A stretch of 64,000 nucleotides of DNA from Piscinibacter sp. XHJ-5. GTDB taxonomy: Bacteria > Pseudomonadota > Gammaproteobacteria > Burkholderiales > Burkholderiaceae_C. The position numbers and the translations under genes are program-made. Shown piece after piece: positions 1 through 64,000 of the stretch. The stretch is taken from contig NZ_CP123228.1 of the NCBI RefSeq assembly GCF_029855045.1, forward strand, positions 6,014,001-6,078,000, in the 5' to 3' direction. The notes under the pieces were generated by a model that was given only the letters and a program-made list of their open reading frames with translations, was not told the origin of the DNA and did not search any database. Every line of letters starts with the position of its first letter. Position 1 is the stretch's first letter.

Positions 1-482
1 ATGGCCACGGTGGCCGGAAGGTCGCGCGTGACGGTGCCGCTGTGGCAGCTGTCGGACAGCACGACGATGCGCACACCCGCACGGAATCGACCAAGCTCGT
101 GGTACAGCTCGTCGTCGATCAGCTGCGCGTCGTAGAGGCACCAGGTCTCGTCCTGCTTGTCGTCCTCGTCGCCGGTGACGTCAGGCACCTGGCCGCCGTG
201 GCCGGAGTAGCTCAGGAAGAAGAGGTCGCCCGATTTCAGCGCCTTGGCGGCGGCACGGATGGAAGACAGCACCTTGGCGCGGGTGCCCTTCTTCGTCAGC
301 AGCACAGTGGCCTTCATGCCCTGGACCTTGGCAATCGCCGCCATGTCGTTGGCGTCGAACTCGCACGCCGACAGTTCGCCCGACCAGCCTCCGTAGTGCG
401 CCGGATCCACCGAGTTGAGCCCGATGTGGAGCGAAACCGCCTGGTGCTTGGGCACGGATCTGCCGTGGGTGCTGCTGGCCAT
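1..482 (-). CDS. Caspase-like peptidase C14 (metacaspase), 5' part only
   Basis: The reading frame runs open from an ATG at 482 to the left edge, so only the first 160 residues are present. It shows the caspase p20 fold with both catalytic motifs: YSGHGGQ with His95, and LSDSCHSG with Cys146. An acidic stretch (DEDDKQDE) between them is typical of metacaspases, which cleave after Arg or Lys and bind calcium through acidic residues. No signal peptide is visible. GGAGGG sits about 8 bases before the ATG. The gene is divergent from groES, with about 240 bases between them. Substrate and role are unknown; proteolytic activity is inferred from the intact His/Cys dyad. Confidence 0.85.
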
Positions 483-569
483 GATGAGTCGCCCTCCATC
501 GCTGCGGGATCGCGCGAGCCACTGTACGAGCCGGGCTTACCGCGCGATACGCCTAAGGCATGGGACGGT

Positions 570-598
570 CTTGAAACCGTTCTTCGCGACCCTATAAT
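570..598 (+). promoter_or_regulatory. groESL promoter, overlapping sigma70 and sigma32-like elements
   Basis: TTGAAA (571-576) and TATAAT (593-598) are separated by 16 bases, a good sigma70 promoter. The same DNA also reads as CTTGAAA (570-576), 13 bases, then CCCTATAAT (590-598), which resembles the heat-shock sigma32 consensus. The predicted transcription start (about 605) falls at the edge of the CIRCE operator. Confidence 0.75.
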
Positions 599-605
599 TC
601 GCCTG

Positions 606-632
606 CTAGCACTCAGACATGCCGAGTGCTAA
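606..632. promoter_or_regulatory. CIRCE operator (HrcA binding site)
   Basis: CTAGCACTC, 9 bases, then GAGTGCTAA: the classic CIRCE inverted repeat TTAGCACTC-N9-GAGTGCTAA with a single mismatch at the first base. It overlaps the expected start of groESL transcription, so HrcA should repress the operon. hrcA itself is not in the window. Confidence 0.93.
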
Positions 633-662
633 CGACGGCAGCCGATGGCGCCGTCGAAAAGT

Positions 663-688
663 TAATGAGCGCAAACTCTCGCTCATTA
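663..688. promoter_or_regulatory. Perfect inverted repeat in the groES leader
   Basis: TAATGAGCG (663-671) and CGCTCATTA (680-688) form a perfect 9-bp inverted repeat with an 8-base loop, between CIRCE and the groES ribosome binding site (about 713-718). It differs in sequence from CIRCE. It could be an mRNA stem-loop that affects stability or translation, or a second operator. Confidence 0.6.
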
Positions 689-724
689 CCCCAGACGTCC
701 GTGTGAGACCCCAAGGAGATGCTA

Positions 725-2724
<2,000 letters not shown>

Positions 2725-2744
2725 GTCCGGCCTGCGCCAATCCG

Positions 2745-2770
2745 AAAGGGCTGCTTCGGCAGCCCTTTTT
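2745..2770 (+). terminator. Rho-independent terminator of groESL
   Basis: AAAGGGCTGC and GCAGCCCTTT form a 10-bp stem closed by a cUUCGg tetraloop and followed by a short T run, 20 bases after the groEL stop. Confidence 0.93.
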
Positions 2771-2883
2771 CATGGGCTTCGCGATCCTCTCCCGCGATTG
2801 CGGGGAGGGCACCCGGTCCGGGGATGGTCCGGCCAGACCGCTCGCGCGAGACTGGCAGCGCGGACATGGTGATGGGTGCAGCG

Positions 2884-3141
2884 ATGACGTACAGCGAACT
2901 GATGCGGGTGAGCAATGGCTGCGTGCAGTCCTCCGAGGGGTGGATGGCGCAGCTCATCGGTCGGGAGGCGATCGAGTACTCCAGCGGTTCGGCAGCGTGC
3001 ATCGTCAACGTCGGCTACTCGGCCGAGGTCCGTGCCGGCGTCATCTACGCCAGCGAGTCCACCTCCGATCTCTTCCCCCGGCTGCGCGAGCACATGAGCT
3101 CGGCCGCGCCGCTACTCGACGGCCGCTACACGGTGGTCTGA
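2884..3141 (+). CDS. Hypothetical small protein
   Basis: An 85-residue protein beginning MTYSELMRV. I do not recognise the family. It has no signal peptide or clear membrane helix. The codons have the high third-position GC of neighbouring genes, which supports real coding. In-frame ATGs at 2824, 2866 and 2872 are alternative starts; none has a convincing ribosome binding site, so the start is uncertain. It lies after the groEL terminator and converges with engB, 29 bases away. Confidence 0.5.
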   Translation: MTYSELMRVSNGCVQSSEGWMAQLIGREAIEYSSGSAACIVNVGYSAEVRAGVIYASESTSDLFPRLREHMSSAAPLLDGRYTVV

Positions 3142-3170
3142 GCACGCGCGGTCAGGATCGCCGGCGCGAA

Positions 3171-3890
3171 TCAGTGCGTCCAGCCGTGAAGCACCATCGC
3201 GGCATCGCCGACGCCGGTCTTGTTCAGCGCCGAGAACAGCGTGACACCGACATCGGCCTCGTCGGTGGTCATGTCGCCCAGCGCGTCCTGGGCCCCGGCC
3301 AGGGCTTCACGCGACTCCTTGCGGTTCAGCTTGTCGGCCTTGGTGAGCATCACCAGCAGCTTGACTGAGCCGTTGCCCACGCGCGGCGCGACGAACGCGA
3401 GCAGCTGCCGGTCGAGCTCGGTGAAACCGAGGCGTGCGTCGATGAGCAGCACGACGCCGCTCAGGCTGCGGCGCACCTCGAGGTAGTCGGCCATCACGCG
3501 CTGCCACCGCAACTTGGCGTCGCGCGCCACGGTGGCGTAGCCGTAGCCGGGAAGGTCGGCGAACAGCGCGTCGGGTGCGCCCTTCGGACCCAGCTCGAAC
3601 AAGTTGATGTGCTGCGTGCGGCCAGGCGTCTTGGAGGCGAACGCGAGGCGCTTCTGCTGCGTCAGCGTGTTGATCGCAGTGGACTTGCCGGCGTTGGAGC
3701 GGCCGACGAAGGCGATCTCGGGCAGCTCGGTGGGCGGCAGCTGGTCGAGCTGGCTGGCCGTGGTGAGGAAGCGCGCGGTGTGGGCCCAGGCCAATGCGAG
3801 CTTGTCGTCGCTGGCCGGCGCTTCGGATTCGGTGGCATCGCCGGAGCGTGGCTGGTTTTGATCGGTCATGAGGCCACCCAAAGCGGTCAT
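3171..3890 (-). CDS. engB: Ribosome biogenesis GTPase EngB (YsxC/YihA)
   Basis: A 239-residue GTPase of the TrmE-Era-EngA-EngB class, needed for late assembly of the large ribosomal subunit. G1 is GRSNAGKS (residues 63-70), G3 is DLPGYG and G4 is TKADK; all are intact. The ATG at 3890 is preferred because GGAG lies 8 bases before it; an ATG at 3869 is the alternative. The first 30 residues are polar and low in complexity, as in other betaproteobacterial EngB proteins. It is divergent from the cytochrome c4 gene, with only about 40 bases shared for both control regions. Confidence 0.95.
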   Translation of the reverse strand: MTALGGLMTDQNQPRSGDATESEAPASDDKLALAWAHTARFLTTASQLDQLPPTELPEIAFVGRSNAGKSTAINTLTQQKRLAFASKTPGRTQHINLFELGPKGAPDALFADLPGYGYATVARDAKLRWQRVMADYLEVRRSLSGVVLLIDARLGFTELDRQLLAFVAPRVGNGSVKLLVMLTKADKLNRKESREALAGAQDALGDMTTDEADVGVTLFSALNKTGVGDAAMVLHGWTH

Positions 3891-3931
3891 TGTAAAATCT
3901 CCGGGTTTTGCACCAGAGAAATCCATCCGAC

Positions 3932-4558
3932 ATGAAGTCCGCTGCCCGCCTGCTGTCCGGCCTCTTGCTCCTCGCGTTCGCCGCCACCGCATCGGCCGCC
4001 GACGCCGCTCCCGCCGCGGCCAAGCCCGATCTGGGGAAGGGTCAGGCCAAGTCGAACGAGGTCTGCGTCTCCTGCCACACCAACGACGGCTCGCGCGGCG
4101 CTCCCGCCAACCCCATCCTGCAGGGCCAGCACCCGGAGTACCTGGTCAAGCAGCTCACCGAGTTCAAGGGCGACAAGCGGCCCAGCCCCATCATGAAGGG
4201 CTTCGCCTCGCAGCTTTCCGAGCAGGACATGAAGAACGTGGCCGCGTTCTACGCGAGCAAGCAGGCCAAGCCGGGCTTCGCCAAGAACAAGGAACTGGTC
4301 ACGCTGGGCGAGAAGATCTACCGCGGCGGATTGCCCGACCGCGAGATCGCCGCCTGTGCCGGCTGCCATGGCCCCAGCGGTGCCGGCATCCCCTCGCAGT
4401 ACCCGCGCCTGGCAGGCCAGCATGCCGACTACACCGAGACCCAGCTCAAGGCCTTCCGCATCGGCGTGCGCAACAACCCGCAGATGAATGGCCTCACGCT
4501 GAAGATGACCGACAAGGAAATCTCGGCCGTGGCCGACTACATCGCCGGTCTGCGCTGA
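3932..4558 (+). CDS. Diheme cytochrome c4
   Basis: A 208-residue periplasmic electron carrier. An N-terminal Sec signal (MKSAARLLSG, then a hydrophobic run, then ASA-AD) is followed by two similar cytochrome domains with heme motifs CVSCH (residues 45-49) and CAGCH (about 141-145). The two-domain layout and the motifs MKGFASQLSEQDM and MNGLTLKMTDKEI, which supply the distal methionines, are typical of cytochrome c4, a donor to terminal oxidases. The ATG at 3932 starts directly at the signal peptide. The ResB/CcsB heme-attachment genes follow after a terminator. Confidence 0.93.
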   Translation: MKSAARLLSGLLLLAFAATASAADAAPAAAKPDLGKGQAKSNEVCVSCHTNDGSRGAPANPILQGQHPEYLVKQLTEFKGDKRPSPIMKGFASQLSEQDMKNVAAFYASKQAKPGFAKNKELVTLGEKIYRGGLPDREIAACAGCHGPSGAGIPSQYPRLAGQHADYTETQLKAFRIGVRNNPQMNGLTLKMTDKEISAVADYIAGLR

Positions 4559-4574
4559 ACCCATTGAACCTGTG

Positions 4575-4610
4575 GCGAAGAGGCCGGTCTAGCACCGGCC
4601 TCTTCGCTTT
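4575..4610 (+). terminator. Intrinsic terminator after cytochrome c4
   Basis: A perfect 14-bp stem (GCGAAGAGGCCGGT with ACCGGCCTCTTCGC) and a 5-base loop, followed by TTT, 16 bases after the stop codon. The T tract is short, but the stem is very stable. Confidence 0.8.
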
Positions 4611-4643
4611 CAGCGCGGTCCCCGCCCCTCGGATACTTCCAGC

Positions 4644-6821
4644 ATGAGCCTTGCGACGACCGGCATCGAAGTCCACGCCCGATCGCGCTGGCTGCGCGAC
4701 ACCGTCGAGCTGGTCTCGTCGATGCGCTTCGCGATCTCGCTGCTGACGGTGATCTGCATTGCCGCGACCATCGGCACCGTCGTCAAGCAGAACGAGCCGG
4801 CCGGCAACTACGTGAACCAGTTCGGTCCCTTCTGGGCCGATGTGTACCGCGCGCTCGGCCTCACCGGCGTCTACAGCGCCTGGTGGTTCCTGCTCATCCT
4901 CACCTTCCTGGTCGTGTCGACGAGCCTGTGCATCGCCCGCAACACGCCGAAGATCCTGCACGACTTGCGTCACTACAAGGAGCACTTGCGCGAGCAGGGC
5001 CTGCAGGCCTTCCACCTGAAGGGGCAGGGCACGACGGCCGAAAGCCGCGAGGCGGCGTTCGAGCGGGTGTCCAGTCTGCTGGTGCGCGCCGGCTGGAAAG
5101 CCAAGGTCCAGGTGCGCGAGCACGGCACGATGATCGCCGCGCGTCGCGGCGCGGCCAACAAGCTGGGCTACATCGCCGCGCATTCGGCCATCGTGCTCGT
5201 CTGCGTCGGCGGCCTGCTCGACGGCGACCTGATCGTGCGGGCACAGATGGCGCTGCAGGGCAAGACCGCCTTCAGCGGCGACGGCTTCATTCGCGACATT
5301 CCCGCGGCGCACCGCCTCGGCCCGGCAACACCCACCTTCCGCGCCAACCTGCGGGTGCCCGAGCAGGGCCGCTCGGGCGTCGCGGTGATCGGGATGCAGG
5401 ACGGCTTCGTTCTGCAGGAGCTGCCATTCGACGTCGAGCTCAAGAAGTTCATCGTCGACTACTACGCGACCGGCATGCCCAAGCTGTTCGCCAGCGAGAT
5501 CCTCATCCACGATCGGGAGACCGGCCAGACCATCACGGCCACCGTGAAGGTCAACGAGCCGGCCTTCCACCGCGGCGTGGCGATCTACCAGAGCGGCTTC
5601 GAGGATGGCGGCTCGGCGCTGAAGCTGCGCGCCATCCCGATGGGTGCCGGCGGCGAGCCCTTCGACCTGCAGGGTGTGGTCGGCACGAGCACCACGCTGA
5701 CCAACGCATCCACCGGCGGCCGCGACACGCTGACGCTGGAGTTCACCAACCTGCGCGTCATCAATGTGGAGAATTTCAGCGCGCCGGGCGGCGGCGCCTC
5801 CACCGACGTGCGCAAGGTCGACCTGGTCGGCTCGCTGCAGCAGCACCTGGGCTCCGGCGCGAAGGTGCGCACCAAGAAGGAGCTGCGCAACGTCGGACCC
5901 TCGGTGAGCTACAAGCTGCGCGACGCGGCAGGCCAGGCGCGTGAGTTCAACAACTACATGCTGCCGGTGGAGATCGACGGACAGAAGGTCTTCCTCGCCG
6001 GCGTGCGCGACACGCCGGCCGAGAACTTCCGCTACCTGCGCATCCCGGCCGACGAACAGGGCAGCCTGGCCGGCTGGTCACGGCTGCGCGAGGCGCTGGG
6101 CAATCCTGCGCTGCGCGACAAGGCCGCCGAGCGCTACGTGCGCGCTGCCACGCCCGCCGACAAGCCGCAGATGGCGCCACAACTCAAGGCCACGGCGTCT
6201 CGCGTGCTCGCCCTGTTCGCCGCCGCCGAGTCGGTCAAGCCGGGCCAGAAGCCCCCCGGCGGATTGCAGGCGATCTCCGACTTTCTCGAAGCCAGCGTGC
6301 CCGAAGGCGAGCGCGCCCGCATCTCCGACGTGCTGCTGCGCATCCTCAACGGCAGCCTGTTCGAGCTGATGAACCTCGCGCGCGAAAGCGCCGCCCAGTC
6401 CCCGCTGGAGCCCAGCGAGACCACGCAGGCCTTCATGACCCAGGCCGTGCTGGCGCTGTCGGAGAGCTACTTCTATCCAGCGCCGGTGCTGCTGGAGCTG
6501 ACCGACTTCACGCAGAAGCAGGCCAGCGTGTTCCAGGTGGCGCGCGCACCCGGCAAGACACTGGTCTATCTCGGCGCGGTACTGCTGATCGTCGGTGTGT
6601 TCGCGATGCTCTACATCCGCGAGCGCCGCCTGTGGGTGTGGATCTCACCCGAAGCCGACGGTGCCGCGCACATCACCACCGCGTTGTCGTCCACGCGCCG
6701 CACGATGGACGCCGACGCGGAATTCGAATGGCTCAAGCAGGCCATCCTCGGCCAGCCCGCCCACCCCGCCGTGCGTCTGGACATCTCCCACCGTGAACGC
6801 GGCCCGTCGGAGGCTTCATGA
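4644..6821 (+). CDS. resB: Cytochrome c biogenesis protein ResB (Ccs1)
   Basis: A 725-residue membrane protein of the System II cytochrome c maturation pathway; with CcsB/CcsA it moves heme across the membrane and attaches it to CXXCH motifs. Hydrophobic segments lie near residues 28-48, 75-95 and 180-200, then a large periplasmic domain, then a last helix near 640-660 (VYLGAVLLIVGVFAMLY) followed by RERRLWVWI, a typical ResB ending. Length is normal for betaproteobacterial ResB. Its last codons overlap the ccsB start (ATGA at 6818-6821), which implies translational coupling. Confidence 0.95.
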   Translation: MSLATTGIEVHARSRWLRDTVELVSSMRFAISLLTVICIAATIGTVVKQNEPAGNYVNQFGPFWADVYRALGLTGVYSAWWFLLILTFLVVSTSLCIARNTPKILHDLRHYKEHLREQGLQAFHLKGQGTTAESREAAFERVSSLLVRAGWKAKVQVREHGTMIAARRGAANKLGYIAAHSAIVLVCVGGLLDGDLIVRAQMALQGKTAFSGDGFIRDIPAAHRLGPATPTFRANLRVPEQGRSGVAVIGMQDGFVLQELPFDVELKKFIVDYYATGMPKLFASEILIHDRETGQTITATVKVNEPAFHRGVAIYQSGFEDGGSALKLRAIPMGAGGEPFDLQGVVGTSTTLTNASTGGRDTLTLEFTNLRVINVENFSAPGGGASTDVRKVDLVGSLQQHLGSGAKVRTKKELRNVGPSVSYKLRDAAGQAREFNNYMLPVEIDGQKVFLAGVRDTPAENFRYLRIPADEQGSLAGWSRLREALGNPALRDKAAERYVRAATPADKPQMAPQLKATASRVLALFAAAESVKPGQKPPGGLQAISDFLEASVPEGERARISDVLLRILNGSLFELMNLARESAAQSPLEPSETTQAFMTQAVLALSESYFYPAPVLLELTDFTQKQASVFQVARAPGKTLVYLGAVLLIVGVFAMLYIRERRLWVWISPEADGAAHITTALSSTRRTMDADAEFEWLKQAILGQPAHPAVRLDISHRERGPSEAS

Positions 6822-8158
6822 ACACCACCACCCTCGCCCTCGGCCGTCCCGGCTGGTTCTCCGGCCGCACCGTCTTCGACTGGCTGTTCGCCGCGCTGGT
6901 CATCACCGGCGGCGCTTACGCCTTTCGCCGCTACCAGGCCGCGATGGACGGCTACGAGCAAGCCATCCTGGTCGGAACGATTCCTGTCGTCGTGGCGCTG
7001 GGCTGGTTCTGGGGCAGGCTGCGCCTGCTGATGATCGCCGTGGGCGCCGCCTCGCTGCTGGCCATCGCGCTCTACAGCCGCAGCGTGGATGCCTTCGGCG
7101 CCGACCTCGCGCAGGCCGACAACGTCTTCCTGCTGAAATACTTCCTGTCGAGCCAGAGCGCCATCCTCTGGATGAGCGTGCTGTTCTTCATGAGCACTGC
7201 CTTCTACTGGATCGGCTTCCTCGCGAAGGTCGAGGACAACGCCGCCGTGCGCCTGGGCTCGCGCATCGCCTGGGTCGCGGTGTTCATGGCACTCACCGGG
7301 ACGCTGGTGCGCTGGTTCGAAAGCCACCAGATCGCGCCCGATGTCGGCCACATCCCTGTCAGCAACCTGTACGAGGTGTTCGTGCTGTTCTGCTGGCTGA
7401 CGACCCTGTTCTATCTCTACTACGAGCAGCACTACGCCACGCGCTCGCTGGGCGCCTTCGTGATGCTGGTGGTCAGCGCCGCCGTCGGCTTCCTGCTCTG
7501 GTACACGGTGGAGCGTGAGGCGCACGAGATCCAGCCGCTGGTGCCGGCGCTGCAGAGCTGGTGGATGAAGCTGCACGTGCCCGCCAATTTCATCGGCTAC
7601 GGCTCGTTCGCCCTGTCGGCCATGGTGGCGTTCTCGTACCTGGTGAAGCGGCATGCGGCCGAAGGCCACTGGCTGAAGCTCGCGCCGCTGTTCGTGCTGG
7701 GCATGGTGCTGTGCCTGGAGCCGGTGGTCTTCCGCAAGAACCCGATCGAGGCGATCAGCAGCTACTGGGCGGTGTATTTCGGCAGCGCGGCGCTGATCGT
7801 CGGCGGCATCCTGCTGGCGCGCCGGCGGATCGCCGAGCGGCTGCCGGCGTTCGAGGTGCTCGACGACGTGATGTACAAGTCGATCGCCGTCGGCTTCGCC
7901 TTCTTCACGATCGCGACCATCCTCGGTGCGTTCTGGGCCGCGGAGGCCTGGGGCGGCTACTGGAGTTGGGACCCCAAGGAGACCTGGGCGCTGATCGTGT
8001 GGCTGAACTACGCGGCCTGGCTGCACATGCGCCTGATGAAGGGCCTGCGCGGACCGGTGGCCGCCTGGTGGGCGCTGACGGGCCTGGCGGTCACGACCTT
8101 TGCCTTCCTGGGCGTGAACATGTTCCTGTCCGGGCTGCATTCGTACGGCGAGCTCTGA
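6818..8158 (+). CDS. ccsB: Cytochrome c biogenesis protein CcsB (CcsA/ResC family)
   Basis: A 446-residue polytopic membrane protein, the heme-handling partner of ResB. The tryptophan-rich WWD motif (GGYWSWDPKETWALIVWL) is near residues 380-400, and conserved histidines lie in flanking helices. It overlaps resB by four bases. The pair serves the c-type cytochromes of the cell, including the two encoded in this window. Confidence 0.95.
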   Translation: MNTTTLALGRPGWFSGRTVFDWLFAALVITGGAYAFRRYQAAMDGYEQAILVGTIPVVVALGWFWGRLRLLMIAVGAASLLAIALYSRSVDAFGADLAQADNVFLLKYFLSSQSAILWMSVLFFMSTAFYWIGFLAKVEDNAAVRLGSRIAWVAVFMALTGTLVRWFESHQIAPDVGHIPVSNLYEVFVLFCWLTTLFYLYYEQHYATRSLGAFVMLVVSAAVGFLLWYTVEREAHEIQPLVPALQSWWMKLHVPANFIGYGSFALSAMVAFSYLVKRHAAEGHWLKLAPLFVLGMVLCLEPVVFRKNPIEAISSYWAVYFGSAALIVGGILLARRRIAERLPAFEVLDDVMYKSIAVGFAFFTIATILGAFWAAEAWGGYWSWDPKETWALIVWLNYAAWLHMRLMKGLRGPVAAWWALTGLAVTTFAFLGVNMFLSGLHSYGEL

Positions 8159-8212
8159 TCCGGCGTGGGTTGCGGCGTATAGTGACCGCCAACTCGACTC
8201 CGACGTTCCGAC

Positions 8213-8554
8213 ATGCCGTACGTAGCGCGCAACGCCGAAGGCCGCATCGAAAGCCTGCATCGCGAACGCAGCCCGCAAGCGCCCGAATTCGTCGACGAGC
8301 GGCATCCCGAAGTGCTGGCCTTCCTCGGCGGCCGGGCGCCGCAGAATCCCCAGGACTTCAGCCGCCTCGATGCCGACTTCGTGCGCGTCATCGAGGACGT
8401 CATCGACACGCTGATCGTCAAGAACATCATCAACATCACCGACCTGCCCGGCGAGGCGCAAGCCAAGCTGTTCGCGCGCAAGAGCTTCCGCGAGCGGGTG
8501 TCCAAGAGCTCGCTGAGGCTGTTCGAGCCGACCGACTTCGGCGACGTCGTGTAG
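8213..8554 (+). CDS. Small conserved protein, 'tryptophan synthase beta-like' family
   Basis: A 113-residue soluble protein beginning MPYVARNAEGRIESLHRE. Related proteins in Burkholderiales carry the database label 'tryptophan synthase subunit beta like', but this one is far too short for TrpB and has no PLP-binding lysine motif, so no enzymatic role should be read from that name. The central part (ADFVRVIEDVIDTLIVKNIINITDLP) looks helical. It sits between ccsB and msrP, 54 bases after ccsB. Function unknown. Confidence 0.65.
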   Translation: MPYVARNAEGRIESLHRERSPQAPEFVDERHPEVLAFLGGRAPQNPQDFSRLDADFVRVIEDVIDTLIVKNIINITDLPGEAQAKLFARKSFRERVSKSSLRLFEPTDFGDVV

Positions 8555-8625
8555 GGGCAAGCCCTGGTCCGTAAGATCGGCGCGGGCGCACCGACTGAGC
8601 TTGGCGCCCCTTCCGGACCCCCGCC

Positions 8626-9603
<978 letters not shown>

Positions 9604-9613
9604 CGGAGTGGCC

Positions 9614-10243
9614 GTGTCCGCCGTGCTGAAACCCGCCGCTCCCGCGCGCGCCAAAACGCTGCTGCTGCACCCGTCGGCCAAGCCGATGGTGTTCCTGCTG
9701 TGCCTGTTGCCGTTCGCCTCGCTCTTCCACGGCGCCTGGACCGATTCGCTGGGCGCCAATCCGGCCGAGACGCTGATCCGCGCCACCGGCGACTGGACGC
9801 TGCGCTTCCTGTGCATCACGCTGGCGGTCACGCCGCTGCGCCAGTGGACCGGGCAGGCGGCGCTGGCGCGCTTTCGCCGCATGCTGGGCCTGTTCGCGTT
9901 CTTCTACGTCGTGCTGCACTTCCTTGCGTACGCATGGCTCGACATGGGCTTCGAGCTGCAGGCGATCGTCAAGGACATCCCGAAGCGGCCCTTCGCGCTG
10001 GTGGGCTTCGCGGCCTTCCTGCTGATGCTGCCGCTGGCCGCCACGTCGTTCAACCGCGCGGTGAAGGCGCTGGGCGCCAGGCGCTGGCAGCTGCTGCACA
10101 AGACCGTGTACGCCATCGCGCTGCTGGGTCTGCTGCACTTCTTCTGGATGCGCGCGGCGAAGAACAACTTCGCCGAGGTCGCCGTGTACGCGGTCGTGAT
10201 CGCGCTGCTGCTGGGGTGGCGGGTCCGGCAGCGCCTTCGGTGA
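9614..10243 (+). CDS. msrQ: Heme-binding membrane subunit MsrQ (YedZ)
   Basis: A membrane protein of about 209 residues, with about six helices of the ferric-reductase-like fold, that passes electrons to MsrP. Conserved histidines occur in the helices (VVLHFLAYAW, LLHKTVYAIALLGLLHFFW). There is no ATG; GTG at 9614 has GGAG 5 bases upstream and is preferred to the GTG at 9608, which overlaps that ribosome binding site. It converges with the following CoA-transferase gene, 7 bases away. Confidence 0.93.
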   Translation: MSAVLKPAAPARAKTLLLHPSAKPMVFLLCLLPFASLFHGAWTDSLGANPAETLIRATGDWTLRFLCITLAVTPLRQWTGQAALARFRRMLGLFAFFYVVLHFLAYAWLDMGFELQAIVKDIPKRPFALVGFAAFLLMLPLAATSFNRAVKALGARRWQLLHKTVYAIALLGLLHFFWMRAAKNNFAEVAVYAVVIALLLGWRVRQRLR

Positions 10244-10250
10244 TCCCCGT

Positions 10251-12173
10251 TCATCCTCCCGCCAGCCGCGCCTTCACAAACCCGCTGGCCGCATACCGCG
10301 TCACCTTGTCGTAGTACCGCCGCGTCAGCCGCTGCACCATGGCGGCATACGCGTCCATCAGGTCCGGCAGGATGCTGAAGTGGTCGTAGTTGACGACCAC
10401 CTGCACGCGGTGGCCCAGCGGCTTCACCCGCCGCTCCACCTCGGCTTCGATGTCGGCGACGTCCTGCTCGCTGTTGACCGCCAGGCCCTCGAAGTTGATG
10501 AACAACAGGCCGCTGCGCGGATCCAGCTCGATGCGACTGGACAGCGGCAGCGCGAGCATGCGCTCGCGCAGGTCCAGCGTCGCTTCGCGGAACAGCGCGG
10601 TCTCCATCAGCCGCAGCTGCGCGCTGATCGCGGGCGTGAATTCCATCTGCTGCAGGATGTGGCGCTCCAGGTCGATGCCCGGCGCGATCTCGATCAGCTC
10701 GAGGCCGGCATCGGCCAGGCGGAATACACAGCGCTCGGTGACGTACAGCACCGGCTGGCCGCGTTGCCGGGCCAGGTCGCCGCTGAAGGTGCGGTGCTCG
10801 ACTTCGCGGACGAACTTGGTGTTCGTGCCCTCGCTCGTGATGACCAGCCGGCCGTTTTCAATGCGGGTGCTCAGCCCGCAGGCGTTGAAGGTGCCCACGA
10901 ACACCACGGCCTTGGCGTTCTGGCTGATGTTGATGAAGCCGCCGGCGCCGGCGAGCCGAGGGCCGAACTTGCTCACGTTGAGGTTGCCGTGCTGGTCGAC
11001 CTGCGCCAGCCCCAGCACCGCGAGGTCGAGGCCGCCGCCGTCGTAGAAGTCGAACTGGCTGGGCTGGTCGATGATGGCCTGCGTGTTGACCGCTGCGCCG
11101 AAGTTGAGCCCGCTGGCCGGGATGCCGCCGATCACCCCGGGCTCGGCGGTCAGCGTCAGCAGGTCGATGATTCGCTCCTCGGCCGCCACGTCAGCCACGC
11201 CTTCGGGCATGCCGATGCCGAGATTGACGACGGCGTTGCGCGTGAGCTGCAGCGCAGCGCGGCGAGCGATGACCTTGCGTTCGGTGAGCGGCAGCGCCGG
11301 CAGCGTGTTCATCGGCACGCGGATCTCGCCGGCGAAGGCCGCGCTGTACGGCGTGGCAAAGGTCTGCATGTGGTGCTCGGGCTTTTCCGCCAGCACCACG
11401 CAGTCGACCAGCACGCCGGGAATCTTGACCTGGCGCGGATTCAGCGAGCCGCGCTCGGCGATGCGCTCCACCTGCGCGATGACGATGCCCCCGCTGTTGT
11501 GCGCCGCCATCGCGATGGCGAGCGCTTCCAGCGTCAGCGCCTCGCGCTCCATCGTCAGGTTGCCATCGGGGTCTGCCGTGGTCGCTCGGACGATTCCCAC
11601 CTGGATGGGAAACGCCTTGTAGAACAGCACCTCCTCGCCGTCGATCTCCATCAGCCGCACCAGGTTTTCCTCGGTGCGCCCGTTGACCTTGCCGCCGCCG
11701 TGTCGTGGGTCCACGAAGGTGCCCAGGCCCACGCGGCTCAACGTGCCGGGCTTGCCGGCGGCGATGTCGCGGAACAGATGCGCGATGACGCCCTGCGGGA
11801 GGTTGTAGGCCTCGATCTCGTTGCCAACGGCCAGCGCCTGAAGCTTGGGCACCAGCCCCCAGTGGCCGCCGACCACGCGCTTGACCAGGCCGGCGTGGCC
11901 GAAGTGGTTCAGGCCGCGTTCCTTGCCGTCGCCTTGACCGGCGGCGTAGACCAGCGTCAGGTTGCGCGGTGAGCCGAGGCCAGCGTCAGCCTGCGCGGCA
12001 AGGAAGCGCTCTTCCAGCGCGACCGCCACGCCTTCGGGAAAGCCGATGCCGACGAAGCCGCCCGTGGCGACGGTGTCGCCGTCGTGGATCAGCCGCACCG
12101 CTTCGGCGGCACTGACGATCTTGTCGGGACGCGCCGGGCTGGCGGTCGCCGGATGAGACGTGTCGAGCTGCAT
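10251..12173 (-). CDS. Acyl-CoA:acetate/3-ketoacid CoA-transferase with C-terminal extension
   Basis: A 640-residue protein of the YdiF/propionate CoA-transferase type (fused alpha and beta subunits). The N-terminal half has the glycine-rich [11 protein letters not shown] motif; the second half has NLGIGMPEG and [10 protein letters not shown], whose Glu is the likely catalytic residue that forms the glutamyl-CoA thioester. Family members usually end near 520-530; here about 110 more residues follow, beginning near [16 protein letters not shown]. The start at 12173 has GGAAGG 7 bases upstream. The acyl substrate cannot be read from sequence. Confidence 0.85.
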
Positions 12174-12261
12174 GACCGAGCCTTCCGCGCCCGCACACAG
12201 CGGCGGGCGCCGTCGATCATCCGCCGCCACTCGCCGCTTGTGGCCCCTCGCAAGCCCTGAT

Positions 12262-13269
12262 TCAACGCTGCAGCGTGGCGATCAGCCGCTGGCGCAGCTG
12301 CTCGGCCCGCTCGGGCGTGAGGGGACCCAGCAGCCCGCGATGCGGCGCCGGGATGTGCTCCGCCGGATCGGCATCGAAGACATAGTGGACGAAGACGGCC
12401 TGCCAGGCGCGGCGCAGCTCGGGCGGCAGCGAACGGACGTGCAGCATGGCGTGCAGCAGAGAGCCGAACACCGACGCGGTCGAATCCACGGCGCCGAGCG
12501 AGCCCTTCCACCAGTAGTTGACGAGCACGTTGAGCCTCCTGTCGAGCGAGGCCACGTGATGCCACCACAGCGTCGGAATGAACAGCGCATCGCCGGGCTC
12601 GAGCTCGGCCACCTGAGCCGCGGCCAATGCCTGGGCAAAGCGCGGATGGCGCTCGAGGTCGGGTGCGGCCAGGTCGACCATGCTGATCGGCGTGCCGGTC
12701 GGCGCGTGATCGAGCGGACCGATGTACAGGTTGCCGATCTGCTCTGGCGGGAACAGCGTGAAGCGCCGCCGTCCGGCGACGACGCAGGCGACGTTCTGCG
12801 ACTCGTCGAAATGCGCGGGCACGATGACGCGGTTGCCCATCCACAGCCGCGGCACGACGGAAGGATCGAGCAGCGGCAGCGGGTTCTGCGCAACGAAGCC
12901 GGGCAGGCAGTCGGGAATCGGCGTGCTCTGCACCGCGACGGAGGGCGGCTCGTCGAAGTGCGCGTAGCGAGAGAGCTGATCGACGATGGCCGACAGCGGC
13001 ACGCGGTTGCGTGCGAAGTTGAAGCCGTCCATCGCCTCGTTGTAGAAGATGCGCCCCTTCTCCCGCGGCGGCAGCAGGATGGCGTCGACCGGCTGGCCGT
13101 TGTCGAAAGTGCCCAGATAGCGGCAGAACGCCGCCGGCGACTGGCACGCCTGCGCCACCGCGGGCCAGTGCCGCACCAGGCCGCGCAGCACGGCGGGCCG
13201 GGCCAGCGGCTCGATCTCCGAGCGGAAGCGGGCCTCGTCCACGCCCTGGTACTCGGCGATCGGCGTCAT
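12262..13269 (-). CDS. Cupin-like / JmjC-domain protein
   Basis: A 335-residue protein of the cupin_8 (JmjC-like, FIH-type) 2-oxoglutarate/Fe(II) oxygenase group. The likely iron ligands are HFD (in [13 protein letters not shown]) and a downstream His in LWWHHVASL; the basic patch [21 protein letters not shown] is typical of the family. Such enzymes hydroxylate protein or small-molecule substrates; the target is unknown. Its ATG (13269) overlaps the stop of the large UvrA paralog as ATGA, so the two genes are translationally coupled. Confidence 0.85.
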
Positions 13270-16200
13270 CGCTCGCTCCCGGATGAGGGTCCGTTCGCCA
13301 GCGCATGGGCCGGCAAGGTGCGCGGGGCCGGCCCGCCGCCGCCCGCGCGCGCCAGCACCGGCCGCAGTGCGGCACCGGTGTGGCTGGCGGCGCAATTGAC
13401 CAAGCCTTCCGGGGTCGTCTCGGCGACGACGCTGCCGCCGCGAACGCCGCCTTCGGGGCCGAGATCGATGATCCAGTCGGCCTCGGCGACGACGTCCAGG
13501 TCGTGCTCGATGACAACCACGCTGTGACCGCCGTCGACCAGGCGATGCAGCACGCGGATCAGCTTCTCGACATCGGCCATGTGCAGGCCCACCGTCGGCT
13601 CGTCGAGCACATACAGCGTGTGGGGCGCCTTGTTGCCGCGCCGCGTGACGTCGTCGCGCACCTTCGTCAGCTCGGTGACCAGCTTGATGCGCTGCGCCTC
13701 GCCGCCCGACAGCGTCGGCGACGGCTGGCCGAGCGTCAGGTAGCCGAGGCCGACGTCCTTCAGCAGCTGCAGCGGGTGCGAGATGGAGGGCATGGAGGCG
13801 AAGAACTCCACCGCTTCATCGACCTCCATGCGCAGCACATCGCCGATGCTCTTGCCGCGCCAGCTCACCGCCAGCGTCTCGGCATTGAAGCGCTGGCCGT
13901 GGCACACGTCGCATGGCACCTTGACGTCGGGCAGGAAGCTCATCTCGATGGTGCGCACGCCCTGCCCTTCGCAGGCCGGGCAGCGGCCCTCGCCGGTGTT
14001 GAACGAGAAGCGCGCCGGCGCGTAGCCGCGTGCCTTTGCTTCCAGCGTGTCGGAGAAGAGCCGGCGGATCATGTCCCAGAAGCCTATGTAGGTGGCCGGA
14101 CACGAGCGCGGCGTCTTGCCGATCGGCGTCTGGTCGACCTCGAGCACGCGATCGATCTGCTGCCACCCGGTGATCGCGTCGCAGCCCTGCCAGCTCGGCT
14201 TGGCGCCGCGGGTATTGATGAACTGCAGGTTGGAGAGCAGCACGTCGCGCGCAAGCGTGGACTTCCCCGAGCCGCTGACGCCGGTGACCGCGACCAGCCG
14301 CTTCAGGGGCACGTCGACCTGCACCTGCTGCAGGTTGTGCAGCGAAGCGGCCACCAGCGACAACCGTGGCGTGTCCGGCTCGACCGCCCGGCGCTTCTGC
14401 AACGGGTGCACCAGCGGCGAAGCGAGGAAGCGGCCGGTCACCGAGGCCGCATGCGAAGCCAGCTCCGAGGCCGTGCCCTGCGCGACCAGCGTGCCGCCGC
14501 GCTTGCCCGCGCCCGGACCGATGTCGATGATGTGGTCGGCGCGCCGGATGGTGTCCTCGTCGTGCTCCACGACGACCAGCGTGTTGCCCTTCTCGCCGAG
14601 CTTGTGCAGCGCATCGAGCAGGATCTGGTTGTCGCGCGGATGCAGACCGATGGTCGGTTCGTCGAGCACGTAGCACACGCCCTGCAGGTTGCTGCCGAGC
14701 TGCGCGGCGAGACGGATGCGCTGTGCCTCGCCGCCGCTGAGCGTGGGCGCGGCGCGGTCGAGCGTGAGATAGCCCAGCCCCACTTCCTCGAGGAACTCGA
14801 GCCGGCTGTGGATCTCGGTGATCACGTCGCGCGCGATGTCGGCATCGCGGCCGATGAGCTGCAGCGACTCGATCCACTTGCGCGCATCGGACACCGACCA
14901 TTGCGCGATCCACGCGATGGAATGACCGTCGAAGGTGACGCCGCGCGACACCGGGTTGAGCCGCGTGCCGCCGCAGTCGGGACACGGCTCGTCGACCACG
15001 CCCTCGACCTCGGTCTCCTCCGACGGGAAGCTCTGCTCGCGGCCCTTGTCGTCGCTGTCGCGCTGGGAATCGTCGTACGCCTTGCGCTGCTCGCGCGTCA
15101 GCGCGAGGCCGGTGCCGACGCAGGTGGTGCACCAGCCGTGCTTGCTGTTGTAGCTGAACATGCGCGGGTCCAGCTCCGGGTAGCTGGTGCCGCAGGCCGG
15201 GCAGGCGCGCTTGGTCGAGAACACCTTCACCGTGCCGATGTGCGCCGTGGGCCCGTCGCCCAGCATGGCGCCGTGCAGCCCGTCGAGCGGCGCCAGGAGG
15301 TGCATCACGCCCTTGCCGAGCTCCAGGGTCTTGGCCAGCATCGCGCGCAGCTCCGCCTCGGTGTCGGGACTCACGACCAGGTCGCCGACCGGCAGCTCCA
15401 GCGTGTGCTCCTTGAAGCGGTCGAGCCGCGGCCACGGATCGACGCTGGTGAACTCCCCGTCGACGCGCAGGTGGCTGTGGCCGCGTGCCTTGGCCCATCT
15501 GGCAAGGTCGGTGTACACGCCCTTGCGGTTGACGACCAGCGGCGCCAGCAGCCCGACGTGCTCGCCCTTGTGGTCGCGGATCAGTTGCGCGGCGATGCTC
15601 TCGGCGCTCTGCGGCTTGACCGGCGAGCCGTCCTTCACGCAGTGCTGCAGGCCGAGCTTGACGTACAGCAGGCGCAGGAAGTGCCACACCTCGGTGGTGG
15701 TGGCCACCGTGCTCTTGCGGCCGCCGCGCGACAGCCGCTGCTCGATCGCCACCGTCGGCGGAATGCCGTACACCGCGTCCACCTCGGGCCGCCCCGCCGG
15801 CTGGACGATGCTGCGCGCGTAGGCGTTCAGCGACTCGAGGTAGCGCCGCTGTCCCTCGTTGAACAGGATGTCGAAGGCCAGCGTGCTCTTGCCCGAGCCC
15901 GACACGCCGGTGATCACGCTGAACTGCCCGCGCGGGATGCTCACGTCGAGCGAGCGCAGGTTGTGCTCGCGCGCATTGACGATGCGGATCACCTGCTCGC
16001 TCACCCGCCGCTCGTCGCGCGCCTGCTTGACCAGGCTCTGCAGCGGGCGCCCCTCTTCCGCGGGGACGCCGTCGATGCCGAGCGCCAGGTCGTATTCGGC
16101 GAGCGCCTTGCCGGTGTGCGAACTCGGGTGGCGCTTCACTTCCTCCGGCGTGCCGCTGCAGACGATCTCGCCGCCGCCTTCGCCACCTTCGGGGCCGAGG

Positions 16201-19016
16201 TCGACGAGCCAGTCGCAGGCCCGGATGACGTCGAGGTTGTGCTCGATGACGATCAGCGAGTGGCCCGCGTCGAGCAGCTTGCGGAAGGCGCGCATCAGCT
16301 TGGCGATGTCGTCGAAGTGCAGGCCGGTGGTCGGCTCGTCGAACATGAACAGCGTGCCCTTGCGCGCCAGCGGCTGGCGGCTCGTGCTGCCGTTCCTGGC
16401 CGCTTCGGCGAGGAAGCCTGCCAGCTTCAGGCGCTGCGCTTCGCCGCCCGACAGCGTGGGCACCGGCTGGCCGAGCTTCACGTACTCGAGCCCGACGTCG
16501 ACGATGGGCTGCAGCGTGCGCACCACGTCGCGGTCGCCGGCGAACAGCTGCACGGCCTCGCTGACGGTGAGCTCCAGCACGTCGGCGATCGACAGGTCGC
16601 GCATCTCCGTGCCCGCGCGGCGCGAGATCTTCACGTCGAGGATCTCGGCCCGGTAGCGCCGGCCGTCGCAGTCGGGGCAGCGCAGGTACACGTCGGACAG
16701 GAACTGCATCTCGACGTGCTCGAAGCCCGAGCCGCCGCAGGTCGGACAGCGGCCGTCGCCAGCGTTGAAGCTGAACATGCCGGCGCCGTAGCCGCGCTGC
16801 GTCGCCAGCGGCGCGTCGGCGAACAGGCGGCGGATCTCGTCGAAGGCGCCGACATAGCTCGCCGGATTGGAGCGCGCCGTCTTGCCGATCGGCGACTGGT
16901 CGACGAAGACCGCGTCGGTGAGCCAGTCGGCGCCCAGCAGGCGGTCGTGCGCGCCGGGCGTTTCGGTGGGCTTGCCGAAATGGCGGGCCAGCGCCGGAAA
17001 CACGACGTCCTGCATCAGCGTGCTCTTGCCCGAGCCGGACACTCCGGTCACGCAGACCAGGTGCTGCAGCGGGAACTCGACCGTGATGCCCTTCAGGTTG
17101 TGGTCGCGCGCGCCTTCCACGATGAGGCGCGGCGTCGTCGGCGTGACCATGCGCTTGATGCCCATGCCGACGTGCTTTCGCGCACCGAGGTAGGCACCGG
17201 TCAGCGTGTCGGCGTGGCGGATGGCATCCGGCGTGCCGTCGAAGACGATGTTGCCGCCTCGCTCGCCGGGACCGGGTCCCATGTCGATCAGGCGATCGGC
17301 GGCCAGCATCACCGCCGGGTCGTGCTCGACGACGACCAGCGTGTTGCCGGCATCGCGCAGGCGGTGCATCGCCTCGACGATGCGGTTCATGTCGCGCGGA
17401 TGCAGGCCGATGCTGGGTTCGTCGAGCACGAACATGGTGTTCACCAGCGAGGTGCCGAGCGCGGTGGTCAGGTTGATGCGCTGCACCTCGCCGCCGGACA
17501 GCGTGCGGCTCTGCCGGTCGAGCGTGAGGTAGCCGAGGCCGACATCGCACAGGTACTTCAGCCGCGTGCGGATCTCGTCGAGCAGCAGCTTCAGCGCCTC
17601 GTCCAGCATGGTGCTGGGCAGCGACAGTGCATCGAAGAAGCGGCGGATGCGCAGGATGGGCATCAGCATCAGGTCGTGCACCGTCAGGCCGGGCATCGCC
17701 TCGAGCTGCCCGCGCGTCCACGCCACCCCCGCCGGCAGGAAGCGCTCGTGCGGCAGCAACACCGCGTCGGCGTCGGCCCGGGAGCCCAGGCGCCACAGCA
17801 GCGCCTCGGTCTTCAGCCGGGCGCCGCCGCACACCGTGCACGGCGTGTAGCTGCGGTACTTGGACAGCAGCACGCGGATGTGCATCTTGTAGGCCTTCGA
17901 CTCGAGGTACTCGAAGAAGCGCTTGACGCCGTACCACTGCTTGTTCCAGTTGCCGTTCCAGTGCGGCGAGCCGTGGATGACCCAGTCGCGCTGCGCCTGC
18001 GTGAGCTGCGACCACGGCGTGTCGCGCGGGATGCCGGCCTCGCCGCCGTACTTCAGGAGATCGTCCTGGCACTCCTTCCAGGCCGGCGTCTGCATGGGCT
18101 TGATCGCGCCCGAGCGCAGCGTCTTGCGGTGGTCGGGAATGACGAGCCCGTAGTCGACGCCGATCACGCGGCCGAAGCCCCGGCAGGTCTCGCAGGCGCC
18201 CATCGCGGAGTTGAATGAGAACAGCGCCGGCTGCGGATCGCTGTAGCGGATGTCGCTCTCGGGGCAGTGCAGGCCGGTGGAGAAGCGCCACAGTCCGGGC
18301 TCGCCGGCCTCGGCCAGCACGTAGACGTTGACGCGGCCGCTGCCGCGCTTGAGGGCCACCTCGATCGCCTCGACGGCGCGCGCCTTCTCGGTGTTCTGCA
18401 GGCGGAAGCGGTCGGCGACCACGTCGAGCATCTTGCGCGGGCCGGTCGGCGATGCGACCTCGCGCTCGGCCTGCACGCGCGTGAAGCCGCTGGCCGCGAG
18501 CCACTGCTCCACCTCGTCGGCCGTCACGCTGGCGGGCAACTCGACCGGGAAGGTGACCGCGAGGCGCGGATCGTGCTCGCGGGTGCGCTCGAGCAGCTCG
18601 GCGTAGATGGTCTCCGGCGAGTCGTGGCGCACGCGCCTGGCCGTCTGACGGTCGAACAGCTCGGCGGCGCGGGCATACAGCAGCTTCAGGTGGTCGTTGA
18701 GCTCGGTCATCGTGCCGACGGTCGAGCGCGACGTGCGCACCGGATTGGTCTGGTCGATGGCAATGGCGGGCGGCACACCGTCGACGCGGTCCACCGCCGG
18801 CCGGTCCATGCGGTCGAGGAACTGACGCGCATAGGCGCTGAAGGTCTCGACGTAGCGCCGCTGTCCTTCCGCATAGAGCGTGTCGAACACCAGGCTCGAC
18901 TTGCCCGAGCCGCTGGGACCCGTCACCACCGTCATCTCGCCGGTGCGGATGTCCAGGTCGAGGTTCTTCAGGTTGTGCTGGCGGGCTCCGCGAATGCGGA
19001 TCAGACCGGAGGTCAT
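13266..19016 (-). CDS. Double-length UvrA-family ATPase (tandem UvrA fusion)
   Basis: A 1916-residue protein made of two complete UvrA-like units. Walker A motifs lie at residues 33-41 (GPSGSGKSS) and near 657, 1034 and 1577 (GVSGSGKST), and each has a partner LSGGE signature (LSGGEVQR once, LSGGEAQR three times). CXXC pairs of the UvrA zinc modules are kept in both halves (CPTCGGSG with [16 protein letters not shown] with CPDVCHG-type CDVCHGQR). Normal UvrA has about 950 residues and finds DNA lesions for UvrB; long paralogs of this type occur in Burkholderiales, and their role is less clear. Its stop overlaps the cupin gene. It may act as a covalent dimer. Confidence 0.93.
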
Positions 19017-19370
19017 GGAGATGGTGCTTCGAAGGCGAAGCGGAGCATTCTAGGGAGGGCGTGAATCCTGCACGCGGCGTGCTGTCGCTCGGTGTCGGCG
19101 CCCATCGGCTGATGGCGATGGAAAGTCATCGCCATGCGCCGGGCGAAGCTTCCCAGAATGCCTATCGACAGACTGGCCGCCCATCCGCGTTCGCAATTGA
19201 AAACGGTTGTAACAGCGTCAGTTACGGTTCACCAAAACCCGCTATCGTCCGCGCGCGCAGGAGTGCAGGTGGACACTGCACCCGGCCGTTGGGGCCGGCG
19301 TCGCTCATCGCTGAAGACGCCGGAATGAAACTTCGGCACGCCCGCCAGGGCGCTGTCCGGGAGGAAGTTC
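19017..19370. other. Intergenic control region between divergent genes
   Basis: A 354-base stretch with no convincing gene. It must hold the promoters of the UvrA paralog (minus) and of the binding-protein gene (plus). The only structure seen is a short inverted repeat GTAAC-N7-GTTAC (19209-19225) in an AT-richer patch; it could be an operator, but five-base arms can occur by chance. Confidence 0.5.
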
Positions 19371-20492
19371 GTGAATCGTAGAGACGTGGTCTTCGGAGGC
19401 ACGGCGCTGTTTGCTGCCGGCCTCAGCCCCGCCGTTCTGGCACAACAACCCGTGATCAAGTTCGGTCAGTCCGCCTCGTTGTCGGGCGGCCAGGCCGGCT
19501 ACGGCAAGGACGTGCGAGACGGCATCGCCGCCGCCTTCGCCGCGGCGTCGCGGGCCGATGCAAAAGGGCCACGCTTCGAGCTGGTGACGCTCGACGACGG
19601 CGGCGTCAAGGACCGCTGCAAGGCCAACGTCAAGACGCTGATCGACCAGGGGGTGGTCGCGCTGGTCGGCCTCACCAGCGGCGCGGCGGCGGAGACGGTG
19701 CTGCCGATGGTCGAGGAGGCCAAGATCGTGATGCTGGGCACCGCCAGCGGCAACATGGGCATCCGCAGCGACAAGCTGACGATGGCCTACCACGTGCGAT
19801 CGGGTTATGCGGACGAGTACCGCCGCATGATCTCGTACGTGAAGGAGTTCAACATGCAGCGCGTGGGCTACGTGTACCTCAAGGACACGTCGGCCGCCAA
19901 CCAGGCTGCGATGACGGCTGCGCTCGATGCCGTAGGACTGAAGCTCACCGTGTCGGTGCCCATCGATCGCAACACCAAGTCCTTCGACGCCGAGATCGAG
20001 AAGCTGCTTGCCGCACGCCTGGACTGCGTGCTGTTCACCACCAACGCCGGTCCCGTCTCGGCCATCGTCGAGAAGATGGCCGCGGCCAGGTACCCGGGCT
20101 TCTACTTCTCATCGTCCTTCGCCGGCCAGGAACTGATCGACGACATGGTCGGCAAGGGGCAGAGCATCATCATGAGCCAGGTGGTGCCGCGGCCCAACGC
20201 CGTCGCCGCCACCGTCGTCAAGCGCTGCCAGGAAGACCTGGCCGCCTACGACAAGAACGCGCGCATGGGATTTACCAGCCTCGAGGGCTACATCGCCGGC
20301 CGTGTCGCAGTCGAAGCGGCCCGGCTCGCGCAAAAGGGCGGCGTCATCAGCCGGGCCCGCTTCCGCGAGGCCCTTTCGGACCTGAACGTCGACCTCGGCG
20401 GCTACCGCGCGAAGTTCTCGCCGCAGAGCCCGCACGGCTCGAAGTTCGTCGACGTGGTCGCGATCGACCGCACCGGCCGCATCATCGGTTGA
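19371..20492 (+). CDS. ABC transporter substrate-binding protein (LivK-type), orphan
   Basis: A 373-residue periplasmic binding protein of the Peripla_BP_6 / branched-chain amino acid type. The start is GTG (19371) with GGAGG about 7 bases before it. The signal peptide (MNRRDVVFGGTALFAAGLSPAVLAQ) has an RRD that could be Tat-like. The mature part begins with the usual KFGQSASLSGG. No permease or ATPase genes adjoin it, so it probably works with a transporter encoded elsewhere or as a sensor subunit. Ligand unknown. Confidence 0.88.
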   Translation: MNRRDVVFGGTALFAAGLSPAVLAQQPVIKFGQSASLSGGQAGYGKDVRDGIAAAFAAASRADAKGPRFELVTLDDGGVKDRCKANVKTLIDQGVVALVGLTSGAAAETVLPMVEEAKIVMLGTASGNMGIRSDKLTMAYHVRSGYADEYRRMISYVKEFNMQRVGYVYLKDTSAANQAAMTAALDAVGLKLTVSVPIDRNTKSFDAEIEKLLAARLDCVLFTTNAGPVSAIVEKMAAARYPGFYFSSSFAGQELIDDMVGKGQSIIMSQVVPRPNAVAATVVKRCQEDLAAYDKNARMGFTSLEGYIAGRVAVEAARLAQKGGVISRARFREALSDLNVDLGGYRAKFSPQSPHGSKFVDVVAIDRTGRIIG

Positions 20493-20631
20493 GCCCGTCC
20501 GTCCGCGCGGCGTCCGGCCCGTCAAGCCGGCAGCCCGCGGGTGTTGTGTCCCCGAGAGCTGCGCCCCGGTGAAACGCCCCGACCACCGGCGTCGCAGAAA
20601 ACATAACCAAACCATCAGAGAGTTCCACCCC

Positions 20632-21705
20632 ATGAAGCTCAGCAAGCTCTTGCAGGCCAGCACGCTGGCCTGGTGCGCCACTGTCATGGCGCCCGCCTGG
20701 TCCACGACGCCCGCGGCGCCCGGCGACGATGCCGCGCGACTGCGCGTCGAGAAGGTCGCCGCCGCCCTGGCCGCCGACATGGCGCAGCTGTGTCCGGCGG
20801 CCGATCCCGGCGACCAGGCCGCCTTCGACGCCTGCCGCAAGGGACTGTTCATGGACTCGCAGTTGAAGCGCAGCCTGCTCGACTTCGTGCTGTGGGGCCG
20901 TCAGAAGGACCCCAAGCTCACGCTGAAGGAAAGCAAGCTGACGCAATTCGGCCCGGACGTGCTCGCCGGCATGTACGTGCCGCTGTTCATGTTCAACGGA
21001 AAGTACAGCGTCGTGCACGTGGAGCGCGAAGGCCTCTACCAGATCCGCCTGCAGACCGCCTTCCGCAACCGCCTCTCGCCCGGCCAGTTTCCCTATCCGT
21101 TCTGGCACGAGGCCGAGAAATGGTCGATGTACGAGAAGGCCAACGAGATCATCCTGTGGTGGGACACCAAGGCCGACAAGGTCAAGGTCGCCCAGTTCAC
21201 CGTGTGGGGGACCACCCCGCCGGTGCAGGTCAACACGCACGTGGAGCAGGCCGCCTTCGACGGCAAGTGGATGTGGACGGATGCAACCGGCAAGAGCCAG
21301 CCGGCGGTGACGGTGTTCGACGGGCTGCTGCGCGCCGACAATCCGTACATCGGCAAGCTCGACACGGCCTACAAGAACCTCGCGCTGCGACTGCGTGACG
21401 GCCAGTGCTTCCAGTGCCACGTGCCGAACAACCCGGACGGCATGAAGAAGCTGGTGCTGCTGCAGACGCCGATGCATGCCGCTGCCGAGATCAAGCGCGT
21501 CATGAAGGCGGTGCGCAACGACACGATGCCGCGCGACGAATTCGGCATCGAGCAGCCGCTCGACAACAAGACCAAGACCGCGCTGCTCAACGAAGGCGCC
21601 GCCTTCGAGAGGCTGCTCGATCTGGCCAAGCAGTGGGACGCCAGCGCCCCGTCGACCGCCCGCAACGACGCCACCGGACTGACCACGGCCACCGCCGCCA
21701 AGTAG
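20632..21705 (+). CDS. Periplasmic protein with single c-type heme motif
   Basis: A 357-residue protein with an N-terminal signal (MKLSKLLQASTLAWCATVMAPAWS) and one CXXCH motif, CFQCH, near residue 262. The region before the motif has aromatic-rich segments (FPYPFWHEAEKWSMYEKANEIILWW) that do not match a cytochrome domain I know. Two further Met residues shortly after the motif (GMKK, TPMHAAAEIKRVM) could supply a distal heme ligand. AGAGAG lies about 9 bases before the ATG. Function not recognised; an electron-transfer or peroxidase-like role is only a guess. Confidence 0.8.
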   Translation: MKLSKLLQASTLAWCATVMAPAWSTTPAAPGDDAARLRVEKVAAALAADMAQLCPAADPGDQAAFDACRKGLFMDSQLKRSLLDFVLWGRQKDPKLTLKESKLTQFGPDVLAGMYVPLFMFNGKYSVVHVEREGLYQIRLQTAFRNRLSPGQFPYPFWHEAEKWSMYEKANEIILWWDTKADKVKVAQFTVWGTTPPVQVNTHVEQAAFDGKWMWTDATGKSQPAVTVFDGLLRADNPYIGKLDTAYKNLALRLRDGQCFQCHVPNNPDGMKKLVLLQTPMHAAAEIKRVMKAVRNDTMPRDEFGIEQPLDNKTKTALLNEGAAFERLLDLAKQWDASAPSTARNDATGLTTATAAK

Positions 21706-21719
21706 GCGATTCCCGCCTC

Positions 21720-21745
21720 AGGCCGCACCCTCGCCGGTGCGGCCT
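21720..21745. terminator. Bidirectional hairpin between convergent genes
   Basis: AGGCCGCACC and GGTGCGGCCT form a 10-bp stem with a 6-base loop in the 51-base gap between two convergent genes. There is no T run on either side, so termination strength is uncertain. Confidence 0.6.
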
Positions 21746-21756
21746 CCTTCATGGGA

Positions 21757-22356
21757 TCAGATCGGCGCGGCGAGCGCGAAGCGACGCTGCGAATCCTGCT
21801 GCAGCGCCGCGGCGAAGCGCCGGTCGCTCATCAGGTTGCGCACCGCGACGCCGACGGCCTGGCGCAGCCCGGCCGCGGTGCTGATGCGCTGCGGCGCGGC
21901 CAGCGAGTACGCGCCTTCGGTCGACGCCTGGTAGACCACCTTGCCGGTGTCCGGCGCGACCATCTGCCACCCCAGCTGCACGTAAAAGCCGCCTTGCCAG
22001 GCACCCGCGGAGGCCTGGCACAGGTCGACCTCGATGTTGTTGAGGAAGGCCTGCACCTTCAGCGGCGCGGCTTGCGCGCCGCCGGGCGACGCGGCCTGCA
22101 GGCGGGCGAGCTCCTCGCGGAACACCTGCGGCACTTCGGCCTCGATGCGCTGGCGGATGAGCTGACTCCACTCGCGATCGGCGGCGCTGGCGCAATCCGC
22201 GCCCGCGTGCAGCGTGCCGATGCGGTCGCCTTCGTTGAAGGCGGTGCGCAGCTCGGTCAGCTCGGCGCCGGCCACGGAGGGCGGTGCGGCGAAAGCTGCG
22301 CTGCTGCACATGACGGCCAGCGCGGCCAGGCAGGAACGGAGGCGATGGAACGGCAT
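21757..22356 (-). CDS. Exported hypothetical protein
   Basis: A 199-residue protein with a clear signal peptide (MPFHRLRSCLAALAVMCSSAAFA-AP). I do not recognise the family. The mature part has two cysteines (DCASA, VDLCQ) and a C-terminal region (QAVGVAVRNLMSDRRFAAAL) like that of outer-membrane-associated lipoprotein-type proteins of Burkholderiales. GAAAGG lies 7 bases before the ATG at 22356. The open frame continues upstream for hundreds of codons, but this is only the antisense of the histidine kinase gene. Confidence 0.7.
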   Translation of the reverse strand: MPFHRLRSCLAALAVMCSSAAFAAPPSVAGAELTELRTAFNEGDRIGTLHAGADCASAADREWSQLIRQRIEAEVPQVFREELARLQAASPGGAQAAPLKVQAFLNNIEVDLCQASAGAWQGGFYVQLGWQMVAPDTGKVVYQASTEGAYSLAAPQRISTAAGLRQAVGVAVRNLMSDRRFAAALQQDSQRRFALAAPI

Positions 22357-22605
22357 GACAAGGCCTTTCTGATTCGTTGGTTGCCTACTGCATTCAGTCC
22401 CCCGAAGCGGCAACACAACGAACTTCATGCACGCATCGCAGAGTGCCGAGAGCCTATCGGTAACCACCTGTGTTTTGGAATGGCGACCTGCATCAAGAGC
22501 GGGGCGGGCGCGCATTTGTTCTCGAACGCCGTGGATCCGGCGCCACCGCTTCGCGTGCGTATTTCCCGCCTGCCGCATCGGCAGCGGCGGCGCTAGATTC
22601 GCGCC

Positions 22606-24675
22606 ATGGACCGGGGCCAACGCGAGGCGGGAAGCGCGCCGCATGCCGACAGTGCCCGTGACGCCGACGCCGCGGGCGTCGGCCGCATGGAGCGGGCCCT
22701 CATCGCCTCGCGCGACGGCTACTGGGAGCGCAACCTGCGCACCAATGTCAGCTGGTACTCGCCGAGCTTTCGCGCGCTGCTGGGCTTCACCGAGCAGGAG
22801 CTGCCCAACGACCGCGACGTGGTCAATGCGCGGCTGCACCCCGACGACCGCGAGGAATTCCTGCGCCGCTACGAGGAGGCCATCCGGACCTGCGGAACCT
22901 TCGCCTACGAGGGACGCATCCTCGACCGCAACGAGCGCTGGCTGTGGATGCGCGGTCGCGGGCGCGTCTGGGTGGGCGCCGACGGTCGCCCCGAGCTGAT
23001 CAGCGGCGCGGTGAGCGATGTCACCGCCGAGATGGAAGCATTGCTCGAGCTGGAGCGCCAGCGCCACGACCTCGAGCAGCTCGTGCGCGAGCGCACCGCC
23101 AGCCTCACGGCGGCGCTGGCGCAGGCCGAGCAGGGACGGCGCGAGGCCGATGCGGCCAACGAGGCGAAATCGCGTTTCCTCGCGCACATGAGCCACGAGA
23201 TCCGCACGCCGCTGAACGGCATCCTCGGCCTCACGGAGCTCGCCCTGCGGGTCACGCGGTCGGCGGCCGAGCGGCGCTACCTCGAGGTGGCGCTGCAGTC
23301 CGGGCAGGCGCTGCTGCAGGTCATCAACAACGTGCTCGACTTCTCGCGCATCGAGGCCGAACGCGTGCCGATCAACGACGAGCCGTTCGACCTGGCCGAT
23401 GCGATGGCCGAAGCGATGCGCGCGGTCGTGCCGCTGGTCCGCGCCAAGCGCCTGTCGATGCTGTACGACTACCTGGGCGACATCACGTGGGTGCGCGGTG
23501 ACGCGCCGCGCCTGCGCCAGGTGTTGACCAACCTGATCGGCAACGCCGCCAAGTTCACCGAACGCGGCCACGTGAAGCTCAGTGCGCAGGTCGTCCCGGC
23601 CGGACCGGACCGCTGCGTCGCGACCCTGCGCGTCGAGGACAGCGGCCCGGGCATCGCGCCGGGACAGCTCGCGCGCCTGTTCGATGCCTTCGAGCAGGGC
23701 GACACCAGCGCGACGCGGCGCCACGGCGGCACGGGCCTGGGCCTGTCGATCGCGCGTGGATTGGCGCAGGCCATGGGCGGCGACATCGCGGCGCAAAGCA
23801 CGCCGGGCGCCGGCGCCACCTTCACGGTGACGCTGCCGCTGGGCCGCGCCGACGACCCCGACCCGCTGCCCGACCCGGCCAGCGGCCACGCCTGGCTGGT
23901 GTACCGCCGCGAGCTGGCAGCCGAGCTCATGCAGCAGCGGCTCGAGCGCAAGGGCTGGACCTCGCTGCTGTTTCCCGGCGTGCCCGAGGCCATCGCGCAG
24001 GCGCGCTTGCTGCCGCCCGAACGCAAGCCGGCGCTGGCCATGCTGCCCGAGCACGTGCTGGACGCAGACGCCGACCTGCGCACGTTGCGCAGCGTGCTGC
24101 CCGACACGCACATCGTGCTGCTGGTACGCGTCGACTGGCTGAACACCCGCTTCGAGCGCCTGGCGAGGGAGCTCGGCATGCCGTTGATGTTGCTGCCGCT
24201 GACGCCGCGCGACCTGAAGCTGGTCACCGGCGGCGATCGCCTGAGGCCGGCCGCGCCGTCGGAGCCGGCCCCCCACACGCCGAACGCGCAGGCCCCCGTG
24301 CTGATGGTGGAGGACAACGAGGTCAACCGGATGATCGGCGACGAGTTCCTGCGCGCGCTCGGGCTGCCGACGCGGGTGGTCGCCAGCGGCGAGGAAGCAC
24401 TGGCCGCCTGCGCTCAGGAACCGCCGTCGCTGGTCCTGATGGACCTGCAGATGCCTGGCATGGACGGCTTCGAGACGGCGCGACGGCTGCGCGCGATGCA
24501 AGACGATGGCCGTCTGCCGCCCTTCCCCATCGTCGCGCTGACGGCGCATGCGCTGGAAAGCGATGCGGTGCGCTCACGCGCGGCCGGCATGGACGGGTTC
24601 CTCAGCAAGCCGATCATGCTGGAGTCGCTGCGGGGCGAGCTGGCGCGGTGGTTGCCGGCCTTGCGGGAGGCTTGA
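22606..24675 (+). CDS. Hybrid sensor histidine kinase (PAS-HisKA-HATPase-REC)
   Basis: A 689-residue soluble kinase with no membrane helix. In order: a PAS fold (about 30-145), a coiled coil, HisKA with the phospho-His in FLAHMSHEIRTPLNG (about 200), HATPase_c with N (LTNLIGNAAKFTERG), G1 (VEDSGPGI) and G2 (GGTGLGLSIARGL) boxes, a degenerate receiver-like segment (about 425-545) without a clear phospho-acceptor Asp, and a true C-terminal receiver with Asp in LVLMDLQMPGMDG. Such kinases usually pass phosphate to a separate HPt protein; none is encoded nearby. The signal sensed is unknown, and no ribosome binding site is obvious. Confidence 0.92.
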   Translation: MDRGQREAGSAPHADSARDADAAGVGRMERALIASRDGYWERNLRTNVSWYSPSFRALLGFTEQELPNDRDVVNARLHPDDREEFLRRYEEAIRTCGTFAYEGRILDRNERWLWMRGRGRVWVGADGRPELISGAVSDVTAEMEALLELERQRHDLEQLVRERTASLTAALAQAEQGRREADAANEAKSRFLAHMSHEIRTPLNGILGLTELALRVTRSAAERRYLEVALQSGQALLQVINNVLDFSRIEAERVPINDEPFDLADAMAEAMRAVVPLVRAKRLSMLYDYLGDITWVRGDAPRLRQVLTNLIGNAAKFTERGHVKLSAQVVPAGPDRCVATLRVEDSGPGIAPGQLARLFDAFEQGDTSATRRHGGTGLGLSIARGLAQAMGGDIAAQSTPGAGATFTVTLPLGRADDPDPLPDPASGHAWLVYRRELAAELMQQRLERKGWTSLLFPGVPEAIAQARLLPPERKPALAMLPEHVLDADADLRTLRSVLPDTHIVLLVRVDWLNTRFERLARELGMPLMLLPLTPRDLKLVTGGDRLRPAAPSEPAPHTPNAQAPVLMVEDNEVNRMIGDEFLRALGLPTRVVASGEEALAACAQEPPSLVLMDLQMPGMDGFETARRLRAMQDDGRLPPFPIVALTAHALESDAVRSRAAGMDGFLSKPIMLESLRGELARWLPALREA

Positions 24676-24695
24676 GCGGCGAGGTTCGCCGCAAG
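24671..24695. terminator. Weak hairpin after the kinase gene
   Basis: GCGGCGA and TCGCCGC form a 7-bp stem around GGT, extended by CTT/AAG across a bulge, in the 33-base gap between two convergent genes. There is no T run. Confidence 0.3.
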
Positions 24696-24708
24696 CTTCG
24701 CGGCGTCG

Positions 24709-25548
24709 TCACGCCCCCGCCAGGAACCTCTCCACCAGCGCGAACTGCGCCGGCGTGTTCAACGCCGGTGCATGCCCGCAATCGGGGATCTCGATGACCA
24801 CCGCGCGCGGTCCGCGGGTGCGCATCCCATCGGCGGTTTGGGCGAGCAGGAGGTCGGAGCTCTCGCCGCGCAGGCACAGCACCGGCAGGTCGAGGCTGTC
24901 CCATGCGTCCCACAGGAGATAGTCGTCGTCGTGGTGGGTGAACTGCATCACCATCGCCGGATCGTAGTGCGGGGTCACGCGGCCGTCGGGCAGGCGGCGC
25001 GTCGAGGTTTCGGTGAGGCGCCGCCACTGCGCGTCGCTGAGCCAGCCGTAAGGCTTGTAGATGGTGCGGAAGTACTGCTCCAGCTCGCTCACCGTGTCGA
25101 ACGCCGCCGGGTTGCCGGCGTAGCTTCGGATGCGCGCGATCGCCGCATCGGCGAGCTGCGGCCCGTTGTCGTTGAGCACCAGCCGGCGGATGCGACCGCG
25201 CAGCGGGCCGGCCGCGGCCAGCGTGCCGATCGCACCGCCCATCGACGTTCCCAGCCAATGGAAGCGGTCGAGCCCGAGCTGGTCGACCAACGACACCGCC
25301 AGCTTCACGTAGAACGCCAGGCAGTACTCACGCGCCGGATCGGGGCTCCACTGGCTCAGACCGCGCCCCAGGGTGTCGGGGCAGATCACGCGATAGCGCT
25401 GCGCGAGGTGCTCGGCGATGTCGTCCATGTCGCGGCAGGTGCGTGCCAGGCCGTGCCAGGCGATCACGGTCTCCTCGTTGGCGTCGCCCCACTCGGTGTA
25501 GTGCAGCTCGCGCCCTTCGCAACGCAGGTAGCGGGAGGTGGGATTCAT
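24709..25548 (-). CDS. Alpha/beta hydrolase, last gene of the PHB operon
   Basis: A 279-residue alpha/beta-fold hydrolase. The nucleophile elbow is GTSMGG (about residue 100), the acid is likely in the strand after LCLRGESSD, and the catalytic His is in IPDCGHAP (about 257). There is no signal peptide, so it is cytoplasmic. It lies 19 bases after the 3-hydroxybutyrate-oligomer hydrolase gene on the same strand. From context it could cleave imported hydroxyalkanoate oligomers or related esters; the sequence alone does not show the substrate. Confidence 0.85.
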   Translation of the reverse strand: MNPTSRYLRCEGRELHYTEWGDANEETVIAWHGLARTCRDMDDIAEHLAQRYRVICPDTLGRGLSQWSPDPAREYCLAFYVKLAVSLVDQLGLDRFHWLGTSMGGAIGTLAAAGPLRGRIRRLVLNDNGPQLADAAIARIRSYAGNPAAFDTVSELEQYFRTIYKPYGWLSDAQWRRLTETSTRRLPDGRVTPHYDPAMVMQFTHHDDDYLLWDAWDSLDLPVLCLRGESSDLLLAQTADGMRTRGPRAVVIEIPDCGHAPALNTPAQFALVERFLAGA

Positions 25549-25567
25549 GGAGCTCGCCGCGAAGAGA

Positions 25568-27769
25568 TCAATCCGGCACGTGCAGCGTGCGGCCTTGCAT
25601 CGTGATGCGGTCGGTGTCGGCCGGGTGCAGCGCGATCGGCGGCACGTTGGCCTCGGTGATGGACGGGGCGGCGCCCGGGGTGCCGCCGCGCGGGAGGGTG
25701 CGCACCACCTGGCTCGGCGGCAGCGGCTTGCCCTGGCGCAGGTGCTCGTACATCGCGTCGAGCGCGCGGTTCAGATACACGTGCAGCGGCACGTAGCGCG
25801 TGTCGTAGCCGGGCAGCAGCGTGGGCAGGCCGATGAAGCCGTCGAAGTGCTGCGCATTCGTCACCTCGATGTACGACAGCTGGCTCCGATGGCCCTCGAC
25901 GCGCTTGTTCAACGCGGTGTACGGACGCGAGGTGTGGTTCACCGGCAGCAGCGCGTCGGCGCGGCCGTGCACGATCAGCGCCGGCTTGCCGTTCAGGTCG
26001 CCGCTGCGCCGCGTCTCGTCGATGCCCCGCTGCAGCGCCTGCGCGGCGGCATCCTCGCCGGTCAGCAGGGCGCGCAGGCACAGCGCGCCGTCGAGGTTGA
26101 AGTCCTGCTTCAGCGTCGACGGCGAGAACGAGAACAGGTCTCGCAGCGCGAAGCCGGGGTTGAGGTCGTTGATCAGCTGCACGCCGGACGACGGCGGCAC
26201 GCCGTTGCCCGTGGCTGCCATGGGGGCCAGCAGCAGGGGGTTCAGCGGCGCCACCAGCCCCGTGGGCGTCGTCGCCGCGAAGCTGTAGCCGCACAGGGAG
26301 TCGGCGACGCCGGCGCGCGCCAGCGCGTTGGCGAAGGTCACGCTGACCGCCGGGGCCACCTCGAATGCCGCCAGGGACGCGTGCAGCACCGCCGACTCGG
26401 GCTCCCAGCCATAGGCGGCGAGTGTGGCCAGCGCTTCGTTCGCCTGCGCCTCCAGCGTGTCCCCGCCCAGCAGGCCCTTGGCCTTGAGCGACGCGCAGCG
26501 GTTGGCGGCGAAGGCCGCGACGACGAAGGCCGAGCCGGGCGCCCCTGCCACGTGCGGGGACAGCGCCGCGCAGCTCTGGTAGAGATTGGCGTGGGTGGTG
26601 AAGTCGTACAGCGTCTTGCCGGTCGTGGGCTGCAGCGTCGTGCCGCGGCGGATCGCGATGCCGGTCTGCGCCGGCAATTCGACCGCCGGCTCGGACACGG
26701 CCACGCCGTCGATCAAACGCTCACGATCAAGCTCGGCGGCCGCGATCGCCGCGCCGCCGCCGTTGGAGATGCTGGAAGCGATGACCAGCGTGTGCCCCGG
26801 ACGGATCGTTCGCAGCTTGCGGCCTTGCGGCAGCGCGATGCCATGTCGCTCGTTGAGCGCCCAGTAGGCGAACTCCACCGCCTGCAGCGTGAAGCGGCCC
26901 CAATCCTTCTCCGGATTGCGCTGCGAATGCGCGTGCTTGAACGCGAAGCGCTCCGGGCGGGCGGCGTTGAGGGCGGCACGCTGCGCATCGGTCAGCGGCG
27001 CGCGGAACTGCGCGCGATCGCCGGCCAGCGCAGCCGTCGTGCGCGTGCCGTCGATCAGCGGCACGGTGTCGTTCGCCAGGTCGTGCGGCGCGCTGCCGGT
27101 GCCCTTGTCGGTGTAGGCCACGGCGCAGCCGCGCTTGAGTCCCCATTCGCCGGTGCTGATCGCGCCGTACACGCCGCGCGATCCCGACGAGGTGGCCGTC
27201 ACGATGCAGGGCCGGCGCGGGTCGAAGCTCGCCGGCACCTGCACCAGGAGCACCACGTTCTGCGGCTCGCCCTCGCTGCCGTCGGCGCCGCGGCTGAAGG
27301 CGACGTATTCGGTGCCGGCGATCTTCCCTTCGCCGCTGGTGATGCTGCCGTCGGCGCCGACGTTCGGCCCGTACAGCGTGCCGTAGCCGCCGGCGGCCGT
27401 CATGTCGACGATCGCGCGGTAGCTGTTGTAGATGGCGGCGCGGCGCAGTTCGGCGGCGGTGGGCACCAGCGCGTTGGCGAACGGCGGCAGGGCGCCCCCG
27501 AGGCCGGTCTTGCCGAGGCCCGCGGTCAGCAGGTCGTCGGCGTGGCCGTCGTAGTCGGTGACGTGCACCTCGCCGTGCACGAAGGACGGCAGGCGATTGA
27601 ACATGCCGCGCGGCCCTGCGACGTCGGCCGAAGCGCCCGCCACCGACTGCGCCGCGGCATTGCGCTCGGACGCCGGCACCGACTCGCTCGCGACCGGCGC
27701 GTCGCCGCCGCCGCCGCAAGCGGCGAGCAGCGCCGCGCCAAGAACCGCCAGCCCCTTCAGGATCTTCAT
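25568..27769 (-). CDS. D-(-)-3-hydroxybutyrate oligomer hydrolase, lipoprotein
   Basis: A 733-residue protein of the 3HB-oligomer hydrolase family (EC 3.1.1.22), which cuts the short oligomers released from poly(3-hydroxybutyrate) to monomers. The N terminus is a lipoprotein signal with lipobox LLAAC followed by a Gly-rich linker, so it is probably membrane-anchored. The likely nucleophile Ser is in ASSISNGGG (about residue 334), and a late His is in TNAQHFDGF. The ATG at 27769 overlaps the livM stop as ATGA, and GGAG lies about 9 bases upstream. Coupling to a permease gene suggests that hydrolysis and uptake work together. Confidence 0.92.
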   Translation of the reverse strand: MKILKGLAVLGAALLAACGGGGDAPVASESVPASERNAAAQSVAGASADVAGPRGMFNRLPSFVHGEVHVTDYDGHADDLLTAGLGKTGLGGALPPFANALVPTAAELRRAAIYNSYRAIVDMTAAGGYGTLYGPNVGADGSITSGEGKIAGTEYVAFSRGADGSEGEPQNVVLLVQVPASFDPRRPCIVTATSSGSRGVYGAISTGEWGLKRGCAVAYTDKGTGSAPHDLANDTVPLIDGTRTTAALAGDRAQFRAPLTDAQRAALNAARPERFAFKHAHSQRNPEKDWGRFTLQAVEFAYWALNERHGIALPQGRKLRTIRPGHTLVIASSISNGGGAAIAAAELDRERLIDGVAVSEPAVELPAQTGIAIRRGTTLQPTTGKTLYDFTTHANLYQSCAALSPHVAGAPGSAFVVAAFAANRCASLKAKGLLGGDTLEAQANEALATLAAYGWEPESAVLHASLAAFEVAPAVSVTFANALARAGVADSLCGYSFAATTPTGLVAPLNPLLLAPMAATGNGVPPSSGVQLINDLNPGFALRDLFSFSPSTLKQDFNLDGALCLRALLTGEDAAAQALQRGIDETRRSGDLNGKPALIVHGRADALLPVNHTSRPYTALNKRVEGHRSQLSYIEVTNAQHFDGFIGLPTLLPGYDTRYVPLHVYLNRALDAMYEHLRQGKPLPPSQVVRTLPRGGTPGAAPSITEANVPPIALHPADTDRITMQGRTLHVPD

Positions 27770-28854
27770 CGGGTGTCTCCTCGTGTGGTTTGTGTCGTCG
27801 ATGCGGCGCGCAGCCGACCCACCACCCCGCTGGGGAAGTGATAGACGGACAGCACGAACAGGATGCCCAGCCACAGCAGCCAGCGGTCGGGCGAAACGAG
27901 CTGCGACACCACCGGCACGCCCTCCACGGCCGAGGCACCGAGCTTCATCAGGTCCTGCAGGTAGCTCTGCGCCAGCAGGAACAGCACGCCGCCGACGATG
28001 GCTCCGTAGATCGTGCCCATGCCGCCGATCACGACGATCAGCAGGATGTCGAGCATGATCTCGAACGACAGCGAGGTGTCGGGCCCGTTGTAGCGCAGCC
28101 AGAGCGCCAGCAGGCATCCGGCCAGCGTGGCGAACAGCGCCGAGAGCACGTTGGACAGCGTGCGGTAGACCACGGTGCGGTAGCCGATGGCCTCGGCGCG
28201 AAAATCGTTCTCGCGAATGGCCTGGAGCACGCGCCCGAACGGCGAGTTGACGATGCGAAGCATCACGAGCACCAGCACCACCGCCGCCACGAACAGCAGG
28301 TAGTAGGTGACGAAGCGGCCGTCGATGGACGCACCCAGCCAGGGGTCCTCGAGGTACTGCGTGCCGGGCTGCAGCGCCTCGGGCACCTTGAAGTTGAGGC
28401 CGTCCTCGCCGCCGGTGAATTCCGACAGCTGCGACGCCAGCGTGAGAAAGGCCGAGGCCACGGCGAGCGTGATCATCGCGAAGAAGATGGCCTTCACGCG
28501 CAGGCTGAACAGGCCGATGACCAGCGACAGCAGCAGCGAGACCACCAGCGCCGCGGCCACACCCACCAGCACCGCCCCCCAGCCGGGTCCGATCCGCGTG
28601 CTGGCGATGGCGACACCGTAGGCGCCGATGCCGAAGAACATGGTGTGCGCGAAGCTGACGATGCCGGTGTAGCCCAGCAGCAGGTCGTAGCTCGCCACCA
28701 GCACGATGAACACCAGCACCTTCGCGGCGACGTTGAGCGCCTTGGTGCCCGGGAAGAGAAACGGCGTGAGCGCGAGGCCGAGCACGATGACGACCAGCAT
28801 CAGCGTGAGCCAGCGGTTGCGCGGCAGGTCATGGGAGAGCAGTCGGTTCAGCAT
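27766..28854 (-). CDS. livM: ABC transporter permease, LivM type
   Basis: A 362-residue inner-membrane permease of the branched-chain amino acid (HAAT) family with about 8-10 helices. The family motif for contact with the ATPase, SPFGRVLQAIRENDFRAEAIGY, is present. The start at 28854 lies 8 bases after the livH stop, with GAGG upstream. The last bases overlap the oligomer hydrolase start. The name refers to the family; from context the substrate is more likely 3-hydroxybutyrate or its oligomers than an amino acid (inference). Confidence 0.93.
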   Translation of the reverse strand: MLNRLLSHDLPRNRWLTLMLVVIVLGLALTPFLFPGTKALNVAAKVLVFIVLVASYDLLLGYTGIVSFAHTMFFGIGAYGVAIASTRIGPGWGAVLVGVAAALVVSLLLSLVIGLFSLRVKAIFFAMITLAVASAFLTLASQLSEFTGGEDGLNFKVPEALQPGTQYLEDPWLGASIDGRFVTYYLLFVAAVVLVLVMLRIVNSPFGRVLQAIRENDFRAEAIGYRTVVYRTLSNVLSALFATLAGCLLALWLRYNGPDTSLSFEIMLDILLIVVIGGMGTIYGAIVGGVLFLLAQSYLQDLMKLGASAVEGVPVVSQLVSPDRWLLWLGILFVLSVYHFPSGVVGRLRAASTTQTTRGDTR

Positions 28855-28862
28855 CGCGATCC

Positions 28863-29902
28863 TCACCGGCTCGTCACCGGATACAGCCCTTGCGGCCGCC
28901 ACAGCAGCACCAGGACCATCAGGCCGATGTTGGAGAACATCGCCACCTTGGGCGCGAGGAAGCCCGTGTAGTTGGCCATCAGTCCGACCAGCAGCGCGCC
29001 GACGAAGCAGCCGAGCGTGGAGCCCAGGCCGCCGATGATGATGACGATGAAGATCAGCACGTTGACCGCCGCCCCCATCTGCGGCACCACGCCCTGCTGG
29101 TACATCCCCCACAGGCTGCCGCCCAGGCCGGCCAGCGCCGAGCCGGCGACGAACACGCCGACGAAGAGCCGGCGGATGCGGTAGCCCAGGCTCTCGACCA
29201 TCTCGCGGTCCTGCACGCCGGCGCGGATCAGCAGGCCGAGCTTGGTGCGGTTGAGCGTGTACAGCATCGCGATCAGCACCGCCGCGCCGACCACCACCGC
29301 GAGCACGCGGAATTTCTCGACCGCCGCGTCGCCGAAGATCAGCGCGCCGCGCAGCGCCTGGGGCAGCGGCAGCGGCTGCGGCCCGGGGCCCCAGATGACC
29401 TTGATCAGCTCCTCGCCGATGATCATGCCGCCCATGGTGATGAGGATCTGCTTCAGGTGCTGGCCGTACACCGGCCGCACCAGCACGCGCTCGAAGGCCC
29501 AGCCCACCGCGCCGGCAACGGCCATCGCGACGACCATGGCCGGAAGGACGGCGGCGAGGTTGCGCCAGAGGCTGTCGGACGCGGTCCAGTCGGCCATCGT
29601 GCCGAGCACGCTCATGCCGACGAAGGCGCCGAGCGCGATGAACACGCCGTGGCCGAAGTTCAGCACATCCATCAGGCCGAACACCAGCGTGAGCCCGGAC
29701 GCGATGATGAAGATGATCATGCCCATCGCAAGGCCGGCGATGGTCAAGGTGACCCAGGTGGGCGAGGAGCCGATGAAGGGCCAGGCGAGCAGCGCGAGCA
29801 GCGGCACCAGTGCCATCGGCACCCAGTCGAAGCTGGCCTTCGGGACGGCCGCGGCGGCCGTGGCGCCCGTTGCCGCCGCCGCGGGGGTGGTGGTCGTCGT
29901 GT

Positions 29903-29906
<4 letters not shown>
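28863..29906 (-). CDS. livH: ABC transporter permease, LivH type
   Basis: A 347-residue inner-membrane permease, partner of LivM. It has an unusual Thr/Ala-rich N-terminal tail of about 25 residues, then hydrophobic helices with the family motifs LVFGLMDVLNFGHGVFIALGAF and TKLGLLIRAGVQDREMVESLGY. Its ATG (29906) overlaps the livF stop as ATGA. It belongs to the SBP-depolymerase-livGFHM-oligomer hydrolase gene run. Confidence 0.94.
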
Positions 29907-30648
<742 letters not shown>

Positions 30649-30652
<4 letters not shown>

Positions 30653-31404
30653 GCGGCCTCCGCCGTCGCCAGGCCAAGGTAGGCGCTCTGGACCACCGGC
30701 GACGCGATCACCGTAGCCGGCTCGCCATCGGCCACCAGCTGCCCGTTGTGCAGCACGATGATGCGGTCGGCCAGCTCGCGCACCACGTCCATCTTGTGCT
30801 CCACCAGCAGGATGGTCTTGTCCTGCTGCGCCTTCAGCGCGCGGATGAGGTCCAGGATCACCGGCACGTCGTCGACGCTCATGCCGGCAGTGGGCTCGTC
30901 GAACATGTACACCGAGGGTTCCAGCGCCATCAGCATCGCGACCTCGAGCTTGCGCTGGTCGCCGTGCGGCAGGCTGGCGGCCGTCGCGTCGGCGCGATCG
31001 CCCAGCTTCACCCGCTCGACCAGCGCATGCGCGCGCTCCAGCGTGTTGCGGTGATCGAGCCACACCGACCACAGGTTGAGTCCTTCGTGCCGCCGGGACT
31101 GCACCGCCAGACGCACGTTCTCCACCACCGAGAGCTGCGGAAACAGCTGGGTAAGCTGGAACGCGCGCCCCAGCCCGCGGTGCGTGCGCGACGAGGCGGT
31201 GTCGCGCGTGATGTCCACGCCGTGGAGGTGCACCGTGCCTTCGCTCGCACGCAGCTGGCCGGAGACGAGGTTGAAGTACGTCGTCTTGCCGGCGCCGTTG
31301 GGGCCGACGATCGCGGTGAGCGTGCCGGGCTGGAAGGCGCAGCTCACGTGGTCCACCGCGACATGGCCGCCGAAGCGGATGGTCAGGTTCTTCGTTTCAA
31401 GCAT
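30649..31404 (-). CDS. livG: ABC transporter ATPase, LivG type
   Basis: A 251-residue ATPase. Walker A is GPNGAGKTT, the signature is the LivG variant LPHGDQRK, Walker B is SVYMFDEPTAGM, and the switch is LVEHKMD. It lies 26 bases after the PHB depolymerase gene and is coupled to livF by an ATGA overlap. Family membership is clear; the transported compound is inferred from context. Confidence 0.95.
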
Positions 31405-31430
31405 GTCGTGTGGTTCGAGGAAAGTTCATC

Positions 31431-32861
31431 TCAGGAACACCCGCCGACCACAAAGTGGTTGGGCCCCGTCTGCTTCAGCGTCGTCGTCACGAACACGTTC
31501 CACAGCCCCATGTTCTGGTTGGACCCGTTCGCATACGCATACCCGCCGCTCTGGTGGGCTCGCCCCGCCGTCGTGTGCGCGTAGTTCGATGACGTGAAGC
31601 ACACCGTCGCGCTGCCCGTGGTCGTGCCCGGGGCCGGCGACGACGGCGGGCTCTCCGCACCGCTGCCGTCGACCGCCTTCACGGTCCAGCTGTAGGTCGT
31701 GCCGGGCGCCAGGCCGGTGTCGGTGTAGCTCGTCGTGCCGACGAGCGATGCGTTGGCCTTGGCGCCGCCGCGGTACACGTTGTAGCCCGCCGCGCCGTTC
31801 ACCGCCGCCCAGCCGATCACCATGCTGGTGTCGGTCGCCCCGGACGTGAACACGCCGGTCGGCGCGGGCAGCGTCGAGGGCGGCGTGCCGCTGCCGATCC
31901 GCTCGACCATCGCCTTGATCGCGGCCATCTGCGGGCCGCTCTTCTTCGCGTAGTCGGGGTTGTCGTAGCCCCACCAGTCCCAGCAGCTGTTGGTCGCCGC
32001 CTGGCTGGTCTGCGGGTACAGCATCACCAACCGGTTGGTGTCGGCCCATCGGTTGTAGCCGGTGCTGCGGACGTACTGCTGGCCCACGTCGGCCGTGTTC
32101 TGCTTGCAGCCGTGCAGGACCACGTGCAACCGGCACGGCGTGCCGGCCGAGCAGGCCTGCGGCACGTAGATCCATCCGGTGCTCGCCATGCCGTGGCCGC
32201 TGATGTAGGCGGTCTGGTCGAACTCGGTGAAGCCGCCCGACAGCGTGCCGTCGTTGCGCGCATTCAGGGGTCCGTACAGCTGCGTGAGGATGGCGCCGGC
32301 GAGGTCGAAGTTGCAGTCGTTGATGTAGGGCGGCGCCTTGACGCTGCAGGCGCCCCCGTAGTCGTCGGTGACGAAGGCATGCTCGGCGGCCAGGTCCTTC
32401 CTGTAGACGATGTTGCCGGCGGGCACGAAGCTCTGGTAATAGGTGAGCAGGTCGTTCATCACCGGCTGCTTGACCGCGCTGTCCAGCGTGCCGGAGAACA
32501 GGTAGAGCCGGGAGGCCGAGAGATTGGACACGGGGTCGAGAAGGCCGCTCGCCGCCCAGCTTCTGGTCGTGTTGACCAGCGTGGCCACCGGGATGCTGGT
32601 GTTGTGTGCCATGCAGCGGCCGGTGGCGTTCACGATGGAGCCCTCTGCGCAGAAGAACGGCCCCCCGGCGACGACGCCGGCGCCCTTCCTGAACGTGGCG
32701 GAGAACGCCACATGCAGCTGCACCGCCATGTAGCCGCCGGAGGACAGGCCGGAAACGGTGGTCTCGGCCGGATCGATCGCGACCTGCGGCAGCGGCGCAG
32801 CGCGCGCCGCCAGCGGCCAGGCCACCACCGACATCACGACAAAGGTCCGCCAGCTCTTCAC
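31431..32861 (-). CDS. Extracellular poly(3-hydroxybutyrate) depolymerase, type 2 motif order
   Basis: A 476-residue secreted enzyme. A signal peptide (MKSWRTFVVMSVVAWPLAARA) is followed by a catalytic domain with lipase box GLSSG (Ser40) close to the N terminus and an oxyanion motif VVLHGCKQ about 210 residues later; this circularly permuted order marks type 2 depolymerases. A fibronectin type III linker (about 325-405) and a C-terminal domain of about 65 residues rich in Ser, Asn and aromatics, probably for polymer binding, follow. The start is GTG with AGGAG 6 bases upstream. It degrades PHB outside the cell and supplies oligomers to the adjacent genes. Confidence 0.93.
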   Translation of the reverse strand: MKSWRTFVVMSVVAWPLAARAAPLPQVAIDPAETTVSGLSSGGYMAVQLHVAFSATFRKGAGVVAGGPFFCAEGSIVNATGRCMAHNTSIPVATLVNTTRSWAASGLLDPVSNLSASRLYLFSGTLDSAVKQPVMNDLLTYYQSFVPAGNIVYRKDLAAEHAFVTDDYGGACSVKAPPYINDCNFDLAGAILTQLYGPLNARNDGTLSGGFTEFDQTAYISGHGMASTGWIYVPQACSAGTPCRLHVVLHGCKQNTADVGQQYVRSTGYNRWADTNRLVMLYPQTSQAATNSCWDWWGYDNPDYAKKSGPQMAAIKAMVERIGSGTPPSTLPAPTGVFTSGATDTSMVIGWAAVNGAAGYNVYRGGAKANASLVGTTSYTDTGLAPGTTYSWTVKAVDGSGAESPPSSPAPGTTTGSATVCFTSSNYAHTTAGRAHQSGGYAYANGSNQNMGLWNVFVTTTLKQTGPNHFVVGGCS

Positions 32862-32881
32862 GCAAGTCTCCTGCTCAACCC

Positions 32882-32989
32882 GCCGGCTTCAGCCGGCTTG
32901 TTCTTCATGCTGGAGCCCCCTCCCGGAGGGGGCTGGGGGAGCAACCGTCCGCGCGCAGCGCTGAAGGCGTCTTCGACGCCTTCAGCGCT
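32882..32989. repeat. Cluster of three hairpins between binding-protein and depolymerase genes
   Basis: Three perfect inverted repeats lie in tandem: a 15-bp stem (AGCGCTGAAGGCGTC, loop TTC) at 32957-32989 that includes the stop codon of the binding-protein gene; a 10-bp stem (AGCCCCCTCC/GGAGGGGGCT) at 32914-32934; and a 7-bp stem (GCCGGCT/AGCCGGC) at 32882-32897. No long T run follows. They may protect the upstream mRNA or act as a partial terminator, giving more binding protein than downstream products. The block may also be a dispersed REP-like element. Confidence 0.8.
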
Positions 32990-34190
32990 TGTTGCGGATC
33001 GGCACGTTCATCTCTTCGGGCTTGATCTCGCGCACCAGCTCAGGCACCCCCCAGGCGAACGCCGGGTCGGCCTTGATCTTGAAGTGGTACATGCTCTGCA
33101 TCGCCTGGTGGTCTTCCTTGCGGAAGGTCATGCGGCCCTTGGGCGTGTCGAAGCTCATGCCTTCCATCGCCTTGATGAGCTTCTCGGTGTTCGTGTCGCC
33201 ATTGGTCTTCTTCAGCGCCTCGACCAGCGCGATGCCGGCCGACATGCCCCCGGCCGTGAAGAAATCGGGCGGCGTCTTGAACCGGCTGTAGTGATTGGCC
33301 ACCAGCCATTCGTTGGCCGGGTTCTTCGGGATGCCGAAGTAGTAGTAGGTGGCGCCTTCCATGCCCGGGAACTGCTTGTACGAAGCCATCGCCGGCAGGA
33401 TGTTGCCGCCGGTGGACACCTCGATGCCGTAGCGCTTGTGCAGCTCCAGGGCGGCGAGCGCGTTGTACGGCGGTGTGCCGCCGGCCCAGACGACTTCGAT
33501 GATCTTGCGGCCCGGCTTGTCCTTCAGCGCATCGATGAGCCGCTGGATGCCGGCGGTGAAGTCGGTGGTGGCCTGGGGGAGATATTCCTCGTGAACGATC
33601 TTCGCGTTCTTGAGCGCCTCCTTGAACGCCTTCACGCCGTCGCGGCCGAACGCATAGTCCTGCGCCAGCATGGCGATGCTGATGCCCGGCTTGTCCATGG
33701 CCACCGCGTTCGAGATCGCGTCCTGGGAGCTGTTGCGGCCGGTGCGGAAGATGAACTTGTTCCACTTGTCGCCGGTGATGGCGTCGGCCACCGCGGGCTC
33801 GACCAGCAGGATCTTCTTGTACTCCTCGGCGACCGGCAGCAATGCGAGTGCGACGCCGGACGACGACGGCCCGACCGCCACATCGGCCTTGTCGTCGCCG
33901 TAGGCCGCGGCGAGCAGCGACTTGCCGACGTCGGGCTTGCCCTGGTCGTCCTTCTCGATGACGACCAGCTTCTTGCCGGCCACGGTCATCGTGCCCTGGG
34001 TCGCGTAGTCCAGGCCCATCAGCAGGCCGGTCTGCGTCTGCTTGCCGTAGGCTTCCAGCGGCCCGGTCTTGCTGTAGACGTGCGCGATGCGGACTTCCTT
34101 CGCTTGCGCAAGTGCCAGGGCGGGCATCGCGCCGACGGCGGCGGCAACCAGCAGGGCCAGGGTCGACCGGCGGAGGGGGACGAGGGTCAT
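32982..34190 (-). CDS. ABC transporter substrate-binding protein (LivK-type) of the PHB operon
   Basis: A 402-residue periplasmic binding protein, with Sec signal MTLVPLRRSTLALLVAAAVGAMPALALA and mature start QAKEVRIAHVYSKTGPLEAYG. It is the first gene after a sigma54 promoter, with GGAG 9 bases before the ATG, and serves the LivGFHM transporter encoded downstream. The ligand-contact region PSSSGVA and the segment RTGRNSSQDA differ from amino acid binding proteins I know, but I cannot prove a hydroxyacid ligand by eye. It is inferred to capture 3-hydroxybutyrate or short oligomers. Confidence 0.92.
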   Translation of the reverse strand: MTLVPLRRSTLALLVAAAVGAMPALALAQAKEVRIAHVYSKTGPLEAYGKQTQTGLLMGLDYATQGTMTVAGKKLVVIEKDDQGKPDVGKSLLAAAYGDDKADVAVGPSSSGVALALLPVAEEYKKILLVEPAVADAITGDKWNKFIFRTGRNSSQDAISNAVAMDKPGISIAMLAQDYAFGRDGVKAFKEALKNAKIVHEEYLPQATTDFTAGIQRLIDALKDKPGRKIIEVVWAGGTPPYNALAALELHKRYGIEVSTGGNILPAMASYKQFPGMEGATYYYFGIPKNPANEWLVANHYSRFKTPPDFFTAGGMSAGIALVEALKKTNGDTNTEKLIKAMEGMSFDTPKGRMTFRKEDHQAMQSMYHFKIKADPAFAWGVPELVREIKPEEMNVPIRNKR

Positions 34191-34226
34191 GGGGCTTGTC
34201 TCCGTTCGAGTGATCCGCAGGACAAG

Positions 34227-34241
34227 GCAAGGGCTGTGCCA
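34227..34241 (-). promoter_or_regulatory. Sigma54 (-24/-12) promoter of the PHB operon
   Basis: Reading the minus strand, TGGCAC (34241-34236), 5 bases, then TTGC (34230-34227). GG and GC are exactly 10 bases apart, as sigma54 requires, and the core matches TGGCAC-N5-TTGC without mismatch. The expected transcription start is near 34215, 25 bases before the binding-protein ATG. Confidence 0.88.
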
Positions 34242-34351
34242 TTCGGCGCAGGGCGTTTTGCGGCCCCGACTGTCGCCTTTCCGGGCAAAGCTTCGGGCAA
34301 ACCCGGACGGTTCGAGTGTCGGGCTGCCGGTCAGCGTCCGGCGTGGCGACA

Positions 34352-34370
34352 GGTCGTGGGGTGCACGACC
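34352..34370. promoter_or_regulatory. Candidate enhancer site for the sigma54 activator
   Basis: GGTCGTG and CACGACC (7-bp perfect arms, 5-base spacer) lie about 120 bases upstream of the -24 element, a normal enhancer distance, and 7 bases after the regulator's stop codon. The site could instead be a terminator of the regulator gene, but no T run follows. A pair of TTTGCCCG direct repeats (minus strand, within 34283-34300) is a second candidate. Confidence 0.45.
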
Positions 34371-34376
34371 CAGGCC

Positions 34377-35855
<1,479 letters not shown>

Positions 35856-35871
35856 ACGAATCGGCCGGCGA

Positions 35872-35888
35872 TGTCTGGTTTGCAGACA
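35872..35888. promoter_or_regulatory. Palindrome upstream of the sigma54 activator gene
   Basis: TGTCTG and CAGACA with a 5-base spacer (GTTTG), 17-33 bases before the activator's ATG. Its position over the likely promoter suggests an operator, perhaps for autoregulation. Confidence 0.45.
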
Positions 35889-35952
35889 CTGTAGCGGCGG
35901 GGACGACCACAGCCCATAGGAAGCTGCCCAGGCCGGGTGAACCCCAGTCTCC

Positions 35953-35979
35953 TTGTAATTATGAATTATTGGTTATAGA
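35953..35979 (+). promoter_or_regulatory. AT-rich promoter and operator of the malonate operon
   Basis: TTGTAA (35953-35958) and TATAGA (35974-35979) are possible -35 and -10 boxes. Between and overlapping them lies the perfect inverted repeat TAATT-ATG-AATTA (35956-35968), in a very AT-rich patch just upstream of the GntR gene. GntR/FCD regulators often bind such short AT-rich palindromes over their own promoter. Confidence 0.55.
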
Positions 35980-35988
35980 GTCCACCCC

Positions 35989-36678
35989 ATGGTCGACCCC
36001 ACCCCCTTGCGTCCCGCCTCGCTGCACGAGGAAGTCGCCGCCCGCCTGCGCACGATGGTCTTCGATCGCGTCCTGGCGCCCGGCCAGTGGATCGATGAAA
36101 TGGCTCTGGCGCGCGACTGGCAGATCAGCCGCACCCCCCTGCGCGAGGCGTTGAAGGTGCTGGCCGCCGAAGGACTCGTCACGCTGGTGCCGCGCCAAGG
36201 CTGCAAGGTCACCGAGCTGTCCGAAGAAGACGCCGACGAGTTGTTCCCGGTGATGGCCCTGCTGGAGGGCCGCTGCGCCTACGAAGCCGTGCAGAAGGCA
36301 ACGCCGGCCGACCTGAAGCAGCTGCGCCGGCTGCACGAAGCCCTCGAGAAGCACGCCGCGGCGAAGAACGTCGACGGCTACTACCGTGCCAACCACGAGT
36401 TCCACACCAAGGTGCAGTCCCTCGCGGACAACCGCTGGCTGGACCGCACCACCGGCGACCTGCGCAAGTTCGTCCGGCTGCTGCGCGGGCGCCAGCTCCA
36501 CTGGCCGGGCCGCATCGAAGAGTCGATCGGCGAGCACCGGCAGCTCATCGACGCCATGGAGAAGGGCGACGCGCAGCGAGCCGAGCGCCTGATGCACGAC
36601 CACCTCATGGCGCAGCTCGCCGCCTTGAAGGCGCTGCGTGCCCACGAAGAAGCTGAACGGAGTACCCAGCATGCTTGA
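35989..36678 (+). CDS. matR: GntR/FCD-family regulator of malonate genes (MatR-like)
   Basis: A 229-residue repressor. The N-terminal winged helix (LHEEVAARLRTMVFDRVLAPGQWIDEMALA ends in the recognition segment SRTPLREALKVL) is followed by an all-helical FCD domain with metal-binding His candidates in ANHEFHTKV, GEHRQLI and MHDHL. Its last codons overlap the malonyl-CoA decarboxylase start by 8 bases. MatR of rhizobia is also a GntR protein next to matA and matB and responds to malonate, so the same role is inferred here. Confidence 0.82.
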   Translation: MVDPTPLRPASLHEEVAARLRTMVFDRVLAPGQWIDEMALARDWQISRTPLREALKVLAAEGLVTLVPRQGCKVTELSEEDADELFPVMALLEGRCAYEAVQKATPADLKQLRRLHEALEKHAAAKNVDGYYRANHEFHTKVQSLADNRWLDRTTGDLRKFVRLLRGRQLHWPGRIEESIGEHRQLIDAMEKGDAQRAERLMHDHLMAQLAALKALRAHEEAERSTQHA

Positions 36679-37969
36679 AGGATTCAGGACCGCCGCCCGC
36701 CAGGCGGGCCACGATCGCGCGCTGCGCGGCCTGCTGATCGACTGCAAGCGCCTGCTGTCCGAACGCGGTGAAGCCAACAGCGTGGCGATCGCGCGCGACC
36801 TGGTCGCGCGCTTCTACGCCCTGGCCGACGACCAGCAGGCGACCTTCTTCGAGCGCCTGTCGCGCGACTTCGGCCCCGACCCGAAGGCGGTGCTCGAGAG
36901 CGCGCAGGCCTACGCGAAGGAGCCGAACGCCCGCAACCTGATCCGACTCACCCACCTGGCCGAGCCGCCGCGGCAGGAGCTGCTGCGGCGCATCAACCGG
37001 CTGCCCGGCGGCACCTCGAGCATCGTCGCGATGCGCCGCGCGCTGCTCGCGCGGGTGGCGCGCCAGCCCGAGCTGCAGGCGCTGGAGGCGGACTTCCTGC
37101 ACCTGCTGTCGAGCTGGTTCAACCCCGGTTTCCTGCAGCTGCAGCGCGTCGACTGGAACTCGCCGGCCCAGCTGCTCGAGCAGATCATCCACCACGAGGC
37201 GGTGCACGAGATCGACGGCTGGGACGACCTGCGCCGCCGGCTGCAGCCCGACCGCCGCTGCTTCGCCTTCTTCCATCCGCAGCTGCCGTCCGAGCCGCTG
37301 ATCTTCGTGGAAGTGGCGCTGCTGCCCCAGATGCCCGCTTCCATCGCGCCGCTCATCGACAAGGCGTCGCGTCCGCTGCCGCCGGATCAGTTCAAGGTGG
37401 CGGCGTTCTACTCGATCAGCAACTGCCAGCCCGGACTGAAAGGCGTGTCGCTCGGCAACTTTCTCATCAAGCGCGTGGCCGAGGAACTCAAGCGCGAGCT
37501 GCCACAGCTGCGCGTGTTCTGCACGCTGTCGCCCATCCCCGGCTTCGCCCGCTGGGTACGCGCCGGGGCCCATTGCGAAGGCCTGCCCAAGGCGCGCGCC
37601 GAGCGCCTGGCGCAGGCGCATGCGACGGTGCTCGAGGCCTGCGGCGGCGACTTCGACCGCTGGTCGTCCGCCACCGCGCTGCGCGCGCTGCCCGAGGAGA
37701 CGATGCAGGCGCTGACGCGGCTGGCCGCGTTCTACCTCGGCGTGCACGCCACCAGCGCCGGCGGCGATCCGGTGGCGCGCTTCCACCTCGACAACGGCGC
37801 GCGGCTCGAACGACTGAACCCGCTGGCGGACCTGTCGGCCAAGGGCGTGAAGCAGTCGTTCGCGATGATGGTCAACTACCTGTACGACCTGCAGAAGGTC
37901 GAGACCCATCACGAGAAGTTCACCCACGGCGAGGTGGCGCAGTCGCGTGCGCTGGCCGCGCTGCTCTGA
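36671..37969 (+). CDS. matA: Malonyl-CoA decarboxylase
   Basis: A 432-residue enzyme that converts malonyl-CoA to acetyl-CoA and CO2. The C-terminal GNAT-like catalytic domain has the active-site Ser in FYSISNCQPGLKG and the catalytic His in YDLQKVETHHEKF. The N-terminal helical domain (residues 1-170) is normal. The ATG at 36671 has GGAG 8 bases upstream and lies inside the end of the regulator gene. With MatB, encoded at the end of this operon, it forms the malonate to malonyl-CoA to acetyl-CoA route. Confidence 0.95.
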   Translation: MLEGFRTAARQAGHDRALRGLLIDCKRLLSERGEANSVAIARDLVARFYALADDQQATFFERLSRDFGPDPKAVLESAQAYAKEPNARNLIRLTHLAEPPRQELLRRINRLPGGTSSIVAMRRALLARVARQPELQALEADFLHLLSSWFNPGFLQLQRVDWNSPAQLLEQIIHHEAVHEIDGWDDLRRRLQPDRRCFAFFHPQLPSEPLIFVEVALLPQMPASIAPLIDKASRPLPPDQFKVAAFYSISNCQPGLKGVSLGNFLIKRVAEELKRELPQLRVFCTLSPIPGFARWVRAGAHCEGLPKARAERLAQAHATVLEACGGDFDRWSSATALRALPEETMQALTRLAAFYLGVHATSAGGDPVARFHLDNGARLERLNPLADLSAKGVKQSFAMMVNYLYDLQKVETHHEKFTHGEVAQSRALAALL

Positions 37970-38018
37970 ACCGCCGCCCGGTTCGCCAGAATCCCCACGA
38001 CCACGACGGAGACAAACC

Positions 38019-39023
38019 ATGCAACCACGCTCACTCACTCTCTTCTCCACCCGGCGCCGATGGCTGCGCGCGGCCGCTGCCTGCGCGACGCTCGCGGCGC
38101 TGCCTTGGGCCCACGCGCAGGGCGGCTGGCCCACCAAGCCGGTGACCGTCGTCGTGCCCTTCCCGAGCGGCGGCGGCACCGACGCGTTCGCACGTCCGTT
38201 GAGCGCCGCGCTGACGCGGCAGCTCGGCAAGCAGATCGTCATCGACAACCGCGGCGGCGCCGGCGGCACGGTGGGCGCCACCATCGCGGCCAAGGCGCCG
38301 GCCGACGGCTACACCTTCTTCATGGGCGCGGTGCACCACACGATCGCGCCGGCCATGTACCCCAAGCTCGACTACAACATCGAGACCGACTACGTTCCGG
38401 TGGGCCTCATCGCCAGCGTGCCGCAGGTGATCGTCGTCAATCCGCAGCGCGTGCAGGTCAACGACCTGAAGGGGCTGCTCGAGTACGTGCGGAAGAACCC
38501 GGGGCGGCTCAACTACGCCTCGGCCGGCAACGGCACCTCGCACCACCTGGCCGGCGAGCTGTTCAAGCTGCAGACCAAGACCTTCATCACCCACATTCCC
38601 TACCGCGGCGCAGGCCCCGCACTGCAGGACCTGATCGGCGGCCAGGTCGACATGATGTTCGACGGGCTCGGCTCGTCGGCGATGCACATCAAGAGCGGCC
38701 GCATCAAGGCGCTGGCGGTGGCGGCGAACAAGCACGCGCCAGGATTCGCCGACCTGCCCACAGCGGCCGAAGCCGGCGTGCCGGCCTACCAGGTCGCCAC
38801 CTGGTATGGCCTGTGGGCGCCCAAGGGCACGCCGAAGGACATCGTCGAGCGCATGCAGGCGGAGCTCGCCAAGGCCTTCGCCACGCCGGAGCTGCAGTCC
38901 ACCTGGAACGGTCTGGGCGCCGAGACGCCCAACCTGTACGGCGACGCCTTCGGCAAGTTCGTGAGCGCGGAGATCCGCCGCTGGGCGGAGGTGGTGAAGG
39001 GCTCGGGCGCGAAACTCGACTGA
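38019..39023 (+). CDS. Bug/TctC-type tripartite tricarboxylate binding protein
   Basis: A 334-residue periplasmic binding protein of the TTT family. The signal peptide ends in PWAHAQ and the mature part starts GGWPTKPVTVVVPFPSGGGTD, the family hallmark, with NRGGAGGTVG and YASAGNGTSHHLAGE after it. GGAG lies 7 bases before the ATG. No tctA or tctB membrane genes are nearby. In this malonate operon it probably binds malonate or a related dicarboxylate; the membrane partner must be encoded elsewhere. Its stop overlaps the next ATG by one base. Confidence 0.92.
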   Translation: MQPRSLTLFSTRRRWLRAAAACATLAALPWAHAQGGWPTKPVTVVVPFPSGGGTDAFARPLSAALTRQLGKQIVIDNRGGAGGTVGATIAAKAPADGYTFFMGAVHHTIAPAMYPKLDYNIETDYVPVGLIASVPQVIVVNPQRVQVNDLKGLLEYVRKNPGRLNYASAGNGTSHHLAGELFKLQTKTFITHIPYRGAGPALQDLIGGQVDMMFDGLGSSAMHIKSGRIKALAVAANKHAPGFADLPTAAEAGVPAYQVATWYGLWAPKGTPKDIVERMQAELAKAFATPELQSTWNGLGAETPNLYGDAFGKFVSAEIRRWAEVVKGSGAKLD

Positions 39024-39808
39024 TGCCCGGCCACATCCTCCTCGAGCCGCTGGGCGACTGGGCGCGCGTCACCCTGTCCCATCCGGCCAAGCTCAATGCC
39101 ATCGACATCGCGATGTGGCAGGCGCTGCGGGCGGCTTTCGAGCGGCTGCAAGGCATGGCACCGGCGCAGGCGCCGCATGCGGTCGTCGTGTGCGGTGCGG
39201 AAGGGCAGTTCGCCTCGGGCGGCGACATCGCCGAGTTCGCCGGCTTCCGCTTCGATGAGGCACGGCTGCATCACTTCCACGAGGAGATCGTCGCGCCGGC
39301 GCTGCATGCGATGCTGGCCTGCGACATCCCCAGCTTCGCGCAGATCAACGGCGCCTGCATCGGCGGCGGACTGGAGATCGCCGCCTGCTGCGACATCCGC
39401 ATCTGCGGCGAATCGAGCCGCTTCGGGGCGCCCATCGCAAAGCTCGGGTTTCCGATGGCACCGGCCGAGCTGAAGGTGCTGAGCGGCGTCGTGGCCGCGC
39501 CGCTGCTGCGCGAGATGCTGCTGGAGGCCCGCCTCTTCGATGCCCACGCCGCCTGGCGCTGCGGCCTGGTGCACGAGGTGGTGGCCGACGACCAGGTCGA
39601 GCCGGTGGTGCAGCGGCGGGCCGAAAGGCTGGCCGAGCTGTCGCCGGCGGCGGCACGGCTCAACAAGCAGACACTGCGCCAGATCGCCGCCGGCGGGCCC
39701 ACCGATGCCGAACGCAGGGCACACTTCGGCTATGCCGACAGCGCCGATCATCGCGAAGGCATCACCGCCTTCATCGAAAAACGGCCGCCGCGATTCCAGC
39801 GCGGCTAG
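39023..39808 (+). CDS. Enoyl-CoA hydratase/isomerase family protein
   Basis: A 261-residue crotonase-fold protein. The oxyanion-hole segments are ASGGDIAEFAG and NGACIGGGLEIAACCDIRI. The Glu usually found in the second catalytic position of hydratases appears replaced in FGAPIAKLGFPMAPAE, so the reaction may not be simple hydration; family members also act as isomerases, hydrolases or decarboxylases on CoA esters. It starts within the TGATG overlap with the Bug gene and is followed 18 bases later by matB, so a role on malonyl-CoA or a side product is possible. Confidence 0.85.
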   Translation: MPGHILLEPLGDWARVTLSHPAKLNAIDIAMWQALRAAFERLQGMAPAQAPHAVVVCGAEGQFASGGDIAEFAGFRFDEARLHHFHEEIVAPALHAMLACDIPSFAQINGACIGGGLEIAACCDIRICGESSRFGAPIAKLGFPMAPAELKVLSGVVAAPLLREMLLEARLFDAHAAWRCGLVHEVVADDQVEPVVQRRAERLAELSPAAARLNKQTLRQIAAGGPTDAERRAHFGYADSADHREGITAFIEKRPPRFQRG

Positions 39809-39826
39809 CCCACCGCTTCGACGCCC

Positions 39827-41362
39827 ATGAACCAGAACCTTTTCGTTGCGCTGCGCGCCGGCTTTCCCGCCGACCTGGACAGCACCGCCATCGAAACCTG
39901 CGACGGCGCGGCGCTGTACTACACCTGGCGCGACCTGGACCGTGCGACCGCGCGGATCGCCAACCTGCTGCAATGGCTGGAGCTGCCCGCCGGCGCACGC
40001 ATCGCCGTGCAGACCGAGAAGTCGGTCGAGGCGCTGATGCTCTACCTCGCGGTGCTGCGCGCCGGCTATGTCTACCTGCCCCTGAACACGGCCTACCAGA
40101 GCTCGGAGATCGAGTACTTCATCGGCAACGCCGAGCCCAGCGTCGTCGTGTGCTCGGCCACCAGTTTCGGCTGGCTCAGCAAGATCGCGTTCAAGGCGGG
40201 CACCGCCCACGTGTTCACGCTCGACGACGATCGCAGCGGCAGCCTGCTCGAGCGCGCGGCAACGCACCGCGACGAGCACACCCCGGCCGAGAAGAGCGCC
40301 GACGACCTCGCGGCCATCCTCTACACCAGCGGCACCACCGGACGCAGCAAGGGGGCGATGCTCAGCCACGGCAACCTGCTGTCCAACGCCCTGACGCTGA
40401 AGGACTACTGGGGCTGGCAGGCGGGCGACGTGCTGATCCACGCGCTGCCCATCTTCCACGTGCACGGCCTGTTCGTCGCCTCGCACGGCGCGCTGCTGAA
40501 CGGCAGCAAGATGCTGTGGTTCGGGAAGTTCTCCGCGAAAGCGGTGGTGGAGCGCCTGCCGCAGGCCACGGTGTTCATGGGCGTGCCCACGATGTACGTG
40601 CGGCTGCTGCACGAGCCTGCGTTCAACAAGGAGGCCTGCCGGCGGATGCGGCTTTTCGTCAGCGGCTCGGCACCGCTGCTGATCGAGACGTTCGAGGCGT
40701 TCCGCGCGCGCACCGGCCACACCATTCTCGAGCGCTACGGCATGAGCGAGACGGTGATGCTCACGTCCAACCCGTACGACCCGAAGGACGGCGAGCGGCG
40801 CGGCGGCACCGTCGGCTTCCCGCTGCCCGGCGTGCAGCTGCGGGTGCGCGACGACAAGGGCCTCATCGCGCCGCGCGGCGAGATCGGCGGCATCGAGGTG
40901 CGCGGCCCCAACGTCTTCCAGGGGTACTGGCGCATGCCCGAGAAGACGAAGGAGGAGTTCACGGACGACGGCTGGTTCAAGACCGGCGACGTCGGCCGCT
41001 ACGACGAGCAGGACTATGTCGTCATCGTGGGCCGCAGCAAGGACCTCATCATCACCGGCGGCTACAACGTCTACCCGGCCGAGGTGGAGGGCTACCTCAA
41101 CGAGATGGACGGCGTCGCCGAGAGCGCCGTGTTCGGCGTGCTGCACCCGGACTTCGGCGAAGGCGTCGTCGCGGTGGTCGTGCCGCCGCCGGGCACGGCC
41201 AAGCCCGATCCGCAGTCGCTGATGGGCGCGTTGAAGGCGAAGATCGCCGCCTTCAAGGTCCCCAAGCAGCTCTTCGTCGTCGACGAGCTGCCGCGCAACG
41301 CCATGGGCAAGGTGCAGAAGAAGCTGTTGCGGGACCACTACCGCGACCTGTTCGGCGCCTGA
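39827..41362 (+). CDS. matB: Malonyl-CoA synthetase
   Basis: A 511-residue acyl-adenylate enzyme that makes malonyl-CoA from malonate, CoA and ATP. The P-loop is YTSGTTGRSKGAML, the adenylate motif is YGMSETVM, and the C-terminal motifs are GWFKTGDVGRYD, SKDLIITGGYNVYPAEVE and the catalytic Lys in NAMGKVQKK. The match to MatB rather than a general fatty acyl-CoA ligase rests on the segment around TSNPYDPKDGERRGGTVG and on the neighbouring malonyl-CoA decarboxylase gene. It closes the operon. Confidence 0.92.
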   Translation: MNQNLFVALRAGFPADLDSTAIETCDGAALYYTWRDLDRATARIANLLQWLELPAGARIAVQTEKSVEALMLYLAVLRAGYVYLPLNTAYQSSEIEYFIGNAEPSVVVCSATSFGWLSKIAFKAGTAHVFTLDDDRSGSLLERAATHRDEHTPAEKSADDLAAILYTSGTTGRSKGAMLSHGNLLSNALTLKDYWGWQAGDVLIHALPIFHVHGLFVASHGALLNGSKMLWFGKFSAKAVVERLPQATVFMGVPTMYVRLLHEPAFNKEACRRMRLFVSGSAPLLIETFEAFRARTGHTILERYGMSETVMLTSNPYDPKDGERRGGTVGFPLPGVQLRVRDDKGLIAPRGEIGGIEVRGPNVFQGYWRMPEKTKEEFTDDGWFKTGDVGRYDEQDYVVIVGRSKDLIITGGYNVYPAEVEGYLNEMDGVAESAVFGVLHPDFGEGVVAVVVPPPGTAKPDPQSLMGALKAKIAAFKVPKQLFVVDELPRNAMGKVQKKLLRDHYRDLFGA

Positions 41363-41451
41363 AGCCTGCGCGCCAGCCGCCCCTGAACGCGGGGTCGCGG
41401 CCCCTCATCCACGGGCTATCAGCCGCGGTCGCGCGACTGAACAATGCATGC

Positions 41452-41718
41452 ATGCCACGCGCCCAACCCGACTTCGAGAAAACCTACGTCTTCGGCTGGG
41501 ACGCCGAGCCGCACGACGAGCGCCCGAGCGAGTTCGCGCAATCCAGCGGCTACACCGTGCTGTCCGGCTATCACCATCCGTCGGACGTCAACGCCCGGGC
41601 AGCCCGCCGCCGCCAGGGATCGGGCATCGGGTTCAAGGGCATCGTGATCGCCTGCGCCCTGCTGCTCGGCACCAGCGGCTGGGCGATCTACGAGGCGATG
41701 AAGCTTCTTCGCGCCTGA
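41452..41718 (+). CDS. Small single-helix membrane protein
   Basis: An 88-residue protein with a polar N-terminal two thirds and one C-terminal transmembrane helix (about 65-84, GIVIACALLLGTSGWAIYEAM). I do not recognise the family. Three ATGs at 41444, 41448 and 41452 stand in three different frames (ATGCATGCATG); only the last opens the frame with the membrane helix and good codon use. It lies 89 bases after matB and converges with the E2 gene. Confidence 0.65.
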   Translation: MPRAQPDFEKTYVFGWDAEPHDERPSEFAQSSGYTVLSGYHHPSDVNARAARRRQGSGIGFKGIVIACALLLGTSGWAIYEAMKLLRA

Positions 41719-41736
41719 GGCCGCCGATCCGACGAT

Positions 41737-43137
41737 TCACACGAACAGCATCGCCGGACTCTCCACCGCCCCCCGCAGCGCCTGCACGAACTTCGCCGCA
41801 TCCAGCCCATCGACCACCCGGTGGTCGAACGATGACGACAGGTTCATCAGCAGGCGCGACACCACCGCACCGTTGCGCATCACCGGCCGCTCGACGATGC
41901 GGTTGACGCCGACGATCGCGACTTCGGGATGGTTGATCACCGGCGTCGACACGATGCCGCCGAGCGCGCCCAGGCTGGTGATGGTGATGGTGGAGCCGCT
42001 CAGCTCGTCGCGCGTGGCGCGGCCGCTGCGCGCGGTCTCGGCCAGGCGCGCCACTTCGGCCGCGCAGTCCCACAGGTCGCGTCCCTCGGCATGGCGCAAC
42101 ACCGGCACCATCAGCCCCGAGTCGGTCTGCGTCGCGATGCCGACGTGCACCGCGCCATGGCGCGTGACCACGCCGGCCTCGTCGTCGAAGCGGGCGTTGA
42201 CCTGGGGAAACTCGCGCACCGCCATCACGACGGCGCGCACCAGGAACGGCAGCAGCGTGAGCTTGGCGCGGTCGCGCGCGAAGCGCTCGTTGAGCCGCGC
42301 GCGCAGCGCCTCGACCTCGGTGACGTCGACCTCCTCGACGTAGGTGAAATGCGGGATGCGGCGCTTGGACTCCTGCATCTTCTGCGCGATCTTGCGGCGC
42401 AGGCCGATGACACGCACCTGCTCCTCGTCGTGGCGCAGCTCGCCCCGTGCCTCGACGACCTGCGAAGGCGGCGTGGCGGCGCGCGCGACACCGCCCGAGG
42501 CCACATGCGCATCCAGGTCGGCCTGCATGATGCGGCCGCCCGGCCCGCTGGGCCGCACGTCCTTCAGGTCGACCCCGAGTTCCCAGGCGCGCCGGCGCAG
42601 CGCCGGCGACGCGATCGGCCGGTCGGCGGCATCGTTGGCCGCCGCCGCGCGCTCGGGCGGGGCCGGCGGGGGCCGCCTCTGCTCCAGCCGCGCGGCCTGT
42701 TCGCGCATCGCGGCCGCGGGCACCGCGTCGGCCGCAGGCACCGCGTCGGCCGCGGGCACCGCGTCGGCCGCAGGCACCGCGTCGGCCGCAGGCACCGCGT
42801 CGGCCGCAGGCACCGCGTCGGCCGCAGGCACCGCGTCGGCCGCAGGCACCGCGTCGGCCGCGCGGAGCCTCGGCTCGGCCTTGTCCACGCCCGCCACCTC
42901 GATGCGGATCAGTTCGGACCCGACGGCGAGCACCTGCCCGACCTCGCCCCCGAGCGACACCACCGTGCCGGCCACGGGCGACGGGATCTCGACGTTCGCC
43001 TTGTCGGTCATCACGTCGGCGAGCACCTGGTCCTCGGTCACGCTGTCGCCGGGCTTCACGTGCCAGCCGACCAGCTCCACCTCGGCGATGCCCTCGCCGA
43101 TGTCGGGCATCTTGATGACGTGTTGGCGGGCCATCAT
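41737..43137 (-). CDS. bkdB: 2-oxoacid dehydrogenase E2 (dihydrolipoyl acyltransferase), branched-chain type
   Basis: A 466-residue E2 core protein. The lipoyl domain (residues 5-80) has Lys46 in VMTDKAN. Next come a linker with eight perfect DAVPAA repeats, a peripheral-subunit-binding domain (about 175-210, SPALRRRAWELGVDLKDVRPSG) and the catalytic acyltransferase domain with the active-site His in SSFDHRVVDG. With E1alpha and E1beta upstream it forms a branched-chain 2-oxoacid dehydrogenase; no E3 gene is present, so a shared lipoamide dehydrogenase is expected. The start at 43137 overlaps the E1beta stop. Confidence 0.93.
   Translation of the reverse strand: MMARQHVIKMPDIGEGIAEVELVGWHVKPGDSVTEDQVLADVMTDKANVEIPSPVAGTVVSLGGEVGQVLAVGSELIRIEVAGVDKAEPRLRAADAVPAADAVPAADAVPAADAVPAADAVPAADAVPAADAVPAADAVPAAAMREQAARLEQRRPPPAPPERAAAANDAADRPIASPALRRRAWELGVDLKDVRPSGPGGRIMQADLDAHVASGGVARAATPPSQVVEARGELRHDEEQVRVIGLRRKIAQKMQESKRRIPHFTYVEEVDVTEVEALRARLNERFARDRAKLTLLPFLVRAVVMAVREFPQVNARFDDEAGVVTRHGAVHVGIATQTDSGLMVPVLRHAEGRDLWDCAAEVARLAETARSGRATRDELSGSTITITSLGALGGIVSTPVINHPEVAIVGVNRIVERPVMRNGAVVSRLLMNLSSSFDHRVVDGLDAAKFVQALRGAVESPAMLFV
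42719..42862. repeat. Eight tandem 18-bp repeats inside the E2 linker
   Basis: Eight units of GGCACCGCGTCGGCCGCA (plus strand) run head to tail; seven are near perfect, differing only at A/G in the last position, and the eighth ends in G. They encode the repeating hexapeptide DAVPAA on the minus strand. Such near identity implies recent expansion and a copy number that may vary between strains. Confidence 0.97.
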
Positions 43138-44192
43138 GCCTCCATGGCGCGCTTGAGCGCGGTGCCGACTCGATCAGGTCCGGGGAAGTAGGCCCACTCC
43201 AGCGCGTGCGGGTACGGCGTGTCCCAGCCGGTCACGCGCTCGATCGGCGCTTCGAGGTGGTAGAAGCAATGCTCCTGCACCAGAGCCACCAGCTCGGCGC
43301 CGAAACCGCTGGTGCGCGTGGCTTCGTGGACGACGACGCAGCGGCGCGTCTTCTTCACCGAGGCGACGATGGTCGCGAGGTCGAGCGGCCAGAGGCTGCG
43401 CAGGTCGATGATCTCGGCGTCGATGCCGGTCTCGTTCGCGGCGGCTTGCGACACCCACACCATCGTCCCGTAGGCCAGCACGGTCACGTCGCGGCCGGGG
43501 CGGAACACCGCAGCGGTGTCCAGCGGCACCGTGTAGTGGCCTTCGGGCACTTCGCCCATCGCATGCTTGGACCAGGGCACGACCGGGCGGTCGTGGTGGC
43601 CGTCGAAGGGCCCGTTGTACAGCCGCTTCGGCTCGAGGAAGATGACCGGGTCGTCGTTCTCGATCGAGGCGATCAGCAGGCCCTTGGCATCGATGGGATT
43701 CGACGGCATCACCGTGCGGATTCCGCAGACGTGGGTGAACAGCGCCTCGGGGCTCTGGCTGTGCGTCTGCCCGCCATAGATCCCACCGCCGCACGGCATG
43801 CGGATGGTGATCGGCGCGGTGAAGTCGCCCACGGAGCGATAGCGCAGTCGCGCCGCCTCGGAGACGATCTGGTCCGAGGCCGGATAGAAGTAGTCGGCGA
43901 ACTGGATCTCCACCACCGGCCGCAGCCCGTAGGCGCCCATGCCGACCGCCGCGCCGACGATGCCGCCCTCGGAGATCGGCGCGTCGAACACGCGCGAGGC
44001 GCCGTACTTGGCCTGCAGCCCTTCCGTGCAGCGGAACACGCCGCCGAAGTAGCCGACGTCCTGGCCGAAGACGACGACGTCGGGATCGCGATCGAGCATC
44101 ACGTCCATCGCCGAGCGCAGCGCCTGGATCATCGTCATCGAGCTGGTCTTCACCGCACTCGCCGCGGCGTCCAGGTCGGTTTTCTTCAGCAT
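43134..44192 (-). CDS. bkdA2: 2-oxoacid dehydrogenase E1 beta subunit, branched-chain type
   Basis: A 352-residue transketolase-like subunit. Family motifs include FGQDVGYFGGVFRCTEGL, APISEGGIVGAAVGMG and the segment HSQSPEALFTHVCGIRTVMPS. AGGAG lies 6 bases before the ATG at 44192, one base after the E1alpha stop. With E1alpha it binds thiamine diphosphate and decarboxylates the 2-oxoacids made from valine, leucine and isoleucine. This fits the leucine degradation genes a few kb downstream. Confidence 0.93.
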   Translation of the reverse strand: MLKKTDLDAAASAVKTSSMTMIQALRSAMDVMLDRDPDVVVFGQDVGYFGGVFRCTEGLQAKYGASRVFDAPISEGGIVGAAVGMGAYGLRPVVEIQFADYFYPASDQIVSEAARLRYRSVGDFTAPITIRMPCGGGIYGGQTHSQSPEALFTHVCGIRTVMPSNPIDAKGLLIASIENDDPVIFLEPKRLYNGPFDGHHDRPVVPWSKHAMGEVPEGHYTVPLDTAAVFRPGRDVTVLAYGTMVWVSQAAANETGIDAEIIDLRSLWPLDLATIVASVKKTRRCVVVHEATRTSGFGAELVALVQEHCFYHLEAPIERVTGWDTPYPHALEWAYFPGPDRVGTALKRAMEA

Positions 44193-44193
44193 G

Positions 44194-45943
<1,750 letters not shown>

Positions 45944-46026
45944 GATGTGCGTGATTCAGAGAGAGTCGAAGCCGAAGCAGCGGGCCGCGCCACCGGCGGG
46001 CGCGAGCCCGCCGGTGGCCTGCGGCA

Positions 46027-47721
46027 TCAGTCGTTGGCGTAGATGTTGACGTCCTTGGTTTCCTTGACGAACAGCATGCCGATCACGAAGGTGATCAGGG
46101 CGAAGATGATCGGATACCACAGGCCGTTGTACATGTTGCCCGTCTGCGCCACGATGGCCAGTCCGGTCGCCGGCAGCAGGCCGCCGAACCAGCCGTTGCC
46201 GATGTGGTACGGCAGGCTCATCGAGGTGTAGCGGATGCGGGTCGGGAACATCTCGACCAGCATCGCGGCGATCGGGCCGTACACCATCGTGACGTAGATG
46301 ACCATCAGCGTCAGGATGGCGACCAGGGTCCACCAGGGGCTGCTCATGAACGGAATCGGCTTGGCCTTGTCCGGGTAGCCGGCTTCCTTCAGTGCGGTGC
46401 CGATGGCCGCCTTGAAGGCGGCGTCCTGCTTCTTCAGCTCGTCAGGCGGCAGTCCCTTCGACTCGAAGCCCGGGATGACCTTCTCGCCGATCTTGATCTG
46501 CGCCACCGTGCCCGTGGGAGCGGCTTCGTTCTCGTAGCTCACGGAACGGCCGGCCAGCACCTGCTTGGCGATGTCGCACGAGCTGGTGAACTTGGCAACG
46601 CCGGTCGGGTTGAACTGGAAGGAGCAGCGCGCCGGATCGGCCACCACGACGACCTTGTTCTTCGCCTGGGCGGCAGCGAGCTCGGGGTTGGCCGTCTCGG
46701 TCAGCGCCTTGAACAGCGGGAAGTAGGTCAGCGCGGCGATCAGGCAGCCGGCCATGATGATCGGCTTGCGGCCGATCTTGTCGGAGAGCGTCCCGAACAC
46801 GATGAAGAACGGCGTGCCGATGATCAGCGAGAACGCGATCAGGATGTTGGCCGTGGCCGGGTCGACCTTCAGCGCGCCGGTGAGGAAGAACAGCGCGTAG
46901 AACTGGCCCGTGTACCAGACCACCGCCTGGCCCATCGTGAGGCCGACGAGCGCCAGGATGACGATCTTCAGGTTCTTCCACTGGCCGAACGACTCGGACA
47001 GCGGGGCCTTGGACGTCTTGCCCTCTTCCTTCATCTTCTTGAAGGCAGGCGACTCGTTCATCGACAAGCGGATCCACACGCTGATGGCGAGCAGGAAGAT
47101 CGACACCAGGAACGGAATGCGCCAGCCCCAGTCGGCGAACACCGGCTCCGTGAGGTACGTGCGGGTGCCGAGGATGACGAGCAGCGACAGGAACAGGCCC
47201 AGCGTGGCCGTCGTCTGGATCCACGAGGTGTAGGCGCCGCGCTTGCCGTGCGGCGCATGCTCGGCCACGTAGGTGGCCGCGCCGCCGTACTCGCCGCCGA
47301 GCGCCAGGCCCTGCAGCAGGCGAAGGCCGATCAGGATGATGGGCGCCGCGATGCCGATGGAGGCATAGCTGGGCAGCAGGCCGACCACGAAGGTCGACAG
47401 GCCCATGATCAGGATGGTGACCAGGAAGGTGTACTTGCGGCCGATCATGTCGCCGAGCCGGCCGAACACCAGCGCGCCGAACGGACGCACGATGAAGCCG
47501 GCGGCAAAGGCCAGCAGCGAGAAGATGACCTGCGAGCTCGGGTCGAGGTTGGAGAAGAACTGCTTGCCGATGATCGCGGCGAGAGTTCCATAGAGGTAGA
47601 AGTCGTACCACTCGAACACCGTGCCGAGCGAAGAGGCGAAGATGACCTTCTTCTCTTCCTTCGTCATCGGCGCGGTGGACTTCGCAAGCGGCTTCGCTGC
47701 GCTTCCCACTGACGTTGCCAT
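46027..47721 (-). CDS. MHS-family MFS transporter (metabolite:H+ symporter)
   Basis: A 564-residue, 12-helix symporter of the ProP/KgtP/ShiA group. The N-terminal motif SSLGTVFEWYDFYLYGTLAA and the loop motif GRLGDMIGRKYTF are hallmarks; the second is repeated as GTLSDKIGRKP in the other half. Between two late helices is an insert of about 120 residues with two cysteines (ARCSFQF and SSCDIA), as in one subgroup of these proteins. The start at 47721 has AGGAG about 8 bases upstream. A carboxylate substrate is likely, but none can be named. Confidence 0.9.
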   Translation of the reverse strand: MATSVGSAAKPLAKSTAPMTKEEKKVIFASSLGTVFEWYDFYLYGTLAAIIGKQFFSNLDPSSQVIFSLLAFAAGFIVRPFGALVFGRLGDMIGRKYTFLVTILIMGLSTFVVGLLPSYASIGIAAPIILIGLRLLQGLALGGEYGGAATYVAEHAPHGKRGAYTSWIQTTATLGLFLSLLVILGTRTYLTEPVFADWGWRIPFLVSIFLLAISVWIRLSMNESPAFKKMKEEGKTSKAPLSESFGQWKNLKIVILALVGLTMGQAVVWYTGQFYALFFLTGALKVDPATANILIAFSLIIGTPFFIVFGTLSDKIGRKPIIMAGCLIAALTYFPLFKALTETANPELAAAQAKNKVVVVADPARCSFQFNPTGVAKFTSSCDIAKQVLAGRSVSYENEAAPTGTVAQIKIGEKVIPGFESKGLPPDELKKQDAAFKAAIGTALKEAGYPDKAKPIPFMSSPWWTLVAILTLMVIYVTMVYGPIAAMLVEMFPTRIRYTSMSLPYHIGNGWFGGLLPATGLAIVAQTGNMYNGLWYPIIFALITFVIGMLFVKETKDVNIYAND

Positions 47722-47741
47722 ACGGATGTCTCCTGAAAGGA

Positions 47742-47760
47742 GCACCACCCCCTGTGGTGC
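47742..47760. promoter_or_regulatory. Hairpin in the leader of the MHS transporter gene
   Basis: GCACCAC and GTGGTGC (7-bp arms, 5-base loop) lie 21-39 bases before the ATG, immediately upstream of the ribosome binding site. It could be an operator or an mRNA hairpin. Confidence 0.4.
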
Positions 47761-47783
47761 AACAGACATCTTCGGCGCACGCT

Positions 47784-47842
47784 CTGACCCTCCCCTGACG
47801 CGGTCCTGAACGCCCGCTGACAAACCCCGTGGGAACCCTGAC
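47784..47842. promoter_or_regulatory. Direct repeats with 11-bp phasing upstream of the MHS transporter
   Basis: CTGAC at 47784, CTGAC at 47795, CTGAA at 47806 and CTGAC at 47817 are each 11 bases apart, and one more CTGAC is at 47838, about two turns further. Tandem direct repeats every 11 bases are typical binding sites of OmpR/PhoB-type response regulators. They end 63 bases before the transporter start. Confidence 0.5.
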
Positions 47843-47887
47843 GGATCGTTTCTCGATGTGGGATTCGCGATCGGGATTTGTCCCGAC

Positions 47888-48532
47888 TCAAGTTTTGCGG
47901 GTGACGCCCGGGGGTGCGACGGCCGCACCGTCCCATGCGGGCCCGTCGAACCAGGGATCGCCGCGCAAGTAGGCAGCCACCATCTCGAGCGCATCGAAGC
48001 CCCAGAAGAGGCGGCCGTCGACTTCGATCGTCGGCACGCCGAACACGCCCTTGGCGACGGCCCGCGCCGTGGCCTCCTTCAGCGCCTGCTTGACGACGTC
48101 GCTGGCGGGATCGAGTCGAGGCGCGAGCTGTGCGGTGAGCGCCGCCAGCCGCGCGGGGTCGTTGGCATCGCCGCCACCGCACCAGACGTGACGCAATGCC
48201 TGCTCGCAGACATGGCGCGAGGGCGTGCGGCCAGGCGGCGCGCAGGCCAGGGCCAGGCGCAGCAGCGCGAGCGGGTTGAACGGATGCTGCGCCGGCGTGT
48301 GCATCGCGATGCGATGACGGTGCGCGAGCCAGTGCACGTGGCGGAACGTCCAGGCGCGCTTGGGCTCGATCTCGGCCGGCCCCTTCTGCCCCCAGTGCGA
48401 CAGCAGCCCGGCGAACAGCACCGGCTGGTAGTCGACGCTGTACGACAGGCCTTCGAGCGCCTGCGGCAGCCGTTCAAAGGCGAGGTAGGCGAACGGCGAG
48501 ACCACGTCGAAGTGGAAGGTGAGGTGCTTCAT
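47888..48532 (-). CDS. DsbA-fold protein of the 2-hydroxychromene-2-carboxylate isomerase family
   Basis: A 214-residue thioredoxin-fold (kappa-GST-like) protein. The N-terminal motif FHFDVVSPFAYLAFERLP has Ser at the place of the DsbA cysteine, as in glutathione-dependent HCCA isomerases; GVFGVPTIEVDGRLFWGFD is the second family motif. The ATG at 48532 overlaps the DUF1289 gene stop as ATGA. A paralog lies at 61321-61929. The natural substrate is unknown; isomerase activity is by family only. Confidence 0.88.
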   Translation of the reverse strand: MKHLTFHFDVVSPFAYLAFERLPQALEGLSYSVDYQPVLFAGLLSHWGQKGPAEIEPKRAWTFRHVHWLAHRHRIAMHTPAQHPFNPLALLRLALACAPPGRTPSRHVCEQALRHVWCGGGDANDPARLAALTAQLAPRLDPASDVVKQALKEATARAVAKGVFGVPTIEVDGRLFWGFDALEMVAAYLRGDPWFDGPAWDGAAVAPPGVTRKT

Positions 48533-48723
48533 GGGCGCGAAGTCTCCTGCTCGCGGCGCTGCGCGAGCTGCAGCCACACGGCGCGCTTCTCGTCGTCGTC
48601 CATGCGCGACCACGACGCGATCTCGTCGATCGTGCGGAAGCAGCCCTCGCACCAGCCGGTGCGCGCGTTCATGCGGCAGACGCTGTTGCAGGGGCTGGGG
48701 ACGGGAGGTGCAGGCTCGGACAT
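48529..48723 (-). CDS. DUF1289 family protein
   Basis: A 64-residue protein with the four-cysteine pattern of DUF1289 (PCNSVCRMNARTGWCEGCFRTIDEI), probably a small metal-binding module. It overlaps the downstream DsbA-fold gene by ATGA. Function unknown. Confidence 0.88.
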   Translation of the reverse strand: MSEPAPPVPSPCNSVCRMNARTGWCEGCFRTIDEIASWSRMDDDEKRAVWLQLAQRREQETSRP

Positions 48724-48771
48724 CGGGACAGTGTGTGTGCTCTCAGTGTCTCTATGTTCATCCCGACGCCG

Positions 48772-49257
48772 TCATGTCGCCACATCGACGACGGGCGCGC
48801 GGGTCAACGCCTCCAGCTGCTGCGGACTCAGCTTGAACACGCCGTTCGGATGCCCCGCCGCGGCCCAGATCTCCTCGAAGCGGAACAGCTCGCGGTCGAT
48901 GAGCGTGACGAGCGGCGCGACGTGCCCCAGCGGCGCCACGCCGCCGATCGAGAAGCCGGTCTTCGCCTTCACGAACTCGGCGTCGGCCCGGCCCAGCGCA
49001 CCGACCATGGCGGCCACCTTCTTCTCGTCGACGCGCCGGTCGCCCGAGGTGATGACCAGCACCGCGGCATCGTCGCTGCGGCGGCGGAAGATCACGCTCT
49101 TGGCGATCTGCCCGACCGCGATGCCCAGCGCATCGGCGGCCTGCTGCGAGGTGCGCACCGCCGCGTCGAGGAAGACCGGGGCGTGGGGATGGCCGGCAGT
49201 CTCGAGGGCGCGGGCGACGGTCTGGAAGCCTTCGGGGCGCGCGGGGATCGAACTCAT
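48772..49257 (-). CDS. YbaK/EbsC-family aminoacyl-tRNA deacylase
   Basis: A 161-residue trans-editing-domain protein related to YbaK/ProX, which hydrolyse mischarged aminoacyl-tRNAs. Family features are the conserved Lys in IAKSVIFRR, the strand AVLVITSGDRRVDEKK and the GFSIGGVAPLGH loop. It starts 8 bases after the HMG-CoA lyase stop and is likely co-transcribed with it. Which tRNA it edits is not shown by sequence. Confidence 0.88.
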   Translation of the reverse strand: MSSIPARPEGFQTVARALETAGHPHAPVFLDAAVRTSQQAADALGIAVGQIAKSVIFRRRSDDAAVLVITSGDRRVDEKKVAAMVGALGRADAEFVKAKTGFSIGGVAPLGHVAPLVTLIDRELFRFEEIWAAAGHPNGVFKLSPQQLEALTRAPVVDVAT

Positions 49258-49265
49258 GGCGCCGT

Positions 49266-50183
49266 TCACGCTGCGCGCTTTGCCAGCAAGGCCTTCGCCG
49301 CACGCGACACCGGAGCGCGGCCCAGCACCTCGGAGATGTACGCGCCCGCATCGACCAGCCGGTCGAGGTCGATCCCGGTCTCGATGCCCAGTCCATGCAG
49401 CATGTACACCACGTCCTCGGTGGAGACGTTGCCGGTCGCGCCCTTCGCATACGGACAGCCGCCCAGCCCTGCGATGCTCGCGTCGAAGGTGGCGATGCCC
49501 ATCTCGAGGCAGGCGTAGATGTTGGCCAGCGCCTGGCCGTAGGTGTCGTGGAAATGCCCGCTCACCTCGGCGATCGGGTAGTGCTTCAGCGCCCGCGCCA
49601 TCGCCGCCTGCACCCGCCTGGGCGTGCCCACGCCGATCGTGTCGGCGACGCCGCAGTGGTCGACGCCGATGCCCTTCATGAGGACCACGACCCGCTCGAC
49701 CTCGTCGGGCGTCACCTCGCCCTGGTACGGACAGCCGACGGCGCACGAGATGGCCGAGCGCACCTTGATGCCCTGCGCATGCGCCGCGGCCACCACGGGC
49801 CGGAAGCGCTCCATGCTTACCTCGATGCTGCAGTTGATGTTGCGCTGGCTGAACGCCTCGCTGGCGGCCCCGAACACCACGATCTCGTCGGGCCATTGCT
49901 CGCGCGGCGCCGAGAGCGCCGCCTCCAGCCCCTTCAGGTTGGGCGTCAGCACCGAATGCCGCACGCCCGCTTCGCGGCGGATCCCCGCCATCACCTGCGC
50001 GTTGTCCGCCATCTGCGGCACCCATTTCGGACTCACGAAGCTGGTCACCTCGATCTCGCGCACGCCGGCGGCCTGCAGCCGATGCACCAGCTCGATCTTG
50101 TGCGCCGCGTCCACCGGCTGCTTCTCGTTCTGCAGCCCGTCGCGGGGCCCCACATCCACCAGCTTCACACGATCGACTGCCAT
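49266..50183 (-). CDS. mvaB: Hydroxymethylglutaryl-CoA lyase
   Basis: A 305-residue TIM-barrel enzyme that cleaves HMG-CoA to acetoacetate and acetyl-CoA, the last step of leucine breakdown. Motifs are VGPRDGLQNE near the N terminus, HFHDTYGQALAN with metal-binding histidines, and the signature loop GLGGCPYAKGATGN with the catalytic Cys. Length is normal. The carboxylase and hydratase genes for the previous steps lie just upstream, separated by one opposite-strand gene. Confidence 0.95.
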   Translation of the reverse strand: MAVDRVKLVDVGPRDGLQNEKQPVDAAHKIELVHRLQAAGVREIEVTSFVSPKWVPQMADNAQVMAGIRREAGVRHSVLTPNLKGLEAALSAPREQWPDEIVVFGAASEAFSQRNINCSIEVSMERFRPVVAAAHAQGIKVRSAISCAVGCPYQGEVTPDEVERVVVLMKGIGVDHCGVADTIGVGTPRRVQAAMARALKHYPIAEVSGHFHDTYGQALANIYACLEMGIATFDASIAGLGGCPYAKGATGNVSTEDVVYMLHGLGIETGIDLDRLVDAGAYISEVLGRAPVSRAAKALLAKRAA

Positions 50184-50289
50184 GACAAAAGTCTCACTTT
50201 GCTCGATGAAATTGTGACCGCCACCCGGTTGGGGATGGCGGCTGCGGAAGGCGCTCGTCAACATACCCCATCTCGCCGAGGACCCCGTC

Positions 50290-50667
50290 TTGGACGCCAA
50301 TACCCGCCTTCGCATCGCGACCCGCATCCACTTCCTGCTGCTGCGCCATCTCGGCGAAGGCGTCGACGTCGCCACCATGCTGAAGAACGAGAAGGAGGCG
50401 CGCGAGGTGCTGTGGGTCTGCGAAGGCTCCGGCGACCGGGAGCTCATGACGCTGGCGGGCCAGTACCGCCGCGCCGGCCGACCGCCCGCCCAGCGCGCCG
50501 CCGCCGGGCATGCGCCGCAGGACACCTCCTGGGCCGGCAACACCACCGGCTTCGGCGTCTCGCAGCCGCCGGAGATCCCCGAGTCCGCCGGAAAGCCGGC
50601 CACCAGCGTCTCCTCGGGCTGGCTCAGCCCGGTCAGCTGGCTGCGCCGCGCCAACAGCACGCGCTGA
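50290..50667 (+). CDS. Hypothetical protein, TTG start
   Basis: A 125-residue protein beginning MDANTRLRIATRIHFLLLRHLGEGVDVATML. The start is TTG with GAGG about 8 bases upstream; no in-frame ATG fits. The first half is helical and charged, the second half is Pro/Ser/Gly-rich and probably disordered. I do not recognise it. It runs against the surrounding minus-strand leucine genes and its stop lies 2 bases from the end of the carboxylase gene. Confidence 0.65.
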   Translation: MDANTRLRIATRIHFLLLRHLGEGVDVATMLKNEKEAREVLWVCEGSGDRELMTLAGQYRRAGRPPAQRAAAGHAPQDTSWAGNTTGFGVSQPPEIPESAGKPATSVSSGWLSPVSWLRRANSTR

Positions 50668-50669
50668 AC

Positions 50670-52670
50670 TCACGCCGGCGCGGCCAGACGCAGCAGCTCG
50701 CCGCCCTCGCTCACCTGATCGCCAGCCGCATAGAGCAGCTCGGCCACCATGCCGTCGCGCGGCGCGGTGATGGTGTGCTCCATCTTCATGGCTTCCATCA
50801 CTGCCAGCGGCTGGCCCAGCTTCACGCTGTCGCCCACCTTGGCCAGGAAGGCGATCACGCGTCCCGGCATGGGCGCCGTGAGGCGCCCGCCTTCGAGGGC
50901 GCCATCGGCCGCATGGGCGATGGGGTCGATCTCCTGCAGCTGCGCCGAGCCTTCGGCGGCGAACACGGCGATGCGCTCGCCGTTGGCGTAGACGGTGAGC
51001 GCGTGGCGCTGCTCGCCCAGCGTCACGTCGTGCAGGTTGGCGGCTCGGGCGCGCGCGCCGAACGGCCAGCGTCGATCACCGATGGCCAGCACCATCGCCC
51101 CATCGTGCGTGCGCTGCAGCGTGGCGACGTGATGCCGGCCCTGCGCTTCGATGTCGAACCGGCGCAGGGCCGCGCCATGCAGCCGCCAGCCGTCGCGCCG
51201 CGACCAGGGATCGGCGGTCTCCAGCGCCTGCTCGGCGGCCAGCGCATGCGCGACGACACCGGCGGCCGACACCTCCAGCGGCAACGGCGGGGCATCGAAC
51301 AGCACGGCGCGCTCGCGCTCGATGAGCGCGGTGTCCAGGTCGGCACGGGCGAACGAGCGGCTGTTCACCACGCGGCGCAGGAAGGCGACGTTGGTGTGCA
51401 GCCCGACGATGTGCGTCTGCGCCAGTGCCGCGTCCAGCCGCGCCAGCGCCTGGTCGCGGTCGGCGCCCCAGACGATCAGCTTGGCGATCATCGGGTCGTA
51501 GTACGGCGTGATCGCATCGCCCTCGCGCACGCCGGCGTCGAGCCGCACGTCGGCGCGCTCGAAGGCCGCGGCCTCGGGCGTGCGGTACACGTCGAGCCGG
51601 CCGGTGGCGGGCAGGAAGTTCGCGTCGGGGTTCTCCGCGCACAGGCGCGCCTCGATGGCATGGCCGTGAATGCGCAGCTCGCCTTGCGTGAGGGGCAGGG
51701 GCTGGCCGGCCGCGATGCGCAACTGCCACTCCACCAAGTCGAGCCCGGTGATCGCCTCGGTGACCGGGTGCTCCACCTGCAGCCGCGTGTTCATCTCCAT
51801 GAAGTAGAAGCGCAGGTCGCCTTCGGGCGTGGGCTCGGCGATGAACTCCACGGTGCCCGCGCCGACATAGCCCACCGCCTTCGCCGCCGCCACTGCCGCC
51901 TCGCCCATCTCGCGCCGACGCTGCGCCGTCATGCCGGGCGCCGGCGCCTCCTCGAGCACCTTCTGGTGGCGGCGCTGCACGGAGCAGTCGCGCTCGAACA
52001 GGTAGACGACGTTGCCCTGCATGTCGCCGAACACCTGGATCTCGATGTGGCGCGGCCGCGTGACGTAGCGCTCGATCAGCACCGCGTCGTCGCCGAAGCT
52101 GTTGATCGCCTCGCGCTTGCACGACGCCAGCGCGGCGTCGAAGTCGTCCGCCGAGCTCACCGCCCGCATGCCCTTGCCGCCGCCGCCCGCGCTCGCCTTG
52201 ATCAGCACCGGATAGCCGATGCGGTCGGCCTCGCGCTTGAGCAAGGCGGCATCCTGGTTCGCGCCGTGGTAGCCCGGCACCAGCGGCACGCGCGCCTTCT
52301 CCATCAGCTGCTTGGACTCGGCCTTCAGCCCCATGGCCTTGATGGCCGACGGCGGCGGCCCGATGAAGACGATGCCCGCATCGTCACAGGCCTGCGCGAA
52401 GTCCTCGTTCTCGCTCAGGAACCCGTAGCCCGGATGGACCGCCTCGGCGCCGGTGGCCTTCGCCGCCTCGATGATGCGCTCGGCGCGCAGGTAGCTGTCC
52501 TTCGGCGCCGGCCCTCCGATGTGAACGGCTTCGTCGCAGGCGAGCACGTGGCGCGCGTCGGCGTCGACGTCGGAGTAGACCGCGACGGTGCGGATGCCGA
52601 GCTTGCGCGCGGTCGCCGCGACGCGGCAGGCGATCTCGCCGCGGTTGGCGATCAGGATCTTCTTGAACAT
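50670..52670 (-). CDS. liuD: Methylcrotonyl-CoA carboxylase biotin subunit (alpha)
   Basis: A 666-residue protein with a biotin carboxylase domain (residues 1-445; FKKILIANRGEIACRV, ATP-grasp KASAGGGGKGMR, catalytic segment FIEMNTRLQVEHPVTE-type FMEMNTRLQVEHPVTE), a linker domain and a C-terminal biotinyl domain with the biotin Lys in MEAMKMEH. It carboxylates biotin for transfer by the beta subunit. The ATG at 52670 has GAGG 8 bases upstream. The gene set around it (beta subunit, methylglutaconyl hydratase, HMG-CoA lyase) argues for methylcrotonyl- rather than acetyl- or propionyl-CoA as substrate. Confidence 0.92.
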   Translation of the reverse strand: MFKKILIANRGEIACRVAATARKLGIRTVAVYSDVDADARHVLACDEAVHIGGPAPKDSYLRAERIIEAAKATGAEAVHPGYGFLSENEDFAQACDDAGIVFIGPPPSAIKAMGLKAESKQLMEKARVPLVPGYHGANQDAALLKREADRIGYPVLIKASAGGGGKGMRAVSSADDFDAALASCKREAINSFGDDAVLIERYVTRPRHIEIQVFGDMQGNVVYLFERDCSVQRRHQKVLEEAPAPGMTAQRRREMGEAAVAAAKAVGYVGAGTVEFIAEPTPEGDLRFYFMEMNTRLQVEHPVTEAITGLDLVEWQLRIAAGQPLPLTQGELRIHGHAIEARLCAENPDANFLPATGRLDVYRTPEAAAFERADVRLDAGVREGDAITPYYDPMIAKLIVWGADRDQALARLDAALAQTHIVGLHTNVAFLRRVVNSRSFARADLDTALIERERAVLFDAPPLPLEVSAAGVVAHALAAEQALETADPWSRRDGWRLHGAALRRFDIEAQGRHHVATLQRTHDGAMVLAIGDRRWPFGARARAANLHDVTLGEQRHALTVYANGERIAVFAAEGSAQLQEIDPIAHAADGALEGGRLTAPMPGRVIAFLAKVGDSVKLGQPLAVMEAMKMEHTITAPRDGMVAELLYAAGDQVSEGGELLRLAAPA

Positions 52671-52675
52671 TGACA

Positions 52676-53296
52676 TCACCTCGTTGTCTCGCCCGCCGGC
52701 ACTTGGCCGCTCCTTGAAAACCGCCGCACCAGGAGCCGCAGGAACTTCGCCAGCACGACGATCAGCGCCACCATGGTGATGAGCGCCAAGGCCAGCGCCG
52801 CGAAGAACACCAGCGGATGGGCCCACGACAGCCACAGCATCGCCGGCACGGCGCCGTCGCCCAACAGCGACATCGCGACGTTGGAGAACGGCTCGGGCGA
52901 GGTATTGACCGCCGCCCGCGTGGTGGCCTTCGACACATGGCTGGTCGCGGCCAGCGTGCCGCCCAGCAGCGCGGCCACCGTGGCCCAGGTGGCCTGGTCG
53001 GCGCCGAACACCGCCGCCGCGAGCGCGGCGCCGGCGGGAATGCGCACCACCGTGTGCACCAGGTCCCACAGCGTGTCGACGCCGGGAATCTTGTCGGCGA
53101 AGAACTCGACGAACAGCATCATTCCGCTGGCGCCCAGCATCGCGGGATGCTGCAGCACCTTCAACCCGGCCGGCAGGTCGACCCAGCCGAGAGAGCCCGC
53201 CATGCCGGTCAGGAAGACGACGGCGTACAGGCGCAGGCCGCTCGCCCAGCCCAGTGCGGCGGCGATGGCGATGAGCTGCGGCGTGTCGAGGTTCAT
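52676..53296 (-). CDS. DUF4126 membrane protein
   Basis: A 206-residue integral membrane protein with about five helices, matching DUF4126 (start ALGWASGLRLYAVVFLTGMAG, then FFADKIPGVDTLWDLVHTVVRIPAG). It is coupled to the hydratase gene upstream by an ATGA overlap and lies 5 bases before liuD. Function unknown; its place between two leucine-pathway genes may be only transcriptional convenience. Confidence 0.88.
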   Translation of the reverse strand: MNLDTPQLIAIAAALGWASGLRLYAVVFLTGMAGSLGWVDLPAGLKVLQHPAMLGASGMMLFVEFFADKIPGVDTLWDLVHTVVRIPAGAALAAAVFGADQATWATVAALLGGTLAATSHVSKATTRAAVNTSPEPFSNVAMSLLGDGAVPAMLWLSWAHPLVFFAALALALITMVALIVVLAKFLRLLVRRFSRSGQVPAGETTR

Positions 53297-54084
53297 GTCG
53301 GTAGCCAGGATGCCGGCCGCTTCTGCAGGAAGGACTGCACGCCTTCCTTGCCTTCGGCGCTGGCGCGGATGTCCGCGATGCGCCGTGCCGTGTCCTCGCG
53401 CAACGCCGCGTCGATGGGGCGATGCGCGACGTCGTGCACGAGCTGCTTGCAGGCGCGAACCGCCATCGGCCCGTTGGACCCGATGACGCCGACGAGCTCG
53501 TCGACCTTGGCGTCCAGCTCGTCGAGCGCGCACACGGCGTGCACGAAGCCGAGCGCCTGCGCCTGCACGGCGCTGAAGCGCTCGGCGGTGACGAAGAAGC
53601 GCCGGGACGCCTGCTCGCCGAGCGCGCGCACGACGTAGGGGCCTATCGTGGCCGGCAGCAGCCCCAGCCTCGCCTCGCTCAGGCAGAAGCCCGCGGCCTC
53701 GGCCGCCACGAGGATGTCGCACACCGCGGCGAGGCCGACGCCGCCGGCGTAGCAGTCGCCCTGGATGCGGCCGATCACCGGCACCGGACAGCTGTAGACC
53801 GCCCACAGCATGTCGGCAAGCGCCTGCGCGTCGGCACGGTTCTGCTCCCAGCTGTAGTCGGCCATCGCGCGCATCCACGACAGGTCGGCGCCGGCGCAGA
53901 AGGCCTTGCCGCGGCCGCCCAGCACGACGACGCGCAGCGATGCGTCGGCCGACAGCGCCGTGAAGGTCTCGGTGAGCTCGCGGATCACGCCTTCATTGAA
54001 GGCGTTGCGCACGTCGGGTCGGTTGAGCCAGACCTCGGCCACCTGGGCCGAGCGGCGGTTCAGCTCGAGGGTCTGCGTCGTCAT
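53293..54084 (-). CDS. liuC: Enoyl-CoA hydratase family, probable methylglutaconyl-CoA hydratase
   Basis: A 263-residue crotonase. Oxyanion-hole segments are FCAGADLSWMRAMADYSWEQN and QGDCYAGGVGLAAVCDI; catalytic Glu candidates are in LSEARLGLLPATI. The insertion with SWMR is common in methylglutaconyl-CoA hydratases. GGGAGG lies before the ATG at 54084. Position between the carboxylase subunit genes supports the step from methylglutaconyl-CoA to HMG-CoA. Confidence 0.9.
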   Translation of the reverse strand: MTTQTLELNRRSAQVAEVWLNRPDVRNAFNEGVIRELTETFTALSADASLRVVVLGGRGKAFCAGADLSWMRAMADYSWEQNRADAQALADMLWAVYSCPVPVIGRIQGDCYAGGVGLAAVCDILVAAEAAGFCLSEARLGLLPATIGPYVVRALGEQASRRFFVTAERFSAVQAQALGFVHAVCALDELDAKVDELVGVIGSNGPMAVRACKQLVHDVAHRPIDAALREDTARRIADIRASAEGKEGVQSFLQKRPASWLPT

Positions 54085-54118
54085 GGCGAACCTCCCGGCT
54101 CGCCCTGACGAGCCTCGG

Positions 54119-55111
54119 CTAGCGTTGTGCGGTGGAAGCCGGCTTCTGGTAGACGACCCGGTCGTCGACCGCGTACAGCGTGCAGCCGGTGCGGCCATGC
54201 TCCTGGCAGAACTTCAGCGCGCGCTCCACCGGGTCGCGCGGCTGGGCCGGATCTGTCGGATTGGTGCCGCGAGCGTAGTTCCAGCGCAGGCCGTCGGCCA
54301 CGACGAAGACCCGGGGCGACTTCCACGTGAGCCACTGCCGATAGGCTTCGCGGCCCTTGTCGCCCACCGGCACGGCGTCGGCATCCTCGAGCACGCCGGT
54401 CGTCGGCAGCGACGCGACATCGGGCACGATCACCGGCGCGGATGCCGCCGGCGCAGGCGCGGGAGCCGGCGTCGTCGGTGGCGCGTTGGGGGACGAGGGC
54501 GCCAGCACCAGCGCCGGCGCCGCGGCGCCCGGGGCGAGCACCGTGGTCTGCGTGCGCGCAGTGGTGCTCCTGGGCAGCGCGACGATCTTGTCCAGCTCCT
54601 GCATCGCGAGCTCGGAAAATTTGTCGTACATCCAGTTCATCCGCATGCTGTCCTGGCCGCCACCCCACCCGCCCAGGGCATAGCTCGCCTTGATCTCGAA
54701 GCTGCGCAGCGGCTTGTTGGCGCTGTCCAGCACGCGCACCGTGCCCACGATACGGTCCTCCCCGGCCAGGACGCCGAGCAGAACGGCCGCTGCGGCCGAT
54801 CGCACACGGATGTCCGTCACCAGGATGTCGACGTGGTTGGGCGCGCCGGCGGCCACCATGCCCTTCGATTCGAGCTTGCGGTACAGGTAGGTGGCCAGCT
54901 CGTCGCGGCTGAACTGCGGGTTGTCCGCCTGCTGCGCGACCGCGGCCGGCGACATGCGCGCCACCACCTTGCCGACGCCCTCGACGCCCGACACGTCGCC
55001 GTTGATGCGCGTGTGCTGCTTCACCGTGCCCGCGCAGGCCGACAGCAGCGCCAGCAGCGCCATCGCCGCCATCCGTGTCGCGACGGCGATCGCCTTGTTC
55101 TTCGTGTGCAT
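54119..55111 (-). CDS. Lipoprotein, DUF4410-like
   Basis: A 330-residue protein with a lipoprotein signal peptide (lipobox LLSAC). The first mature domain (about 30-180) resembles DUF4410 (hydrophobic strands, then an ALGGWGGG turn). A Pro/Ala-rich linker (about 195-235) leads to a C-terminal domain of about 90 residues ending in TLYAVDDRVVYQ that I do not recognise. GGAGGG precedes the ATG. It lies inside the leucine gene run without an evident link to it. Confidence 0.7.
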   Translation of the reverse strand: MHTKNKAIAVATRMAAMALLALLSACAGTVKQHTRINGDVSGVEGVGKVVARMSPAAVAQQADNPQFSRDELATYLYRKLESKGMVAAGAPNHVDILVTDIRVRSAAAAVLLGVLAGEDRIVGTVRVLDSANKPLRSFEIKASYALGGWGGGQDSMRMNWMYDKFSELAMQELDKIVALPRSTTARTQTTVLAPGAAAPALVLAPSSPNAPPTTPAPAPAPAASAPVIVPDVASLPTTGVLEDADAVPVGDKGREAYRQWLTWKSPRVFVVADGLRWNYARGTNPTDPAQPRDPVERALKFCQEHGRTGCTLYAVDDRVVYQKPASTAQR

Positions 55112-55231
55112 TCCCCGCCCTCCGGGTGCTGGAAAGGCGTCCATCGTAGGGACAGGCGCCCCCGGCGTGCGCGGCGGCGCGTCCTGCCGTCGCAAGGCAC
55201 GTGAGAAAGTGCGCAGCGGCTGTGGCGCGGT

Positions 55232-55744
55232 TCACGATCGTGCATCCTCCTGCAGCATCCACACCAGGTCGAGCTCGGGACAGGGATGCCCCATCGCGGT
55301 GATGGCGGCGGTGATCTGGCCGCGGTGGTGGGTAGCGTGGTTGAAGACATGGCCGAGCGTCGCGGCGAACGGCAGCGACTGCGGCACGCCCTTGGTCGAG
55401 GTGTACTCGAGCGTGCCGTCGAAGCGCTCGGCGGGCCACGACGCGATCAGCGCAGGCCAGCGCTGGACGCCCTCGACGAGCCGCTGGCGCAGCCGCGCGC
55501 GATCGGTCTCGATCTCTTCGTCGAGGCGCGCCCGGTTCGACACGCCGTCGGCGAAGCGCGCGAACCAGATCACATGCTCGCCCACCAGCAGGTGGTTCAG
55601 CGTCCGGTGCACGCTCTTGAAGAACAGACCCGCGTCGCGCCGGTAGTCGTCTTCGGGCAGGGCGTCGACATGCTCGTACAGCTTGCGCGTGGCCCAGACG
55701 TTGTAGCGGGCCAGCGTGGCGAAGTAGCGGTGCATCGCGCTCAT
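55232..55744 (-). CDS. DinB family protein
   Basis: A 170-residue four-helix protein of the DinB/YfiT metalloenzyme fold. Metal-binding histidines are in VHRTLNHLLVGEH and FNHATHHRGQ, the usual three-His pattern. DinB-fold proteins include thiol-dependent transferases, but most have no known activity. It starts 6 bases after the methylcrotonyl-CoA carboxylase beta gene. A second DinB protein is at 60357-60911. Confidence 0.88.
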   Translation of the reverse strand: MSAMHRYFATLARYNVWATRKLYEHVDALPEDDYRRDAGLFFKSVHRTLNHLLVGEHVIWFARFADGVSNRARLDEEIETDRARLRQRLVEGVQRWPALIASWPAERFDGTLEYTSTKGVPQSLPFAATLGHVFNHATHHRGQITAAITAMGHPCPELDLVWMLQEDARS

Positions 55745-55750
55745 GGCTCC

Positions 55751-57358
55751 TCACATGCGGAACACGCCGAACCTGGCATCGGAGATGGGCGCATTGAGGC
55801 TGGCCGAGATGGCCAGTGCGAGCACGCGCCGCGTGTCGGCCGGATCGATGACACCGTCGTCCCACAGCCTGGCGCTCGAGTAATACGGGTGCGCCTGGCG
55901 TTCGAACTGGTCGAGGATGGGCTGGCGGAACGCGGCCTCTTCCTCGGCGCTCCACGCGCCGCCGCGCGCCTCGATGCCGTCGCGCCGCACGGTGGCGAGC
56001 ACGCTGGCCGCCTGCTCGCCGCCCATGACCGAGATGCGCGCGTTCGGCCACATCCAGAGGAAGCGCGGCGAGTAGGCGCGGCCGCACATGCCGTAGTTGC
56101 CGGCGCCGAAGCTGCCGCCGATGATCACCGTGAACTTGGGCACGTTGGCGGTCGATACGGCCGTCACCATCTTGGCGCCGTGCTTGGCGATGCCCTCGCT
56201 CTCATACTTCCTGCCGACCATGAAGCCGGTGATGTTCTGCAGGAACACCAGCGGCACCTTGCGCTGGCAGCACAGCTCGATGAAGTGCGCGCCCTTCAGC
56301 GCCGACTCCGAGAACAGCACGCCGTTGTTGGCGACGATGCCCACCGGCATGCCTTCGATGTGCGCGAAGCCGGTGACCAGCGTGGTGCCGTAGCGCGCCT
56401 TGAATTCCTCGAAGTCGCTGCCGTCGACCAGCCGCGCGATGATCTCGCGCACGTCGAAGGGCTTGCGGGTGTCGGTGGGAATGACCCCGTGCAGCTCCCG
56501 CGGGTCGAACAGCGGCGCACGCGGCTCCACGCATCGCAGCGGAACGTCCTTGGTCCAGTTCAGGTGCGCCACCGCCGTGCGCGCCAGCGCGAGCGCATGC
56601 GTGTCGTTCTGCGCCAGGTGGTCGGCCACGCCGGACAGCCGGGTGTGCACGTCGCCGCCGCCGAGGTCCTCGGCGCTCACGACTTCGCCGATCGCGGCCT
56701 TCACCAGGGGCGGGCCGGCGAGGAAGATGGTGCCCTGGTTCTTCACGATGATCGACTCGTCGCTCATCGCCGGCATGTAGGCGCCGCCGGCCGTGCACGA
56801 GCCCATCACGACGGCGACCTGCGGAATGCCCTGGGCGCTCATCTGCGCCTGATTGAAGAAGATGCGGCCGAAATGGTCCCGGTCGGGGAACACCTCGTCC
56901 TGGTTGGGCAGGTTGGCGCCGCCCGAGTCGACGAGGTAGATGCACGGCAGGCGGTTCTGCTGCGCGATCTCCTGGGCGCGCAGGTGCTTCTTCACCGTCA
57001 TCGGGTAGTAGGTGCCGCCCTTCACGGTCGCGTCGTTGCAGACGATCATGCAGTCGACGCCCGACACGCGGCCCACGCCGGCGATCAGGCCGGCGCCCGG
57101 CGCGTCGTTGCCGTACATGTCCAGCGCGGCCAGCGGCGCGATCTCAAGGAACGGGGTGTCGGGGTCGAGCAGCATCTCGACGCGGTCGCGCGGCAGCAGC
57201 TTGCCGCGCGCGACGTGCTTCGCACGCGGGCCGTCGCCTCCTCCCTGCGCGATGGCCGCGAGCCGCGCGTTCAGGTCGTCGACCAGCGTTCGCATCGCGG
57301 CGGCGTTGGCCTTGAAGTCCTCGGTGCGCGGGTTCAGCTTGGACGCAAGCACGGGCAT
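55751..57358 (-). CDS. liuB: Methylcrotonyl-CoA carboxylase beta subunit
   Basis: A 535-residue carboxyltransferase with two crotonase-like halves. Key regions are [28 protein letters not shown], the [12 protein letters not shown] oxyanion loop and the C-terminal [14 protein letters not shown] and [14 protein letters not shown] segments, which are characteristic of methylcrotonyl-CoA carboxylase. The start at 57358 has GAGGAG about 9 bases upstream. It is the first gene of the minus-strand leucine run; isovaleryl-CoA dehydrogenase is not in the window. Confidence 0.94.
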
Positions 57359-57497
57359 CTGGGCAGTCTCCTCGAAGCGGCCGGATGAGCGGGGCAAGGA
57401 TAGCCCTCGGCCGCGAGCCCGTCAGCTTAGGCGACGCGGCGGCGCGGATGGTGCCAGCATGGTTGCAAATCACGCCACCGGAGGCGAGACTGGCCGC

Positions 57498-58544
57498 ATG
57501 TCGTCCGCCACCCGCCCCGCTTCACCGTTCCGGCCGGAGCGCGTGGCCGCCACTCCGATGGCATTCGTGCGGGCCATCCTGCTCGGGTACGAGAAGTACG
57601 GCATGGATCCGTCCGAGGCGTTGCGGCAGGCACAAATCACGCCAGCGCAGTTGCGCAAGTCCGACGCGCGCATCACCGCCGCGCAGTTCGAGGTGATCTC
57701 CGCCCTGGCGATGCAGCAGCTCGACGACGAGGCCCTGGGGTGGTTCTCGCGCCGCCTGCCCTGGGGCACCTACGGCATGCTGTGCCGCGCCTCGATCGGC
57801 TCGCCGAACCTGGGCGTGGCGCTGGCGCGCTGGTGCCGCCATCACCGCCTGCTCACCGAAGACCTCCTGCTGAGCCTGCAGGCGCGGGGCGACGCGGCGC
57901 GCTTCGCCCTCGAGGAGAGCCGCCGCTTCGGCGCGATGCGCGAGTTCTGCCTGGTCACCAGCCTGCGCTTCATGCACGGCTTCGCCTGCTGGGCGATCGA
58001 TTCACGCATCCCGCTGCGCGAGACCAGCTTCGCCTTCGCAGCCCCGCCGCACCACGACGTGTACCCGCACCTCTTTCCGGGACCGGTGTACTTCGATGCG
58101 CCCTCCACCGCGCTGGTCTTCGATGCGCAGTACCTCGAGATGCCGCTGCGGCGCGACGAAGCCGCGCTGCGCACGATGCTGCAACGCGCGCTGCCGCTGA
58201 CTATCCTGCAGTACCGGCGCGACCGGCTGCTCGTGCAGCGCGTGCGCGAGCTGCTGCGCACGCGGGCCGCCGATCTCGTCAACGCCGAGGCACTGGCCGA
58301 GGCGCTGCACATCTCCACACGCACGCTGCACCGCCAGCTGCAGGAAGAAGGCGCCGCGCTGCAGGCCCTGAAGGACGAGGCGCGGCGCGACCAGGCGATC
58401 GACCGGCTGCGGCGCACTGCCCGGCCGGTGAAGCAGATCGCGCTGGAGGTCGGGTTCGGCAACGAGAAGAGCTTCGCGCGGGCCTTCAAGCAGTGGACCG
58501 GGCGCTCGCCCAGCGACTTCCGGCGCCAGGCGGGCCCCCGATAA
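57498..58544 (+). CDS. AraC-family regulator, divergent from the leucine genes
   Basis: A 348-residue regulator. The N-terminal domain (about 20-210) is of the 'arabinose-binding' AraC type found in OruR/ArgR-like regulators, and the C-terminal double helix-turn-helix (about 245-345) has LAEALHISTRTLHRQLQEEGA and VKQIALEVGFGNEKSFARAFKQWTGRSPSDFR. GGAG lies 12 bases before the ATG at 57498; an in-frame ATG at 57459 is possible. It shares a 139-base region with liuB, so control of the leucine genes is likely. Confidence 0.9.
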   Translation: MSSATRPASPFRPERVAATPMAFVRAILLGYEKYGMDPSEALRQAQITPAQLRKSDARITAAQFEVISALAMQQLDDEALGWFSRRLPWGTYGMLCRASIGSPNLGVALARWCRHHRLLTEDLLLSLQARGDAARFALEESRRFGAMREFCLVTSLRFMHGFACWAIDSRIPLRETSFAFAAPPHHDVYPHLFPGPVYFDAPSTALVFDAQYLEMPLRRDEAALRTMLQRALPLTILQYRRDRLLVQRVRELLRTRAADLVNAEALAEALHISTRTLHRQLQEEGAALQALKDEARRDQAIDRLRRTARPVKQIALEVGFGNEKSFARAFKQWTGRSPSDFRRQAGPR

Positions 58545-58574
58545 TGCGGGCCCCCCGGTTGCTACGTTGACCCC

Positions 58575-59438
58575 ATGTCCGACCGCCTTGCCGTCCTCCA
58601 TCAATACGCCCTGCCCAAGCGCGCCATCACGGAGCTCGCGGGCCGGGCGGCGTCAGCGCGGGCAGGGCGGCTCACCACCTGGGCGATCAGGCGCTTCGTG
58701 AGCCACTACGGCGTCGACATGAGCGAGGCCGCCGACCCCGACATCGCGAGCTACCCGACCTTCAACGAGTTCTTCACTCGCGCGCTCAAGCCCGGCGCGC
58801 GGCCGCTCGCGCAGGCCGACCTGGTCTGCCCGGTGGACGGCGCGATCAGCCGCTTCGGCGCCATGGATCGCAACAAGATCCTGCAGGCCAAGGGCCACCA
58901 CTACCTCGCCGTCGCGCTGCTCGGCGGCGACGACCCGCTGGCGACGCAATTCGACCACGGCCACTTCGCCACGCTGTACCTGGCGCCCAAGGATTACCAC
59001 CGCATCCACATGCCGTGCGACGGGCGCCTCACCCGCATGATCCATGTGCCGGGCGCGCTGTTCTCGGTGAACCCGCCGACGGCGCGCGGCATCCCGGGGC
59101 TGTTCGCGCGCAACGAACGCGTGGTCTGCGTCTTCGAGTCGGCGCGCGGTCCCTTCGTGCTGGTGCTGGTCGGAGCGACCATCGTGGGCAGCGTCGCCAC
59201 CGTGTGGCACGGCGTGGTCACGCCGCCGCGGTCGGCCACGATCCGGCAGTGGGCCTACGAGGACAAGCCGGTGCGGCTGAAGCAGGGCGAGGAAATGGGC
59301 CGCTTCCTGCTCGGATCGACGGTGGTGATGCTGTTTCCGCAGGGGGATCTGCGCTTCAACCCGCAGTGGGCGCCGGACCGCCCGATCCGGCTCGGCGAGG
59401 CGATGGGGAACTACGGCACCTCGCCCCGTTCGGGCTGA
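58575..59438 (+). CDS. psd: Phosphatidylserine decarboxylase proenzyme
   Basis: A 287-residue membrane-associated enzyme that makes phosphatidylethanolamine. The proenzyme cuts itself within LGST (about residues 248-251), turning the Ser into the pyruvoyl cofactor. Other family motifs are YPTFNEFFTRALKPGARP, CPVDGAIS, and the His-rich YHRIHMPCDG. Length is normal. It lies 30 bases after the AraC gene. Confidence 0.96.
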   Translation: MSDRLAVLHQYALPKRAITELAGRAASARAGRLTTWAIRRFVSHYGVDMSEAADPDIASYPTFNEFFTRALKPGARPLAQADLVCPVDGAISRFGAMDRNKILQAKGHHYLAVALLGGDDPLATQFDHGHFATLYLAPKDYHRIHMPCDGRLTRMIHVPGALFSVNPPTARGIPGLFARNERVVCVFESARGPFVLVLVGATIVGSVATVWHGVVTPPRSATIRQWAYEDKPVRLKQGEEMGRFLLGSTVVMLFPQGDLRFNPQWAPDRPIRLGEAMGNYGTSPRSG

Positions 59439-59536
59439 GCGTCCGGGCGCTGGAAAATGTTGCCAAAGGTACGCAGCCTTTGCGCAGCAAGTTTCGACAA
59501 GCCGCGGGACGACGTGCTGGCTACGATGAGGGCACT

Positions 59537-60076
59537 GTGACGACCCGCGGCTTCACCCTGTTCCCCACCGCCATCGGCATCTGCGGCATCGCCTGGAGCG
59601 AGCGCGGGGTGCTCGGACTGCATCTGCCCGATACCGACGGGAGCGACACGCGCGCCCGTCTCGCAAGACGCTTCCCGGGCGCGGTCGACAGCGAGCCGCC
59701 CGCGGCCGTCCAACAGGCGATCGACGCCATCACCGCGCTGCTCGATGGCCGGCGGGTGGACCTGAGCGCCGTGGCCCTCGACATGGAGGCGTTGCCGCCA
59801 TTCCACCGCCGGGTCTACGACGCGGCGCGGCGCATCCCGGCGGGCCGCACGCGGACATACGGCGAGATCGCCGCCGAGATCGGCGAGGCGGACGCGCGGG
59901 CCGTGGGGCAGGCGCTGGGACACAACCCCTACGCCATCATCGTGCCCTGCCACCGCGTGCTCGCCGCCGGCGGACAGGCCGGGGGCTTCTCGGCACCGGG
60001 CGGCGTCCAGACCAAGCTGCGCCTGCTCGCCATCGAACGTGCACGACCTCACGGCGAGCCCGATCTGTTCGACTGA
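59537..60076 (+). CDS. ogt: Methylated-DNA--[protein]-cysteine S-methyltransferase
   Basis: A 179-residue DNA repair protein that transfers alkyl groups from O6-alkylguanine to its own cysteine. The acceptor Cys is in IVPCHRVLAAGG; the Arg-finger and recognition helix lie in RTRTYGEIAAEIGEADARAVGQALGHNP. The start is probably GTG at 59537, with GAGGG just upstream; no in-frame ATG is available. It lies about 100 bases after psd. Confidence 0.94.
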   Translation: MTTRGFTLFPTAIGICGIAWSERGVLGLHLPDTDGSDTRARLARRFPGAVDSEPPAAVQQAIDAITALLDGRRVDLSAVALDMEALPPFHRRVYDAARRIPAGRTRTYGEIAAEIGEADARAVGQALGHNPYAIIVPCHRVLAAGGQAGGFSAPGGVQTKLRLLAIERARPHGEPDLFD

Positions 60077-60208
60077 GCCGCCGCTGACGGGCCGCTGCGC
60101 CAAGCTTCTGGCACGAAGCTCGCATCAAAAGGGTCGGGAGGCCCAGGATCTCACGAACGGGCCAAAGCACTTGGCCCCGGGGGGCCGGATCGGATTGCCG
60201 GAGTTCAC

Positions 60209-60331
60209 ATGAATGACAAACAACGTCACCGCCACGTGCACGCACCGCACGGCTTCCTGCCCAACTGGGTGCTGGTCGTCTTTGCGGCCTGCGCCATGGC
60301 AGTCGTAGCGCTCGCGCAGACCATCATCTGA
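60209..60331 (+). CDS. Small membrane protein, 40 residues
   Basis: ATG at 60209, with GGAG 6 bases upstream, to TGA at 60331. A basic His-rich N terminus (MNDKQRHRHVHAPHG) precedes one membrane helix (WVLVVFAACAMAVVALAQTII). The ribosome binding site and the charge plan support a real gene with the tail inside the cell. Function unknown. It converges with the DinB gene downstream. Confidence 0.65.
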   Translation: MNDKQRHRHVHAPHGFLPNWVLVVFAACAMAVVALAQTII

Positions 60332-60356
60332 AGGCGTTGCGGGCACCGGCCCGCCA

Positions 60357-60911
60357 TCACCCGAACAGATCACCTTCCGTCCAGCCCGTGGCCGCCATGT
60401 CGGCCACTCGCAGATGCGCTTCGCTGGGCATCAGGAACTCATCGAGCTGCGGCGGCCTGACCGACGTGCCGGCCAGCATGGCATGCGCCTGGCCGCGGTG
60501 GTGGACCTGGTGGTTGAGCAGATGGGCGATCACATGGCCGCGACGCTCGCGCTGCACGTGATGCGTGCGCACGAGGTCGATCACCTCGTCGAGATGTTCC
60601 GCCGACAGCGCATCCATCAGCGCGATGAACCGCTGGTCCGAGCGCGCCTGCGCTGCCGCCAGCTCGGCCATCGTGTCGCTCGGCACGAAATCCTTCCAGC
60701 GTTGCGCCATGTCGGCCTCGCCGTGCAGCGCCGCGATGTAGTAGAGGTCGACCTCGAGAATGTGGTTCAGCGTGGCCGCCAGGCTGGGAAAGAAGCTGGT
60801 GCGCGGCGCGTGGAACTCTTCGCGCGACAGCGGCGCCATCGCTGCATGCAGCCGGTGATTGGCCAGGCGGTTGGCGCGCGCCTGGATGCACAGGAAGCCC
60901 AGCAGTTCCAT
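60357..60911 (-). CDS. DinB family protein
   Basis: A 184-residue four-helix DinB-fold protein. Metal-ligand histidines are in TLNHILEVDLYY and LLNHQVHHRGQAHAML. It starts inside a one-base overlap with the rhodanese gene (TGATG), so it belongs to the compact three-gene operon with the rhodanese and the DsbA-fold isomerase. Activity unknown; thiol chemistry is suggested by the neighbours. Confidence 0.88.
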   Translation of the reverse strand: MELLGFLCIQARANRLANHRLHAAMAPLSREEFHAPRTSFFPSLAATLNHILEVDLYYIAALHGEADMAQRWKDFVPSDTMAELAAAQARSDQRFIALMDALSAEHLDEVIDLVRTHHVQRERRGHVIAHLLNHQVHHRGQAHAMLAGTSVRPPQLDEFLMPSEAHLRVADMAATGWTEGDLFG

Positions 60912-61321
60912 CAGGCCGACTCCCTGGCCTTGCGCGTCGGCTTGGGCGCCACCGCGCCGCCCGCTTCCTTCCAGGCGGTGAAGCCGCCGCCGATGTGCGC
61001 CACCTGGGTGAGCCCCATTTCCATCAGCGTGCGCGCGGCCAGCGCGGAGCGCCAGCCGGCAGCGCAGAACAGCACGAATTCCTTGTCCTGCGCGAACTCC
61101 CTGCGGTGATAGGGGCACTCCGGATCGACCCAGAACTCGAGCATGCCGCGCGGTGCGTGCAGGGCCCCGGGGATGACGCCTTCACGCTCCAGCTCTCGCA
61201 CGTCGCGCACGTCGACGAACTGCACGCCTGGGTCCGCATGCCGCGCCATCGCCTGCTCCGGCGTGTAGGTGGTGACGAGCGCCATGGCTTCGTCGACCAG
61301 TGCCTTGGCAGTCTTCTTCAT
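60911..61321 (-). CDS. Rhodanese-domain protein
   Basis: A 136-residue single-domain rhodanese. The active-site loop is CAAGWRS, with Cys as persulfide acceptor, preceded by KEFVLF; FVDVRDVRELEREGVIPGALHAPRG is the typical N-terminal half. Cytoplasmic, no signal. It overlaps both neighbours by one base, so all three genes are translationally coupled. Confidence 0.92.
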   Translation of the reverse strand: MKKTAKALVDEAMALVTTYTPEQAMARHADPGVQFVDVRDVRELEREGVIPGALHAPRGMLEFWVDPECPYHRREFAQDKEFVLFCAAGWRSALAARTLMEMGLTQVAHIGGGFTAWKEAGGAVAPKPTRKARESA

Positions 61322-61929
61322 CAGAACGGCCCTTTCTCCAGCCAGCGCTCGATCTGCGGGCGGCGGTCGTTGCCCCAGAACGGCTCGTTGTCGATGACGA
61401 AGAACGGCACGCCGAACACGCCGGCGGCCAGCGCCGCGTCGTTGGCCGCCTTGAGGCGGGCCTTCCACGCCGGATCGCCCCAGATCGCCTCGGCCTCGTT
61501 GGCGTCGAGGCCGAACTCCACCGCGAGCTCGCGCAGACCCGCCGGATCGCTGGGATCGACTCCCCGGGCGAAATAGGCCCGCAGGCAGTGCCGCGCCCAG
61601 TGGCTCGCGGTGGCTGGCTCCCGCTCGTGCAGCCACCAGAAGATGCGCGCCGCGTTCTGGGTGGGCACAGGGAACTTCGCGGGATTCTTCAGCGGCACGC
61701 CGGCAAAGCGCGCGGAGCGCTCGAAGTCGCGCAGGGCGTATTCGCGCTTGACCGGGTAGTCGACCAGGCTTCTCAGGCCGGTCGCCTGGAAGGTGACGCC
61801 CAGCAGGATCGCCTTCCAGCGGACCGTGCGACCGTGGCGCGCGGCCAGCGCCTCGATCCACTCGGACGCGATGTACGAGTACGGCGACGAGAAGTCGAAG
61901 TAGAAGTCGATGGTCGCGACGTTCTGCAT
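61321..61929 (-). CDS. DsbA-fold protein of the 2-hydroxychromene-2-carboxylate isomerase family
   Basis: A 202-residue kappa-GST-like protein. The motif FYFDFSSPYSYIASEWIEAL has Ser where DsbA has Cys, and GVFGVPFFVIDNEPFWGNDR is the second family motif. First gene of the operon with the rhodanese and DinB genes. It may be a glutathione-dependent isomerase or transferase. Its sequence is clearly different from the paralog at 47888-48532. Confidence 0.9.
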   Translation of the reverse strand: MQNVATIDFYFDFSSPYSYIASEWIEALAARHGRTVRWKAILLGVTFQATGLRSLVDYPVKREYALRDFERSARFAGVPLKNPAKFPVPTQNAARIFWWLHEREPATASHWARHCLRAYFARGVDPSDPAGLRELAVEFGLDANEAEAIWGDPAWKARLKAANDAALAAGVFGVPFFVIDNEPFWGNDRRPQIERWLEKGPF

Positions 61930-61969
61930 GGCGGCAGGCTACTCCAACGAGGCGATTCCCGCATCGGCG

Positions 61970-63427
61970 TCATCGGTACCAGAACTGCGGCGTGAACAGC
62001 ACCAGCACGGGCAGCAGCTCGAGGCGCCCGAGCAGCATGCCGAAGGTGCAGACCCAGGTCTGGAAATCGGTCAGGCCGGCGTAGTTGGACCCCGGCCCGA
62101 CCCCTCCCAGCCCGGCGCCGATGTTGTTCACGCACGCGATGACGGCGGTGAACGCTGTCACCAGGTCGAGGCCCGAGAACAGCAGCAGCATCGTCAGCGA
62201 CACGATGGAGCCGCCGTAGATCATCATGAAGGCGAGCACGCTGTGGATCACGCGCGGCGGGACGGCCGCGCCGCCCATCACCACCGGGTTGACCACGCTG
62301 GGATGCAGGATTCGCACGAGCTCGCGATGGGTCTGCTTCATCAGCAGCAGCATGCGCATCATCTTGATGCCGCCGCCCGCCGACCCTGCGCAGGTGGCAA
62401 AGCAGCCCAGCACCAGCAGCAGCACCGGTGCGAAGGCAGGCCACTGCGCATAGTCGACCGTCGTGAAGCCGCCGGTGGTCGCCACCGACATCACGTGGAA
62501 CGCCGCGTGGCGCAGCGTCTGTGCCTGATCGGCATACACGCCGTGCACGTGCAGGTACCCGGCCACCAGCAGCACGGCGCCCAGCACGACCAGCAGGAAG
62601 GCGCGCAGCTCGCTGTCGCGCCACATCACCCGCAGCGAGCGCTGCCGCCAGGCGATGAAGTACATCGCGAAGCTGATGCCGGCGGCCATCATGAAGAGCA
62701 TCGCCACCCCCTCCAGCACGGGCGAGTCCCAGTGGGCGAACCCGGCGTCGTGCGACGACAGGCCGCCGAGGCTGATGGTCGAGCACATGTGCATGAAGGC
62801 ATCGGACCAGGTCATGCCTGCGGCGCGATACGCCACGAAGCAGGCAAAGGAGAGAGCGAAGTACACGATCCACAGGCCCCGCGCGGTCTCGGCGATGCGC
62901 GGCGTGAGCTTCTGGTCCTTCATCGGCCCGGGCGTCTCCGCGCGAAAGAGCTGGGTGCCGCCCACGCCCAGCAGCGGCAGGATCGCGACCGCCAGCACGA
63001 CGATGCCGAGCCCGCCGACGAAGGTCAGGAAGCAGCGCCACACGTTGACCGACAGCGGCAGGCTGTCGAGCCCGGACAGCACCGTCGCGCCGGTGGCCGT
63101 GAAGGCGGACATCGCCTCGAAGTAGGCGTCGGTCGCGCTGAGGCCGGGCAGCGCCAGCCACAGCGGCAGGGCACCGAAGACCGGCAGCACCAGCCAGGTC
63201 AGGGTCACCAGCACGAAGCCGTCGCGCGGCTGCAGCTCGCGGCGAAAGCGCCGCGTCGTGAGGCTCAGCACGATGCCCGCGCCCAGCGTGATGACGAGGG
63301 CCTGGAAGAACGGCTTCTCCGCGCGGTCATGGTCGGCCCAGGCGAAGGCCATCGGCACCAGCATCAGCAGCGAGAACAGGACGACCATGCGGCCGATCAG
63401 GGCGACGACGGCGAGCGGGCTCGACAT
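61970..63427 (-). CDS. trkH: Potassium uptake protein TrkH
   Basis: A 485-residue membrane protein of the Trk/Ktr/HKT K+ channel type. Four selectivity-filter segments are visible, for example TATGATVLSGLD, STISLGGLSSHD, SVATTGGFTT and CVNNIGAGLGG. It forms the pore that the cytoplasmic TrkA regulator gates with NAD/ATP. It follows trkA by 6 bases. Confidence 0.95.
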   Translation of the reverse strand: MSSPLAVVALIGRMVVLFSLLMLVPMAFAWADHDRAEKPFFQALVITLGAGIVLSLTTRRFRRELQPRDGFVLVTLTWLVLPVFGALPLWLALPGLSATDAYFEAMSAFTATGATVLSGLDSLPLSVNVWRCFLTFVGGLGIVVLAVAILPLLGVGGTQLFRAETPGPMKDQKLTPRIAETARGLWIVYFALSFACFVAYRAAGMTWSDAFMHMCSTISLGGLSSHDAGFAHWDSPVLEGVAMLFMMAAGISFAMYFIAWRQRSLRVMWRDSELRAFLLVVLGAVLLVAGYLHVHGVYADQAQTLRHAAFHVMSVATTGGFTTVDYAQWPAFAPVLLLVLGCFATCAGSAGGGIKMMRMLLLMKQTHRELVRILHPSVVNPVVMGGAAVPPRVIHSVLAFMMIYGGSIVSLTMLLLFSGLDLVTAFTAVIACVNNIGAGLGGVGPGSNYAGLTDFQTWVCTFGMLLGRLELLPVLVLFTPQFWYR

Positions 63428-63433
63428 GGCCGG

Positions 63434-64000
63434 TCAGAAGAACAGTGCGCTGACCTGGAACAGCTTTTCCACTTCGCGCACCATCCGCTTGTGCGGCACG
63501 AACACGATCACGTGGTCGTCGGGCTCGATGACGGTGTCGTGGTGGGCGATGATGACCTGAGCGTCCTCGCCTTCGCCGCGCACGATCGCGCCGATCTGCG
63601 CGCCGCTCGGCAGCGGGATCTCATCGATGCGGCGTCGCACCACCTTCGACGACTTGCGGTCGCCGCGCGCCACCGTCTGCAGCGCCTCGGCGGCGCCGCG
63701 GCGCAGGCTGTACACCGCCTCCACGTCGCCGCGGCGCACGTGCGCGAGCAGCTCGCCGATCACCGTCTGCGCCGGCGAGAGCGCGATGTCGATCTGCGTG
63801 CCCTGCACCAGGTCGGCGTAGGCCCGCCGGTTGATCAACGCCAGCACCCGCTTGGCGCCCAGCCGCTTGGCGAGCAGGCACCCCATGATGTTGTCCTCGT
63901 CGTCGCTGGTGAGTGCGAGGAAGAGGTCGCAGTCGCGCACGCCTTCGTCCTCGAGCAGCTCCTCGTCGGTGCTGTCGCCTTGCAGCACGAGCGTGTCGGC
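63434..64000 (-). CDS. trkA: Trk potassium uptake regulator TrkA, C-terminal part
   Basis: The frame is open to the right edge, so only the last 188 residues are present. It contains the end of a first RCK_C/NAD-binding unit: CDLFLALTSDDEDNIMGCLLAKRLGAKRVLALIN is a Rossmann-type TrkA_N segment, followed by a TrkA_C domain ending near HKRMVREVEKLF. It regulates TrkH, encoded directly downstream. Confidence 0.93.
   Translation of the reverse strand, partial: ADTLVLQGDSTDEELLEDEGVRDCDLFLALTSDDEDNIMGCLLAKRLGAKRVLALINRRAYADLVQGTQIDIALSPAQTVIGELLAHVRRGDVEAVYSLRRGAAEALQTVARGDRKSSKVVRRRIDEIPLPSGAQIGAIVRGEGEDAQVIIAHHDTVIEPDDHVIVFVPHKRMVREVEKLFQVSALFF

Follow-up and report, generated by a model that had tools for sequence, protein, structure and literature searches.

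A predicted 3-hydroxybutyrate import operon with optional PHB-digesting enzymes in Piscinibacter sp. XHJ-5 and its relatives

The minus strand of the window, by which we mean the whole 64,000-nucleotide stretch of Piscinibacter sp. XHJ-5 DNA analysed here, carries a unit of nine genes: a sigma54 activator, a binding protein, a type-2 PHB depolymerase, LivG, LivF, LivH and LivM, a 3-hydroxybutyrate (3HB)-oligomer hydrolase and an alpha/beta hydrolase. In the order of transcription the features are:

34377..35855, minus strand: sigma54-dependent activator, HbcR-like, 492 aa (PAS, AAA+, Fis HTH)
34226..34241, minus strand: sigma54 promoter, GG-N10-GC (similar sites in the operons of relatives)
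32982..34190, minus strand: periplasmic binding protein (Peripla_BP_6), predicted to bind 3HB or 3HB oligomers (PF13458, 176 bits)
32914..32934, minus strand: inverted repeat, GC-rich, in the gap separating the binding-protein and depolymerase genes (from sequence)
31431..32861, minus strand: type-2 PHB depolymerase, slot 1 cassette (NF050059, 399 bits; fn3)
30649..31404, minus strand: LivG-type ATPase (profile matches)
29903..30652, minus strand: LivF-type ATPase (profile matches)
28863..29906, minus strand: LivH-type permease (profile matches)
27766..28854, minus strand: LivM-type permease (profile matches)
25568..27769, minus strand: 3HB-oligomer hydrolase, predicted lipoprotein, slot 2 cassette (PF10605, 1029 bits)
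24709..25548, minus strand: alpha/beta hydrolase, the conserved partner of the transporter (PF00561)

The preliminary description had listed eight of these genes, and coordinates and profile matches place all eight on the minus strand at the positions and in the order it gave. The activator gene was absent from that list, yet is part of the same unit. The overlaps claimed for LivG/LivF, LivF/LivH and LivM/oligomer hydrolase are real and measure 4 bases each. LivH and LivM are separated by 8 bases, the oligomer hydrolase and the alpha/beta hydrolase by 19, the depolymerase and LivG by 26, and the binding protein and the depolymerase by 120; the inverted repeat at 32914..32934 could possibly serve as an attenuator. 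Judged by its anatomy, the set appears to form one sigma54-type operon, as had been proposed.

The sigma54 site (TGGCACAGCCCTTGCC, 34241-34226) lies 35 bases 5' of the binding-protein ATG. With a site defined as GG-N10-GC plus agreement at 10 or more of the 12 consensus positions, one was found 5' of the binding-protein gene in 71 of 82 operons compared to 2.9% of Markov shuffles, and on the opposite strand of these upstream regions in 2 of 82. The corresponding counts 5' of the other transporter genes were 0/84 (LivG), 4/82 (LivF), 0/81 (LivH) and 1/81 (LivM), and those 5' of the remaining genes were 1/75 (alpha/beta hydrolase), 0/22 (depolymerase), 1/25 (oligomer hydrolase) and 1/64 (activator). 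At a looser cut of 9/12, 77 of 82 binding-protein upstream regions scored, but the background rose to 15.6% for the shuffles and to 37 of 75 for the regions upstream of the alpha/beta hydrolase; the count loses its discriminating power at this threshold.

The depolymerase passed the NCBIfam model e_dPHAscl_type2 (NF050059) with 398.7 bits against a cut-off of 280, and its catalytic domain matched the PHB depolymerase chains 2d80/2d81 (E = 2e-66). Its layout is a signal peptide (recognised by eye), the catalytic domain, Fn3 and a C-terminal domain. The lipase box (GLSSG, residue 38) precedes the oxyanion motif (LHGC, residue 249), an order that is the mark of type 2 depolymerases. The oligomer hydrolase, the sole PF10605 match in the window's genome, matched this profile at full length and over the cut-off (1028.9 bits, profile positions 13-688 of 688). 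It has a lipoprotein-type signal with LAAC at residues 15-18, in line with its earlier designation as a lipoprotein, and a lipobox-like motif was present in the oligomer hydrolase of 65 of 80 named loci, a crude count that includes 3 without a visible start and some with wrong starts. This enzyme had been proposed to finish the digestion. Its family agrees with such a role; the placement of that role after import does not hold up well, since the lipoprotein signal suggests export and the enzyme would then act before import. In an excerpt of PMC2864759, C. metallidurans PhaY is taken as the orthologue of an enzyme from H16 that is said to be intracellular; should that enzyme belong to the same family, this would speak against export of the oligomer hydrolase.

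The transporter has the Liv/HAAT architecture of a binding protein, two permeases and two ATPases by Pfam families, and its genes matched the NCBIfam Liv and Urt equivalogs below their cut-offs. On the LivJ/K model PRK15404 the binding protein scored 62.6 bits, far under the cut-off of 477; its closest solved structures were 3n0x/3nnd. In a weak hhalign alignment (probability 74), on which the pocket argument leans, LivJ Glu226 aligns with Ile264 (or Asn263), Thr102 lies near Ala135, and Ser79 is kept as Ser111; we take these three LivJ residues to be binding-pocket positions. Beyond the family, 16 transporter stretches from 15 genomes contained the oligomer hydrolase in 1 case, the depolymerase in 0 and the activator in 4. 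The alpha/beta hydrolase directly followed LivM in 2 of these 16, and a match to it was not seen in the five f48 genomes among the 15. The non-family relatives L140 and L141 adjoin a putative amine decarboxylase, L140 also a putative FAD monooxygenase, and the ligand of these two transporters may be different.

Of the 150 family genomes, 85 have the binding protein, and the operon survey covered 84 relatives with it plus the window (85 stretches). The gene order is not unique to the window. Stretches varied in reach, G478 and G183 showing only ~3 kb upstream of the activator. The commonest unit among the 85 was activator, binding protein, LivGFHM and alpha/beta hydrolase, with the activator found in 66 of the fetched stretches. 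The depolymerase occurred in 22/85 operons, in the slot between binding protein and LivG, and the oligomer hydrolase in 26/77 scored operons, in the slot between LivM and alpha/beta hydrolase (the G142 copy, which lies on a second contig, was scored manually; the fragmented gene of G027 counted as absent). Neither PHB enzyme was present in 42 of the 77. The locus had been described as a dedicated secrete-digest-import-hydrolyse system for PHB, and we rejected this on the latter count, which indicates that the transporter and the alpha/beta hydrolase are the unit and that the depolymerase and the oligomer hydrolase are add-ons. The survey supports a locus that is an importer for 3HB, its predicted ligand, or perhaps for short oligomers, with optional polymer-digesting cassettes.

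At the genome level, binding protein and type-2 depolymerase lay within 12 kb of each other in 21 of the 24 genomes that have both; the gaps were 118-290 bases, apart from a single gap of 1681. For binding protein and oligomer hydrolase the same held in 25 of 32 genomes (26 counting one contig break). Of the 84 genomes that have the binding protein, 52 lacked the oligomer hydrolase; conversely, 10 genomes encoding the depolymerase and 10 encoding the oligomer hydrolase had no binding protein. Fisher tests, uncorrected for phylogeny and run with N = 150 though the window's own genome was outside the lists, gave p = 0.076 for binding protein and depolymerase (weak), p = 0.0019 for binding protein and oligomer hydrolase, and p = 0.00045 for the two PHB enzymes. 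These genome counts leave out weak or partial oligomer-hydrolase matches (G074, G086, G139) and sub-cut-off depolymerase matches except G104, where a contig end cuts the gene.

The two PHB enzymes and the other partners of the transporter core differed in co-evolution. On the same 21 rows, core-depolymerase rho was 0.10 vs 0.75 for core-alpha/beta hydrolase, and on the same 17 rows 0.09 vs 0.85 for core-activator. For the oligomer hydrolase the values were 0.12 vs 0.69 (alpha/beta hydrolase, 24 rows) and 0.11 vs 0.84 (activator, 20 rows). Permutation tests against the core (500 each) gave p = 0.002 for both alpha/beta hydrolase and activator, p = 0.088 for the depolymerase and p = 0.046, a faint signal, for the oligomer hydrolase. 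Genome G096, of the same genus, has a core 87% identical to that of the window and a depolymerase 52% identical. The depolymerase tree contains a clade of 12 slot copies that excludes the other 10, the window's among these. At least 17 and 14 tree changes were required for the two PHB enzymes, counts that do not separate gain from loss. The rho values near 0.1 and the 12-member clade disfavour simple vertical inheritance with loss of the PHB enzymes. By these comparisons activator, transporter and alpha/beta hydrolase co-evolve, and the two PHB enzymes appear to have a separate history.

The alpha/beta hydrolase matched PF00561, had no signal peptide by eye, and has S102, D232 and H259 invariant in 15 sequences. 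Among the tree rows, 75 of 79 have it together with the transporter (rho = 0.64), including operons without any PHB enzyme, and where no oligomer hydrolase intervenes it lies at most 205 bases from LivM in 48 of 51. It was not found in 6 rows that have LivM, at least 2 of them cut by contig ends. This enzyme could be responsible for hydrolysis after import.

The activator appears to be the most telling partner with respect to the ligand. It scored over the cut-off for PF00158 and PF02954 and at the cut-off for PAS_4 (23.2 vs 23.1), and its relatives L265 and L134 reached 29.6 and 31.4 bits for PAS_4. The comparison covered 26 genomes outside the family whose activator relative reached E < 1e-110. 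A 3HB dehydrogenase was encoded in the same stretch as a full-length activator relative in 18 of the 26, and all 11 of these 18 dehydrogenases that were tested exceeded an NCBIfam 3HB-dehydrogenase cut-off; none was seen in the other 8 neighbourhoods or in three class-sample ones (L263, L264, L266). The transporter beside the activator relative was a permease-like protein in 16 genomes, TRAP in 5 and this ABC transporter in 4, with none in 1. Dehydrogenase and permease-like protein occurred together in 13/26, and a PF10605 oligomer hydrolase (827-852 bits) with TRAP and 3HB dehydrogenase in 3/26. According to excerpts of PMC10482368 and PMC8694187, Pseudomonas HbcR responds to (R)-3HB. Taken together, the activator supports 3HB as the predicted ligand. 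The window operon itself holds no 3HB dehydrogenase; three over the family cut-off are encoded elsewhere in the genome. Locus L269 of this genome combines 3HB dehydrogenase, acetoacetate decarboxylase and a permease-like protein, so that a separate importer may serve monomeric 3HB.

We believe that the locus as a whole is probably a 3HB-responsive sigma54 import operon with enzymes in slots, 3HB being its predicted ligand. A PAS-type activator would sense (R)-3-hydroxybutyrate or a derivative, as its relatives and HbcR suggest, and fire the one sigma54 promoter. The Liv-type ABC transporter would take up 3HB or, with greater probability, its short oligomers; whatever enters would be split in the cytoplasm by the alpha/beta hydrolase. 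In some genomes, that of the window included, a depolymerase predicted to be secreted follows the binding-protein gene and a putatively exported oligomer hydrolase follows livM, and both may supply the importer with products of extracellular PHB. Imported 3HB would then be oxidised by the dehydrogenases encoded elsewhere. The fuller version, in which oligomers are imported and cleaved in the cytoplasm under the control of a 3HB-sensing activator, and lineages repeatedly switch between digester and scavenger at one locus, is a tentative proposal that may well be wrong. A digester here has depolymerase and/or oligomer hydrolase plugged in; a scavenger has importer and alpha/beta hydrolase alone.

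A somewhat doubtful alternative is that only monomeric 3HB is imported. Its esters would then all be cleaved before reaching the cytoplasm, and the alpha/beta hydrolase would act on another substrate such as a lactone or other ester. The lipoprotein-type signal of the oligomer hydrolase, with its lipobox-like motif in most named loci, is consistent with this, as are the five f48 genomes without an alpha/beta hydrolase match and the activator relatives beside permease-like protein or TRAP, which mostly come with a 3HB dehydrogenase and fit a monomer. The persistence of the alpha/beta hydrolase with the transporter even without PHB enzymes argues against it, and so does L269 as a separate locus for dehydrogenase and permease-like protein. 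It is unlikely that the imported substrate is another carboxylate, or short hydroxy/oxo acids of many kinds, and that the PHB enzymes were captured because the operon suits them. Such a ligand would agree with the operons that lack PHB enzymes, with the single non-family stretch in 16 that has one, with the acyl-CoA ligase and MaoC protein of Cupriavidus locus L053, and with the other neighbours of distant relatives; an excerpt of PMC3223731 reports that some binding proteins took aromatic, fatty or dicarboxylic acids. Two different PHB enzymes were nevertheless captured at fixed places, and the activator relatives have a 3HB dehydrogenase nearby in 18/26 stretches. Although all five parts are of Liv type, we rejected as highly improbable the idea that this is a common branched-chain amino acid transporter whose place in one operon with PHB genes is accidental: the binding protein falls far short on the LivJ/K model, the equivalents of Glu226 and Thr102 are changed in the tentative alignment (Ser79 is kept), the operon is kept in most of 84 genomes, and the activator family is tied to 3HB dehydrogenase. 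Import of 3HB or its oligomers, as originally suggested, thus appears the better explanation, the ligand being predicted.

The P. aeruginosa permease, bdhA and hbcR genes presumably lie side by side. By architecture, HbcR (PA2005) of the Pseudomonas (R)-3HB catabolic locus is likewise a PAS and sigma54 activator; the window differs in its Liv-type ABC importer, alpha/beta hydrolase and PHB enzymes and in having no dehydrogenase in the operon. It shares the five-part architecture and families of Liv/HAAT (LivJFGHM), but its binding protein is far under the amino-acid model and its gene neighbours indicate 3HB. Extracellular PHB depolymerase and 3HB-oligomer hydrolase are known from the Ralstonia pickettii type; both families are shared, and in the window they appear as cassettes of an operon for regulated import. 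Polysaccharide utilisation loci combine secretion, digestion, uptake and hydrolysis in one regulated locus, a logic the window would share, with a polyester as the substrate and with optional enzymes; instead of SusC/SusD, its operon holds an ABC binding protein and permeases. In Rhodococcus jostii RHA1, an ABC transporter and a monoalkyl phthalate ester hydrolase were reportedly described by Hara in 2010; they likewise pair a transporter with an ester hydrolase in one pathway for a carboxylate ester, though of a different kind.

No description of an ABC-type uptake system for 3HB or its oligomers was found in the open-access literature searched, and a 2025 review on PHA biodegradation uses none of the words transporter, uptake and permease in its main text. 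The route by which PHB degraders take in the products of digestion seems hardly described, and the locus supplies candidates for the importer, the regulator and the cytoplasmic hydrolase. The operons suggest PHB digestion as a plug-in trait atop widespread 3HB scavenging, which would be relevant to any prediction of whether a bacterium degrades bioplastics or lives on the products that others release.

Nine consecutive minus-strand genes in the window combine a Liv-type transporter with enzymes acting on PHB, the polyester of 3-hydroxybutyrate (3HB).

35855-24709, minus strand: sigma54-dependent activator, periplasmic binding protein, type-2 PHB depolymerase, LivG, LivF, LivH, LivM, 3HB-oligomer hydrolase and alpha/beta hydrolase, in that order
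34241-34226: sigma54 site, within the 186-base gap between activator and binding protein

The eight genes from binding protein to alpha/beta hydrolase are as the preliminary description had them, with a 4-base overlap at three junctions; the remaining gaps are 8 to 120 bases, the activator/binding-protein gap excepted. A consensus scan of the operon region found no sigma70-type promoter (0.5 expected). The genome, one contig of 6.65 Mb, encodes a single 3HB-oligomer hydrolase. Outside the operon, a GntR-type regulator (35989-36678), which some relatives also have, diverges from the activator, and a plus-strand gene for a hybrid histidine kinase (22606-24675), which contains PAS and receiver domains, converges with the operon end.

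Conservation was examined in 150 genomes of the bacterial family, the window's own included. The binding protein was present in 85 (E below 1e-60; below 1e-190 in 83 of them), and the locus was retrieved from the 84 other genomes, with genes placed by tblastn. The commonest order was activator, binding protein, LivG, LivF, LivH, LivM and alpha/beta hydrolase; the activator was present in 66 of the 85 stretches. In 22 of the 85 operons a depolymerase gene separates the binding protein from LivG; in 26 of the 77 scored, an oligomer-hydrolase gene separates LivM from the alpha/beta hydrolase. When 77 operons were scored for both PHB enzymes (one fragmented oligomer hydrolase taken as absent, one hand-scored from a second contig), 42 had neither, 14 the oligomer hydrolase only, 9 the depolymerase only and 12, including the window operon, both. 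Without an intervening oligomer hydrolase, the alpha/beta hydrolase started at most 205 bases from LivM in 48 of 51 operons and lay 1.2-1.9 kb away in the other three; it was not found in six LivM-bearing rows, at least two of which are cut by contig ends. Genomes G132 and G063 (loci L193 and L205) carry a tandem pair of binding-protein genes, and in G140 (L235:8636-12415) a depolymerase adjoins an oligomer hydrolase on the same strand, in a stretch with no transporter match.

The gene order was conserved together with its promoter. Of 82 operons, 71 had a sigma54 site (GG-N10-GC, agreeing with the consensus at 10 or more of 12 positions) no more than 400 bases ahead of the binding-protein match; among the 66 in which the activator was in view, 62 did. 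For comparison, such a site occurred in 2.9% of Markov shuffles and in 2 of 82 cases on the opposite strand. Such sites were rare upstream of the other genes: LivG 0/84, LivF 4/82, LivH 0/81, LivM 1/81, alpha/beta hydrolase 1/75, depolymerase 0/22, oligomer hydrolase 1/25 and activator 1/64. Since neither PHB enzyme is, as a rule, directly preceded by a good sigma54 site, both would rely on the common promoter, barring an own promoter of another kind.

When slot occupancy was mapped onto a 79-row tree built from the concatenated transporter proteins, a minimum of 17 changes was needed for the depolymerase and of 14 for the oligomer hydrolase. Transporter pairwise identities were tracked by the activator and the alpha/beta hydrolase, and hardly by either PHB enzyme. 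Compared over the same rows, the correlation with the transporter proteins was 0.10 for the depolymerase versus 0.745 for the alpha/beta hydrolase (21 rows) and 0.09 versus 0.85 for the activator (17 rows); for the oligomer hydrolase it was 0.12 versus 0.69 (24 rows) and 0.11 versus 0.84 (20 rows), respectively. Twelve of the 22 slot depolymerases form one well-supported clade, and ten, including the window's, fall outside it. G096, of the same genus as the window, has transporter proteins 87% identical to the window's and a depolymerase of the 12-member clade, 52% identical to the window's. From the slot changes and the separate histories of the PHB enzymes, we infer that these enzymes were repeatedly inserted, exchanged or lost, at two fixed positions in the operon. 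The anatomy, promoter, slots and gene histories of the operon are established by sequence.

In a named set assembled by means of the oligomer hydrolase (135 loci found, 80 retained), 64 loci extend at least 7.5 kb upstream; 40 of these contain the whole transporter and the other 24 have no LivM. No depolymerase was seen in its Cupriavidus stretches; in the one examined in full (L053), an acyl-CoA ligase separates LivM from the oligomer hydrolase. In a phylum sample of 398 genomes, the binding protein occurred in 23, eight of them family members including the window's own. Sixteen transporter stretches from 15 non-family genomes had the activator in four, the alpha/beta hydrolase directly after LivM in two, the oligomer hydrolase in one and the depolymerase in none; linkage of the transporter to PHB enzymes is therefore a feature of the family and near relatives. 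Three distant transporter loci (L139, L146 and L143) carry acyl-CoA ligase (in L143 at the edge only), TetR and enoyl-CoA hydratase-like genes, the last profile-checked in L139 and L146, with MaoC matches in two of the three; these sets possibly serve activation and epimerisation of (R)-3-hydroxyacyl-CoA. In L140 and L141, binding-protein relatives adjoin a gene reading like an amine decarboxylase, in L140 also a FAD monooxygenase-like gene, and the ligand in this lineage may differ.

The activator's relatives bear on the cargo. Its PAS part was 32-41% identical to that of six relatives elsewhere and matched none of seven other sigma54 activators of its own genome better than E 0.1, one of which aligns from residue 67 in full-length comparison. 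At E below 1e-110, relatives were found in 34 of the 398 phylum genomes: the window's own, seven other family members and 26 non-family genomes, whose neighbourhoods were all examined. A 3HB dehydrogenase was encoded in 18 of the 26, 56-81% identical to one of three queries (one taken from locus L265); all 11 tested scored above an NCBIfam 3HB-dehydrogenase cut-off. Transporters lay in 25 of the 26: permease-like in 16, TRAP in 5 and Liv-type ABC in 4. The permease-like protein has 460-530 residues and no Pfam match, and is a putative permease. Two of the four ABC cases, possibly from Bradyrhizobium relatives, have a CoA-transferase gene (PF01144) that separates the activator from the binding protein. 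Three of the five TRAP neighbourhoods (L280, L281 and L289) also hold an oligomer hydrolase, near an HbcR-like activator and 3HB dehydrogenase, a second architecture that perhaps serves the same purpose through a different class of transporter. No 3HB dehydrogenase was present near three further relatives from a class sample (L263, L264 and L266), two of which have TRAP genes, one of these with a CoA-transferase. Pseudomonas HbcR is activated by (R)-3HB (PMC10482368), and its PAS domain spans residues 17-123 (PMC8694187); the window activator also has a PAS domain and resembles HbcR in domain architecture. Because a single regulator family goes with a single substrate theme and with importers of three classes, 3HB or its oligomers appear the likeliest cargo.

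The binding protein itself scored 62.6 bits against a LivJ/K model with a cut-off of 477. A weak alignment places Ile264 or Asn263, each conserved without exception across 83 sequences, at LivJ Glu226 and Ala135 near Thr102, and retains Ser79 as Ser111. We take these LivJ residues to contact ligand; as aligned, with the uncertainty of that alignment, the pocket would suit a carboxylate without an alpha-amino group. The nearest solved chains, 3n0x and 3nnd, are listed without ligand information.

In the pathway we propose, the depolymerase would cut PHB to oligomers outside the cell, where the predicted lipoprotein oligomer hydrolase would cut these further; the transporter would import 3HB or short oligomers, the alpha/beta hydrolase would cleave the imported material, and 3HB would be oxidised by dehydrogenases encoded elsewhere, three of which score above cut-off in the window's genome. 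The exported location of the oligomer hydrolase is in doubt, because a Cupriavidus enzyme has been described as intracellular (PMC2864759). Oligomers are the favoured cargo, since the alpha/beta hydrolase is a conserved partner even without PHB enzymes. As a counterpoint to the pathway, the 3HB monomer may already be handled by another locus of the genome (L269:5805-8819), where a permease-like protein of 477 residues is encoded together with a 3HB dehydrogenase and an acetoacetate decarboxylase; the permease-like protein had no match in Pfam (E 0.001) or NCBIfam (E 1e-10) and has relatives near the activator in 16 of the 26 non-family genomes.

Searches of an open-access library turned up no description of the operon or of a 3HB ABC importer. 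The earlier interpretation as one secrete-digest-import-hydrolyse system is partly right: the operon is best read as a 3HB importer tied to PHB digestion, for which the digesting enzymes are optional.
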